Positions 1-64,000 of a DNA stretch of 64,000 nucleotides are shown here, piece by piece. The translations under genes were made by a program, and so were the position numbers. This DNA comes from Fragilaria crotonensis. Its lineage: Eukaryota; Bacillariophyta; Fragilariophyceae; Fragilariales; Fragilariaceae. The stretch's first letter is position 1; every line of letters starts with the position of its first letter. The notes under the pieces are model-generated. The model ran no database searches and had not been told where the DNA came from. It saw only the letters and a list, made by a program, of their open reading frames with translations. The stretch spans positions 1-64,000 of the forward strand of contig JAKSYS010000036.1 in assembly GCA_022925895.1 (NCBI GenBank), read 5' to 3'.

Positions 1-320
1 ATGCTCTGTCAAGATGGGAACCTGACCCCCACCTCCACTTTCACAGTGACGTAAATTTCTGTCTCACTTCCTTCTACAAGCTTTTGCGGTAATGCCTCAA
101 GAATCACCCCAGCATGCACAGCATGCCTCCCATCCCCATTTATGTGCGGGTCCTTCAGAATGCACACTTTCAGGACAACACAGCAACCCTGACCATACAC
201 AAGTTGTGTGGTGATAGGGATGCCCTTCTTTGCCTTCAGGATGCACACTTTCTTTGGATTGGTTCCGGTGTGTACCACTGCTGATCCCTGTTGTGACCCT
301 GCTTCATGTGATCATGACCT

Positions 321-480
321 TAAGGGGCATTCGTAACTCAGCAATTTCCAGGTAGGATGGTAGGAGGGTAGGATGATTTTTCGGTTATACTATTCGAGCG
401 TAAAACCCCGGAAACGATGGTAGGAGGCAATTTTGCCTCCTACGGTAGGATGAAACAGGCGTGGAGGCTTTTTTCATCCT
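321..480. repeat. Transposon-end-like repeat, copy A
   Basis: This stretch begins TAAGGGGCATTCGTAACTCAG and shares the core TAACTCAGCAATTT with a second stretch at 1738. Both copies continue with GGTAGGA and GGAGGCAA words. Around 418-444 there is a near-perfect palindrome built on GTAGGAGGCAA and its complement. The same orientation of both copies means they are not the two ends of a single element. The likely reading is a leftover end of the Harbinger family whose transposase lies at 2060-3316. The rest of 1-320 holds no recognisable gene. Confidence 0.4.
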
Positions 481-1737
481 ACCACATACAACGTAACGTC
501 TTCACATTACCCTGAATAAATTATTTTGAAATACAGATCTCATGATTTACATATTGACACCGCGACCACAAGAGGACAAGGTTTTGTTCCCGGAAGGAGT
601 TATGCCATACTTTTCGCCAAGAAGTACTCCGAGTACAAAATGCAAGAGCAAGTATTCCAATCACATCATCTCATTTTGAGTTGCTTCTAGTGGTGTTGCT
701 CTTGGATTGTTGATGTTTACGCCTGGAGGGTTGCACGATGGCCGAGACTAGTACCTTGTAATCCTGTGGCCTTCTGTTGACTGGGCTTGCGCCAGGATCC
801 AGCAAGCAGTCTCCTTTGCAACAAAACATGACCAATGCATAGTAAAACAGGTCCCTTCACCAAAATCTTCAGGATAATGCCTTCCAATTGCTGCTGTATG
901 ACTGCTAATGAATACAACAACCCTTGGCATCCATTGATTCAATTTGTGTTCAATGTTTTAATGTGTGCATGTGTGACTGGAACATCCCTGGCTGTATTGC
1001 TGCCTTTGCCAGGAATGAGGACATCACATGCAAACTTGACAGTGTGATCTGGGAGATGCAGCATTTGAATGAGAGTTGATGGTCACAGCATGAATAACTG
1101 GGTATCATTACACTATCCATGTGCAGAAGTCTCCAGCTTTGTGGATGCCTTCTGGTCAGCCCATTGATGTGGTGGGCTAAGAGAACAAGCAGGACAGGAT
1201 CAACTGTCAGGGAGAGGCAGCCAGCTGGTATGAGGGAGGAAATTCAGTAGGAGAGGTGGTTGGCTGGTAGAAGCCAAAGATATTGCTGAGGTGCATGCCA
1301 GATGCAAGGCCAGTCATAACCGGCTGGGCTTGAGCATCTGAAAAGTGATTCAACTCATCCAACCTCCACTGAATATGATTGGCATTGACACCTTCACGGA
1401 AGAGGGCCGTGGTGGTATCAGTCCCGGTGGATTGTGGTGAGATGTCAGTGACAGTGTAGGCAGGATCAGGATGCAAGCAGTGGACAACAGCGCATACGCT
1501 GGAGGTGATATTGTGGACAGGAGTGATGAACTAGCTAGAAGTGCCAGCCAAGGGGTGGAGGCCTTCTACAAAAAAGACATTGAGAAGTGTCATCACAGTG
1601 ATACTTACAGCACAGAGTGTCCTTGCAACCACTAGTATTTCGGAGTCAAGGCAATGAACAGGACACAAGTGGCGGTGGCGGTGCCCAGACATAGCAGTCA
1701 CGGCCTCTCCACAATCATCATTCGATTGCCAACATCC
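481..1737. other. Stretch without a recognised gene
   Basis: Only short unrelated open frames (at most about 90 codons, both strands) are present. The longest, at 1207-1476 on the minus strand, has no motif I recognise. The DNA sits between two copies of a transposon-end-like repeat and is probably old repeat sequence. Confidence 0.4.
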
Positions 1738-1885
1738 TTAGGCGCGTCCTTAACTCAGCAATTTTCGGGTACTAGGATGCTGGGAGAATGGTAGGAGGCA
1801 ATGGAGTTGATAACACCAGTATAATGCTTAAAATTTCATCCTACTTCTCCGATCTCAACTCAGTTTGCCTCCTTTCATCTTACTT
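1738..1885. repeat. Transposon-end-like repeat, copy B (putative 5' end of Harbinger element 1)
   Basis: Starts TTAGGCGCGTCCTTAACTCA directly after a TTA trinucleotide, the target preferred by PIF/Harbinger elements, and lies about 300 bp upstream of a Harbinger transposase in the right orientation. GGTAGGAGGCAA at 1793 and TTTGCCTCCTT near 1863 form an inner inverted pair. No convincing matching 3' end was found, so the element boundary is inferred from one side only. Confidence 0.4.
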
Positions 1886-2059
1886 CATTTACGAAGGAAA
1901 ACGACCTGTTTCTACCTTATTAAAAATCTAACAAACACGTCGAAGAATATGCGTTTCATTCTCTTTGTCACCTATATAGCAGCACAGCACTTCAAACTAC
2001 AAAATTTGGATTTTCTAATTTTGAAGCAGCGATTTGACGCTCATTGATGACGATGAACA

Positions 2060-3316
2060 ATGTTGCTGATGATACTTCCTCGTTGGAAGATGAAGATGTC
2101 CGCTCTAATCGTCACGCAATCACGCCTTTTCGAATCATTGAAAATTCGGTACTTTCCCTTTACTTCTTTAACGACAAAGAAGAGCAAGATGAAGATGACG
2201 ACGAAACTCTACAAAAGCAGCGCTTCAGTTACAGAGAACCAAAATGGATCCATGTCCGACTTTGTTGCTCATGTTGCAGTGCTTGTACATGAGAGCTTGT
2301 TCGGATGCACCTACAGAATGGCTGCTGATGCATTCCAAAACATATGGCAACTGCTTGGAGAAAGCATCTTCCTTCAAGCACACCAATCTCCAGTCCCAGA
2401 ACTGATCTACCCTGAGCTGGAGATGGCAGTTGGAATACGCTACATAAGTGGGAGCAAGTGCCTTGACCTTAAGAATGCAAATGGCTTAAGCTTGCCTTCT
2501 ATCTATCAAACGTGTGATATGTTCATCGACGCCGTGAATTGCTGCCCAGATTTAATTGACAGATCAAGCTCTCTCAGACACTGGAATTAGTGGCTGCTGT
2601 GGCAAGGGTGTTTGAGGAGCACGGCACATCGCAACTGATGTGAGGTTGTATTGGTTGCATCGATGGGTTTCTTGCTGTAACAATGAGACCAATTATGGAG
2701 GTTTCCAACAGCAACCCGGTTGCTTTCTTGTCTGGTCACTTTGGTATGTATGGCCTAAATGTGCAAGCACTTTGTGACAGGCAGTCTCGATTCCTTTTTT
2801 TGTGTTGTTGCACCAGGGAAATGTGGCAATCAAGGTGCATTTGAGCGAACACCTCTTTACGATTACGTTCGGAACTTACCTCCAGGTCATTATTTGATTG
2901 GCGACGCAGCTTATTCAGTTGGGGAGTCCCTGTTGACGCCATTTACTGGTGGACATTGCATTGACCAAATATAGGTTTCCTTCAACTTCTTTTTGAGCCG
3001 ACTTTAAATCAGAATTGAGATGGCTTTGGTCTCTGGATTGACCAATAAGTGGCGGGGATTGAATGCACCACTCCAGACTTCACTTGCTCATTCTAGCAAC
3101 ATTCTTATGGCATGCACACACCTACACAACTACTGCATTGATGTGAACGGCCAGCATTCTGGGGAACCATACTCCGGCAACAGTGCCATTATCAGTTGTA
3201 TACAAAGGATGCAACCACGACGCAATGCACCACTTGGGTGGCCATTTCTCCCGACAGTAGAACCTTATCGTCTGCCCATCCCAGGAACAAGCATGACAAG
3301 GGAGATAATCCTGTGA
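2060..3316 (+). pseudogene. PIF/Harbinger transposase, decayed (element 1)
   Basis: Fragments in different frames together cover a DDE_Tnp_4-type transposase. At 2640-2670 the frame reads GCIGCIDGFLA, the usual neighbourhood of the first catalytic Asp. Near 2790 it reads RFLFFVVAPG, and near 2898 GDAAYSVGESLL, which fits the second Asp region. The C-terminal part around 3020-3316 reads NKWRGLNAPLQ and then MACTHLHNYCIDVNGQ, the family's usual C-terminal helix with LHN. The reading changes frame near 2590 and again near 2765 and 3000, so no full-length protein can be made. An acidic N-terminal stretch precedes the domain. It is a plain DNA transposon and is inactive. Confidence 0.75.
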
Positions 3317-3488
3317 TGTGTTGAACAACGGGGAATGAGACGACCGAATGCCAACTCAGAGAGGAGGAGTTACGAGTTACAGGAAATCGGCTTAATGTGA
3401 ACTCCGCAACTACGATAACAAATACTAGCTACCGGTAGTAGTAGTTACATATCGGTTAGATTAAAATGTTGAAAGCCTTTTAAACGAG

Positions 3489-5148
3489 TTGCAAGGAGTA
3501 GTATGCTTTGTTATTAGACCAATTCCGTATGCATTGTCAATGGTTGTTCATCGTCAGCTTCTTCACCATCAGAATCGCAAACTAATTCCGTCAACCTATC
3601 TTGCCGCTTTCACAACTTCTTTAGTTGTCTATCCAAGAGTTCCCATTCCGGGTCTGAGGTGTCATAGTACTGCTGGACTTCGGTTTGCTTCTTACTTAAC
3701 ATCTCTTCAATTGTCTTCAGCTCTGCAGTCAGAGACAGGTGGTTTGCTAGTTTATCTCGTTTTGTTCGACGCGACAATCTCTCTCTCTCTCATTGTCCTT
3801 CACCGTCTTCAGGTGATCTTTTATAACCTTCAGTTTCTTCTCTTGTTGTTTGCTGACTACAGGTGTAGCAGTTGGTGCCGACATCATAGAATCGTCTCCA
3901 GACTTTCAACGCCTCCCCTTCGTTCCGGCCTTGGACCTCGTTGCGGATGGGGATCCATCCGTCGTTGTATTGCTTCTAGTTTCATGATTGTCGTTGTCTC
4001 TTTCGGTGACTGGTACAGCCGGAAAGGAAAGATGTGGTATCTCCATGAACCAAAGATGATAGTAGTAAACAAATGGCCGGCAACCAACGAATTGATGAAG
4101 ATCGGCATGGCTCCCGGAACTTCGGTTGTTACGAAGGCTTACATTATACCAGTGCACTATGTAGTCCTGGACTTGCTTGAGTTCCCTTGAGGTTTGAACA
4201 TTGAAGTTTTAAGCGTGTTTCTCTGCAATCCCATAAAAAAGCAGATACTCATTGGTGCCGAATCCAATGTAGTTAATGAACATTGAAGATTTAAGCATGT
4301 TTCTCTGCAATCCCATAACTAAGCAGATACTCATTGGTGCCGAATCCAATGTAGTTAATGGTATCATTACCCTCCGATGTGTCAGAATATGATTGCAAGA
4401 GTTTGTGGTAGGTTCTTTTGTTTGGAAACTACCGGGCATCAAGTTCTTGCATTGAGGGGCTTGCACCCATATTCATGATGTTGGTTCAATAGCACTTATC
4501 AAACCAGACATTGATAGCTTGGTAGTAGGTACCTTCTTTGGAAACACAAGTGGTACTGAACCCTTAAAGGGATTCTTCCTTGTTGATGCTTTCTTTTGAG
4601 AAGATGTGGAACCAGCAGAAGCTCTGTGTTTATTTGACATACCCTTGGCAGCAAGAAGATGAGCTCACGACATTGACCTGTTTCGGGATAGGAGTATGGC
4701 GTCGTGCTGTCGAGAATGCCTTGTTGTTCCACAGGTAACTGGGGCAACTGACTTTGTCTCGAATAATTGCTGCTGCGGCTGCTTCGGTACCACTACAACA
4801 AAGAACAGCATTGTTAGTATGTGAAGGAACAATGCCATCATCATCATTGGCAGGACAGTCATCAAAGGTTGAGTGAGACAAGCTCGCAGATTCATCAGGA
4901 TAGTGCATAGACTCAAAAATTTGGATCCGCTTTCTCTCAAGAAGTAATCTGGTCACTTCTTCATGCCTCTTATTTTTGAAGCAGTTGATTTTCAGTTTCA
5001 TGCCCAATTTTTGCAGGTAGACCATGTTATACTCATTTACTGGTCTTAAGTTGATTGTCAAAATACTCATCATATCTCTTGCAAGGACAATGTCATCACT
5101 TGGGATCGTCTTTGTCCATTGGCATCTTCTGTCCTTCTTTTCTGACAA
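3489..5148 (-). pseudogene. Possible second (accessory) gene of Harbinger element 1, decayed
   Basis: On the minus strand, downstream of and convergent with the transposase, coding-like fragments occur. The fragment at 4630-5148 is the longest (172 codons: ARDMMSILTINLRPVNEY, then a basic NKRHEEVTRLLLERKR helix). Another, near 3745-3885, starts MSAPTATPVVSKQQEKKLK and is a charged coiled-coil. The fragments are interrupted by stops and frame changes. The arrangement mirrors the complete element at 24123-28586, which has a minus-strand gene convergent with its transposase. That parallel is the main support; I do not recognise a domain. The 82-bp duplication at 4196-4359 lies inside this interval. 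Confidence 0.35.
4196..4359. repeat. Two direct copies of an 82-bp unit
   Basis: Unit 1 (4196-4277) and unit 2 (4278-4359) are tandem and differ at only a few bases. Each contains CTCTGCAATCCCATAA and GCAGATACTCATTGGTGCC. The near identity shows a recent local duplication inside old transposon DNA. Confidence 0.85.
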
Positions 5149-5379
5149 TCATCTGCATGCATGCCACTAGCCTGTCAGTAGCTGATACTACAAAGGACAC
5201 ACATTTTCGGTATTTAAAAACCAGCCAATCTTTGCTGACTGCATCTGAATCAATTGCCACAATGGAAATACGATGTGGCACAATGCCGTTCGGAAGCAAA
5301 TGTCAAAGGTACAGGAAGGATTTCAAATAGTGGAAGATGGGACAGACCCACTGCCAACATTTCAATAAACAATGCATTG

Positions 5380-6830
5380 CCATCTGATATTTGATGTCAA
5401 GATGGAGAGTTTAACAGAAAGGCGCCGTTTGTGGCCAGTTGGTACCTGAACGCGTTACCTCCAGCATCCATAACATGCGCATCCGTCGTGTTCCGAAAAT
5501 CTGTGAGGGTAGCACTCACATTACTAGTGGCACTCGATGACCTTGAAGTCATGACTGCTGACATCAAAAACGCCTATCTCACCGCACCATTGGCACAAAG
5601 ATATGGTGTGTTCATGGTCCTGAATTTGGTGCTAATGATGGGAAGCAAGCTATAATCATTTGTGCCCTGTTTGGCCTAAAGTCCACGGGTGCATCCTTCC
5701 GAAATCACCTGGCCGATTGCAAGAGGCATTTGGGCTGCTACTTGCATTCATGCATTCCTAGCTAACCAAGACATGCGGATGAACTTGCTATGTGTCCATG
5801 GCATCTTGGTTGTGCATCATGACCAAGTTTGGTTATTGAAGGAATACACCACTTCATCAAGACCAAGCCGGGGTCAAATCAAGATCACATATTCTTTCTT
5901 GGTGCAAAGCTCAAGCAAATCTCATTGCAAAATAAGGTGCACAATTGGTCTATGAGTCCAAGCAAGAACATTCAGGCTGCAGTAGCCGATGTCATGGCTT
6001 TCTTCACAGTCAAATACATCCAATGCAAACATGGACCACGAAACGGATCAGCGGACCTTCCTGCTGAATCATTTGGCAGAACTAGGTACCACGCCTGTCC
6101 TTGATGCGCAAGCGGCAAGCTTCTATCAATACAAGGCAGAGTCCTGAAAAAGTGTGAGGAGTTGTGTTGGATTGATGTGTGAACTGAAGTCTCGGAATTG
6201 AATTCATATTTGATCATGCCGAGTGAGCGTTTTTTTTGCCAACTTATCTGTTTAAATACTTGGAGAAAATGCACAATGCTCGAATTGTTTTCGAGGACCC
6301 CACCACATTCCCCGATGTGGACATGTCAGTCTTCAAGGAAGGCATTTGGAAGGCAATGTCCAATGATGTCACTGAGGCGATTCCACCAAAGGCCACAAGT
6401 CATGGGGAGAGAATGTCAGTTTTTGTACTCCAAGAAGCAGGCTACCATTGAGAAAGGTGTTGTTGGAGCTGAGTTTGTTGCTATGAAGCTAGGAATGGAG
6501 ACCATGCAGGGTATCCACTATAAATGACATGTGATGGGAGTTGCACTTTGGGATTCATCATTGTAAAGTATCTACGGTGACAATATGTCAGATATCCGCA
6601 ATGGTCAGATGCAACAACCTAATCGGTACTGAACAAAGAAGTCCAACTCAGTTTGCTACTATCACGCCGTACAGGAGGCAGTACCAACGGGCAAATGTCT
6701 GACCAGGCATGTATCATTGCATGACCACCTGGCAGATATCTGCACCAAGATCATACCAGGCAGTCAAAAACGTGACCGTCTTTTTGGATTGATCTTACAT
6801 GAGCTCACTGGTCATCAGTGACACACTCTC
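5380..6830 (+). mobile_element. Ty1/copia retrotransposon fossil, 3' part of pol (reverse transcriptase to RNase H)
   Basis: The plus strand carries recognisable Ty1/copia pol segments in order: the reverse transcriptase start (ADIKNAYLTAP near 5560), the region around the YVDD box near 5800, the connection part, and the RNase H end with a DHLADICTK-like tail near 6720-6760. It resembles the CoDi clades of diatom copia elements. The copy is broken many times and looks old. I could not identify flanking LTRs or the gag and integrase parts next to it, so these bounds are only those of the recognisable coding remains. Confidence 0.75.
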
Positions 6831-7837
6831 ACAGGTTAGCAAGGTAAGTGACAGAGGTGTAATGAGACATTACCCATGTGTACCATTGGAATTGGCGAGG
6901 GAAAAATGTTGGTGCTTAACCACATTCAAGTGTTTCTGGAAATTGTCCATTCAGCTTTAAGTTATTGTGAACAGTGCAGGATCTGACATATGCTTCGCAT
7001 TCAAGACAGGCATCCCACAGCATTTTTGGGGCCTTTGACCCCACCATCTGCTGCCAGCCCACAACCATCAGCAGCTCAGGGATGTGTGGCAAAGTCTGTT
7101 ATGCATGCACACCAGCTTCATGACACTCGCTCCAGGATAAACCCATTGCCTGCTTGTGAGCTTCATCTATTATGATGGTGTATGGGACAGCCTCCCTGTG
7201 AAAGAGTAAAGACAACCCTTTGTGAGCCATCGACTTCTTTGACATTGAATAGGATTCTTGGCACTACCTTTTGGACATCATTGGAAAGATTTGCGGGTAT
7301 TTGTTGTTGCATTGGGAGGTTGCATTGGAGATCAGGGTACCAGTCAAACAATAAATTGGAAGTCTGTGATACCGCAGTTATTGATAATTTGTCCTGAATG
7401 ACTATCTGCATAATGATGGTGTAATACTGTTTTTCAGGTCACGTTGAGTCAGCCCATCAATTGTCGCCCGCGCTGTTGTTAACTCAACAACCCAATTCCT
7501 AGTAAGTTGTTTGGCCTTGAGCTGCTTCCGATGGCTACTATGGAGCATTGGAGTGAGAGAAGCAATGTCGTTGAGTGCTATCCAAATTTGTTTGAGTGAC
7601 AGGGTTGCGGCATCGTCGACCCAGACTGCAATTGTCTTTGCCACTGACTGCATGTGGGATACTGAATAGAGTCATTTGGGTGGCGCAGCTCCAATCCAGT
7701 TGCCTGGATCCCAGATGAAGGCAGCAAGGGCGTATTCTTGTGCTGCAAACGTTCGATGGTACGGGTCATATGGCTGGCCTCCACTCATGAGACACAAAGG
7801 TGGACGAGATTCAAATCCCTCCACCATGGGTTTGTGG
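6831..7837. other. Repeat-derived stretch without a recognised gene
   Basis: Short open frames on both strands (60-83 codons) show no family motif. Those on the minus strand at 7163-7653 lie downstream of the gag-like fossil at 8433 and may belong to the same old element, but nothing diagnostic was seen. Confidence 0.3.
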
Positions 7838-7975
7838 GTCGAAAATGTGGATGTCACACCAAGTGGGATTTTCATTGAGGAAAGGAGAAGTCTCAAGTAT
7901 TTTCACGTCGAAAATGTGGATGTCACACCAAGTGGGATTTTCATTGAGGAAAGGAGAAGTCTTAAGTATTTTCAC
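7838..7975. repeat. Perfect-phase 69-bp tandem duplication
   Basis: Two adjacent copies (7838-7906 and 7907-7975) of a 69-bp unit, starting GTCGAAAATGTGGATGTC and ending AAGTATTTTCAC, differ by about one base. 69 is a multiple of three, so the duplication keeps frame on either strand; on the minus strand it reads as two copies of a 23-residue unit containing PTWCDIHIFD. No known domain. Confidence 0.9.
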
Positions 7976-8432
7976 ATCATTAACACCAACTTGCATTGGC
8001 GATACAAGTTATGACTCAATTCCAGCTTACAAATGCTTGATGAACCATGAGTATCATCGTTTCACCACTTAACGGGACATCATATCCTATTGCAGCGGAC
8101 ACTGTATATGAATTGTTAGCGATAGGACCAGTTGGATTTATCCTGAGAAGTTTATCGGACGGTTATTATTGTGAACTATTTCATGGCCTTTACTAGGTCT
8201 TTGATCATGTCCTTGTTGCCCGTTGCCACAACATTACTAGGAGTCCACTTGCCCTATTTATCATTGGCTCCTGGTTTGTGGCCATGTTTGAGACACTTGG
8301 AGGTGACTTTATGTTTCTGGTGAGATTATTTGTTAAACTCCTCTTTGATTGGTGTAGTAATGTGCCTCAACTGTGCCTGCCTGGTGTTCAGTACCGTGTG
8401 TCTTCACTTCAGATATGGTCACTGTGGAATCT

Positions 8433-8690
8433 TCAAATTGGAGTCTGGTGGATGTAGTCTTGATAGAGGGTGATGCAAGCATCAAAGTCGCTGCATAATC
8501 TCTCATCGGATACTATGATCCAAGTCTGAACGGCGTCAAATTTATAGTTCTTGATGCCATCACGTAAAAGACTGACCTTGGAACATGGGTCGATCCCGGT
8601 GTACCTGTGCTCAACCAGGTCTTCCATGATGGAGTGCTGCTGCTTGCGCTGAATGTTTATGCAGTAGCGTTCGAATCCCAATGGTGCTGC
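8433..8690 (-). mobile_element. Ty1/copia gag-like fossil
   Basis: The minus-strand reading (82 codons) contains FDAVQTWI and SDFDACITLYQDYIHQ, which I associate with the central gag region of diatom copia elements (a stretch usually reading SDFDACVTLYKDFI). Only this small part is recognisable and the surroundings are decayed. It lies opposite in orientation to the pol fossil at 5380-6830, so it is a separate insertion. Old and broken. Confidence 0.5.
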
Positions 8691-9411
8691 TCACCCATGT
8701 ACTAGCTAGATGATGTTTTGATGTTGTTGTCTGCAAATGTGACCGCCATCCCATTCTTTAAGTTGCAATTTCTATCGTTTCTGACACATCTCCTGGTTGA
8801 TGTCAACTTCTTCCTTCAGAATATGATCTTGCTCTTCTTCCAATTTCACTTTGTTTCCTTGATGATAGACCGTGTTCAGTTGTGCATTTATTGCTGGTTT
8901 TGCAAATGTGCCTTATAGGTGGTACATGATCCTGACTTCAATCAGCCAATCCTTAAATTGATGCAACCAAGTGTGGTGGCAATAGACTTTGATGGTCATA
9001 GTTATTGGTTTTGATTGCAATGGCAACAAATGACAATGAAGTCAAGGGACCAGCCAGATACCGCATTATGAAGACAATGCTGGCACTGCTCTGCCTACCA
9101 TCAGATGGCAATACCACTATCCACCAAGAAGGTTTGACTACTGGTAAGTGAGCATGGAAGAGTGCAATTGGTGGAGTTTGAATCTCTCTCCTGAAGCCCA
9201 ACTGGCCTACATGAACAAGCCCCTTGGGCTCCTCTAGGAGTTTACCATGTTGCATGTTCTGAATGACATGTGTCACATTCAAGTGTCATGTGCTTGATCT
9301 TGTAGTTGAACTGTGGTGGCCACAGGTATGGAGATGCTGTTGATTGCTTCAGTAGCAAATTCTCAACTGGATTGCAAAGGAGACATTAAGTTAGGAGCAA
9401 TTTATCTTCTT

Positions 9412-9755
9412 GCCTTCTGAAGAAGGAACAAGCACTTAAGTTCCTTATGTGATGTGAAATGAATGTTCTGAAGGACTTCCAGGATGTGTTGGCTTGGTGT
9501 ATTATGTGTGCATGCATATTCTTGGGTGGGGCAAATGCCCCAAATATCATCCCTGCATCTCCACAAGTGAAAAGAAGAGGTCTTTTGGCCTTCTGATGAA
9601 GGAGCAAGCAGCACTTAAGTTATTTTTGTGACATAAATATCCTGAAGGGATGTGTTAGCTTGGCTGGAGTATTGATGTGTGCATATTCTTGGGTGGAGCA
9701 AATGACCCAAACATCATCCCTGCATCTTCACAAGGGAAAAGAAGAGGTCTTTTCC
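9412..9755. repeat. Imperfect tandem repeat, about 176-bp period, two copies
   Basis: GCCTTCTGAAGAAGGA at 9412 recurs as GCCTTCTGATGAAGGA at 9588. Both copies continue with CACTTAAGTT, TGTGTGCATATTCTTGGGTGG-like and CATCATCCCTGCATC-like words and end near AAGAAGAGGTCTTTT. Divergence of about 15 percent by eye suggests an older duplication. Confidence 0.8.
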
Positions 9756-11240
9756 TAGGTGAATTTGAAGTTAAGAATGAATTACCAGGCTTATTACCCG
9801 CCCGTTAAGGAATTATCCCCAGGATCTCACTAGGTAGCAGACCTTGGGTGCACCTTCCACCAGTGTATGAAGCAAAGGATAACTACTAGGGATGTGTATT
9901 TGTATGCTTTGCTTAGATTAAGATCTGCAGGATTTGACCCCATGACCTCGCTACGGAGGTGAAGAAATTTGCACAGTTAACTAATCACAAATCCTCCCAG
10001 TTGATTAGTATGATGTTAAGTGCACTCCCCCACAAATACTTTCACTGAATGATAAGCGTAGTATAGAAAAAACGGACACTGTCTCCAGTGATCAGCTCTT
10101 TGGTATTGGGTCGCTTCAGTTGAGCGACGTACTGGGACAACTCTCCGCAAGCAGGACCTTCAATGACGATTGCACTTCATTTGTGATGGTGGTTTGCTTC
10201 ACAGGTGGCCTCCTTTCCTTGTCTACCCTTTGAAAAGCTGGCTGGCAACCAGGAAGTGCCGTGAGCATGAAATTCAGTGAACTGGTGCTGGACCACTTTA
10301 ATTGAATTCTTGAAAATTAGTAGCTAGATTCAGATGTCTTAAGTGCTCCTCAAACCTCTTTTGCCAACAGAAGCACGTCAACTTTCCATTCCATTTCATG
10401 CTGCATTCTCCACATAATTCTCTTGGACAAGAAGGGACATCTCAACACCTCTGGTGGAAGGGCAAGAGCTCCAAAGGGTATGGTCAATTGTTCCGGGAAC
10501 CCCATGATGATGGAGACAAGACAGAGCCAAACTTTCCTATCCAAGAAACAGCAAGGAGGAGGTTAGAACAGAAATGACATGCTGTGATGCACGCATTTGT
10601 GAATCACCACTAGCGATTTGTCTGTAATTAATTACCAGTATCTTGTTACGTTTGGAAAAATGTTGAATATTCCCATTCATCAATTGGTGCCGCATATCCT
10701 CCACCATGAGGACCTGACTCATTCTCCCGCCTGTCCATCCATCATTGAGAAGTTGCCATTCATTTCCCTTGTTGTTGCTGGAATGGGCATGACAGCTTGT
10801 CAATCTGTACTACTATCATCATCTAAGGAATGTTTGTGATGGTCATCAGGATTGCAGTCAAGGATGTCAAAGAACTCTACATCCTTAGTACTACTAGCAA
10901 GTAAAAAACAAGTAGGGATTTGACAAAGATCCCACAAGTGATCAAACTCTCCTCTTGTTGCACTTGGAAGTGCCATTTGTTAGACATATCCTGTTGACAA
11001 AGTTCAAGGTCTTCTCCAATTCCTCTATCTTTGCCATCCTTATTCAATCAAACAATTGCTGGTTTGTTCCATGGCTGTGGCAACACACACTTTTGCCCAA
11101 ATGTCATGCTTCTGTGCCATTCTGTGTACCTTGTGGTCACCATAGTTGTTTGCCGTATTGACAGAAGTGATGCTGCTGTTAACACTGCTGCTTCCCTTGC
11201 CAACTTTTACCAATCCGAAAAAATAGGGTTTTTCTCTCGC
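9756..11240. other. Stretch without a recognised gene
   Basis: Only open frames under about 90 codons. A minus-strand reading over 10350-10803 looks protein-like in patches (LPPEVLRCPFLSKRIMW) but changes frame and matches no family I know. Probably remains of a repeat. Confidence 0.3.
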
Positions 11241-11289
11241 TGAGTTGACGGTCCTATAAACTCTAACCTCCCAACTCCAAAGTCCCAAG

Positions 11290-11850
11290 TACAGGGTACT
11301 TGTACCTGGCACTCCGATGAGTACTCTGTACTCGAGTAGACTACTGTACGGTACCGAGAATTACTCTATGTGCTCAGTGACGCCAACGGAATTGGACACA
11401 TCGGGGTTTTTGAAAATAATGCGACGACCTGTATCCGTAGAGCGTACGGAGTACTAGCGTAGAGAGCGTAATCTCATGAATGGAAGCAAGAATTGGCGCG
11501 TTTGTCGCGCTCACAGTTAGAAGAACATGTGGGAAAGGGACCATTTAGAATTTTATCTATCATGTTGATACAGTACATACTCGAGTACAACCTAATCTTG
11601 CATTCTGCATGGTAGCTTCTGTATGTATTCTGGAGTATAGAGTATAGTACTCGATGCTGGTAGCTGGTACCTGGTACTTGTACCTGGTACTCGAGCTATC
11701 ATACGAGTAAAAGATTAGCGCACATGACTTTTTCACTTCCGGCACTCCGTCGTTCGAGTCGCCATCTGTCATCCCAACCCGAAAAACCTGGGATTTTACG
11801 GGAATAGACTCTGTACGCTACTCTGGACTCTGTAGTCTAGTGTGGAGGTC
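11290..11850. repeat. GTAC-rich intergenic tract upstream of SPX-MFS gene
   Basis: Dense GTAC, AGTACT, GGTACC and CTCGAGTA words, many of them self-complementary, fill the DNA before the transporter gene. Similar tracts lie in most other intergenic regions of the window. No TATA box or other promoter element can be named with confidence. Confidence 0.6.
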
Positions 11851-12030
11851 GGAGTGTTCGGTTGTTCCCTCGGAAGGGATGCTGGTGCTCTGAACGACGG
11901 CCGATAGCGGAGCCAACGATACTTCGTTCATCCCGGAGGCAGACTACAGTGCCATTTGTTCGTTGACCCGTTGCCTACATTATCTGGCACGTCCCTCCAA
12001 TCCTCGTTTCCTCGTTTCTTCTCCATCACA

Positions 12031-14139
12031 ATGACTGGATTTGGCAAACGGTTGATCAAGTCGAAACATGAGCCTTGGGCTAGTTCATACATAGAATACG
12101 AGCGGCTGAAGACAGTACTCCAGGAATTGGGGAGAAACGACTCGGGGCAGGGTGTCCTTGTAGAGTCGTCTCGAAGTGTGCTGTCGTTGACAATGATTCA
12201 GGAACGTGCTGTTGCTAGCGGCTTTGAACTGTTGGTTGATCAAGAGATTGAAAAGATTGTCCTATTCTTTCTCCAGAAGCAAGGAGAACTCGCGCGTCGT
12301 TTCAGGGAATTGTCGCCGAAAGCGGACACTGATCCTCACAATACAGAGATTGGCAATGCCGATTTTCATACGCAAGCAGAGTATCGGAACTACCTTGAAA
12401 TCGGTGAAGAGTTGGTACTGCTCGTCAATTTTGTAGAACTTAATGTCACAGGACTTCGAAAGATTCTCAAGAAGCATGATAAGATTTTCTATGGGGCTCC
12501 AATGTCACAACGCTACTTCACACGTCGAGTTTACGGGAACGATTCACAGCTGCAACAAATCTACAACTATGAAGGTATTGCAGCTCTTGTGGGGACACTG
12601 AAACGGCGACTGGAGCGGTTCCAAGAACACACTCAGCCTCGAAAGATTGGTTACTTCACCTTCGGGTCGTCTTCACAAGTGTCGCCGACTCCGCCTATTC
12701 TACGCAAGATCGAGGATGCTCGTCGTCGTCTGAACGAATCGTCGGGCTATGCCAAAGCGATGGCCGCAAGAGCCCTGTTGTTTGAGAACGAAGACATCGA
12801 CTCACTCCTTTCGGAATTACGCCCTGGTCGCCAAATATCAAGCATTCTTAATCTTGCGAGCACCTTCCTCTACATGACCAACTATTTCATTGTAGCACCC
12901 ACGTCTGGTGCATATGCTGCTCGGTTGGGCATGTCCGAGGCACTTGCCGGTGTCATTATCGGCATGACCCCATGCGCAGCCTTGATCGCGTCCGTCTTAT
13001 ACTCGTGGTGGTCAAATCGTTCCTATCGCCACGCACTCCTCTTCGCAGCGACCTGTTCCATTGTCGGCGACGTTCTGTATGCTCTTGCCCTTCCATTGAA
13101 GTCAATTCCTCTCATTTTCCTGGGTCGACTTCTAAATGGATTCGGTGGTGCTCGCGCAATCAATCGTCGTTACATTGCCGATGCCTATCCAAAGAGTGGT
13201 CGAACGGCCGCTAGCGCAGCGTTTGTCACGGCTGGTGCCTTGGGCATGGCAGCAGGACCAGCCTTGGCGGTTGTGGCAGATCAGATAACGCCGAAGTACC
13301 CAAAAGACGGATCCATACATTGGTGGACTGTTGAGACAGCTCCAGGTTGGACCATGGTCCTCTTGTGGTCGGTATTCTTGTTTTTGGCAGTGGTATTCTT
13401 CGAGGAACCTGAAAGACACACTACAACTAGATCAGTGGAGGTGCCGCTGAAGCCATCGGAAGAGGAGCCTCTGTTTCAAAATGCAGACTCCATTCATGAC
13501 AGTATGAAACTCAAGCCATCGCCTCCGCTGTACAAGAATGTCGCAGTCATGACGTCCCTCTTGATATATCTCGTTCTCAAGTTGGTCCTCGAATGCCTTT
13601 TGAGTTCAACGGGCACAGTAACTTCCTTCTATTTTGACTGGGATGCGACACGTGTGGGAGTTTACCTTGCGGTCTTGGGCCTGCTCATGTTTCCCGCCAA
13701 CCTAATTGTTGCAATCATAAGTCGAAGCCATGAAGATCGCGCAATTGTCGTTGGCACCCAAATCATGGTATTGATGGGAACTACTGCCATCATTGGTTAC
13801 GTCCCTGATGCGGAGTACAGTGTTTGTCATTACATTTCAGCATCGGTGTGCTGTTTCCTTGGTACGAATATGCTTGAGGCGCCCATCATGTCAATACTTT
13901 CCAAGACTATCCCCCCACAGTGGGCGAAGGGTACCTTTAACTCTGGGTTGTTAGCCACGGAAGCTGGAACCTTTGGCCGAGTGCTGGGAGACGTGATCAT
14001 TTCGCTAGCCGGACTAGCTGGTATCGATCGCATTCTGGATCTGACCTTTGTTCCAATGACGGTTATCATGGTTGGCACTCTGCTTATCACATTGAAGTCG
14101 TATGCGCAGCTTGCAACCGACGACGATGAGGACGATTGA
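12031..14139 (+). CDS. SPX-MFS phosphate transporter (PHT5/VPT-like)
   Basis: Single-exon gene for about 702 residues. An N-terminal SPX domain (about 1-210) starts MTGFGKRLIKSKHEPW, keeps the YIEYERLK helix and ends with LRKILKKHDKIF, the Lys-rich helix that binds inositol pyrophosphates in this family. An MFS domain follows (about 290-690) with roughly eleven membrane helices; GRLLNGFGGARAINRRYIAD is the typical MFS loop of this subfamily. A charged linker separates the two MFS halves near 490-525. The open frame extends upstream to 11956, but 12031 was chosen because SPX domains begin at this Met. In plants such proteins load phosphate into the vacuole; vacuolar location here is inferred. 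The C-terminus is acidic (DDDEDD). No neighbour is functionally linked. The frame is intact. Confidence 0.93.
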   Translation: MTGFGKRLIKSKHEPWASSYIEYERLKTVLQELGRNDSGQGVLVESSRSVLSLTMIQERAVASGFELLVDQEIEKIVLFFLQKQGELARRFRELSPKADTDPHNTEIGNADFHTQAEYRNYLEIGEELVLLVNFVELNVTGLRKILKKHDKIFYGAPMSQRYFTRRVYGNDSQLQQIYNYEGIAALVGTLKRRLERFQEHTQPRKIGYFTFGSSSQVSPTPPILRKIEDARRRLNESSGYAKAMAARALLFENEDIDSLLSELRPGRQISSILNLASTFLYMTNYFIVAPTSGAYAARLGMSEALAGVIIGMTPCAALIASVLYSWWSNRSYRHALLFAATCSIVGDVLYALALPLKSIPLIFLGRLLNGFGGARAINRRYIADAYPKSGRTAASAAFVTAGALGMAAGPALAVVADQITPKYPKDGSIHWWTVETAPGWTMVLLWSVFLFLAVVFFEEPERHTTTRSVEVPLKPSEEEPLFQNADSIHDSMKLKPSPPLYKNVAVMTSLLIYLVLKLVLECLLSSTGTVTSFYFDWDATRVGVYLAVLGLLMFPANLIVAIISRSHEDRAIVVGTQIMVLMGTTAIIGYVPDAEYSVCHYISASVCCFLGTNMLEAPIMSILSKTIPPQWAKGTFNSGLLATEAGTFGRVLGDVIISLAGLAGIDRILDLTFVPMTVIMVGTLLITLKSYAQLATDDDEDD

Positions 14140-14801
14140 TTGACTGACAGACCCAGAGATTTGTCGATCGGGTCGACCATCCGACTCATGATTGGTCAGT
14201 CTTGAAATGAGTATGTCTGCCTTCTTTATATCGGGCAGCTTAATCTTGCTGGTGGTTGGGAGAATGTTCCTCTATGTAACGAATGGCTCCTTAAGGCATA
14301 CGTGATTAAGAGTCTTGATCTCGGTGCTCTCATTCTCGGCTCACCATTTGATACCATAAGACAGGGGACAGGGGTCGTAGGCATCTTCAGCTTAACGGCA
14401 TAGCCGTTTTCTAGTCCTGTCCAGCTTGACTTCCCGTCACTTCCCAGGTTTGCTTCTTGATGCGGGGCATATGGTCGTGCTTTAAGTATCATGTTCCTCG
14501 AATCAAGCCCGACTTATTAAAAACACTCCGAATACCCGTCCAAATCGGCTAATTTCCTCGACATGTTAACGTTTTCCACCTCCGGGTCTCCGGGATACCG
14601 CACTATCGGAAGCCCCCGTGACGAGTCCAACGTTTTCTTCATATACTGCACTCGTATGTCATACGTGTATATAGTATGTAGCACGCACAGCTGACTCACA
14701 TACTACCAGGTACCACTCTTTAAACCTTCCGCCGATCCCAGGTTCTCACAATTTATAGATCTCTCCCTGTTCGCAAAATTTCGAAACATCAAAAAGCTTC
14801 C
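14140..14801. other. Intergenic stretch, 3' region of SPX-MFS gene and promoter of next gene
   Basis: No gene seen. 14640-14710 contains TATACGTGTATATAGTATG-type AT-rich sequence about 100-150 bp upstream of the next start codon, which could serve as a core promoter; this is inference only. Confidence 0.4.
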
Positions 14802-16634
14802 ATGTTCGTGTCCCGCGTTCTTTCCACAGGGCTTCTCCTGGCTCTTCTCCATGGTGTTGGGGCTGAAGCTAGCGCCAACGAACGAAACAATATATACGAT
14901 GAAATGGCGCTGCAAGAAGAGACCGTCATCTGGGGACGGGAGATTCGAAAACTGAATTTAATGAGCATAACTCCGGCGCCGACCCCGCCTCAAGGCGGTC
15001 AATCGAAGCTCAGCGTGAGTTGAATTCGTCGTCTTCAGCTTTGCTTTCGATTATGATGGCTGTCCCGGATCTAACCCTATTCTCGCCTCGTGCAGGTTGA
15101 TGTCACTTGTACTGACGACAAGAATGGCGACAATTGTAACGCAATCGGAACTCCAGAGCCTGCATGCGGCAACGGAATTGACACTTTGATGTTTGCATAC
15201 ATTGGCAGGAATTGTGACCAAAGTGTGAATTCTCAGAGCTCTTTTGAATGTCATGACTCTGACGGAGGTCCGTTGGAAGACGACGATGCTCACATCGACT
15301 GCGCTGACCAGGATGGTGCCGAAGTTTTCAAGGGCGTCGTTGCTGTTGGTGAGCAGATCTCATTTGGAGATAAAAAGGACCTACCTGCAGAGATCTTTTG
15401 CACTGTGAAGGATAATGACGGCTCAGTGTTGCAAGAATTCAACATTCAAACTACTGATTACGATGACCTTTTCCTTTAGGACGTGTTCGGCAGCTTGCAG
15501 CTGGAAAGTTGTAATAGTTTGGAATGCTTGATCGATATTACATACGTGTACACCGTTCAGAACGACGGAAGTACTTCGCTGGAACAGATCTCGAGAGGGA
15601 AGAACTGATGATGTGACGGGTCAATTCAATGACGGAAACCTCAGCCCAGGAGAGTCTACGCCAGCGCAAGAACCCTCTGTACTTGATATTTGTGTTTACG
15701 GTTCCGTTATAACCATTGTTGAGGCCACAGGCAAGCCACCAAGTGGCAGTCCCGTGTCAAGCGACGGTACCTTCATTGTTGAGACCCAGGGATTGCCGGA
15801 ACGAGAAATCGCCGAGCCGTGCAGTAACGGAGAAGGTGCGTGCATTTTGCTGTTCTCGTGGTTTGTCATGTGCGATTCATCTCATGTTGTATTGTTTAGG
15901 TGGTAAGAAGGGTGGTAAGAAATCAAGCAGTGACGAAGAGTACAGCGGGAAGGGTAAAGGCTCGGGAGGGAAGAGAGGCGACGATGATGACGAGTATGGC
16001 GGCAAGGGTAAAGGCACGGGAGGGAAGAAAGGCGACGATGATGACGCGTATGGCGGCAAGGGTAAAGGCACGGGAGGGAAGAAAGGCGACGATGATGATG
16101 CGTATGGCGGCAAGGGTAAAGGCACGGGAGGGAAGAAAGGCGACGATGATGACGCGTATGGCCGCAAGGGTAAAGGCTCAGGAGGGAAGAAAGGCGACGA
16201 TGATGACGCGTATGGCGGCAAGGGTAAAGGCTCGGGAGGAAAGAAAGGCAACAATGATGACGCGTATGGCGGCAAGGGTAAAGGCACGTCAGGAAAGAAA
16301 GGCTCGGAAGGGAAGAAAGGCAACGATGATGACGCGTATGGCGGCAAGGGTAAAGGCACGTCAGGAAAGAAAGGCTCGGAAGGGAAGAAAGGAGACACCG
16401 ATGATGAAGTCTCCGGAAAAGGAAAGGGTGCTTTGAACGGTTACCTCTGAAGGCTCGGGTCATACGATGAGTGCCACACCGGCAAGGGAAGCGGTAAGTC
16501 AGCGTACACATGTGTTATAATGCTATGATCATGTTCAATCCTGACTTCTTCGTTTGCGGGAAATATGTCATAGGTAAAAAGGGCAGCAGTGGCAAGAAGG
16601 GAGGCAAAAAGGTGGGAAGAAAGGAGGCAAGTAA
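14802..16634 (+). pseudogene. Secreted Lys/Gly/Asp-repeat protein, broken
   Basis: Exon 1 (14802-15014) encodes a signal peptide (MFVSRVLSTGLLLALLHG). Intron 15015-15095 (GTGAGT to GTGCAG) joins in phase to a Cys-containing extracellular module (FAYIGRNCDQS, FECHDSDGGP) typical of large secreted diatom families. Intron 15836-15899 leads to a repeat tail of 54-bp units reading GGKGKGTGGKKGDDDDAY, then two 72-bp variants. A third intron (about 16495-16573) leads to a short K/G end. The gene is damaged: a TAG at 15477 stands where FLKDVFGS is expected (AAG to TAG), the frame shifts near 15605, and the tail runs out of frame near 16430 and 16610. Introns and splice sites are intact, so decay looks recent. 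A wall or matrix role is guessed from composition only. Confidence 0.65.
15944..16411 (+). repeat. Coding minisatellite, 54-bp (and 72-bp) units
   Basis: Units start at 15998, 16052, 16106, 16160, 16214 and 16268, exactly 54 bp apart, preceded by one more divergent unit; the last two are 72 bp because of an inserted SGKKGSEGKK-type segment. Copies are nearly identical, so expansion is recent. The period is a multiple of three and preserves the reading frame. Confidence 0.95.
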
Positions 16635-16739
16635 GGCAACGCTTATTGAAGTCTACTTCATTCCTCAAGTATCGCATCAACGTGTCCCACGTGCGCAATA
16701 ATTCTTTTGCCGTGATTTGAGTGTCCATTGCCTAGCGCC

Positions 16740-17333
16740 TAGCTAGTGACTAGTATAAACTTCTATACACACGACAATGTTAGTCAAAACCATTGTAGGT
16801 TTGATAATTCTATGTGCTCCCCTGACTACTCGAAACATCACAATTGTCTGTACTGACGCATGGAAACAACCTTCTGCTGGACGTCTGTTGCGCCCGATGA
16901 ATATTGAGCACTGAAAAAATCATCGAGAATTGCCTGCCAGCTGACAGGCCTCGCGAATCACGACGACAAGACGGCTTGAACTCCCATGGATAAGTAGCTC
17001 AATAAAGGTATGCAAATCACGTCGCTAGCCCCTGGCAAGCACTTGTGCACAAATCGAATATGGACGCCAAACGGGGTAAGTGCAAAAACATGGATCCGGA
17101 ACCCACGACCCCGCAATGACACGATAGAAGCGATCCGATGCCTGCGCACAGGGCTTGTGGGTAAGCCCACGAGCTGTGCGCATGCAATAGCACTTTGACC
17201 CATCATTATATTGCCATAGGAAGAAAGCGTGATTGTGCTCTTGCATGACTGTGGGCATCTTGTGCAGGGCATTAGTTATATATCTGTTCATTGACAAGCT
17301 CGACGAATTCTACCAAGAAGGTAGGACTCTTGT
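16740..17333. other. Intergenic stretch
   Basis: No gene recognised. A tRNA-like look on the minus strand around 17060-17200 was checked and does not fold as a tRNA. Confidence 0.4.
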
Positions 17334-17657
17334 ATGCCTATTGCAGTCAAGAAACTGAAACAAACGTGTCTGAACCTCAAGTTTCGACAGAACATGAAAG
17401 CGCCACTGCCCAAAGCAGTTACTAGTACGTCGAAGACTCGTAGCTCTACGCTCTATCCGCCGTTTCGATGTTTGGAAAGCCCGGTGGCACAAGTCGACCC
17501 GACAGACGAAGTAGAAGCTCTTTCCATCGGTAAAAAACGAATGCAAATCCATCGACCACCCAAACGAACCGGCGCAACAAGCCTGGACGGTCGAAGGTCA
17601 CCAAGGCGGAGGCCACACGACCATTCTGGACAACGATTGCACCTGGTAGTGTATTGA
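17334..17657 (+). CDS. Doubtful small open frame
   Basis: 107 codons, very basic (MPIAVKKLKQTCLNLKFRQ, RRSPRRRPHDHS), no recognised domain. It overlaps minus-strand open frames of similar length, and there is no independent sign of translation. It lies about 380 bp beyond the end of the trypsin-like gene. Listed only because nothing else explains 17300-17700. Confidence 0.15.
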   Translation: MPIAVKKLKQTCLNLKFRQNMKAPLPKAVTSTSKTRSSTLYPPFRCLESPVAQVDPTDEVEALSIGKKRMQIHRPPKRTGATSLDGRRSPRRRPHDHSGQRLHLVVY

Positions 17658-18036
17658 GAGCAAATACACCCAAACAAGCACAAAATGCGAAAGTTGCAAT
17701 AGTAGACGCCAATGTTCAGTTCGCCCCAATTCACTTGTCGCCAACTGAATGCATACTAGCATGAGAATGGCCTTCGTGTTTCTCATTGGAGAGTCGTACA
17801 GTGAATTTCTGGGTAAAATCCCTTTTCATGGGCATTGTGTTTGTGCAAGAAATCCACTGGGACGTATCGTCCAGGTGAAGCAAAGAACTGGTCACCACTC
17901 TTGACTTCACGCAACCTGCGCCTTGCCCCATTACTACTAGGTTGCGATAAGAAGAACCCTCGAACGACGAGAGAGCCTAGGGACATCCACTTTTATCTCC
18001 ACTGAGATAACACATCTGCTTTTCGATCCAACCTGC

Positions 18037-18807
18037 TTAACCAGAGACTTTACTGTAGCCACTGTACGAGCGATGTCTGCCACAACCAGAGCCAAAACTC
18101 ACCACTCCAACTTGAATATCCACGCTTCGATTGTGACTCTTGATGATAAGCGGCGCGCCACCGTCTCCCTCACAGCTATCTCCTCCGCTACCAGGCATCG
18201 CGACTGTACAGAGATGCAAACCGGAGCTGAGCCGCGATTGGTACTGTTGATTGCATTTGTCGAAATCTCCAGCCAAGACGCTCACTTCCCTGAGCCGCCT
18301 CGAGGGTGCAGGATTCGACTCAGAGTGGGCACCGAAGCCAAAGAGTTTCAACGATGAGTTTGGCAAAGGAACGTAGCTCAATTTATTCAATTTGACCGGC
18401 ACTATCGATGAAAGTGGCGTCTTAAGTTTCAGCACCATAATATCATTCTCAAAGCTCTCACTGTATCCAGGATGTGGAATCATCTTCGCCGCTGTTCTAC
18501 GAACGCCATCATGTGGATTGGATACATTGACGCGGACCGAGATCGAAGCACCCTTTCGATAACACTGCGCAGCAGTGAGAATGATATCGGAGCGAATAAG
18601 AGTGCCTCCGCAAATGAAACAAGACGGAACCCCATCAGGGACGCATATTTGAAGTTGGGCAAAGTAAGGATGGCGACCCGGCGATGCAACGACTTTTGCA
18701 AGTCTTCCAACAACCGAAGCATCTTCATCTCTCTCATCCCAGCGCTCTCCACTAGTTGCAGACAGGAGGAATGTGATCACAAGGCATAGGAGAATATTAT
18801 TAATCAT
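18037..18807 (-). CDS. Trypsin-like (S1) protein without catalytic His and Ser
   Basis: 256 residues: signal peptide (MINNILLCLVITFLLSATSG), then a chymotrypsin fold with VVASPGRHPYFAQLQ at the start of the domain and CFICGGTLI. The His box reads LTAAQC instead of LTAAHC. The Asp box NDIMVLKL is intact. The Ser box reads GDSCEGDGGAPL, so the Ser of the usual GDSGGP is Gly; the Asp at the base of the S1 pocket (DSC) remains. GVVSFGSGCGR is kept. The frame ends in VSG followed by TAA, but in-frame downstream codons read AGWIEKQMCYLSG, the normal C-terminal helix and Cys, to a second stop at about 17972. So the gene has two lost catalytic residues and a premature stop: either a secreted pseudoprotease or a young pseudogene. 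Confidence 0.8.
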   Translation of the reverse strand: MINNILLCLVITFLLSATSGERWDERDEDASVVGRLAKVVASPGRHPYFAQLQICVPDGVPSCFICGGTLIRSDIILTAAQCYRKGASISVRVNVSNPHDGVRRTAAKMIPHPGYSESFENDIMVLKLKTPLSSIVPVKLNKLSYVPLPNSSLKLFGFGAHSESNPAPSRRLREVSVLAGDFDKCNQQYQSRLSSGLHLCTVAMPGSGGDSCEGDGGAPLIIKSHNRSVDIQVGVVSFGSGCGRHRSYSGYSKVSG

Positions 18808-18879
18808 TGTTTCATCGCCTTGGTCAAGAAGACACTCTTCGTCGTCATAACCCGCAGGTTTTTCATTAGAAGGACTTGC

Positions 18880-20700
18880 TCAAGTACAAATTTTTCGCTC
18901 TGCCCATACTCGTTGTGTACGTAGTTGTTGTCCTACTCTCTCCTACCGTAGTAGGGTACGAGTACATAGTACTCGGAGCAAACGATGAGAATCGTAGAGC
19001 GCTGAGGTTCAATTGTACCTGGTAGGATGTAGGATGGGGGTGATTGTGTGACAGTTTGACTTCGTAATTCCTCATGCATGCGGTAAACTATTCATACGCA
19101 TGTACCCGGGTACTCAGTACTCAGTACACTGGACTCTGGATTCTGGAGTTAGACTCCATTACTCCGATACTCGGAGTACTGGTGTACCAGCTGCAGTAGT
19201 ACAAGTCCTTGCAGCCCAACCGGAAGGTCGGCCATACATGCGAGTATTAATGGCCGGGGCGCCAAGGCTCACTCGCAGAATTGCGACGTTATTAGACAAG
19301 CGAAAAATACAAGAATACACATGTAACACTGCGAACTGCATGCGGCTGATTGAGAACTCAGACTGTAATGGTTTGGCGATGTACATACGTATCGGAAGCT
19401 CGTTGTCACAAAGTGAAGGTTTAATTAAGAAAGGTGTAGTTTTCACATGTTAAACGCGGCATTATGTGGATACGTGTGTATCAGCTAATTCCGAGCTGGA
19501 GTGCTCGAAGTTCCGTTTGAGTTATATAGTAGAAAGAAGTTATTGGCGCAATTTTGTGCTTGTATTTGAATGCCACTTGGTATTCGGAGTAGCACGTGTG
19601 ACGCACTTTGGAGTTTGCGCGGTAATAAGTTGCACAGCATGTGACTATCCATGCCGTACGGCTTGAACGTCTACTTCAAATTTAAAGACAGTTGGCCGGA
19701 GGTCAGGTGAGGCTACCGGTACTTGTACCAGTACTTGTACGTGAAAGCTGGAAGTATGATTATGAGAGAGTACTTGTATGCCAGATAGGAGACTCCCTAC
19801 CTGTCATACTATTAGAGTAATGTAGCCGTTGCGCACGGTAACACACCTAGGAATGCATGGAATTCTCCATGCATACGCACATATTATTACAGTACGCCCT
19901 TTATCCTCAGTATCATATTACATTTGGCACAAGTACTTGTAGTACTGTACTGTACTTACCACATTCAAGTAAACGAATCGCAGTACTTGTATGCAACTAC
20001 GCATGTGGTGTCGTGCGGGGTCGGGCGGTCGTGTGGTCGTTCCGTGTTCTGTGCACCTTTTTTTCGAGGTGTGTGTCGAAAATCGAAAAGTGTGTATGAT
20101 ATATTCATACATGGGTCAAGTAGACTATGCATTATCATATTTATATGTACAACATTTATGCACCGTATTTACTTACTTTTCGGACGAATGTTTATGTACC
20201 AGGTTGCATACGAGTTCTGGAGTATATCACTAAGTACGCTGGAGTACCAGGTTCTGGCGTTTTCGGAGTATGCATACCAGTACCACTACGGAACTGCTTA
20301 GGATTGTAAAACGTCATTTACCGGATATCTTGTCACATTTAACCGACATCCTGGTACATAGACCTGACCCTTTCACACGAATTTCGTCGGTGGCTCACAA
20401 GAGTCAAGTTCCCACCATTTTGCCGCGCCTTTTTCGCCAATCGGTCATGTATCGCACCAGTATTCAAAAATTCGAATGCAATTTTCGCCCACTTCAAAAA
20501 CCCCTGTACGTTTGATTTACGTAGGGACATACTAAAGTGATCGTTACCTTTTTTTGAGTCCAGCGACCATCGAAAGCATGCCAGCCACGATCAGACCCAA
20601 CGCAAGAAAACCCAATCTCGCTGTTTCGCACCCCTGTGACGGACACCCGGACCAGAGTGCACTCCGCTCTCATACCATAATTTCCGATCAACAGAATTGT
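18880..20700. repeat. GTAC-rich intergenic region
   Basis: A long gene-free stretch with many GTAC and AGTACT words, densest at 18950-19200 and 19700-20300 (for example CGGTACTTGTACCAGTACTT near 19720). Open frames here up to 125 codons have unnatural composition (Tyr-, Val- and Cys-rich from the repeats) and are not believed. It separates the trypsin-like gene from the short Lys/Gly protein. Confidence 0.65.
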
Positions 20701-20729
20701 AATTACTTCTTCGTATTTCATATATCGTG

Positions 20730-21131
20730 ATGCAGAGAGGATTACTGGTATTCTGCCTTTTGGCAATGTGCTTCATGAGCATGGTTTCGGCTCAAGAGAA
20801 GAACGTTCGTGCACGTGAATTGGAAGACAAGGCACTCTTTGAGAAGGAAGAAGCATCCCTGTGGGGACGTTTGCTCGAAGCTGACGCCAGTTTGTCTGGT
20901 GCAGAGCCGAAGGGGAAAGGCGGAAAGAAGGAAGGAAAGGGTGGAAAGAAGGAAGGCAAGGGAGGAAAGAAAGAAGGCAAGGGAGGAAAGAAAGAAGGCA
21001 AGGGAGGAAAGAAAGAAGGAAAGGGCGGAAAAGGAAAGGGAGGTAAAGGAAAGGGCGGCAAAGGAAAGGGAGGTAAAGGAAAGGGTGGAAAGAAGGAGAG
21101 AGCCAGAAGTCTTCTCGTGAATGTTGTTTGA
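20730..21131 (+). CDS. Short secreted Lys/Gly-repeat protein
   Basis: About 133 residues, single exon. Signal peptide (MQRGLLVFCLLAMCFMSMVSA), a short acidic segment ending in SLWGRLLEADAS, then repeats of GKGGKKE (five to six 21-bp units, about 20915-21025) and of GKGKG (to about 21090), ending KKERARSLLVNVV. The segment around LWGR resembles the corresponding VIWGREI of the larger protein at 14802, so the two are probably paralogues, this one lacking the Cys-containing module. A Met codon three bases upstream is equally possible as start. Polycationic secreted proteins in diatoms often interact with silica or wall polymers; for this gene that is a guess. Confidence 0.65.
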   Translation: MQRGLLVFCLLAMCFMSMVSAQEKNVRARELEDKALFEKEEASLWGRLLEADASLSGAEPKGKGGKKEGKGGKKEGKGGKKEGKGGKKEGKGGKKEGKGGKGKGGKGKGGKGKGGKGKGGKKERARSLLVNVV

Positions 21132-21139
21132 AGCCCTCA

Positions 21140-24119
21140 AGGAAGACCTGAACTAGAGGATGACCGCAGAGCCAGAGGACTTCCGGTGCGCATGGTTTGA
21201 AGCGACTCACATCCTTTGTGAATCTCTTTCTTAAATGTCCTATTTTGTTATCAGTTATAAGAAATGTAGAGTTTAATAGGCTTGCATCCTTTCAACGACG
21301 CCCATCTCACTTTAGATCGAATAGAATTCGCCATGTTGAGGGCAACTTCAGAGTGCAGACAAGAAGGGTGGCGCGCAAAGATCGAGTCGGAGACTTGTCC
21401 CACTAACTCAGTATTGCAGATTATATATATATGTCATACGTGTGGCATATCGTCCCATACATCGGTTTCTTGAAGCGCAACGGATTTACACACATATCAA
21501 CATCATTCATACATGTTTAGATTCAAGAAAGAAGACTGAAAATCGCCATAAATGATTTGCGATCCCGCCCAACTTCAACATATATTCAAGAGGTACCCGA
21601 TTCTATCCATGTGACCATAGTAAATAGTAACCTTTGATCTGTGACACGCGCAGCGTGGGGGGGCGGAACTGGAATTAATTCTATTGTTTTCGCAATATAA
21701 CGTCTGGGATCAAAGACTTAGATTGAATTTTTTGGTTCCATACAATCATCATTGTATGTGAACATATACCCCTGTGTTTCAGTCCTTAGCAACGTCGGAA
21801 GGTGTGTCTTGTGTCTTGTACATGTATCTTGTATCCGATGTGCAGCAGCTCATGTACACAAAATGTAACATGAATTCGATACGGGAGTATAGTATTATAT
21901 ACTCTACTAGCACATGTCACGCTGTATGCTTACATGCACAAAAACACTTTTGATACTGTAGTAGAGTCTAGAGTACCACATGTTAAAATACCACTCGTGT
22001 GCAGAGTAGTGACGAGGGGGGATGACAAATATTGTTTGAGTGTTCCGCACCTGTTCAAACATCTGATGCCAGAAGGAATCACTCTTGATTTTTGATCAGA
22101 GTTTCCTAGATGCTCCTATGACCTGCCCTCACTTGTCTCCTGATTTGCTTCCATTTGAAAGCAACTGATCCTAAGTGCTGTAAATTGTTTGATCATTCTC
22201 AACTGTTGAGTATATGCATGATTTTAGATAGAATTTTGTTTCTGTTTCTTGTAGATTATCGCAATTGTCACTTAACTATGCCCCACACACACGGATTCAG
22301 AATCATGCTGGCAGCCATTGTTCATAACATCATAATGCAACCCTGCTATGATTGTGTTTGCTCAGGCAAGATACGTTCCTTGCTGCTAGGAGTACTACTA
22401 GACAAATAGATTGTTGCGTGCCTTCTTGCCATCATTGAGGAGCGGAAGGTCCCTGCAATACTCAGTTCCATCATGAGTACATCTGCAGAGTTTGTGCCAA
22501 TGATATCCATCATCCAGGAACATGAAATTCATGATTTCCACAAGATTTAGTACCCTTTAAATCATTAAGTGTTCCATCCTGCATGTTGGCTTAGGAATAC
22601 TGGTCCAACAACCAAGAAGAAGAATAGTTTGTTGTGTACCTTGTTCTCTAAGCTGAGGGTCAGGGGGAATCTGCTCTTATAAATCTTGGTTGCATCATCA
22701 TCAAAACCTCTGGGTTGCCAATCACCTCACCACTAACACAGAAGTCTTTGTAAATCCAGCATCTGTGACCATGAAATTCATGATTTTCACAAGATAGACC
22801 CTTGAAAGAATCCTTCTTGTATTTGACAAGTCCAGACATTGCTGATATCATTTATGCAGAGGGTCATGCACGGTTGATGCCAGAAGAAGTAGCTATGTAT
22901 TGAGTGCTTTGATTTAATACTTGTAGGTAAAGCCAATGGGAGCTCAGAAAAACACTCCGGATTACAGTACTGAATTCTCATGTCCACGTACTACCAAATC
23001 CTAACTTGGTTCTTGCATGTCCTTTTATTGCATTCTTGTTGGCCGCAATCTGAACATTCAATCGGTTATTCCTCTGGATCAAGAAGCTTACTTTATTGAC
23101 AAAGTCATTCGCTTCTGGCTGTCCTTGTTGCATTATTATTGATGTTATCAATGCACGCTGGCTAGAAAGAGCGATGTTTTTTGTACATCTGTTGAAAGTA
23201 CTCAAATTTGTAGTACAGATGCGCCAAGTTCTGGAGGACACAGCTGAAATCCCATTAAGTACCCAAGATGCATTAAACTCTGCTTGTTTGCATTAAACCA
23301 TGTACTGTACACAAAGTCCTACGTTACTGCGTATAAGTAATGTATGAAATGACTAGGATGACCCATTCAATGCAAATAGGGCTTGGAACCCTGAAATCCT
23401 TTTCCTTCCATTTCCTAGAGTTAGCACAACCATGCTGACAAGCACGGGTAGAGAACATCTAGCCAAATGCCACAAGTGCACCACTATCACCACCAAATGA
23501 GGCATCCACATCTTGACAGAGTGCTCAAACAGTTGATGTTTGTATGTCATGGATTGCACTGAATGACCTATAATAAGATAAATGGGTTGCAATCAACATT
23601 TACACAGCACTCCTTTCTGTGTTAAATTGCATCAACTCGTGATCTTAAGTTCTCTTATTGTTGTCTACAAAATTTTGCATCTCAGGTTGTCAGATGACAA
23701 TACCAAAAAGGTCAATCGGTCATGAATACATGTTTCCTACTGGGCAGGACAACTCAACGAGGCTCCATCCGAGGCTAGTAATCAACCCTTTGTGTGCCTA
23801 TTTAAAATCGCATCATCTTGTATGATAATGTGTACCAAGAAATCTACTCAAAAATGTTATTGAACATGAAAGTCACAAAGATTGTAAAGTGTGGCCATTG
23901 ATGAAAGCAGAATGAACTCATACTAGGGTTACTCAATACATGAATAATCTTGAGACAGTTGTTCAATAATTGTCCATTGCAATTTCTCGTTGAATAAAGT
24001 TAGATTTAATACTTTATCCTTGCTTTTGGAGCACTGCTGTGTGGTTTTGTCCCGACACTCCTGGCACCTCCCTTGTCACCTTAGATTTGATTTTTCACCT
24101 TTTCTATCATTCAGATGCT
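21140..24119. other. Gene-poor stretch before Harbinger element 2
   Basis: No gene recognised in 3 kb. Open frames are all under about 90 codons. A 26-bp word, CATGAAATTCATGATTTCCA with its continuation, occurs at 22521-22546 and again with one mismatch at 22770-22795. 21870-22010 is another GTAC and TAGAGTA-rich patch. Composition (AT-rich, no long frames) fits decayed repeats. Confidence 0.4.
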
Positions 24120-24685
24120 TAAGGCCGGTTCTTACGTGCGACGAAAAACGAAAACGAAAGTGAATCTCAGGGCATTTTCGTTTTCGTTTTTGTTTCCTAC
24201 CGTTCTTACGTGAACGAAAACGAAAATGAGATCAGATTTCACTTTCGTCGGAGTACCGCTCATAACCCAATTCCGACGAAAGTGAAGTTCACTTTGTCGG
24301 CTTTTGTCGACCGACGAAAGTGAACAGCATTCACCAAAAATTCCAGGTTCCGTATTTTCACTTGTATTTCAGCACTCCCGTAGCATAGTAGTCCCACAAA
24401 TGTTAAATGTTGCGACACCAATCACGATGGTGAATGGAATGCTTTAACAAAGCAGTCACGAGGATCGACAAGGATACTTGACAATCAGCCACCTCAAAAT
24501 AGTTACTTAAGCCAGCAGGCAATCACCTCTGTGATCGTAAACATGTCTGCAGTCGCGATCGTGAATGGAGAAAAGAAAAAGAAGATTTGAGAATCAAATT
24601 ATGCGCTCATATTTACTCCCTCGTGTGCTGGTGGTGACCGAGCAATAACAATCTCCCAAAACTATCAGGATCTACTTGGCAAGGA

Positions 24686-26388
24686 ATGTTTCCCACCACC
24701 CCAAGAGGAATGTCACGGCACCGTCACTGCCATGCCGAGGATCAAGATGAACGAGACTCTGATGAATCTGCTGGTAGCATCAGCAGTTATAGCGATGACA
24801 ATGTTAGTGACGAAGCTGATGATGACAACGACACGGAGAAATTGTTGCAGATGGTGTATACAAAGCCCCTGATTCCTACTAACAATATTGCTAGTGGTCG
24901 TACGCAACAACCTGAGAGACGACAGAGAGAGACGAGGGTGCAACAGCCTGTCATGTGGACTGATGATGACGGGACTCTACGCCGCTTCTACCCTCACCAG
25001 TCCTTGTGGTTCAACATATATGTTGCTCATCCTCGACTCGAGGATACTGTATTTCACAAACAATTCCGTACAAGATTCCGCCTTCCATATGCGCAATTCA
25101 CCGAGCTTCATCAGTCACTCCAGCCAGTCGGTGGACCTTTTTAAGCGTTGGCATGATGGTAAAACACTTGGTTTTGGGACAGAAGTGCGAGCAACACCAA
25201 TTCCACTCCTCTTGCTAACTTCCCTTCGATATTTGGGTCGAGGTTGGACCTTTGATGACCTTTCGGAAAACACGGCGATCAGCTTGCATGTTATCCGAGA
25301 TTCTTCCATCAATTTATTGAATACGGAAGTACGGTGCTATACAATCTTTATGTTGTCGCACCAACAACGAGTGATGAAGCGCAGGTCAACATGAAAGAGT
25401 ACCAAATGGCTGGATTTCCAGGAGCCATTGGTTCAACCGATGCAACTCACATCATGCTTGAAAAGGTCCAGTACCGCTTTCGGCAAGCTCACCTCGGATT
25501 CAAGATGACCCACACTGCCCGAACATACAACATAACCGTCAACCACCGTCGGCGTATCCTTTCAACAAGCAACTCGAGGTCATCCAGCTCGGTGGAATGA
25601 TAAAACTTTGGCGCTGTTCGATGACTTCATGCAAAAGCTCCATGAAGGTAAGATACTGAATGACACGACGTTTGAACTCTATGAGTATAATTCAATGGGT
25701 GTCGTTGTCAAACAAAAATATCGTGGTGCATGGCTTTTGGTTGATAACGGATATCTTGCCCATCCTACAACGGTACCACCAATCAAGACAACAACTAGTA
25801 AGTCAGAGATCCGATTCTCCGCATGGCTTGAGTCACGCTGTAAGGATGTTGAGTGTACGTTTGGTATTTTGAAAGGACGGTGGAGGATACTTAAGACTGG
25901 TGTTCGTCTACATGGCGTGATTGCAGCCGACAAAGTATTCACACCTGCTGTGCATTGCATAACTGGTTGTTGGAGGTAGACGGTCTTGATGATAGGTGGG
26001 AGGAGGGTGTGCGTAGTGATTGGGATGTTGGTGCTTGTGATGAGGAGGATATGATACCTGATGCTGTTGCGCGTCTTCGCCATCCTGTCGAACAACGCAA
26101 CTATGACTTATCTGGAATGGGGGCTGGGAGTGATGGCTATACTGAGCACGAGAATAGTTGTGATCCCGCACCAGACAGAAACAACCATTCTACTACCGAA
26201 GAACATTGTCGCGGTGCTCGTGATCATGGTGGGGACACCTTTGTTACACGTGTTCAGGTTGTTCGGAATTTGTCGTTGCATGATTTCGGTTCTCGACTTG
26301 TCACACATTTCAACATTGCATTCAATCAAAACGAGATCATATGGCCACGAAGGACAGGAACAGGTCAACCTGCTGGTCGCACTATTTG
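24686..26388 (+). pseudogene. Harbinger transposase (element 2)
   Basis: N-terminal part 24686-25144 is acidic, then reads LWFNIYVAHPRLEDTVFHKQF and FRLPYAQFTEL, the usual start of the domain. The next stretch reads ATPIPLLLLTSLRYLGRGWT. The catalytic core follows: GSTDATHIML (first Asp, about 25410-25455), LLVDNGYLAHPTT (second Asp, about 25735), SRCKDVECTFGILKGRW (Glu, about 25835-25880), and HNWLLEVDG near 25960. The frame changes near 25140 (at a TTTTT run), near 25300, near 25580 and near 25945. All catalytic residues are kept, so the breaks are recent or are sequence errors. Confidence 0.88.
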
Positions 26389-26441
26389 ATCGACAATAAC
26401 AATTAATACTAAGTATACGTTACGTGGTTGTCAGATAATTC

Positions 26442-28242
26442 TCAAATAATGTTCATCTTTTGGCTGTCGTTTCCTCCTTTCTCCACCTGCACAATGATAG
26501 GTTCGTTCATGGGAGAAACACTGCTCAGTATATCAATCTCAACACTTGCAATGGCGAATTGCGAAGCTGATGAGGTTGTGAGCGTTTGTTCTTCAGCAGA
26601 AACAGGTAAGACAAACGGACTTCCTCGACTGTGTTCCTCGTCAACCTTCGCCTTTTTCCTAGACGCTTCTTGCTTGAACGAAGACTTGATGTCATGGTGC
26701 CGAACCTGGTTGCCGGCAACAGTTGCAATGGTCAGATCAATAAAATCATCCGCTGGTATTTGGTGGTTTAAGTACATTTCTTGCTCTTCGTTGATAACTT
26801 CGCCTTCAGCCTTGGTGAGTTCCCTCATGAGATTTGCCAATTCCGTGTTCATACTTTTAAACTCTTCAATGTACAGCGGTCGTTTTGGATCATTGGACTA
26901 AGTTTCCGAGATTAGAAATTTATGCCCACTAATAAGTGATTTCATGTCCTTTACCTTCTGTCGGTGACGAGAAAGTATGCGATCATGGATACGAGACCTC
27001 TCTTTTCCAAGATTTGCCATTCGTGATTGTGCGATTGCTGCGACATGGATACGCTGGTCAAGAGTGATTCCGGAGTGAATCTCAGTCAACGAACTTGTAC
27101 TAGAATTGTGTTGGTGGTTTGACTTGTCTTTTGCACGTCGTCGGTTTGAAGCATCAGCAGTTGCTTGCTTTCTTGCACTGTTCCTCCCTCCTGCTGGTGT
27201 ACCGTAGTTGGGTGTTGCGTTTGACTCAACATTTACTTGTGGAGAAGTCATAAACAGCTCGGACCTGTATGCAGCCATCCCATCTGGAACAATCGGCCCC
27301 AGCAATGCAAAAATTACAAATCCAGGGAACGTCCAGTTCTCGGGCATGGCATCTTCACTTGCCTCTCCCACATCACGGATGCGATCATGAGACTCTGATG
27401 TAGAAGTAGGAACATCCAACAAGGAAGTGAGCAGAGCACGACTACTGGGTGGAGGAGGGCAAAGTACCATTATCGCCATCAAACACTTCATATCTCTTAC
27501 CTTGAATAAGGTCATCGGTACCATGATCTTCAGTTGTTCCCAAAACTGACGGTAATTCATCATTTGTACTACTATTGCTGTCAACAAAGCTTCCTGAATT
27601 ATTGAGAAGTAGAGTATACATTTTTCTTCGGATGTACATATAGTAGTCTTGTAGCGACATCCCTGAAGGAAGAGTACCATTGCTTGCGTATGCCTTGTAC
27701 GGGCTATCTGAAGCTAAAACAATTGCGAGAGCCTTCTTTCCGTTCTTCAGGTGGTCTTGTGCCCGACAGAGGATTGTCCTATTTGCAAGCATTGTAGTAG
27801 CAGGAGCACCGATGGTTGTATTTTGACTCGCTGTGCTCCTGAGGCTCCGAGAGTACAAAAGTGACAAATTTATACCATTGGGAGCTCCAACAACAACTCT
27901 TTTGTCACCTCCAAGACAATGTAGCTCAGGTTTAAGAACGAGTATTGGTAGGGGTGACTGATTGGCTCGAACATCAGTGACCAGCAAGGGCATAGTATCC
28001 GGTTCCTCGACTGTATAAAGACCGGCAAAGACACCGACACCTTTCACCAACTGCTCTGCCAACCCAATAGAATCAACATCACTAGGATTTCCAAAGAATT
28101 GCTCCCCTAGACTTGCCTCTAGGGTACCCTTTGTTGACGAGGTACCTCTTCGGAAACACTCCTGATAAGCGAGGAAGCCTGAAAAACCTTGGAGCTCCTT
28201 CTGAAGGAAAGCACCTCCGATAAACTTGTTGTTTGCACTCAT
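26442..28242 (-). pseudogene. Second gene of Harbinger element 2
   Basis: Minus-strand gene convergent with the transposase. Its first part (28242-27442) reads MSANNKFIGGAFLQKELQG and is followed, after a frame change near 27465, by a basic stretch (RRRAKDKSNHQ) and a C-terminal Lys/Arg- and Gln-rich helical region reading RILSRHRQKVKDMKSLISG. A TAG at 26898 interrupts the same frame, which continues SNDPKRPLYIEEFKSMNTEL to 26442. Harbinger elements of plants and animals have a Myb/SANT-like partner protein that helps nuclear import and DNA binding; I cannot confirm a SANT domain here, so the role is inferred from position. Confidence 0.6.
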
Positions 28243-28589
28243 AGTCAGTCTCTCCTGCTGTCTGTTTGCACAGAGAGACAGTAGTTAGTGTGAGAACTAG
28301 ACAGTCAACATATAAGAGGAATGCGGTTACTTCTTACAACTTACAATGAGCACAATGAGGTACATATAATGTAAATGAGCACAATCTTCGTGCAAGATCT
28401 GACGTGTTTCGTATTCGAGATTTTTTATGCATTGAATAAACTAATGATCTGCATCGAATAAGATTTTACTTTTCGTTGATGTTGGCACACGTAAGAACGG
28501 AGTCGACGAAATTGGAAGAACGAAACTGGAGAGGCTGCAGCATTTCACTTTCGTTTTCGTTTCCGCTGCGCACGTAAGAACCGGCCTAA

Positions 28590-29752
28590 CATGAGTTAAA
28601 CACATAAGGACCTGATACGGTGCATATGGGACCTCTGCTTTCCAATGCTCTGCGGCAAGGAATCCTGAAATGTTGTAGGATTGTTTGGTTCCGAGGATCA
28701 AAATTGACTACTTGATGATGGACAGCCTCTGGTACTACCATAGTCGTATTCTTGCCTAACAATCAGCTCCTCAGATCACACAGCAGAATATTTCTCCTTT
28801 TGGTTGAATTCCATTGTTCATGGAGTGTTCCTTTTTAAGCCATTGAATACCAACCATGTGTCTGTGCAATCGTGGAAAGTGGACAATTTCAAAGCAAGAA
28901 AGCAAAGATCATCACATCAAAGTTAATTGTGATTGAGGAGTGCACCATGTGAAGAAGAGAAGTTTGTCTCAGCAATCAATGGTGAGGCAATTGTAAGCAA
29001 TTCTTTTGCTGTTACTGTGTTTGCTGTCTGGTCAGCTTGTCCCATTTGGCATTGATGACAGCATGATGTTCCCACTTGTTTTGAATGAACCTGGCTTCAA
29101 AACAAAGTATTGGCTCTCTCAATCCATCCACACTTGGACTGTCTGCTGTAGCATTGGCTTGAGAGCAACCAAGTCTACTACGCAACTGTAAAGTTATCCT
29201 CTGCATTATGTTAAGGATTTGAATGCAATATCAAATTCTTTAGGGGTTCTCTCAGGTATAATGGTAGCATTTGCATTATCTTGATACATTGCTCATGTTG
29301 ACAAAAAGCACCTCGAATTGCAAACCAAAGCAGGTCATGAAACTCAATGCAAGTCTTGTTGCAACAGGAATGCAACATACAAGAATGAAGAATTTCAATG
29401 CAATTCATGTACTCATTTCTCAATATAAAGAATAGACTTTGAACCATGCACATGTCTTTATAACAAATAGCAGCAATGGAAGAACTCACTTGCAGTGTTT
29501 AACAAAACATGATTCTGTTCATTCAAAATTGCCAAGGACTATACAACTAATTGCTGTCAATTACACTGCAAGCATGATGCCATTTTCATCAGATGACAGC
29601 GGTGATGAAGGTCAATGGAAAACCTGTGACATGAATACAGGAGAAGCAATGGCTAGGGGGCAGGAATGCAAGGTGTTGAATTGTAGTACCCAGGATGGTA
29701 CAGCAAATTCATCAACCAGAAATCCGAGTGCTGCTACTTGATTTGCTTTATC
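28590..29752. other. Gene-poor stretch
   Basis: No recognised gene; open frames are under about 100 codons and AT-rich, without motif. Confidence 0.4.
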
Positions 29753-30112
29753 CATTTTGGCCGACAAAATTTGTTGGCTATCTTGACAACCTCATGTCCG
29801 TTCTTGGAATTTCAAAGTGTTTTGGAAACTCCGTAGTCAGACAAATGTGACAGTCTCCTCTGAATTTGGTGTCGACGTGTTCTTGAGATTTCGGTGTTCA
29901 AGGTGGATGACTGGAACCAGTTGCATTTTGGCCGACACATTTTGTTGGCTATCTTGACGATTCCATGTCCCTTCTTGGCATTTCAAAGTGTTTTGGAAAC
30001 TGCACAGTCGTACAAATGCGACTTTTACCTCAGAATTTGGTGTCGACGTGTTCTTGCGATTTCGGAGTCCAAGTTGGATGACTGGAACCAGATGCATTTT
30101 GGCCAACCATCT
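29753..30112. repeat. 171-bp tandem repeat, two units plus the start of a third
   Basis: CATTTTGG recurs at 29753, 29924 and 30095, exactly 171 bp apart. Both full units contain TTTGTTGGCTATCTTGACRA, TTTCAAAGTGTTTTGGAAAC and GAATTTGGTGTCGACGTGTTC. The period equals 57 codons and long open frames run through both copies on both strands, but no family is recognisable. About 10 percent divergence by eye. Confidence 0.9.
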
Positions 30113-31584
30113 GTAGTTACTTTGTAACAGAGATAACAACATATATAATAGCTTTGCAACAGTGTTGACCATACAAATGGCAAATTAAAATCATCCGTGA
30201 GTAACAAGGGTAAACAAGAGATTGTTACTCTTAACATGAATGTTGTTATCAAAGCTTTAGATGTTACGCGTATTGTTGAAAGGAACTGCAATTGTATTGT
30301 CAACATATCTGTTTTCTAACAATATACATTTGCTGAAACAGGAAAGACACACAGCATTATCCGGTAGCACTTAAGGTGTGAAAATTTAGTTACCACTGAA
30401 CATTCAAGTTGTGGAGCTGATTGATACTTTCACCATGCCATTGTATTCCACAACAATGCTCTTGTCGTTAACTCATATTTCTTGTCGGGATTTTGCATCC
30501 CATAGAAACTTAAGAAGCGAATAGTAACATTGAGCAATCGCAAATGTTGTGGTCAAGAATCCTCACCACAGTGAAAAATTGGAAGGGAGAAAAAAGAAGA
30601 AAAATTCTAGTAACTCTATGGCAACAAACACTGGCCTACAGCCTGATCAAACTGTGCTGTGTCTTTATTCTTTTCTTTCAAGAAGCGGACCAAGTTTGGA
30701 GTCCAACTGATGATGGACAAACAACAGGAATGATTACCAAAAACTGGATTACGCAAATTCGGGTCAATTAGTATCCCATCGGGTCGTGGGCCGTGGGTTG
30801 CCACGTCGCCACTACTCGCAGTATTGTACAAAAACCACAACTCTATTTAACATTTGAGCGCTATGTCCTGGGTATACAGTATAGTATATAGTATATAGGC
30901 ATTCGACCCGTACTGTGAAACCCATGCCTGGTGGTAGACCGGGCTCCACGTAACGTTGCACCCACAACTAACCTAGCAGAGTGCCCGGCCAAGTACCAGG
31001 TAGCGACGGCATCCCCGAGATTGCTTCCTTAAGACGGGCTCATGATGATTATCCATGTCTTGAGGTGCGATGTAGATCGTACCGTGTGATCTCGAATATC
31101 TGCCCTCAGCAGTGGTTCGCAAGGTTACTTACCATGTATAGCGTATAGTATTAGGAGGTTTTAAGTTACACACCAATAGACGACTACTGGAATTCCGTAT
31201 TGTACGGTCTACTGTTACTGGTCGTCGGCATAGGTTATAGAGAAGGGAGTACAAGGTACAAGTACATACTTGTACTACAGTACCAGCTAGGTAGTACGTA
31301 TCGTAGTACTATGCGCATAGAAAGGGATCTGGATAGATGGGATATGGGATATGGGATATGGGATATGGGAATATGGGGGATATGTATCATCATATAATAT
31401 GTGTACCTGGTACGATACCAGGTATGTATCAATGCGATATCGTACGGCAGGCCTACTACAAGTGTAGAGTACAAAGTACCAGGTCTAATACTGGTAGTAT
31501 GAGTACAGCAGAAGGGATGAATGACCGTCGATCACTCGACCTGCAGTGGCATTCCTTTGCTGCTCGACTAGTTGTGCATTGACC
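30113..31584. other. Intergenic stretch upstream of coatomer beta
   Basis: No gene recognised. 30860-30900 is a TATAGTATATAG-type simple repeat. 31337-31379 is a GATATGG microsatellite (about five units). 31190-31510 is GTAC-rich, as in other gene-upstream regions here. Confidence 0.5.
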
Positions 31585-34500
31585 ATGCCGGCCCCAAAGA
31601 ACGCCAATGAATCCTATTGTACCTTCACATTGGCCAGCGATGTGACAGCTGGAGGACTCCCATCTGAAGCTGAGATTGCAAAGGATCTGGAGTCCAATGA
31701 TGACAGCGTGAGTTTACCCTTGCATACTCAGTGTCCTTGGTCGTCAGGGACTTTGGATTGTAGCTGCGCATGTCCTGAAAATAATCATATTTGCGTATCT
31801 TTTGTTCATTATTTCGATGTGATGCTGATTCGATTCTATTGCAACTTTGTTCGATTTCATTGCTTAGGTGAAGAAAACGGCACTGAAAGCTGCTATACTT
31901 GCGATGCTTGGAGGTGAAGCAATGCCTCGCATTCTGATGCAAGTCATCCGCTTCTGCATCAACTCGAATGACAAGCAGCTTAAGAAGTTGTGCATGCTTT
32001 ACTGGGAAGTCGTCCCAAAATACCAAGAACCGTCGTCGGAAGAGATACTTGCCGCTGCATCAGGTGGACCACCGGTGCAACACAAAATGCTTCCCGAAAT
32101 GCTTCTGGTGTGCAATGCGCTCATGAATGACTTGAATCATCCTAACGAATATGTTCGGGGAAGTATGCTTCGATTTTTGTGTAAGTTTCTTCAGTGAGCT
32201 TTATCAAATCAATGTCACACATTGACTGTATCAGAGTTCTCCCTTACTAACGACTTCGACTACAGGCAAGGTGAAAGATCAAGAAATCCTTGGACCCCTC
32301 ATTCCTTCTGTCAAAGCATGCCTTGAACACAGACATCCATACGTTCGCAAGAATGCGGCTCTTGCCATTTTTCATGCACACCGTTTGTTTGGCGAGGACT
32401 TGCTTCCAGACGGTCCTGAGCTAATGCAAACCTTCATCAACAACGAAACCGATGTCGCTTCTCGTCGTAATGCGTTCCTCATGATGTTCAACGAAGCTGA
32501 AGACTTGGCCATTCAATATCTTGCCCAAAATATTGAGTTGGTCCCCACCTTTGGAGACGGCTTCGCCCTTCTTGTCTTGGAGCTCACCAGGCGCGTGTGC
32601 AGACGAGATCCAACCCAAAAGAGTCGTTTCGTTCGAGTTCTGTTTCAGATGCTCTCCTCCAATTCACCAGCTGTTTCCTACGAGGCCGCGTGGACCCTAG
32701 TGAGCCTATCGACTGCTCCCACAGCAGTTCGCGCAGCTGCCGTGACCTACACCACTTTGTTGAACGGTCAGAATGACAATAACGTCAAGCTTATTGTACT
32801 TGAGAGATTGGAAGACTTGAAGAAGAAGCACTCCAAGATTCTTCAGGAACTATTGATGGACATTCTTCGCGCGCTATCGTCGCCGAACCCAGATATTTGC
32901 AAGAAGGTTCTGGAAGTCGCCATGGATGTTGTTACAAGTCGCAACGTCAAGGATGTTGTTGGTACCTTGAAGCGCGAAGTCCAAAAGACCACATCAGAGA
33001 CTGACAATAGTGTGGAGGCCAAGGGTGCTGTCTACCGCAGTATGTTGATTCAGGCGATCCATGGGTGCGCTGCTCGCTTCCCCGATGTTGCTGAGTCTGT
33101 TGTCCATACTTTGATGGAGTTTATTAGCACGGACGGAGACATGCAAGTTGTTGTATTTGTCCGCGCGATTGTGGAGCAATACCCACATTTGAGACCTTCT
33201 ATTTTGAGCAAACTGCTTGACTCGGTCGATGGGGTGCAGACAAACCAGGTCATGTGTGTCTGCTTGTGGATTCTGGGAGAATACTGCGAAGAAGCTGAAA
33301 CCTTGACTGAGGCATTTTCAATTATCACAGAGCAGTTGGGTCCTCCTCGATTCATCGTTAATGCCGACGAGAAAGCAGCTCAAGAAAAGGCTGCAGTCGC
33401 AGCTGCAGAGGCGCCGAAACTGGTTTCCAAGAATGTCGTTCTCTCCGATGGAACCTATGCAACTCAGACAGTGTATTCTGAGAGCAAGGTTCCGAAACTG
33501 GACAAAACACCTTTCCTTCGTAAGATGATTGTCAGTGGCGATGTTTTCTTGGGATCCCTTGTCGCTTCCTGCTTGACCAAGCTTTGTTTGCGAGCCGAGG
33601 ACCTTGTTGATGCAGTCACTCTAAAGAAAATGACGGTAGACTCTTTGCTCATCATGTGTGGTATCGTCAAGATGGCTGAAGTGACAGTCTCGGCTCAGCG
33701 CTCGTCTCTAGCTGACTGCCAAGAGCGCATCACCATGTGCTGTCGCGCGCTGTTGGATCCGAAGGCGAAGGCGCTTCTGAAACCCACCTTCATGACAAAC
33801 GGAAAGGCTACCTTTGCCGCTTTTCTGAAGACGTTGAAGGACAAGGAGCTCGAGGAAGCAAAGAAGGAGAAGGAGGATGTACCTGCGACACAGGCAGATG
33901 ATTTGATTCACTTCCGCCAGCTACGCTCCATGGCTGTCCAGGGCGGCGATGTCGATCTAGACGACGGCGGCGACTTGGCTCGTGCCACTGGTTACAATGA
34001 TGCTGGTTCGCTACTTTCCACTGAGCTCAGTCACGTTTATCAACTCAGCGGTTTCGCAGACCCTGTCTATGCTGAAGCGTTTGTCACTGTGCACGACTAC
34101 GACATCGTTTTGGAAATCCTCCTCATCAACAGAACTCCAAAAACCTTATCGAACCTCACAGTCGAGCTTTCTACCATGGGAGACCTGAAGATTGTGGAGC
34201 GCCCTCAATCTCACACGCTCGGACCTCTCGATCAACTAACAATTCGTGCGTCCATCAAGGTTTCTTCTACCGAGACAGGTCATATATTTGGAACAATAGT
34301 CTACGAAGACTCCTCCACGATGGAGAAAGGATACATTAACCTCAACGACATCCACATGGACATCATGGACTACATCCGACCAGCGGTCTGTACCGACGAA
34401 GCCTTCCGAGCGTTCTGGGCAGAGTTCGAATGGGAAAACAAGGTGGCTATCCAAACTCAGATCACTGACCTGCATGAGTTCCTGGACCACATTGTGAACT

Positions 34501-34994
34501 CTACGAACATGACTTGCCTGACTCCACACAGCTCGACAGAACAAGGATCGTTTTTGGCCGCCAACTTGTATGCCCGAAGGTAAGATTTATTGACTGTTCA
34601 CCTTGCATTTCGCTTGTCCCCGGTATCGTGTTGGATGCTAGTAGACCACGCAACGGTTCAGCGTCCGTTAATATCGGGAAATAATATTCTTTCTGGTGGG
34701 CTATGCCGACAAGGCATGCGTTCACTATTTCAGCACTATTGCAAACACGGGTTTCCAATATCAATGCTATCCCGGGTATCATGTTGCTAATACATTTCTC
34801 CTCTTCCTTTACCCCTGAATTGCAGTGTGTTCGGCGAAGACGCCCTGGTCAACGTGTCGGTTGAGAAAAAGGACGACAACGACGGAAAGCTCTCTGGGTA
34901 CATTCGCATTCGTTCTAAAACTCAAGGCATAGCTCTCAGCCTTGGTGATCGCATTACCACCGTGCAACGGGGCCAGCCAGAAAAGAAGGATTAA
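31585..34994 (+). CDS. Coatomer subunit beta (beta-COP)
   Basis: Four exons: 31585-31707, 31868-32180, 32266-34579, 34826-34994, giving 972 residues, the normal length. All introns are GT-AG; intron 2 has a TTACTAACG branch-site-like word before TACAG. The N-terminal adaptin-type HEAT solenoid includes [20 protein letters not shown] and [15 protein letters not shown]. The middle linker is charged. The C-terminal appendage contains [14 protein letters not shown] and, across the last splice, [18 protein letters not shown], both hallmarks of beta-COP. It is part of the COPI coat that drives Golgi-to-ER and intra-Golgi vesicles. The stop lies 57 bp from the stop of the convergent gene at 35052. 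No frame breaks. Confidence 0.97.
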
Positions 34995-35051
34995 GTGGTT
35001 GAAATGAAATCTTGTAACGTAAAGTGATAGTACAGTATCATTATGTTGCAA

Positions 35052-35909
35052 CTATTTTCGTTTCATTCTCAGCCATGTCGTGGTTGTAGAGGATGCCACT
35101 CCTCCGAAATGGCCATTTGTTGATCCAGTCAGTCCAGACATGTTGAAGGTCGAACTTTTTTTCTTTGTGAGACCATTAATTGCGAACGATGTGTACTCTA
35201 CATCTTCGCCATCCCCAACGCAAGCGTCTTCAAGGAGGACGGAAGTGACTCCCAATGCCCTCAGCTCCTTCCCTTGTTGCAACTCAGCATTATCGTTTTG
35301 CATTGATTTCACTGATGCCACAACCACAGACCCAGCAGGAATCGCTGAGATGATATCCACTAAGTTCTCGCAACCCGCATCAATTAAGTAGGCAGTTCCT
35401 CCCGTAATTCCCTCCACTTCCGCCGGAGATGACACCTTGCGAATGACCCCGATACCTTCCACTACTCTGCTCGCATCCACAATAACAGCATCTACTCCCG
35501 CTTGGATCGCTCCTTCGATATCGTCGCCGGAGTAAATCACAGGACAAGGGCCCGGAAAGTTCCCTTTGGCCATGGCTTGTTCCACGACAAAGGCAGTCGC
35601 CGCCGCCAAATCGGACGTGACCAATGCAGCAGCGTTTACCTTTCGAATTTGCATAGACAGAGTCGACAGATCGCCATCACTGGCATGGGGCGGGCCGTTG
35701 TAGCCGACCGCGACGGCAAGTGTCTTACTGGCCTTTTTGAGTGCAGATGTAATCAATTCGTCCTTTACGCCGCGAACAGTGCCCTGAGTGGTGGAACACA
35801 GAGACGTTGTTGTCGCGAACCGAACCTTATCTGTCGGGGGCTGAAGAATAAATGATTGGGAGACGACAAGCGAAAGTAACAGTACCAAGTGTCGGAACAT
35901 GTTCTGCAT
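35052..35909 (-). CDS. Plastid-targeted protein of unknown function
   Basis: Single exon, 285 residues from the chosen Met (MQNMFRHLVLLLSLVVSQSF). The leader is a hydrophobic signal followed by VSQS-F, the diatom bipartite plastid signature, so 35909 is preferred over the longer frame reaching 36044. The mature part alternates short beta strands and Ala-rich helices (TLAVAVGYNG, ALVTSDLAAATAFV, GVDAVIVDASRVV, TAYLIDAG, SVVVASVKSM, GVTSVLLEDA), a pattern like a TIM barrel of the phosphate-binding kind, but I see no diagnostic phosphate-binding Gly motif and do not assign an enzyme. It is tail-to-tail with coatomer beta. Confidence 0.8.
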   Translation of the reverse strand: MQNMFRHLVLLLSLVVSQSFILQPPTDKVRFATTTSLCSTTQGTVRGVKDELITSALKKASKTLAVAVGYNGPPHASDGDLSTLSMQIRKVNAAALVTSDLAAATAFVVEQAMAKGNFPGPCPVIYSGDDIEGAIQAGVDAVIVDASRVVEGIGVIRKVSSPAEVEGITGGTAYLIDAGCENLVDIISAIPAGSVVVASVKSMQNDNAELQQGKELRALGVTSVLLEDACVGDGEDVEYTSFAINGLTKKKSSTFNMSGLTGSTNGHFGGVASSTTTTWLRMKRK

Positions 35910-36244
35910 GTTGCAAACACACCTTCGTTTAGAAAAATGAGCGGATGGTCGTGGCAGGCACAGTCGATTCAGAAAGGCGAAAAAAACATGACACTCTCGG
36001 AGGGCCAGAGGCCAGTAACCGTAAGAATTTTCCACGAACGTCATTCAACATTTCAACACATTCAACCGCCATCGCTCGGAGCGACCGAGCGCATAATGTA
36101 CATTACTAATACCGGTACATACGACGACCGGTAGCATGTTCTCCGTGTAGTAGTACAGTACTTCATTCATGAGATTCCCCGGTTCTAGCTAGAGTGTATT
36201 CTCTCTAAATATAAACATAGAAGTCCACATGTTTTCTTGACACT

Positions 36245-36580
36245 GTGGGATTTCTCAAAAGCATTGCAACATCAGAAGATTGCCTCTGGGCAATTATGTT
36301 GGCAGAAGATAGTGAGGATATTGATGCCCATCAATTGGACATCTCAGGATTGCCCACGCAAAGAAGAGGTTGGAAGATGAGCTTATTTGAAGAAGTTCAC
36401 TTTTACAGATTGCAGGTTAATCCTTCAAGGTTTGTTGGAAGTTGGAACCCACTTGGAAAAAATGGTTACAAGGTACTGACAGAATATCGTTGTAGTGTTA
36501 TTATGATGCCCGGTGTGAGCATGCTGGAATCTGACTTCTCCCTCAGTGATTGAAGCTGGGATCCTTTTATGTTGCAAATG
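36245..36580 (+). pseudogene. Possible hAT transposase C-terminal remnant
   Basis: The frame at 36245-36553 ends MPGVSMLESDFSLSD, which recalls the hAT dimerisation region (SSVESDFSLINW in the element at 41500). The preceding part (FVGSWNPLGKNGYKVL) also fits the Trp-Leu spacing there. Too short to be sure. Confidence 0.3.
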
Positions 36581-36977
36581 ATACCCAAGCTTGGACAGTC
36601 TGTCCACTAGGTAATTGATTCATTCATACAAAGAAAAGGGGTTGGTTGTACTTTAAAGCGTAAGGCACTTCATTCTTTAGTGAATAAAGCCATGCAACTA
36701 CAGCAAAAGCAGCTATCTTCGCGTCACACAAAAATAATGAGTACCAGTACGGACGGAGAGTACTACCGGTAGCAATTAGAAGGGCACTATGGAACCAGAC
36801 TCGGTCGGTGAATCAATAGTGCAGTGGATTGAAACTATTATTAATGCTATAGCATACAAGAGAACATGAAAAGAATGTGCAAAGCTGGAATGTGTCGATT
36901 TGTTGGCACTGTGGTGTATACATGCAGATGGATGAAGGGATCTCCCTGCCGCAGCGATTTGTTGGATGATGACTGTA

Positions 36978-39167
36978 TTAAAGATAACCGGATATAAGGT
37001 TGGGGAGCCCGGTTGATAGTGTTGCTCGTAGCGCCTGTGCAATAGATGAGCCGAAAAATTTCTTTGGGAAACCTTCATCATCTTCCTCCTCCCCGTTCAT
37101 TCTTTGGTACTTGACTTGGTCTGAGACCGGACCGGCACCGAGCACCTTACGTAGGGCATCTCCTCGTTCTCCCTTCCCAAGATGATTGTGGAACCAAGCT
37201 ATTCTTTCATCCAACTTCGTTCGACCCAGGCGCTCTCGATTTCGAGCTTCACTATAGGTGATTGCTGATGCACTAACGAGACGTTCGGTGGCAGCCTCCC
37301 AAGTAAATTCTCGGACGAGATCGGGTGTCAATGGCTCCGGATCATGACTCATGGCCCAGCGAAGATTGGCAACAAACTCGAATTTATTTCGATAGGGAAG
37401 GCAGTTGGGAAAACGAAGAAAGAATGTATTCGATGGGTGGACCGGAATGATAACAAACTTTCCCATAGCCAAAGCTTCGGCAGTAGTGGTACACAGAACC
37501 TCCGAAACTGAAGGGTTGACAAATATCGTGTATTCTTCCGTCAAAAGCGCGTGGTCGACTCGACCTGGGAAGGTGGCCGGGATGGGCTGTCGCCTGAGCG
37601 CATAGAGAGACCTTGGTAGATCAAACTCCAGCGATTCGGTAGTTTCACGAATACTTCGTTTGATCTTTTCCAACTTGCCGAGGGCGTTGAACTGAAGAGA
37701 CTCCAATGAAAGAATCCCGTGGTTATCTGCTCTGGCAGAAATTTCGACCACATCCAAGCGCGAATTGACGTCATCAGAGGCAACCTCAACGCCCTTTTCT
37801 GCTGCTGATTTTCCTCTTTTGGGTCGCCCGAGGTAGGCTCGCATGATTTCTTGTTGATCAGATCCAGATCCGTAAATGTCGATAGGAAAGTACTCGCCAG
37901 TGCATTCTTTGTAATAGTCTTGCAGATCAAGTAAAACGTCGAGCCCTTTCTGCCAAATAAGTTTTCCTACAAAATACGCCTTTCTCTTTGACGCCTTGGC
38001 CCTCTGTTTGGCGCGCCGCATGCCCTCCTTGAGGAATTGTGATCGAACACCATGAACGTTGGACGTTGACTCCTTCTCCGGCGCAAATGTCTGCAATACG
38101 TCCGAGAGCTTGATGACCTTATGACAGTAAGCTCGTACCATGGCCGAGGAGACCATAGCGAGCGCGGGAGCGGTCCAGAGCCCGTGATACTGGGACGAGG
38201 CATAGTCCTTGTAGTTGGTGTGTACTATTCCCACAACGTAATGGAACTTTTTGGACCACCCGTCGCCTGGAGCTCGATACCAATTCAAGTGTTCCGGTTC
38301 TTCGAGAATGCAGACATCGGCACGATCGTCCGAAATTAAACTAGTAATGTCGCCCATGGCAAAGATTGATTTGAGATCTGCATGGTAGCGAGCGGGATAA
38401 AACAGGATTCGAAGACCCGTTTCCGAATCGGAAACGTCAGGCATGTCAGCTTCTTGTGCAAGCCAGTTTCTGAGGTAGGCTTCCTGGTCTTGTGGGGACT
38501 GAAAATCACTGTTTGGATACAAGTCTTCACGGTCTTGCTCAAGTTCCAGCCACGGTATGACGAGCGTTACCCACTGCTGGCGATTGTTCTTGTTGACTCG
38601 ATTCGTGAGCCGGACGAGGTGCGCTGCGCGCAAAAGCGGATTGACAGCTGTACCCGTCATCCAGGGCAGCGCTGCTGTTGTGACGATAGTCATGTATCGA
38701 CCAGGTCTCGTCAAATCTGTTTGAGGAGTAATCTCCGCGTCACGATGCGAGTCAATGGTTTCATCTGTGTCTGTTTCCAACTTCGCTGAGTCGTTTTCTC
38801 TATCTAGCAAGGAACGACTGACCTGCTTCATGCGCTCAAGAAAATTTAGACGCCGAAGCATTCCACTTGCGGATGTGTCGCTGTCTGGTTCATCCTGCAA
38901 ATCCAGTTCTTGTTCTGCAGCTCTCATCGCAGCCAACAGGGAACTTGTAGCATTTTCGAATTCCATTTCACTGTCATTGCCAGGTTCATCACTCTCCGCA
39001 GCAATTTCTATACCGGTTGTTGACTGCGAACCGCCTCGAACCACCGTCGTCAAGGGCAACACGCGATTCGCAGATACATCGTCGAGTCCTACTAGACATG
39101 AATAGACGGCCCAGAAGGCCAAGATCGAGGCCAATCGTGCGAAAGGTTGCCGTAATCTCTTGTTCAT
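36978..39167 (-). CDS. Digalactosyldiacylglycerol synthase (DGD1/DGD2-like)
   Basis: Single exon, 729 residues. Start chosen at MNKRLRQPFARLASILAFW, which opens a hydrophobic leader; the frame reaches 39320 but that part contains a GTAC-type intergenic tract. After an acidic linker (residues about 45-155) the glycosyltransferase begins with MTIVTTAALPWMTGTAVNP, then ILEEPEHLNWYRAPG, VVGIVHTNYKDY, NVHGVRSQFL, YFVGKLIWQKGLDVLLDL, DIYGSGSD and the donor-site region VNPSVSEVLCTTTAEALAMG. These are signatures of DGD synthases (GT4), which add a second galactose to MGDG in plastid envelopes. DGDG is a main thylakoid lipid and can replace phospholipids under phosphate shortage. The Arg/Lys-rich segment near 415 and the insertion around 500-560 are longer than in plants. 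Intact. Confidence 0.95.
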   Translation of the reverse strand: MNKRLRQPFARLASILAFWAVYSCLVGLDDVSANRVLPLTTVVRGGSQSTTGIEIAAESDEPGNDSEMEFENATSSLLAAMRAAEQELDLQDEPDSDTSASGMLRRLNFLERMKQVSRSLLDRENDSAKLETDTDETIDSHRDAEITPQTDLTRPGRYMTIVTTAALPWMTGTAVNPLLRAAHLVRLTNRVNKNNRQQWVTLVIPWLELEQDREDLYPNSDFQSPQDQEAYLRNWLAQEADMPDVSDSETGLRILFYPARYHADLKSIFAMGDITSLISDDRADVCILEEPEHLNWYRAPGDGWSKKFHYVVGIVHTNYKDYASSQYHGLWTAPALAMVSSAMVRAYCHKVIKLSDVLQTFAPEKESTSNVHGVRSQFLKEGMRRAKQRAKASKRKAYFVGKLIWQKGLDVLLDLQDYYKECTGEYFPIDIYGSGSDQQEIMRAYLGRPKRGKSAAEKGVEVASDDVNSRLDVVEISARADNHGILSLESLQFNALGKLEKIKRSIRETTESLEFDLPRSLYALRRQPIPATFPGRVDHALLTEEYTIFVNPSVSEVLCTTTAEALAMGKFVIIPVHPSNTFFLRFPNCLPYRNKFEFVANLRWAMSHDPEPLTPDLVREFTWEAATERLVSASAITYSEARNRERLGRTKLDERIAWFHNHLGKGERGDALRKVLGAGPVSDQVKYQRMNGEEEDDEGFPKKFFGSSIAQALRATLSTGLPNLISGYL

Positions 39168-39369
39168 GGTCAGGTCTGCTCTGTTCCGCGAGATCTGTGG
39201 AAATCTTGCGACTCGAGACTCTATCATTATATTACTAATACTACCTGGTACTTGATCCTGTAGAGAGCTTGTATTTTGAACTTCGAACTTCACGACGGTT
39301 GTGTTCATGCGTTCCCACATCCCCAGGCAGCAGATGTCGCACGTCTCATCTTGTAACGATGTTGTCTAT

Positions 39370-39700
39370 CCTGGTATGTACACACATAAAATTAATACTG
39401 GAGTCTACGTGGAGTGCTACGTAGAGGGAAACCTGTTGAGTATGCTTCTGTAACTTGTCCTACGTAGTATGCATATGTACTCGAATTCGTACCACGTGTC
39501 TCCTTATCTGCCTCGGACTGGTACTGTAGTCACTTCAACTCCTCGAATGCTCGGTCCAAGTACTAAGCCAGGTACAATCGTACGCAACGAACTCCAAGAA
39601 AAATCACAGATGGATCGTGTCACCTCTCACGACTACGGAATCCCCAGGTGAGCACAGCTCCGGGTGCCGAAACCACGGTATCTAGTATGTCATCCCAAGC
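39370..39700. repeat. GTAC-rich tract upstream of DGD synthase gene
   Basis: Many GTAC, CTACGTAG and TGGTACTGTAGT-type words, in the promoter side of the minus-strand DGD gene. No defined regulatory site can be named. Confidence 0.5.
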
Positions 39701-39899
39701 AACAGTAAGTAGCACTACGAGTGAAAAAACGCAATCGCGTAGACCTTGGTATGCTCACTAAACTTGCTATGTTCCACTATAGAATCTGTCAAAATGGTTT
39801 CGCTCATGTTTTTTTAATCGAAGTCGCGCCCATGCACAATAGAGAAAGCAATAATATGCATCATCGTGATTCCGGCGAGGGAATGAAAAATGGCACTTG

Positions 39900-41660
39900 A
39901 TTGGCAGCAAAAAAGGGCAATGTCAATTTTTGTTGTTGATAGTGAATCAGAGGAAATGACTGACAAAGCAAGAATTAAATCAGTGTTGCAAATGAATCTC
40001 ATTGTCAGGTTTCACTCTTGTGATGTATCTTTTTTGCAGGCAAGTAAGCTGTATAGTAGTACAAGGTTCAAAGAGGAAACAGGAATGGATGTGTTTGGCC
40101 GTTTCAATGACGGTCAAGTAGCTCAAATATGTTGAATTGTATGTGCTGTGAACTTATAACATTTGAAAGACATATTGGTCTCGATGCAGGTAACAATCCG
40201 GGTTAATCATAACTCGATGTATGCATGCGTTTTTATTTAAAAGGAACAATCAACTTCTTCCACATTTTTGCTACATTTTGCTATACCAATGCAGGAATGA
40301 CACACAAGGAACATACCAATTTCAGTTGGTTGTGAAGTTGATTGATATGATCTCACCAGCATGGTGGGATCAGTTGATCGGTATCGCTTCTTATGGTGCT
40401 TCATCATATGACATGCTGCATTCAAGGCACTGTGACAATGGTTGTGTCAACAAGAAGCTACTAATTCAGAGATCTAGTATTGTGTTTGTTGTGGTGCTCA
40501 CCAGCTTTATCTTGTTATGAAGAAGGCATTTCACAAGCGTTGCAAATATCACTTTGTTGGAGCGGTTACAAGGTTGACAGGTCACCTACAACATCAACAA
40601 AATCTCATTAGTGATTTGAAGATTAGCTACTTGGTTGTTCAACTTTTGCAGAAACATGATGGGTATCAATGGGCAAGCTACTAAAATGGTTCAAAGACAA
40701 GATAGTTTAACTCTTCCAACACTTCAAAGCAAAGAAACCTGCTTGTAGCTAAGCAACCAATGTACTATTGGTGGATCGATGTCTTCATCATTCAAGAATT
40801 GGTTGAACATGTCGAGACAACATCGTCAATGCTGTACAGGGTGTAAACACATTAGTATGCAAACATCGCGGAGGACAGTTTGCAAAAGTAGCCTGCAATA
40901 CATGTGTCAGCACGAAGGTGAATGGCGCCTTGACTTCTACAGAGAAGGGTGAGACCATGCAACGAAAGGCTGAAGGTAGTAAGGCATTTGTGCAAGACAA
41001 CTATGCTGCTGCCAAATGGGATGACCCAATCTCATGCATTGACGATGGCGGAGCATTGGTCGTTACTGCGATGGACAGGTTAGATGATCCCAGCAAGGCA
41101 ATTGGTGTTCCGACGTTTGCCAACTTTGGTCCTAACCTGTTCTGTGGCATCACACAAATTGTTGTGGAACGAGACATGCAAAAAGCAATGCTGCCGCAGT
41201 TCCGGTTCTCCCAATTGTTAAGATGCTGGATTTCAATTCACATTTGCGTGCTCTTTCCTTGAGGAAGCGACATAAGAGCCGTTGCTAAATATCATGTTAG
41301 GGAATGATGCGGTTGAGAAGATTGGCATACAGTCTCAAAAGATGAAAGGTGCCTACCGTGAGGACAAAGCGCTTGAAAATGCAAGAATAGTAGATGCTCG
41401 TCAGAAAGACACCTAGCTACTCATTTGACAATTGCTGGATTCCCCTGCTTGGTGTTGAGTTCAGGAGCTCAAAATTGTTTGCGGAAGGAATTGCAACAGT
41501 CATACTAGGCACGAGCTCTGTCGAGTCTGACTTTTCATAAATCAATTGGCATAAGGATGCAAATTCGAATTTCATGACGGACGTCTTGCTGGAATCAACC
41601 CTGCACTGCAAGCAGCATACGCATCTGTCTAGATTACTAGCAGAGAAAATAGACGCATAA
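39900..41660 (+). pseudogene. hAT-like (ZBED type) transposase, decayed
   Basis: Fragments on the plus strand line up in order with a hAT transposase. Near 40070: EETGMDVFGRFNDGQVAQIC. At 40330-40410: LVVKLIDMISPAWWDQLIGI followed by ASYGAS (the Asp of a usual S-D-G-A is Tyr). Near 40520: MKKAFHKRC and then VTRLTGHLQHQQNLISDLK. At 40860-41200: CKHRGGQFAKVACN, DDGGALVVTAMDRL. The dimerisation end near 41510-41640 reads SSVESDFS then INWHKDANSNFMTD and TLHCKQHTHL. Numerous stops and frame changes show a long-dead copy. Ends were not identified; the hairpin TTGCCTCTAT...ATAGAGGCAA at about 41700-41730 may mark its right side. Confidence 0.7.
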
Positions 41661-41698
41661 CAGGGTCTGCATCAATTCGCCCTCTTTGATCATGCTAA

Positions 41699-41732
41699 TT
41701 TTGCCTCTATTGAGAACCTTATAGAGGCAATT
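41699..41732. repeat. Short inverted repeat (10-bp arms)
   Basis: TTGCCTCTAT and ATAGAGGCAA are perfect complements about 10 bases apart, followed by another TTGAGGCAAT. It sits just beyond the hAT remains and may be a transposon end. Confidence 0.5.
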
Positions 41733-42130
41733 GAGGCAATCCCCTCAATTACTATGACATCAAGAGGCCTGCTCGCCTCCGATTATCTCCGAGACTCCGA
41801 GTGTTTCATAGTAGAAATGGCTACTACGCAGTACTCCAGTACAAGTATTTCAGCTACTACTGTCTACTGTACCCTGCTTTGTCGTGTGGGCAGTGGGCAG
41901 TGGGCAATCTTCACCCTTTCGCCAGCAGATATCATACGCACATACGAACGCTACAAGAACGCTTCGGGTTCTTGTATGCATACTGCATACCGTCGCCCGA
42001 CTCCCGACTCCATAGGCCACACATATCATAGTCCGTCGAGGTCGTACCGAAGGCGCGATTACAACCGGTGTAGCTTATTGTTCAATATTGGGAGCACTCA
42101 TCCTTTCACAACAGTCCAATCGACTCCAAC

Positions 42131-43408
42131 ATGCTGCTCTCCGGATTTCATCCCGATCCGTTTACGTTCGGAGAACAAGAGCTCTCTAATCGAATGTTTC
42201 AAGAGCAGCGACTCATTGCCATTTTTGTCATCTTCCCGCTCGCCATTCTAGTTGGTCACTTATCCCTCCGAATGTCATCTCGCCCTCCATTATCCATTCT
42301 TCGCGCCGACATTTGGAATACACTAGTACGACTCATTCTCGCCGACTTATGCATTGAATTGCTTCAAAAATCACTCTCCTGCATTCCGTTTGAAGACTAC
42401 GAGGGCAATGTCAAAGAGCTCGTCGTGCAATCGTTGGGATACGGGTGTCCGCTCTATGCCCGGGCGCTCAACCCAAACGCCACTGTGGTTGTATTTGGAA
42501 TGAGATTCTTGGCAATGGCCGTCGGAGTGTATTTGGGAGAAGGATGGATGCCAGTCGCAATCACAGGTGGTGTCGCTACAGGAAAGAGCACTGTGACAAC
42601 ACTCCTGATGGAGGAAGGCAAGGAGTATGTTCAGGACATGAAAGAGGAGGATACTAATCATGATGATGATAAGAATACTAAGGATGGCGACAACAGCGTT
42701 AAAAATGACGAGAAGGAGACTGGGATAGAACCATTACCTGAGAGCGTTGATGGCGGTGGAGTGTACTTGGTGGACACTGACAAGATCGGACATGCGATTC
42801 TTTTGGAATCGACCGCGGGCAACGTCCACAGCAAACTTGTAGCTACATTCGGGGAAGAAATCCTAGACGACGATGGAGTCATTGACCGAAAAAAGTTGGG
42901 AGCGATTGTCTTTCAAGATGCAACGCTGCGACGCAAGCTCAATAGGATAACGCATCCTCGTATCATTACCAAAATGTTACAGAAGATTGGTTGGGGACTC
43001 TATGCTTCTGGTTCTGACATTACGTTGGTGGAAGTGCCGCTGCTCTTTGAATCGGGATTTCTCACTCGAGCCATGTTTGCCTTGACCATTTGCGTCACAT
43101 GCAGTCCCGAGCAAGAGTTAGAGCGTCTCATGGCGCGCAATCCCGAACTGAGTCGAGAAGACTGTGAACGACGAATTGGCTCGCAAATGCCTCTTACTAC
43201 GAAAGCGAACATGGCAGACATTGTCATTTCCAATCACGGGGATATGGAGTCCTTGGCGGCAGAGGTGGAACAGGCACGCGAACAACTTATGTGGCGTCTT
43301 TATGGAGTTGGCCTAACGCTGTTCCAAATCATTTCGATCATGTGCATTGCCTTGCCAGTGGCGATGTATTACAAGTTGTACACGCATCAGGTAGCGATCA
43401 ACGAATAG
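42131..43408 (+). CDS. coaE: Dephospho-CoA kinase, membrane-anchored
   Basis: Single exon, 425 residues. The CoaE fold starts at about residue 140 with the P-loop GGVATGKST (146-154). It continues with VDTDKIGHAI (substrate Asp and His, about 214-223), DRKKLGAIVF, RRKLNRITHPRI, VEVPLLFESGF and the LID-type region ERRIGSQMPLTTKANMADIVISN. It phosphorylates dephospho-CoA, the last step of CoA synthesis. Unusual features: an N-terminal membrane helix (about 27-45) with a roughly 100-residue region before the kinase, a 45-residue acidic, Asp/Lys-rich insertion between P-loop and the Asp motif, and a C-terminal membrane helix (about 393-412). Animal dephospho-CoA kinase domain proteins also carry an N-terminal membrane segment. 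Organelle not predictable from the sequence. Intact. Confidence 0.92.
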   Translation: MLLSGFHPDPFTFGEQELSNRMFQEQRLIAIFVIFPLAILVGHLSLRMSSRPPLSILRADIWNTLVRLILADLCIELLQKSLSCIPFEDYEGNVKELVVQSLGYGCPLYARALNPNATVVVFGMRFLAMAVGVYLGEGWMPVAITGGVATGKSTVTTLLMEEGKEYVQDMKEEDTNHDDDKNTKDGDNSVKNDEKETGIEPLPESVDGGGVYLVDTDKIGHAILLESTAGNVHSKLVATFGEEILDDDGVIDRKKLGAIVFQDATLRRKLNRITHPRIITKMLQKIGWGLYASGSDITLVEVPLLFESGFLTRAMFALTICVTCSPEQELERLMARNPELSREDCERRIGSQMPLTTKANMADIVISNHGDMESLAAEVEQAREQLMWRLYGVGLTLFQIISIMCIALPVAMYYKLYTHQVAINE

Positions 43409-43589
43409 ACTTGACGAATTAAAACTTAGATAGAGGCCACGAACATAGGTTACATCGTCGTCTGCAAGAAAAACTATTGCTGTCCGGCTGTCGAGACGAT
43501 GACGAGTTGATGCTGTCCGACCAAAAATGTGCCACGCGTCTGTACGACGTAAAGGTGCTTTAATCTCGTTTACTGTACTACTAAATTGT

Positions 43590-43690
43590 GCTTGTACTGA
43601 GAGTACTTTACGGTGTATGGAATGCAAGTATGTTTGGTACAAGTACCGGTACTCCGAGTACAATTGTACAACCGGTATCATTTGCATTAT
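43590..43690. repeat. GTAC-rich tract upstream of lumen-protein gene
   Basis: TGGTACAAGTACCGGTACTC and neighbours lie about 80-170 bp upstream of the start at 43760. Open frames extended into this tract produce Tyr- and Val-rich sequence and are not believed. Confidence 0.55.
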
Positions 43691-43759
43691 TATCGACCCA
43701 ACAAAACGCAAATCATACAACTTCACAACATCACTGAACACAAAACTCTAGAAGGCAAG

Positions 43760-44551
43760 ATGTTCACTTTCGTGCTGTTAACCACTCTCTTTTTGACAGA
43801 ACCATGGTCCATAGTATCGCTGAGGATTAATCCTTCTAATACCAGTACTCGAAGGGATGTTTGTCAGAGCTGGTTGACAGCTGCTACTGTGGTCGGAACG
43901 ACAGCTCCATTAACAATAACGACAATGCCTTTGGGAGCTTTGGCTCGCAATTTGCCCCAAGACACGGGTGCGGATCGTTCGGCAACAGGCACACTCTCTA
44001 CGCTAATACCCATTGTCAAGATACAGAAAACGTTGTCACATGTGAACAACATATTATCAATACCGCCGAAGCGTGGAGATGGTGATATGGCATTGTCGCC
44101 AACGCCGTCGCAGTTGCAAGACATCAAAATGGCAATAGCCAACATCCCGACGTTGGAACAGAAATTCAAACGCATTTTCGATGAATATTCCGACCCCGTA
44201 TCGTACAAACAGAAATATCTGGATCAAAATGCATTTCTCGTTTATTACACCAAGGGCTTTGATGGTCCCAACCGTCCGTCGATCGAAGCGGATCTGCCTG
44301 ATCTAAAGCAGACACTGCAATACGGTGCTCGCAATGAAGCATGGGTGGCATGGGAAAGCTTTGTGGCTGAACTTCAATTCGCCCAACATCAACAATATCC
44401 AGCTTCTGCAACACGCGACGACGACGACGTGACGAACTCCTCGCTTCACGAACTACTCACAGCCTTGCAGGCAACCCAAGTGGCCGTGGATTCGTACCTT
44501 TCATTGGCCCCACCCACCGATTTGGTGGAAGCTCAACAACAAATCAAGTGA
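43760..44551 (+). CDS. Predicted thylakoid-lumen protein (helical, PsbQ-like look)
   Basis: 263 residues from the Met at 43760 (MFTFVLLTTLFLTEPWSIVS); the longer frame runs into a GTAC tract. The leader is a signal peptide, followed by STRRDVCQSWLTAATVV and ending MPLGALA-RN: twin arginines, a hydrophobic core and an A-x-A site, the pattern of a Tat-dependent thylakoid transfer domain. The mature part of about 200 residues is mostly helical (LEQKFKRIFDEYSDPVSYKQ, LHELLTALQATQVAVDSYLS) with a YLDQNAFLVYYTKGFDG motif. This resembles the helical bundle lumen proteins around photosystem II, but I cannot assign it to PsbQ or another named subunit. Convergent with the small selenoprotein-like gene (208 bp between stops). 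Confidence 0.7.
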   Translation: MFTFVLLTTLFLTEPWSIVSLRINPSNTSTRRDVCQSWLTAATVVGTTAPLTITTMPLGALARNLPQDTGADRSATGTLSTLIPIVKIQKTLSHVNNILSIPPKRGDGDMALSPTPSQLQDIKMAIANIPTLEQKFKRIFDEYSDPVSYKQKYLDQNAFLVYYTKGFDGPNRPSIEADLPDLKQTLQYGARNEAWVAWESFVAELQFAQHQQYPASATRDDDDVTNSSLHELLTALQATQVAVDSYLSLAPPTDLVEAQQQIK

Positions 44552-44619
44552 TTGCAGTCTACACAGTACATATTGGGTGTTTTGGTTTCTCACTTATTTC
44601 ACTCAAATTCATACACCAA

Positions 44620-44680
44620 AAATGTCGTTCATCAGCCGATCTTCCTTTGAGGAATGAATTGGCGTCATTCCAAGAACCGT
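44620..44680 (-). promoter_or_regulatory. Candidate SECIS element
   Basis: About 90-100 nt beyond the UGA of the SelK-like gene, the minus strand shows an ATGA (44668-44665) and a TGAT (44634-44631) that could form the non-canonical quartet. Between them lie possible helix arms GCC/GGC and TTCCT/AGGAA around a CAA loop; GTTC/GAAC lies outside as helix I. The apical loop is short and pairing is imperfect, so this was judged by eye as possible, not proven. Confidence 0.3.
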
Positions 44681-44759
44681 GTGGGTTGATTGCAACTGAT
44701 TGGTGTGAAATATGCGTATATTCGCAAAGGATGGGGCGGACTACCAACAGCCGACACGC

Positions 44760-45315
44760 CTAGACTCGTCATCCACCCTTTGGATCACACGGCAAATCCT
44801 TGATACCCCGGATGCGTGGTTCACCTCTCCTACTTGCTCTACCGCCAGAAGGACCATCATTGTTGGATCCACCATTGCTCCTATTGCTGCCTGATGGCGC
44901 TATTCGGTTCCATAGTGTATACACCCCAAGCAGTGCGATAATCCCTAGCGCTGTAGTGAGGAAGATTGAGTGAGTTCCACCTTGTCCTTAATCGTGTAGT
45001 ACAAGTAGCATTCAATATGCAGATTTCACACACTACCAGCCAAGCAGGCGGTAGCAATTAGAAATCATAAATCACACTCCAACTACCGGTACTCACTTCC
45101 GCGAATACCAAGCATGAAGGAAAGAATTCCGAGTAGAATGAGAAATTGTCGCACTTGTAGATTGAATCAAACACATCCAAGGCTGTCCCTCCCGATCGGA
45201 GGAAAGCAGACGATGTAGCGGTGGGATCATCATTATTGTCGTCGTCGTTGATACGAACGACATCGCCGTTCGCGTTGATCCTGGTGGTCGTTATCTTTCG
45301 ATTGGGTTTCGTCAT
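44760..45315 (-). CDS. Putative SelK/SelS-like selenoprotein with in-frame UGA
   Basis: Proposed exons 45315-45255, 45153-45097 and 44980-44760, 112 residues. Exon 1 starts MTKPNRKITTTRINANGDVV. Exons 2 and 3 encode two hydrophobic segments (RQFLILLGILSFMLGIRGS and IFLTTALGIIALLGVYTLW). The C-terminal tail is Gly/Arg/Ser-rich (SNGGSNNDGPSGGRASRRGE) and ends DLPCDPKGG-UGA-Arg-Val-TAG; the UGA is at 44771-44769. SelK and SelS end in Gly-Gly-Sec within a few residues of the stop and have a Gly/Arg-rich cytosolic tail after an ER membrane helix, which this matches. Intron 2 (GTGAGT...CAAG) is well supported. Intron 1 (GTATCA...TACAAG) is the only splice consistent with frame but removes a stop-free stretch, so the N-terminus is uncertain. 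If UGA is a plain stop the protein merely ends in Gly-Gly. Confidence 0.55.
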
Positions 45316-45369
45316 GGTGCACAGCCCCGATTTCTGTGACTTGCGACTTCAGCTTTTTGTGAATGCAAT

Positions 45370-46240
45370 ATGCTATGAAATGGCACGACGACACAGTAAC
45401 GTAGTAGCACAAACTCTAGTGCAGTACTGTAGTATCTTTCGCTGTAACCCAACAGTAGAAATGGTACTACAGTACCTGGTACTTTGTGAGGCTGAGTATT
45501 CAATACTCGTGCCTATCATACGACAGTACAGTACATACCTTGCACTGCTGTACTCCGTCAGTGGAGTGCTACTCGTACCCTTTTGCGCACAAAAAAAGGG
45601 ATTGCTCAAAGACGTCTGTTGCACTGGAGTATAATACTGTACACGATATCACCGTAATTACCGTTGTCTACAAAAATGCAGATATGCGTATGTATAGAAA
45701 GAAGCTTCCACTGGTTGCTACATACCAGTACTGGGGGAAACATATACAAATATTGCCGTTAAACGTCAGGGTTATACAAATCTGGTATATGTTTCCATTT
45801 CTACTTCGAGTAGCAATTGCTAGCTTGAACCGCGTAAAAGTTCCTCTACCGACTTGTAGTACTTGAAAGTTATACCCCTCTTGTATAAGATTCTAAGTAC
45901 AGGAGTCCTGTACGTCCTACGGTTCGTCTAGTACATTATGTAATGACGTACTGCGCGTACAAATTTTCTACGAGAATTGTTCTCAATTCTCGGATGATAC
46001 GGTGTCACGACGTCACGACTCACGACTCAACGCAGTGGTGAGCAATGGTGAACTGTCGACTGTCGATGCGACCTCTACAGTACTCGAAGTACAGTACTAG
46101 GTACTTCAGTACTTAAGCCCTCCGCGTACAATGGTACTCGGAGTACTAGTACTTGTACCAGTACTGTACTTGTACTCAAGTAATCAAGTACGATGTACTT
46201 GTACCCAAGTACTACGGTACGCAAGTACATTGCACTCCGC
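45370..46240. repeat. Very dense GTAC tract
   Basis: The stretch from about 46075 to 46235 contains around 19 GTAC tetramers in some 155 bp by eye, as AGTACT, TTGTAC and GGTACT words, many head-to-tail and self-complementary. Open frames of up to 137 codons nearby (45221-45866) are by-products of this composition. No gene was recognised between the SelK-like gene and the element at 46259. Confidence 0.75.
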
Positions 46241-46258
46241 ATTCATACTACAGTAGTA

Positions 46259-46842
46259 GGCCTCGGCAGGCCACGTTAAATGAACACCTTTAAAAACCTT
46301 TAACTTCAACCCACACTTTAACTCTTACCATTAAGATAATATTCTACCTTTACCTGTAACTTTGAAGAAATGCACTACCTTGTTTATCTTCAAACCTTTT
46401 AACATGCAAAAGTATGCTAAATGGTAATAACCATTCAAGAGGGTTGAATAGTTATCTCAGGGATAATTTACTGTGAACCATACTAATGTTCAAAAGGAAC
46501 ATTGCCTAGTAAGTAATGTTATGGGAAGACTTTTCCAATTTAATGGTATGGGAGACTTTTTCCATCTTATCACCAATCACGCCAACTTCATATCTTTGTG
46601 CACTTTTGAACTTGAATCAAGTGCTGCTGCAATACACGTATCACTGTTGTACACCAATCTTTCTTCTCAAAGGGCAAAATTAAAGGTTAAAAGGTTATTT
46701 CTACCTGCAAGTCATTCATATTGTTGTCTTTAACCTAACCTTTAAGTTAACATCTAGCAATTGCTCTCCTACCTTTAAATAAAGGTTTTTAGCTCAGCCT
46801 CCTCTTCTTGTTCAAGGGTAAAACACTAAACCTGCCAAGGCC
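46259..46842. mobile_element. Small non-autonomous DNA element (MITE), TA-flanked
   Basis: The left end is GGCCTCGGCAGG and the right end is its inverted copy with one mismatch (CCTGCCAAGGCC). Both are flanked by TA (46257-46258 and 46843-46844), the duplication expected for Tc1/mariner-type insertion; a 3-bp Harbinger duplication does not fit (GTA against TAA). The 584-bp interior has no gene and is full of CCTTTAA, GTTAAA and CTTTAAC words. Short inverted ends keep the superfamily assignment tentative. Confidence 0.55.
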
Positions 46843-46844
46843 TA

Positions 46845-48046
46845 ACTCACACTCAAATCAACTTGGGTGGAGTACAAGTACAAGTACACCAGAGGTGTCC
46901 AAATAAAAACCAAAATCTAATTTAACATGCACGTTAAGTTAGAGGTGGTAGGAGCTATGCTGCCAATTAAATGCTTTCTCCAATGATGGTTAAATGCTGA
47001 CCCCACCTGCAAGAGTAGAATGCAAACAAGATAAAAAATTAAATGGTGGACACAAAAAGCACAAGGTTTGCAATCTCAGGCAGATTTTATGTTGTTACAA
47101 ATACTTGGAATACCATATATATTCATACAATACTAGTGGGTACCTCACATTTGATCGGAGTGTCTACTACAGGAAACTGGACGTACAGTACCCCCAACCT
47201 GGTCGTACTCCGTACCACTACTTTTACTGTTACTGTTTACTTTCAGTACTCAACCCTGGCGAAGTGAAAAAATTCAGACAGTATTCATTTCATCCAGTAC
47301 CCCAGAGTGGTCATACTCCGTAACAGACGGACGCACGCACTCACGCACACAATTAATTTATAATATAGTAGGATATAGTAGGATATAGTAGGATAACTAA
47401 TTATAGAGGTTTGGACAGCTACTTGGACTGCATTAGTACTGTAGCTAAAACGTACTGGGTACGGGTACCGGTACCGGTATTGGTACTTGTACTACCATGA
47501 CACATATGCGGCTGTACAATTGTACCGGAAGAGTTTTATGATTCGTCTCTGAGTTGGCCTGTCTCGTACTCGAGTAATTTCTTGTTCCCAATGCCCGTCT
47601 TGATGTCCGACTCATGACTGAAACCTGTCTGATCATGTTGTATAACTTTTTGTATAACTTTCACGCTCACTATACAGTATAGAATTGGTGATCGCCAAGG
47701 ACATGAAATTTGTCTGCGAAGGTGTGCACTCAAACCATATGCACGAATAAATGAATAAGTGGAGTATTACTTATTTCATGTAAATAGCCCTTCTAACCGT
47801 TGATATTCATAGTAGGCACAAGTACAAGTACACGAGTTCATTGGTGCGTTCGAATCCAAAATCCTGGAGTCTATATAGCGTGAGGATTGCAGTATCATGG
47901 TTTGACTCCTTGCGATCCCCGACTAACTTGTGCCCGTTGTTCGCGGAACGATCCTTATACTTCACCCTCATGCCACATGCAAAGCTGTCTCCCAACCATA
48001 CTCCAAGAACCTACGACGACTATATAGCAACAACAACAACAACAAA
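46845..48046. other. Intergenic stretch upstream of MLO/EF-hand gene
   Basis: No gene recognised. 47364-47395 is three units of a 10-bp repeat (ATAGTAGGAT). GTAC words cluster at 47150-47300 and 47450-47530. A CAACAACAACAACAA run lies directly before the next start codon (48029-48045). Confidence 0.5.
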
Positions 48047-50438
48047 ATGGCTTGGATACGGAGCGGATGGGCAGGTGGCTTCCTTCTGGGAGTCCTCTTC
48101 AACGCTGTAGCTATGTTTGTGTTTTGGAATGGTGGTCAAACTACCTCCATTACACTCATGGGCACATATTGGCGGCGAAATCTTAACGAATCATCCGAGT
48201 ATGGCGAGGAAGAGGAAGAGGTGGGTACTGTTCCATGTGGTCGTGTGTCGTGCTCAAATGCCCTTTCCTCGAGAGATTGAAACGCTGACTCGCCCTTGCC
48301 CATCCCATTCTCTTTTGAAAGATTCATTTTGACGCCATGTTTGTCACATCCATCGTTCTATGTCTCATTTCACTGACAATAGCCTTTGAATGGGCCAAAC
48401 ATCGTCTGGAGGAAAGCGTCACGGACGATATGGAACCAATCATTGAGAAACTCTTTGGAGAAATGACAGTCTTGGGGTTTCTGAGCATGGTTTCCTTCCT
48501 ACTGCATGCCTGCGGATTTTCAAGTTCTTGTCTCGACAATTCTTTGGAACGGACAGGTGAGGCATCAATCGAGGTTATGCTGTTATGCTGTGATGCTAAA
48601 ATGATCATTGACAGACGCTCTAACCATTTTATGCCTCCCCACCTGATGGATCCCAACACATTTCTGGAACAATTCAAGCGCCCAAGAAGAACTCGTCGAG
48701 GTGTTTGAATGGGTTCACTTTTCAATCTTTTTCATCATGGTGTTCTTTTTCATCCAGGTAATTGTTCTAATTCGCCAAGCGATCCTCACCGAGCGACAGT
48801 GGTTGCAACTTGATAAGGATTATCGCCGTCCGGAATCCGAACGCACGCAGCCAGAACCCATGGCCAACCGACCGTACTTGAATCGCCTTTGGATGCGTCT
48901 CCGACGATCAATGGCTACGATTAGTTATTGCCCTTCTTTCGTTCGCAGAAAACAGAATTGGAAGTGGGGCGTGCCTGCTATGGCCCTTCGGGACGAATTT
49001 ATTCAAGATCGTTCCATGGATTCACCATTTGAGCCAGTGCCAGATGCACAGAGATTGAAGTATGACTTTGTTTTCGGTCGATATTTGGGCCTCTGTTTGA
49101 TCCGCTTCTTGGCTCGTGTCGTTGATGTAACCAACACAACTCTCGTTCTCCTTGCCATCGGAACTGTGTTGTTCTATATTTGGAGCAATATTGTACATGA
49201 CGACCCTATCTGGCTTGCATGGTCGTGGCTCTTTATTGGGTGGTTTCATTTTCTTTAACGTCTACTTCGAGAAGCATGTTCTTCAGATCCGGCATGAACT
49301 TGTTCCAGAGGGAAGTCCGCATCTGGCGGCACTTCACGACGCGACGATGCAGGAGCAATTTGACGCTGTTGGCTTCAAGTCCATGTCCGGAAAGGATGTG
49401 ACGCTACCCGGATGGTGTAGTGTCAATCTCGACCAGTACTTGCTGCGAAGAAGTTGGATCAAACGGGTTTTCGTGGGTGGTAAACCAAATCGGCAGGATA
49501 CGCTGTACTGGATGGATCGTCTTGGACCCACCGTTTATCTGATTATTCTCCAGAGCAACATGATCTTTATTGGAGTGGATTTTGCGTGTCAAGTTGTCTA
49601 CTTTATCCCCGCAATGCATGAGCACGCAAGTACTACCGTCTTTGTCATCTACATGGCACTTGTTGTCCTATCCCTCATCGGAAACCTATTGAATAAGAAA
49701 CATTTGGTTGCCAACGTCGCAGTCATCTGCTCAGTGGGTTCTCACCGCAATATCCCCGCCATTGCTGAGGTATTTCGCGAGGAGAAGACAGAAAACCTTG
49801 TTCGCTGCTTTCTCATCATTTATCGTTTACGCCAATTCGCGTTCGACGTCAAGGTGGACCCCAAGCCCCCGTCGCACGACGATGCCAAACACTACAGTAA
49901 GACGCTAGACCCAGTGGAGATTTTCGAGGTGTCCAAGACTTTTGAGTGTTTTGCACGCGACGATGGATCAATTTACCCGGCGGAGTTTAGCGACATGATG
50001 ACGACGCTTGGAGGCGAGGTATCCAAGGAAAACATTCAGAAGATGATGTCGATCATGGATGTGGACTCGGATGGTATGGTACGGAAAGAGGAGTTTCTGC
50101 AGTGGTATGCGGACAACATTGTTGGCCACGACGACAACGCATTGAGTAATGCCCCTCGATTTCTTTTCCAACTCTTTGACGAGGACAATCAAGGCGAGCT
50201 CTCGGTCGCTAAATTCAAGGGCAAGTTAGATGCCCTTAGGGTTGGATTTAGCGTCGACGAACAAATCGCCATCATAAATGAAATCGACCGAAATGGATCT
50301 GGCAGCATCACACAGCACGAGTTCGAAGTGCTGTTCAAGAAATTTCCTCCGGCTGAATTGCTTAAAAAGGAAAGCAAATTCGACTATCGCCCAGGAGAGC
50401 TGCTTTGCTCTATTGCGACATGTCACGCATTCACGTAA
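48047..50438 (+). CDS. MLO-like membrane protein with C-terminal EF-hands
   Basis: Exons 48047-48220, 48322-48556 and 48615-50438. Exon 2 reads DAMFVTSIVLCLISLTIAFEW, then EKLFGEMTVLGFLSMVSFLL, the second and third membrane regions of MLO proteins. FEWVHFSIFFIMVFFFIQV and YDFVFGRYLGLCLIRFLAR follow at the matching later positions, then further helices and GSHRNIPAIAEVF. The C-terminus carries EF-hands: two canonical loops (DVDSDGMVRKEE, DRNGSGSITQHE) and weaker ones (DEDNQGELSVAK, ARDDGSIYPAE). Plant MLOs bind calmodulin and have been reported as calcium channels; here the calcium sensor is built in. As read, the frame slips by single bases near 48645 (CCCC run), near 48680 and near 49242 (TTT run). 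Homology is strong on both sides of each slip, so these look like sequence errors rather than decay. Confidence 0.8.
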
Positions 50439-50751
50439 TGATGGGCAGAAAACGCGCAGTGACCCCATCAGATTCGCCAAGACCTAACATAGAGGCAGCC
50501 CTTTACTCACAGGCGCATCTTTCCATCTCAAGTAGATACTCGACGAGTTGCCTAACAGATGGAAGGGAGAACCACAAAATAGAGCCTGGAAACAACGATT
50601 TCAGACCACATTGCCTGTATTCCTAGGCGGTCCCTCGCATCTATTTTTTGAACGAAACCGAACTATTTAGTTGTTTAATCCAGTATTTCGCAGACTCAAG
50701 GCCACTAAGGACACAGCTCTCAGCATGCTTGAGAGGCCCACGGTGGGCAAG

Positions 50752-52072
50752 CTAAACGTCAAAGTTGTGATGACCCACGCACAACCCAGTCGCCAAGATT
50801 CCAAAGACTAAGAAAGGCTGGGCTGACGCTTGGTACTTAACGTCGTTGGCAATTGGGTCTGGCAACAGCAACGTCGCCTGGAAGTAGATCTGGGGCAAGA
50901 TCAATGCCAACAACGCTAACGCATAGTAAGGTTCACCAATCCCGTACAGATAGGCAGCAACCCCGAGTTGAGTGAGGGTAACAGCTCCAGCGCAAATATA
51001 TTTCGCCCCGTCCACTCCGAAGGCAACTGGCAAGGAGTTCAGTCCCATTGCGCGATCTCCTTCGATCGACTTGAAATCATTGACAATAGCAATACCAAGT
51101 CCAGCCACTGAGTACAAGATAGGACTAGAAAGGAGACGTTTAGGAGAGGCGACGAGCAGGCAAAAAAATAGGCCATCCATACTTACAGAATCCAGTACAC
51201 GGGACGGTCAAGTGTTCCAAAGACTGCTTGTCCGCACCACCAAGGCAGAGAAATGTACGAAGCTCCAAGTGCAAAATTTCCAGCCCATCCATTTTGCTTC
51301 AATTTCAGTGGAGGGGCTGAGTAGATGTATGAGATGAACGAGCCAAAGATGGAAAGTAACAACACAGAAGGAATCTCATGTCCAGCCCAAACATCCAATC
51401 CATACGCGATTCCAAGGCCTCCCAACAAAAGGAACCATATCTGAAACATCACTTGACCCTCCGAGATAGCGCCGGATGGAATGGGGCGGTACGGTTCGTT
51501 AATAGCATCGATTTCCCGATCATACCAATCGTTGATGGTTTGAGTGTATCCGGTCAGGAAAGGGCCAGCTAGAATCATTGCTACGAACCCCTTGGCAGTA
51601 TCGGTGAGACCAAGCATTACATCTCTATCGTTTGGATCAAATGGATTCCAGATCCAGTGGTAGTTTCCAGACGCTGCTGCGCCACACATAACTCCCCACA
51701 CAAGTGGAATCCATGTCACAGGCTGCGGGAGGGACAATAGTGAGCCGACATGGTTCGTCCTAGGCAACAGCAACGAGTACTTGTTCGTACCTTGGTGAGT
51801 TGCAGCCGAATCTTCCAGATATCAGTCTCAGCGGAAGCTCCCTTGACCCCCAACAACTGTCTCACCCCAGCGGATCCATCTTCGGCCTCATTGTTAGGTC
51901 CTTGCTTCAGAGCCGATGGTGATTCCTCAAATGGGAAAAATACCTTTTCGACCGTCGTGCCACTTTTCGGCAACATGGACAGTGGTGCAAATGCTCTCTT
52001 GGGGGCAGTGAATGCATTGTTTGAAAAGGCGCTGACAGCGCCAAGAGCTGAGATGGTAACGGCAATCTTCAT
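50752..52072 (-). CDS. chlG: Chlorophyll synthase, copy 1
   Basis: Exons 52072-51791, 51722-51187 and 51124-50752 (introns 68 and 62 nt), 396 residues. Leader MKIAVTISALGAVSAF gives the VSA-F plastid signature; an upstream in-frame Met three codons earlier is also possible. UbiA prenyltransferase signatures are complete: NDWYDREIDAINEPYRPIPS (first Asp-rich motif) and NDFKSIEGDRAMGLNSLPVA (second). About nine membrane helices are expected. It attaches the phytyl (or geranylgeranyl) tail to chlorophyllide in the thylakoid, the last step of chlorophyll a synthesis. The next gene upstream is a near-identical second copy in the same orientation, starting about 900 bp away. Convergent with the MLO-like gene. 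Frame intact. Confidence 0.95.
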
Positions 52073-52970
52073 GGTCAACATCAGGGTAAGGAGAATCCAG
52101 GTGGAGCTGCAAATCTGACTGTCAACTCGTAGCGTGTCCACATTTCTGCAGATGTGATCGGCTTCAACTTGGAGCTCTGTCGTGGAAGCGCTCAACAATC
52201 GAGTGTTTGGAACTCGGAATTCTGGATTTGGAAAACTGATGTATATGTCAAATTCGCACCACGCGCGCCGCGCGTATTATGGTGTTGAACTGTTGAATCA
52301 TTAACTCCAGTACTCGTTCTACGGTACTAGTACTGATGCTCGGGCACTGTCACGTTCTGTACTCCAGTACTTGTCAAGAGAACTGGAGCCGAACGACAGT
52401 ATTCCCATCATGCACCTTTCGTGCATTCAATATCTGTATTCGTAGTCGCACTGAACGACGAAAATGGGAGTGACGACTGGGGCCTCATAGCACAAGCCTC
52501 CTATGTTCATTGGACTACAAAGAGTCACCCAACTCTCTCATCCTTGTCATCACTTCATGGATGAAACTCCGGAGAATGCGCATAGTGCAGTATGCTTGAA
52601 CAGGATGAACCACCGTCAGAAAATCATGACAAAGGGTTCTCCTCCTCGGAAAACTTACATTTTACACACGAACTACAACAATCCCTACTAGAAGCGCAAC
52701 AGTCCTAGTGCATGAGAAAATATCTACACGCAATTCGTTGAGAAACTCATTGCCACATCCGGTAAACGGTTATGATTATCTTTAAAGCATGCTTTGATTG
52801 GAACATAATCGGATGTCGCAACATGGTGGAGAAGAAACACTGGAATGAAATAGAGCAAAGCTAGACCATCCAACGGAGGGTGTGGGTTCCTGCATGAATA
52901 TTGGGAAAGGAGACAAGCACCTTACATTGGTCACATTTGGGCAACTAGTCGCATCAGACGAAATAGCATG
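52073..52970. other. Spacer between the two chlorophyll synthase copies
   Basis: No gene seen. 52300-52370 is GTAC-rich (ACGGTACTAGTACTGATGCT). CACGCGCGCCGCGCG at 52260-52274 is a small GC palindrome. This DNA is presumably the promoter of copy 1. Confidence 0.5.
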
Positions 52971-54327
52971 TTAAACGTCAAAGTTGTGATGACCCGCACA
53001 CAACCCAGTCACCAAGATGCCCAACGCTAAGAAAGGCTGGGCAGACGCTTGGTACTTCACATCGTTGGCAATAGGGTCTGAAACAGCAACGTCGCCTGGA
53101 AGTAAACTTGGGCAAGATCAAAGCCAACAACGCCAAGGCATAGTAAGGTTCACCAATCCCGTACAGGTAGGCAGCAACCCCGAGTTGAGTGAGGGTTTCG
53201 GTTCCGGCACAAATGAATTTCGCCCCGTCCACGCCAAAGACAACAGGCAAGGAGTTCAGTCCCATTGCGCGATCTCCTTCGATCGACTTGAAATCATTAA
53301 CGATGCCGGCACCAGTCCAGCCACTGAGTACAGGATAGGACTAGAACAGAAATGTTTAGCGAAAGCTGACATGGCAATTCAATCGACCATCCATACTTAC
53401 AGAATCCAGTACACGGACGGTCAAGTGTTCCAAAGACTGCTTGACCGCACCACCAAGGCAGAGAAATGTACGAGCTCCAATCGCGATGTCTCCCGCCCAA
53501 CCGTTTTGCTTTAACTTCAGTGGTGGGGCCGAGTAGATGTACGCGATGATAGAGCCAACGATTGCATTCAACAACACCGAAGGAATCTCATGTCCAGCCC
53601 AAACATCCAATCCATACGCGATTCCAAGGCCTCCCAACAAGAGAAACCATATCTGAAACATCACTTGACCCTCCGAGATAGCGCCGGATGGAATGGGGCG
53701 GTACGGTTCGTTAATAGCATCGATTTCCCGATCATACCAGTCGTTGATGGTCTGCGTGTACCCCGCCATGAATGGACCGGCGAGAATCATCGCTACAAAC
53801 CCCTTGGCGGCGTCGGTGAGACCAAGCATTACATCTCTATCGTTTGGATCAAATGGATTCCAGATCCAGTGGTAGTTTCCAGACGCTGCTGCGCCACACA
53901 TAACTCCCCACACAAGTGGAATCCATGTAACAGGCTGTGGAAATGACAATTGTGAGTCCACATGGATAGTTCTAGGCAACTGCAACGCGTACTTTATTCG
54001 TACCTTGGTGAGTTGTAGTCGAATCTTCCAGATATCAGTCTCTTCGGAAGCTCCCTTTATCCCTAGCAGCTGCCGTATTCCTGCAGATCCATCCTCAGCC
54101 TCGTGGTTAGGCGCATCCTTCAGAGCGGCCTCATGGTCAGTGGATGCCTCCTTCGTAGTAGATAGTGATACTCCAATCGGTAGAAACAACTTTTGCGTTA
54201 ACGTCCTGCTTTTGGGCAACATTGATAGAGATACAACTGCCCGCTTGGGAGCAGTGATTACATTGTTCGAAAAGGCGCTGACAGCGCCAAGAGCTGAGAT
54301 GGCAATTGTACTCCGAATAACCTTCAT
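52971..54327 (-). CDS. chlG: Chlorophyll synthase, copy 2 (single-base slips as read)
   Basis: Same exon layout as copy 1: 54327-54004, 53934-53401, 53340-52971. Leader MKVIRSTIAISALGAVSAF also carries VSA-F, but the following about 70 residues (RTLTQKLFLPIGVSLSTTKE) diverge from copy 1, whereas the enzyme core is nearly identical. Both Asp-rich motifs are encoded. Compared base by base with copy 1, five single bases are missing, all in runs: TT to T (near 53476), CCC to CC (near 53416), GGG to GG (near 53312), CCCC to CCC (near 53113) and CC to C (near 53083). Amino-acid changes between the slips are few and mild, so the slips may be assembly errors in a duplicated locus. Otherwise this is a very young pseudogene. 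Confidence 0.8.
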
Positions 54328-54469
54328 GGTGAATGTGAGCTCTGGATCGAGGTTATGTACGGGCGCACCCTTCAAAAAATGAGAACTCGGATTCGATAAT
54401 GTCTGTTGTGACGTTGCGACTTGTTTGGAGAACATACAGTTGATGGTGTGCATAGTATCTGGTATGGAG

Positions 54470-54620
54470 TACGAGGTACTATGCATACAGTATGAATACT
54501 ATGGACTCCGGAGTATTCGGATTGACTCGTTCTTCGAATAAACTCGCTGGTACAGTACTACAGTACTCGCACTCTCGAGTCTGAGTACAAGGCCAGTACA
54601 AGTACTCAAGTTTTTCGGAG
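54470..54620. repeat. GTAC-rich tract upstream of chlorophyll synthase copy 2
   Basis: GGTACAGTACTACAGTACTC and similar words 150-290 bp upstream of the start codon at 54327. Confidence 0.6.
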
Positions 54621-54840
54621 TAATATCTTCAATTGACATTATCAATGGCCAATAGCCAATGGCGGTCCGGCATACATTGCCTACGGTAGAGTCTTATGTC
54701 TTATGAATATGTGCCGTACGCCGTATCCTTTTCGTTGGTATGGCGTCTGCATATAGCCCGCATAGCACCTGGCAGACGCGAGAGGTCCAGTGTCCAGTGG
54801 ACACCGCGGTATGGCGGATGACATACACTCACACGGCGGT

Positions 54841-55802
54841 CAGGCCGGTTTAATTGGGGGACATCCCCCAAAATACCCAATTAGGCTAATTGGGGGAGAT
54901 TTTGGAGGCTAATTTGGGGCTAATTGGGGGAGATTTCCGAAACGTCAGGAAAATGTAACTAAATCTCAGCTTCATGAGTCTATGCTGCTATAATTTTTTC
55001 AAGGGAGAGGTAAGTGTTTGCACTGGAGGAGGATACTTCCAACAATGAAAAATCAGTTGACATGAATTTCATCCAAACTGATGACTGCAACATCTGACTA
55101 TGCATGTTCCTGGGGATACGTACGATAGTACCAGCAATCTGCCATACAAGCACTTCTTCAGGTTGGGGAAGCAACAACCCCATGTGGTGAATGTCTCATC
55201 AACCATTGCAAGACATCTTCAAACAACTGAGCCATCTTAAGGTTTTTAAATTGGTTTGATTCTTCTTGGATACTACATACTGACAAATTCTAGGAATTCA
55301 TTGTTGAGTTGATCCACAACTTACATCCAACCCTGCAAACTTTGCTTCTTGTTTGTTCAATGTAAAAGTTCAGCAAATCAGGGCCATTAAGATTAACAAG
55401 CTGATTAGGTAGGCATTGAGGTGTCTCCAAATCAGAACCTTAATGAGAGTTCCCTTGTCCCACAATAATGGAAGTTCCACCATCAATAAGAAAACCAAAC
55501 ACTCGCTGCTAGGAACCACCACCAATTCTTCTTCTTGAGACAGAGAATATTTATCTGATGTTTAATTCAACAATGGATTCCACCCTCAATGAAGATATTA
55601 TTGTGTTTTGGATCTCTTATGTGATGATGTGAAGATGTAGTACTTGCATTTTTCTAATTGGGTTAATTGGGGGAAACCGAATCCTGCCCACACATTACAG
55701 AGCACATAACCCAATAAAAACGCTTAATTGGGGGAGATTTTGAAACTCAATTGGGGGAAATGACCCCCAATTAAGGTGATTTCCCCCAATTAAACCGGCC
55801 TG
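54841..55802. mobile_element. Non-autonomous hAT element
   Basis: Perfect inverted ends CAGGCCGGTTTAATTGGG, starting with the CAGG typical of hAT, and flanked by an exact 8-bp target duplication ACGGCGGT (54833-54840 and 55803-55810). Length 962 bp. Subterminal zones on both sides repeat AATTGGGGGAGATTT in both orientations, the usual transposase binding array. The interior has no gene; the 55 kb minus-strand frame of 67 codons is not believed. Perfect duplication suggests a recent insertion between chlorophyll synthase copy 2 and the next gene. Confidence 0.95.
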
Positions 55803-55810
55803 ACGGCGGT

Positions 55811-56340
55811 ATAGAGATCCTTCCCATCATACTGTAGTACTATGATAGCATACAAGTGGCTACTCCCGTGAATCGGATTTCGGAGTACTTCTGTTTCCTA
55901 TTCTGCCTACCGGTAGTCTACCGTTACCAGGTACAGTAGGACTACAGTAGACTTCGCCAATGAGCGACTCTCCGCTCGCCGCTCGCTGGTGACGAAGAAT
56001 AACGGTCATCTCTTTCCTCTTACGTCCAACGACATTCGTGTGACCGTGTGACCCGTGTGACGTGTGACCTGTGTGACCTCACTCGCCCTCCGATAATCTA
56101 CAATTCACAGCATCGAACAACGAGTCATGCTGTCGAGAGAGTTTATGAACTGCCTTCAAGCATTGAATGGAGGGTCTGAGCGTGAAACCAAGCGACGAAA
56201 CAATGAACCACTCTGATCATGGCCTACAAGCACTTATATCGTGAAACAATGGAGCACACAGGGATTGGGCAGAGTGACAACGACATAGAGCGTTGCAGTG
56301 TCAAATCAGACGGAATATAGGGAAATAAAGAGATTCCAAT
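55811..56340. other. Intergenic stretch
   Basis: No gene recognised. A GTGTGACC-type simple repeat lies at 56037-56085 (CGTGTGACCCGTGTGACGTG). Confidence 0.4.
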
Positions 56341-56776
56341 TCAGTTTACCATAGGATTATCACGACATGGCTTCTGCAGCTCAAACATTTCACATTTATA
56401 CAAGGCAATAACAATTCCTGTGAGCGCAACCGACCATGACGCAGAACGAAGAATAGCACCTGAATCTGCTTTGTTGGCGGCAGCTGTGTCGAGACCCCCG
56501 TCGTCGTGGTTTCAGCCGATGGTGTCGTAGATGGCAAGGTCGATGGTGAACTTGATGGCAAGCCTGACGGCAATTCCGATGGAACACTTGATGGGATCAC
56601 CGACGGCAGGAAGAACCGCTAGGAGCAAAATAGTGAAGCTTGACCCACTATCGGAGGCACAGCAGATGGAAGGCAGATCCGCTAGGGGCATTGGAGGGTG
56701 CTGATGAAGGTCCACTGTCGACTTGAGCGTCCACGGCTGCCACAATGAGGCAAATGAGAGGCAGCGAAATCTTCAT
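56341..56776 (-). CDS. Small secreted Pro/Ser-rich protein, frame disturbed
   Basis: Starts MKISLPLICLIVAAVDAQ, a clear signal peptide, followed by GPSSAPSNAPSG. After frame slips the P-S-x-x-P-S pattern resumes (VPSELPSGLPSSSPSTLPST) near 56510-56610. The last part, in yet another frame, reads SWSVALTGIVIALYKC near the end, a hydrophobic C-terminal helix suited to a GPI signal or membrane anchor, stopping at 56341. PSS/PSA repeat linkers are very common in diatom surface proteins. At least two slips are needed, so it is either damaged by sequence error or a decaying gene. Confidence 0.5.
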
Positions 56777-56929
56777 CTCCTTCTCTTTGGTGTTGAGTTT
56801 ATCGAAAGGAGAAAAAATGATGCAAGAATGTGAGGCACTATCGTAGTTGTACATGGCCGGTAAACGGGCTCGTGCAGGCTGTACGGTTGCTGTGACCTCC
56901 GGCGGTAGGTCCCGCAAAAATGATTTAGC

Positions 56930-57482
56930 TCACTTTACTTCAGAGATAATCCATTATTTAAACGACCGGAACGATAGGCTTCGCTCAATCCGTTTATAGC
57001 GTTAAGGACAGCTACTATACCTGGTGAGCGTGTAGCTTTTTGGTAACCACAATTCATCTCTTTAATCGAAAATCGTCATTTGTATGTGTAAAATTGGAAA
57101 ACTCAATTCTAAAACATGTGCACACACGTAAGAATGATAACGGCGGGTAAAAAATGCGATGTGGCGATCGGCGTTTCTTCTTAGGAACGCTTTATTATTT
57201 GATATAAATTTCCATTGTACGCTCGGCCGCTTGGGTGCGAAACCGTAATATTCACTAAAAATTCATGGACATGACGGTACCACCTGCTGGTACAAATGAT
57301 TTGATATATGAATACCTGGTACGAACAGACTACAGGTAGTATACTTGGAGCGCTGGCCTAAATGCCGTACATACACCGATGGTAAGGAGTCATGAGCATC
57401 GGAGTGTCGGTGTATTACGTGAGAGTTCAGTGTTGTAGTACAGTAGCAATTCATCTCGAGATTTCGTTGCTTTCCATCCTCA
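56930..57482. other. Intergenic stretch
   Basis: No gene recognised; AT-rich, with one weak GTAC patch near 57290-57370. Confidence 0.4.
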
Positions 57483-57668
57483 TCACCAAGGCGCTGTCTC
57501 AATGCGCCGAATTTGGTACAACATGGTCGACACCGTGACGAAGAAGCTGAGCATGGGTAAAGCCCAAGTCGACAACGCACTACCCTTGGGAGTGAAACCC
57601 AGGAAGCTGGCTGAGCTCTGCGCGATCTCAGTTATCCCGTCAAGCCTGTGTACATACATTAAATGCAA
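57483..57668 (-). CDS. Doubtful small membrane-protein exon
   Basis: 61 codons reading ITEIAQSSASFLGFTPKG and then SALSTWALPMLSFFVTVST, a plausible membrane helix, ending in RRIETAPW. ATGTATGTACACAG just before LDGITE looks like a splice acceptor, so this could be the last exon of a small gene, but I found no convincing upstream exon. Confidence 0.2.
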   Translation of the reverse strand: MHLMYVHRLDGITEIAQSSASFLGFTPKGSALSTWALPMLSFFVTVSTMLYQIRRIETAPW

Positions 57669-57818
57669 TTTGTAGAGATGGATGGGTGGAATGGTTCATC
57701 TCCAAAGCAACTCGTGCTGCCTGATGGCGGGCAATTTGCCCCTGCGAGTTGCTTGAAAATTCGAAGGACAATCATGTATGCGAATTGTACCTAGCATACA
57801 GTGCCGATGCATGGTAAA

Positions 57819-58713
57819 TCATGTGAACATTGCTTCGTCCGGCTTATTGAAGTGAATCAATTTGACAGATTTTGACTGCCAGCCCAACGCTGGATTTACC
57901 ACTATGATGTCAGACGATATGGACTTGATCCCAGCCTCCTTAGTAAGCCTCAGGAAGGCAGATCGACCGCCATCTCGTTCTCCTGTCACATCATCACCAA
58001 GAATCACCCAAGCTCCGCTCTTGCATGCCTCGATCACTCGTTGTGAGAGGGGCCTTGGCTAGGTCGGCATCGTACAAGACGGCAGACGCGATCACAACAT
58101 CCGCCTGTGGCAAGGGGCTGCTGGTCTTCATTATATCAAACAGCTGGGAAGACAAGTTTCCTTTCCGTGGATGACATCCTTTCCATCCGGCTTGTAACAG
58201 TAGTAGTACAACCGTCGAAATGTCGGTGGCCACCACAGACGCACCCAAACTAGCGGCAACTAAGGAGGGCAACCCCGTCCCACATCCAAGCTCTAGAACC
58301 TTGGTGGAGGTACTAATCGCGTTGCTTTCTAAAAGAAAGTTTGCGATTCCCAGAGCACTTGGCCACAATTTACCACCGTAAGGATTATCCGCCTTTTCCC
58401 ACCATGCATAGTCGTCCACTTGCACAATCGAAATGGTTCTGTTTGGAAATGATAGTGCCAACGTTTTTGTTTTTGTAGGGCGAAGTATAATCGGTGCCAC
58501 TACTTCTTCTTCCACATGCCCAAGCGACGGATCATGTGTTCGACCTTTTCTCCCCGATGGCTTCTTTCGATTGCTACTGGAAGGTTTAGCACACAACGTA
58601 GACTTGAAGGTTTGTTGATGTTGTCGTCCTCCGACAATACACGTGCAACCGAGTTGAAATGCGTGGATTCGAGACAAACAGATTACGATGAACCACCGTG
58701 AAGGTCGGAACAT
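57819..58713 (-). CDS. Plastid-targeted class I methyltransferase (METTL21-like)
   Basis: Starting at MFRPSRWFIVICLSRIHAF, a signal with HA-F cleavage site of the diatom plastid type, about 297 residues. The Rossmann SAM-binding motif is VLELGCGTGLPSLVAA followed by VVATDIS; ADVVIASAVLYDADLAKA is the family's post-I Asp region (D-V-L-Y-D), and the end reads GAWVILGDDVTGERDG. It belongs with the METTL21/METTL23-type lysine methyltransferase-like group; the substrate cannot be told. As read, the frame slips at a CCCC run (58052-58055 on the plus strand), with clear homology continuing as VIEACKSGAWVILGDD in the next frame, so one extra C is suspected. Upstream Met at 58734 is less likely. Confidence 0.75.
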
Positions 58714-58801
58714 CACGATGCCAAGTTGTGACAAACGACCGTTCCACCAACGCTTTGACTGTGGTTGCGCTATCGAGAGGTGCGTGTCCTTCCAACATCA
58801 T

Positions 58802-59456
58802 GGTATGAGTTGTTTTCAGGGTTAATTTTCAGAAAAACACAAATCGATTGAATGGCCACCAGAACTCACTGTGGTGCGACCAGAGGCAGTAGCACAGTGA
58901 CAAAAGTAAGAAGATTGAATTTTTTAAAGCTTATTGATGGACCAAACAAACAACAAACACTGTTTGAATAGAAGTTATTCACATCGTACGATGGTGAGGT
59001 CACATCTCGTTACATTTAAGATAGCTGGTTTGATGGACAACATCGTGAAACCTCAGCAAGTGCGATGAAAGCTAGCAAAACCACGTAATTACGGGGTGCC
59101 GCCTGGTTGACTGTCACGTTGAAAATGAGGTCAAATACCTATAATTGATCATGTTGTGCACATGGAGGGCGAACATCGCATTGGACTCGAACTTTTTTCC
59201 CCAGACCTCGGCAGAATGTATTAGTAAATGACCTGCATATTCTCATCTAGCGTGAGGGAATGAACCATACTCATACAGCGCATCTACTCCAGTCTTTTCC
59301 AGCAAAAGTTGACGAGGTACTCTTTTGCCAGTGTCAAGCGGTGCGACGTCTCCTGCGTCCGCATTCTCACGCGGAGAAAGCAACGAGCGAAATGTGAAGC
59401 TTGTTCTGAAACAGGACGTTGGTATGGATCGAAGCTGCCGTAGGGTGGAAAGGCTT
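58802..59456. other. Spacer between methyltransferase and RlmJ genes
   Basis: No gene recognised. A 60-codon minus-strand frame at 59284-59466 overlaps the end of rlmJ and has no domain. Confidence 0.4.
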
Positions 59457-60467
59457 CTACAACCACTTCATTCGGAACGTCGGTCGATCATCTCGTAGAA
59501 TGCTGCCGAGCAGTGACATGCAACGTTCTATATCATGTTCAATCCCATAAGGGGGATTCGCGAGAACCATGCCTGTCCCGACGGCGTCGCTGGGGTACAT
59601 TTCGACCGCCAAGACATCACCCGGTACGGCTGCCTTCAATTCGAACAGCAACCGCTCCGTCTTGGGCTTCAAGGCATCGGATGCTGGATACCAGATTGCC
59701 ACACGTGCTGACTTCCAGTGCTGTTGTAAGTGCCTTACTAGACGAACAATTTGATCCGTATCGGATCCAAATTGATAGGGAGGATCAATGAATACCAGTG
59801 CCCGAGGCAGCTGTTTCGTGTACCTAGAATACTCGGCAAGACCGACGTATCCATCTGTCATGCATATAGTTGTGCGATCGTGGGCATCATTTGTATCAAC
59901 CTCCTGTTGTTTCAGAACGTTGCATAATCGATCAAACTGATCGTGTGCTCTTTCAAAGAGCAACATGGTGTCTTGGGAGCGACACAGCTCCTTGGCAATC
60001 ATGGGCGATCCTGGGTAGATCAACGAACTTTCGCCCACCTCTTTCTTGGTCATGTCGACGAGCTTGGTGAGTGGACCTGGAAGCGGCTTCTCCGCCACCA
60101 ACACTTTGCCAATTCCACCTTGGAACTCTTTCATTTGCAATGCCTCTCGCGAATCCAGTGGGTAAGAACCAGCACCTGCATGAGTGTCCACATACACAAA
60201 CGGCGAGTCTTTTCGTTTCATACATTCCAATAAAAGTATTAAAATTGAATGCTTTACCACATCCGCGTTGTTACCTGCGTGGTATCCGTGGACATAGTCA
60301 AGTCTGGACGAGGACGACAAGTGGAGTGGAGGTACCAGTACCCGCAGATCATCGACGATGGTTCGACGCACATGCCTCGTAGCAGTGGGAATCTGAACAA
60401 CGAATGAGGAAGCAGATGAGATGAAGAGACGTGATGAAAGGAGAATCAATGCGGCAGAGAATGCCAT
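59457..60467 (-). CDS. rlmJ: 23S rRNA adenine-N6 methyltransferase RlmJ, organellar
   Basis: Single exon, 336 residues. Leader MAFSAALILLSSRLFISSASSF ends in an ASS-F site, so plastid import is likely. The enzyme starts DYVHGYHAGNNADVVKH, the RlmJ N-terminal signature that includes catalytic-site Lys/His residues. FVYVDTHAGAGSY is the SAM-binding part, LVFIDPPYQFGSD carries the catalytic D-P-P-Y, and GTGMVLANPPYGI is the C-terminal family motif. Bacterial RlmJ methylates A2030 of 23S rRNA; here the target is presumably plastid 23S rRNA. Intact. It is divergent from the glutathione transferase gene, 550 bp apart. Confidence 0.92.
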   Translation of the reverse strand: MAFSAALILLSSRLFISSASSFVVQIPTATRHVRRTIVDDLRVLVPPLHLSSSSRLDYVHGYHAGNNADVVKHSILILLLECMKRKDSPFVYVDTHAGAGSYPLDSREALQMKEFQGGIGKVLVAEKPLPGPLTKLVDMTKKEVGESSLIYPGSPMIAKELCRSQDTMLLFERAHDQFDRLCNVLKQQEVDTNDAHDRTTICMTDGYVGLAEYSRYTKQLPRALVFIDPPYQFGSDTDQIVRLVRHLQQHWKSARVAIWYPASDALKPKTERLLFELKAAVPGDVLAVEMYPSDAVGTGMVLANPPYGIEHDIERCMSLLGSILRDDRPTFRMKWL

Positions 60468-61019
60468 TGCCCTAAATACTAGTACTTCTGTACATGGTGC
60501 AAACTTTTCAACTGTACGTCGTAGTCGATGGTCGGCGGTCGGCGGCGTATGTTTGGGATACTCGATAGTCGATAGGAGTACTGGTACAGTATGTCATACG
60601 TAAAAAACTTATCTTCAGACTTCAGGTGCATATTGAAATATTCCGCTTGCTCTGTGGTTCGCAATATGTCATATTCATATCTATATATCTTTTTTTTGGT
60701 ACAGCTCCCAAGTACAGTATGATATTACCAATGATATATATATAGCGCTAAGGTCCTTACTGTAGTTCTTCTCACACCTGTCCTGTCCGCCGCACGCTCT
60801 GCGATGACGTATGCATACCCGCCTATACACATGTGTCTGTCCATTTTGTCTCTTCTTCCCTCTCGCATTTATGCATACTGCCGGTCGCGTCAGAGTTTAG
60901 AGATCACTTTCGATGGGGACGGGATTCCTGTCCGTCTCACTGAATTCATATACAAGATCTTCTTATTTCACGACGTTCGAAGAACAGTTAAGAAGTTGCT
61001 AAAAACCGACATACCGTAC
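60468..61019. promoter_or_regulatory. Shared divergent promoter region of rlmJ and GST genes
   Basis: This 552-bp interval separates two outward-facing genes. It holds GTAC words (60475-60600), a TTTTTTTTGGTACAGC tract at 60690 and ATATATATATAG at 60735-60747. No specific element can be named. A plus-strand frame from 60804 runs into the GST gene but lacks natural composition. Confidence 0.4.
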
Positions 61020-62001
61020 ATGAGAAACAAAAAACTTACAACTGCTGCTCTCTCAGCTCTCTCACTAATTTCCCCAAGGAGTCAGCAAGTAATCCGTAGC
61101 TTCGTTTTTTCAACAATGAGCCAGAACGATAAAGATGAGACTGAAACGCCCGCGGTGGAGGAGGTGAAACCACCAAAACCAACGTTTCCTCCTGACTACG
61201 TTCGTCCAAAGATTTGGGAAGCGGAAGTGCAAGAGGGATTGTTTGGGGGTATGAACCGGCCTACTGCCGGCGCTCGCTTCGAAAAGATTCTTCCTAGAGG
61301 CACTCACGACGTTCAATTGTACTCTTTGGGAACTCCTAACGGAGTGAAGGTTACCATTCTTCTTGAGGAACTCAATGATTTATTTGGAATCGAATACGAC
61401 GCTTTCAACGTGTCGATCTTGGAATTGGAGCAATTTGGATCTGATTTTGTTGCCCTCAACCCGAATTCCAAGATTCCTGTCATGATGGACACTTCTTTTG
61501 ATCCGCCTCTCCGTGTTTTTGAATCAGGAAATATTCTCAAGTACTTGGCGGAGAAGTACGGTGCCTTCATCCCAACGGATCCTCGTAAAAGGTCGAAACC
61601 TTCAATTGGCTCTTTGGAACATGGGAAGTGCTCCCTACATTGGTGGCGGCTTTGGTCATTTTTTCAAGTATGCGCCGGTTGAATTCAAGTACGCCATTGA
61701 TCGATACGCCATGGAAACAAAGCGTCTTGTCGATGTCTTGGATAAACAACTCGAGGGTAAGGAGTTTGTCGTCGGTGACGAGATTACCATTGCCGATTTT
61801 GCCATTTGGCCATGGATCAGGGCGATTGACAAGGCCTACAACGCAAATGAGTTTTTGCAAATGCACACATACACCAATGTCCAGCGTTGGCTGGCTACCA
61901 TTGCGGAACGTCCTGCTGTGAAGCGCGGTCTTCGTGTCAACGGCTTTGGAGACGATGCCGTTCCCGAGCGTCATTCGCGTGATGATTTTGGAGAGAAGTA
62001 A
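61020..62001 (+). CDS. Nu-class glutathione S-transferase (YghU-like)
   Basis: Start at MRNKKLTTAALSALSLISPR, a basic, Ser/Ala-rich presequence before MSQNDKDETET; the inner Met at 61116 is an alternative. The enzyme shows MNRPTAGARFEKILPRG, QLYSLGTPNGVKVTILLEEL, LNPNSKIPVMMD and RVFESGNILKYLAEKYG, all diagnostic of bacterial YghU-type disulfide-bond reductases. The C-terminal domain follows with GGGFGHFFKYAPVEFKYAID, KRLVDVLDKQL and TIADFAIWPW. Between them the frame slips twice, near 61592 (AGG after AAAA) and near 61613 (CTTT run), within what should read as the NWLFW helix of the family. Single missing bases are suspected. The domain order and length match full YghU proteins. Confidence 0.82.
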
Positions 62002-62608
62002 CTACTTTTTGATTCCCTCGTAGGGCTGGAAAGAAAGAGTTTGCGGTCGACACCAATTATCAATTTTGCACTCAAGTAACCGTTTGAAAGCGTGCGAACG
62101 ATGCTACCTGGTACATTTCGCATGGTAGGGAGTTGGGACTCTGGGTTGCAGGAACACAACATAAAGATTAGGTATAATGCTCTCATCATAGAATTCAGTG
62201 CAATATTTTTTTGCGCTTGGTTATAGGTGATTGATGAATGACGCTTCCCCATGACTTACCCAGGTGAACTCCACATTTATGTTCTATGAGACTCTAAAAA
62301 ATGAGTATCCAGAAATCAGCTCTGTATCCTGTTTGTTCGTGGTACTGTAGTACTGGCAGGTGCTACTAGTACGAGATGTCCTCTCAGTGCGAAAGACAAT
62401 TTCACTGTATGATAGGTGGTAGAAACTCTACATTCGATATAGTCTACTTGTACCCGCATCAGCAAGATCTTTGACCAAATGTGGCACACATATTCATGTA
62501 TAGAGCGACCTTGACGTCACGATGACGTATGATTACAAATACACTCATTCAAGTCCTGTTCTACCGAAATCTTTTGCACCATGACATCGATCTCGAAAGA
62601 TCTGTTTA
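62002..62608. other. Spacer between GST and pirin genes
   Basis: No gene recognised. CGTCACGATGACGTATG at 62514-62530 contains two TGACG words, a bZIP-like site, about 80 bp before the first possible pirin start; functional meaning is a guess. Confidence 0.35.
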
Positions 62609-63759
62609 TTGTTTGATCGCTTTTGTTTGACGCCACAACCTCTTTCCAAAGGACAACCCTTTGATCTCACAATAATCGCATCTAGCTTTCCGAAAGAAGA
62701 AAGCATCACAACGAGCACCATTCGTTACAACAACAGAACTTCGATTCGACAAGTCGTCACATTGCTGTCGACATCCGCTGCCTACTTTTCTGCTCACACT
62801 ACCGGTACCAGTCGTACTATTCAAACCAGAGCACTTTCCACCATGGCTCCAATTGTGCGCGTTGTTCCCAACCAGAAGCTCTACGTCTCCGAACCAAATC
62901 CAAGCTGGTTTGGAAATGGTCCCAACAAGGTCAACGATCCAACCTGGACCAACCGCAACTGGCTTAAATCGCGTTTCCATTTCAGTTTCGCTGAGTACAA
63001 CAGTTATGCCAATTCCAACTTTGGGAAGCTCCGCGTTATGAATGATGACCTTGTTCAGCCGTAAGTGTTGCTCGAGTACTAGACAAGTTTTGTTCCATTT
63101 CCTTCACGATCACTACTAACACATCCTGCACTGTTTTTCTCTTTCCACAGTCACACTGGATTTGGCCAGCACGGTCATGCTGACATGGAGATTATCACCT
63201 ACGTCGTTCACGGTGGTTTGTATCACAAGGATTCCATGGGAACCAAGGAAACGCTCGGTCGGGGTCCATCCAATTCATGACGGCCGGTCGTGGAGTGCGT
63301 CATGAAGAATTCAACCACGAGGACCGTCCACTGCGTTTCATTCAAACATGGATTGTTCCACGATCCCGAGGACTTGATCCCAATTACGGATCGAGCCATG
63401 GGTGTGAGGATCGTAAGAATCAATTGCAACATCTCGTGTCGGATGTGAAGGACCCCAGTGTGACTACACCTGTCAAAATCAATCAAAGCGTCGATGCTTT
63501 CGCGTCTGAACTCGATTTGGGAAAGAAGGTGAGCTTGGACTTTCCCGAGGGACGCATGGCATATTTACTCTGTATTGAGGGCGGTGTCAAGGTGAACGGG
63601 CAGAAAATGGAGAAGTATGATGGCTGTGAAATCACTGGATCAGGTGGCAAGCTTGAGATTGAAGCGACGGACGTGGAGGAAACTGAGACTGGCAATGTCG
63701 CCCACATCTTGATGTTCACCATGCCAGCTGAGGTGGGGGCTGGTCGTACTGTCCTTTAA
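62609..63759 (+). CDS. Pirin family protein (bicupin)
   Basis: Exon 1 ends at 63060, intron 63061-63150 (GTAAGT...CCACAG), exon 2 63151-63759. The family part starts around MAPIVRVVPNQK (Met at 62843); the 78 residues before it, if translated from 62609, are Ser/Thr-rich and could be an organelle presequence. The cupin has [31 protein letters not shown] with the two metal-ligand His, then HKDSMG, and GRGVRHEEFNHE with the other ligands. The C-terminal cupin is VKINQSVDAFASELDLGK through GAGRTVL. As read, the frame slips at a GGGG run near 63265, where GRG-SIQFMTAGRG is expected; one G seems missing. Pirins are iron proteins with quercetinase or regulatory roles; which applies here is unknown. 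Confidence 0.82.
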
Positions 63760-63856
63760 CATGTCGAATGGGAGGAGCATGTACCAGATGTATGAGAAAA
63801 TCCACCTTGCAATACTCGACTCGAGGTAATTACTTACTATGCAGGGTGTAATACAT

Positions 63857-63871
63857 ATATATATATATAAT
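63857..63871. repeat. AT dinucleotide microsatellite
   Basis: A run of TATATATATATATA follows the pirin gene. The remaining 190 bp of the window hold nothing recognisable. Confidence 0.8.
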
Positions 63872-64000
63872 TAAATGTTAGCAATCCGGCATGTCTCCGC
63901 CATTGTGCGGTGGTCACTTGTGTACACCACTGCAGATGTGTTGACTGGTATCGAGTCGACATGATTCGTTCTAACAATGTTCCACCACGCCGTCGTGCAA

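Follow-up and report, generated by a model that had tools for sequence, protein, structure and literature searches.

The window, a 64,000-nucleotide stretch of Fragilaria crotonensis DNA, carries on its minus strand, at 45315-44760, a small two-exon gene whose reading frame ends ...GIKDLPCDPKGG-TGA-CGA-GTC-TAG (the same end can also be written ...IRGIKDLPCDPKGG-TGA-CGA-GTC-TAG). The initial annotation had described this end as Gly-Gly-UGA-Arg-Val-stop, placed it on a Gly/Arg-rich tail behind a hydrophobic stretch and pointed to a DLPCDPKGG motif; all of these are present in the window frame, with the motif directly before the TGA. The spacing of the conserved tail is Cys-x5-TGA, which puts the Cys six residues ahead of the putative selenocysteine (Sec), as CDPKGGU. 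Gly-Gly-Sec with a nearby Cys is a usual context of a C-terminal Sec. The features of the locus are listed in Table 1.

Table 1. Features of the candidate gene and its 3' region, in window coordinates.
Feature	Position	Strand	Description
Exon 1	45097..45315	minus	ATG, basic N-terminus with RINANGDVV, Asp-rich stretch, LDVF, then next frame GFNLQVRQFLILLGILSFMLGIRG; P0002 91% identical
Frame discrepancy, one base, within conserved DVFGFN	45160..45180 (near 45170)	minus	seven relatives have a single frame here
Intron, single	44951..45096	minus	146 nt, GTGAGT...CTACAG, phase 1
Exon 2	44760..44950	minus	second half of hydrophobic core, Gly/Ser/Arg-rich tail, RIRGIKDLPCDPKGG, TGA, Arg, Val, TAG
In-frame TGA, proposed Sec codon	44769..44771	minus	P0029 has W, then RV and end
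TAG stop	44762-44760	minus	two codons (CGA, GTC) after the TGA
SECIS-like core	44631..44669	minus	AATGAC 44669-44664; 30-nt hairpin 44664-44635, TCAAAGG apex; TGAT 44634-44631

The gene had been drawn initially with two introns. Its relatives, including the transcripts P0006-P0008, support one phase-1 intron instead (45096-44951), and in these three transcripts RG-T/I continues exactly at the intron junction. Exon 1 and exon 2 together amount to 410 nt, a length that three does not divide, so that the frame slips by one base inside DVFGFN. Enumeration of single-intron models had yielded only forced junctions until two relatives revealed the frame, and the two-intron model was then rejected. 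The peptide of P0001 runs on past LDVF, in the next frame of the window, as GFN...GIRG. P0002 (91% identity over 54% of the query) reaches a few codons into the same intron and has DVFGFN in one frame, so an intact copy exists. The hexapeptide is found letter for letter in 19 of 31 relatives. The second intron of the earlier model probably stood in for the exon-1 discrepancy, which would reflect an assembly error or a broken allele, the former being the likelier.

Relatives of the protein are known here from protein sequences alone. A homology search with the uncorrected protein retrieved a single relative, P0001, the frame-corrected query retrieved seven, and a three-row profile retrieved 31 at E <= 10, of which 29 reached E <= 1e-3. 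The C-terminus is kept in 22 relatives, the other nine comprising exon-1 sequence only, and DLPC is invariant in all 22. Since 29 of the 31 relatives lie at E <= 1e-3 and every retained C-terminus has DLPC, the motif is not a product of chance. As deposited, 20 of the 22 proteins stop immediately short of the position of the window's TGA, one is longer by a single residue, and P0029 runs beyond it. Their ends read DPKGG (nine), DPKVG (six), DPKRG (three), DPRRG (two), EPRRGG (P0008) and DPKGGWRV (P0029), counts in which the same gene may occur twice (P0010 and P0023 have common tails).

P0029 ends in ...DLPCDPKGGWRV, with Arg-Val and the end of the protein following the TGA position as in the window, at 36% identity to the window protein over 49% of the query and 29% over the whole alignment. 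Its W likely stems from a gene caller using a code in which TGA is Trp; it could instead be a real TGG. Of the two signs proposed initially, Arg-Val conserved past the UGA or a Cys in place of the UGA, the first was seen in P0029 only, and none of the 31 relatives has Cys at the Sec position.

Four relatives (P0006, P0007, P0008 and P0013) are full-length transcripts and complete by their source label. The only organism named is the diatom Seminavis robusta, whose protein P0016 is annotated "expressed unknown protein"; the rest are MMETSP transcripts and metagenomic sequences, and we infer that the family is spread across the diatoms. No Pfam family fits the window protein. Within the assembly (62 Mb, 881 contigs), no second gene copy was found, and the window was the only zero-mismatch match to the motif; two matches with two mismatches (L012 and L013) lay in frames with many stops upstream and were rejected. 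Thirteen pattern matches in viral contigs included no nucleotide relative by tblastn, and a pattern search of bacterial and archaeal genomes gave four exact matches to the pattern, all in bacterial records. A profile search of the PDB gave three matches (best E 1.1), none accepted as a relative. Neither the string DLPCDPK nor a novel transmembrane selenoprotein of diatoms was found in the literature searched.

Judged by its gene content, the genome appears to use Sec. Four known selenoprotein genes have TGA at the Sec site: GPx (L020, VNVASQ-TGA-GLT), SelM (L026, SCSG-TGA-KLNRYP), SelT (L008, CVG-TGA-GMKRN) and SelU (L027, RRPG-TGA-FFCREQA). The eEFSec-specific domain was detected above its cut-off (E 4.1e-26), and a SelD-family gene without an internal stop is present. 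SepSecS had no match in the assembly. For tRNA-Sec, Rfam gave four matches below the cut-off among the 53 of 5073 candidates scored, all on plastid contig C881, and of the eight sites picked out by a pattern search, neither Rfam nor ARAGORN recognised any as a tRNA. Contig C881 (150 kb) carries rbcL, with top-scoring PDB chains 7yk5, 5n9z and 5mz2, which we take to be diatom Rubiscos. The absence of tRNA-Sec is weak evidence, because only those 53 candidates were scored and because tRNA-Sec has been reported, in a published scan, from another diatom, Fragilariopsis cylindrus (PMC5330540).

Several of these genes have Cys counterparts. The SelT copies L008 (G000:C173:54882) and L009 (74351) lie 19 kb apart, one with TGA at CVGU and the other with Cys; L009, in which the AATGAC hairpin is still in place, seems to have changed from Sec to Cys and to have kept its SECIS. 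The tandem SelM copies L026 (G000:C548:30192) and L025 (31487) read SCSG-TGA-K and SCSACK. A GPx-like frame with Cys for Sec, L023 (G000:C282:57705), has several in-frame stops past the first conserved block, perhaps marking introns or a broken copy.

Downstream of the candidate, an AATGAC lies 90 nt past the TAG. In the four known genes the same word lies 31 (SelM), 31 (SelT), 52 (GPx) and 24 nt (SelU) from the stop and is followed by a 20-31-nt hairpin and TGA[ACT]. The apex of the candidate hairpin, TCAAAGGAAG, resembles that of SelM, TCAAGGAAG. We used a strict descriptor (AATGAC, hairpin, TGA[ACT]) with limits set by the four known genes; these limits were fixed with the candidate already seen and were tightened once after a looser version had matched one other site in the window. 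In this form the descriptor matched the candidate alone in 128,000 window bases (both strands), and it matched 11 of 20,000 first-order Markov sequences generated from the candidate's 208-nt 3' region. It was then applied to 24 of the 28 non-plastid loci, leaving out L007, L011, L023 and L024, which overlap others or the window. Seventeen loci gave no match. The seven that did were the window's own copy (L001), the four known genes, the SelT Cys paralogue L009, and L025, whose match overlaps the SelM element. No match occurred in 220,000 plastid bases. Among the Cys genes, AATGAC was absent within 200 nt of the GPx genes L018, L019 and L021, and it followed the stop in two paralogues, L009 (with a hairpin) and L025 (without one).

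By nearest-neighbour energy, which leaves the non-canonical quartet unscored, the SECIS-like fold lies 2.5 kcal/mol above the minimum free energy (MFE) of its 73-nt stretch, the competing hairpin using AATGA; the corresponding values for the known genes are 4.1 (GPx), 1.2 (SelT), 0 (SelM) and 0 kcal/mol (SelU). Folded over 131 nt, the 3' region does not stand out (z -1.22; 23 of 200 shuffles at least as stable). The Rfam SECIS model matched neither the candidate nor any of the four known genes, and its silence is uninformative because it extends to the known genes alike. When the elements of the four known genes were aligned automatically, their second core was put in the wrong place. The SECIS search proposed initially for 44560-44760 on the minus strand gave this element by descriptor only, without an Rfam match and with a fold that is not the MFE structure. 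On the plus strand, a convergent open frame occupies 43613-44551 and stops some 80 nt away from the SECIS-like element; counted from an inner ATG it has 263 residues, and Pfam gave nothing for it at E <= 1. By eye, short GTACTGTAC/TACTGTAGTAC-like words are repeated upstream of the gene (about 45400-45600) and in the 3' region of L026.

The two hydrophobic segments described initially were not clearly borne out: five of six proteins have one hydropathy peak, and the sixth has two that overlap. The AlphaFold model of P0009 (16 rows; mean pLDDT 61 and pTM 0.31 for the whole model) has short strands at residues 32-41, a 40-residue helix at 42-81 (block pLDDT about 69-83) and a low-confidence tail. 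A single short transmembrane helix is a feature of SELENOK, against which the single peak in five of six proteins and the 40-residue length of this helix have to be set.

Taken together, we consider it highly probable that the gene encodes a small diatom membrane protein in which Sec is inserted at the TGA, three residues from the end. The initial proposal that the UGA is read as Sec is well supported by the genome context, by a rightly placed SECIS-like element and by one relative that continues ...GG-x-RV. The TGA could also be an ordinary stop, the protein then ending in a conserved -GG (or -VG, -RG) that works as a degron, a docking motif or another C-terminal signal. In favour of this, all but one of the 22 relatives with a C-terminus terminate, as deposited, at this Gly or at the next residue, and searches of the assembly recovered neither tRNA-Sec nor SepSecS. 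Degrons with a C-terminal Gly are also known from animals, where their substrates include selenoproteins (PMC7458402). The short database entries are nevertheless indecisive, because gene callers cut selenoproteins at TGA anyway; P0029, moreover, runs on through W to the same two residues as the window, and the element 90 nt downstream matches those of the genome's own selenoprotein genes. We regard an ordinary stop as very improbable.

Also very improbable, in our estimate, is that the window copy is a decaying pseudogene with a real exon-1 discrepancy, a reading that would be compatible with the family being selenoproteins. The coding length not divisible by three, the split of DVFGFN between frames and the lack of a second copy in the assembly would fit such decay. 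Against it, the start, splice sites, hydrophobic core, tail, TGA-Arg-Val-stop and SECIS-like element are all intact, the very similar exon 1 of P0002 is in a single frame, and a one-base assembly error is the simpler reading.

Under the preferred reading, UGA would be decoded as Sec in a membrane protein of about 136 residues ending ...DLPCDPKGG-Sec-Arg-Val, with the SECIS about 90 nt behind the TAG recruiting eEFSec with Sec-tRNA. The N-terminus is basic and then acidic, and DVFGFN leads into a predicted hydrophobic helix or hairpin of 35-40 residues that would act as the anchor. The conserved Cys of the flexible Gly/Arg-rich tail could form a selenenylsulfide with the Sec (CDPKGGU). By analogy with SelK and SelS, such a tail would most likely face the cytosol at the ER and take part in redox or quality control. 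Should Sec insertion fail, the product would terminate in -GG, with -VG and -RG as the other ends seen among the relatives; of these, -GG and -RG are degrons in animals.

Gene prediction appears to truncate this family at the TGA position. If Sec is indeed inserted, public records either shorten a strongly conserved family or list it as unknown, and the entries lack the residue that is probably catalytic. Selenium is required by many diatoms, a group that accounts for much of the primary production in the sea. The family also offers a test case for the recurrence of C-terminal GG-Sec tails among small membrane proteins. At somewhat less than an even chance, we suggest that it is a diatom-wide membrane selenoprotein family with a long or two-segment membrane core and an origin separate from SelK and SelS, having reached independently a Gly-Gly-Sec tail with the motif DLPC(D/E)P(K/R)xGU. 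Were this so, the exchange of -GG for -VG or -RG in some lineages would alter the clearance of truncated products.

The alternative, that the protein is a true SelK orthologue diverged beyond the Pfam model, concerns its filing and does not argue against Sec; we think it unlikely, though it deserves serious weight. SelK has NG-V near the N-terminus, a membrane segment, a Gly-rich basic tail and GGU, an order that the window family has in common with it, and a search without a positive control found no separate SelK in the genome. The SelK_SelG model (PF10961) was reached by one of the 23 members scanned, P0029 (E 2.7e-4), at 21.9 bits against a cut-off of 23.3, over the membrane and Gly-rich part and outside the tail motif. 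SARAF (PF06682) matched four members over a like stretch, also below its cut-off (best E 0.007); composition may explain both results, because both cover the same kind of stretch. No selenoprotein S match was obtained in Pfam among the 23 members. Of the initial assignment as "SelK/SelS-type", the resemblance therefore stands and the Pfam membership does not; because the SelK cut-off was missed despite this resemblance, we file the protein as a new form that resembles SelK and SelS.

Set beside SELENOK, the candidate is likewise a small membrane protein with a Gly/Arg-rich tail and, if the TGA is Sec, Sec after Gly-Gly near the C-terminus behind a Gly-rich basic tail (GG-TGA-RV, tail SGGRASRRGEPRIRG). 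It differs in its longer predicted hydrophobic core (35-40 residues), in DVFGFN and DLPCDPKGG, and in the Arg-Val after Sec; we know of no SelK counterpart for DVFGFN or DLPC. With SELENOS/VIMP it has in common a membrane anchor, a C-terminal GG-Sec and a Cys upstream of the Sec. At the ER membrane, p97 is a binding partner of both SELENOS and SELENOK (PMC10607139). An algal survey reports 20-44 selenoprotein genes per diatom and distinguishes 42 families, including SELENOK, SELENOS, MSP and "Hypo" (PMC7539508), under one of which the window family may have been filed there. The Thalassiosira pseudonana selenoproteins tabulated in PMC2375036 do not include SelK, SelS or MSP. MSP itself, known from Ostreococcus, Chlamydomonas, Volvox and Dictyostelium, is like the window protein a predicted membrane selenoprotein, but by its description it has two Sec residues (PMC2375036).
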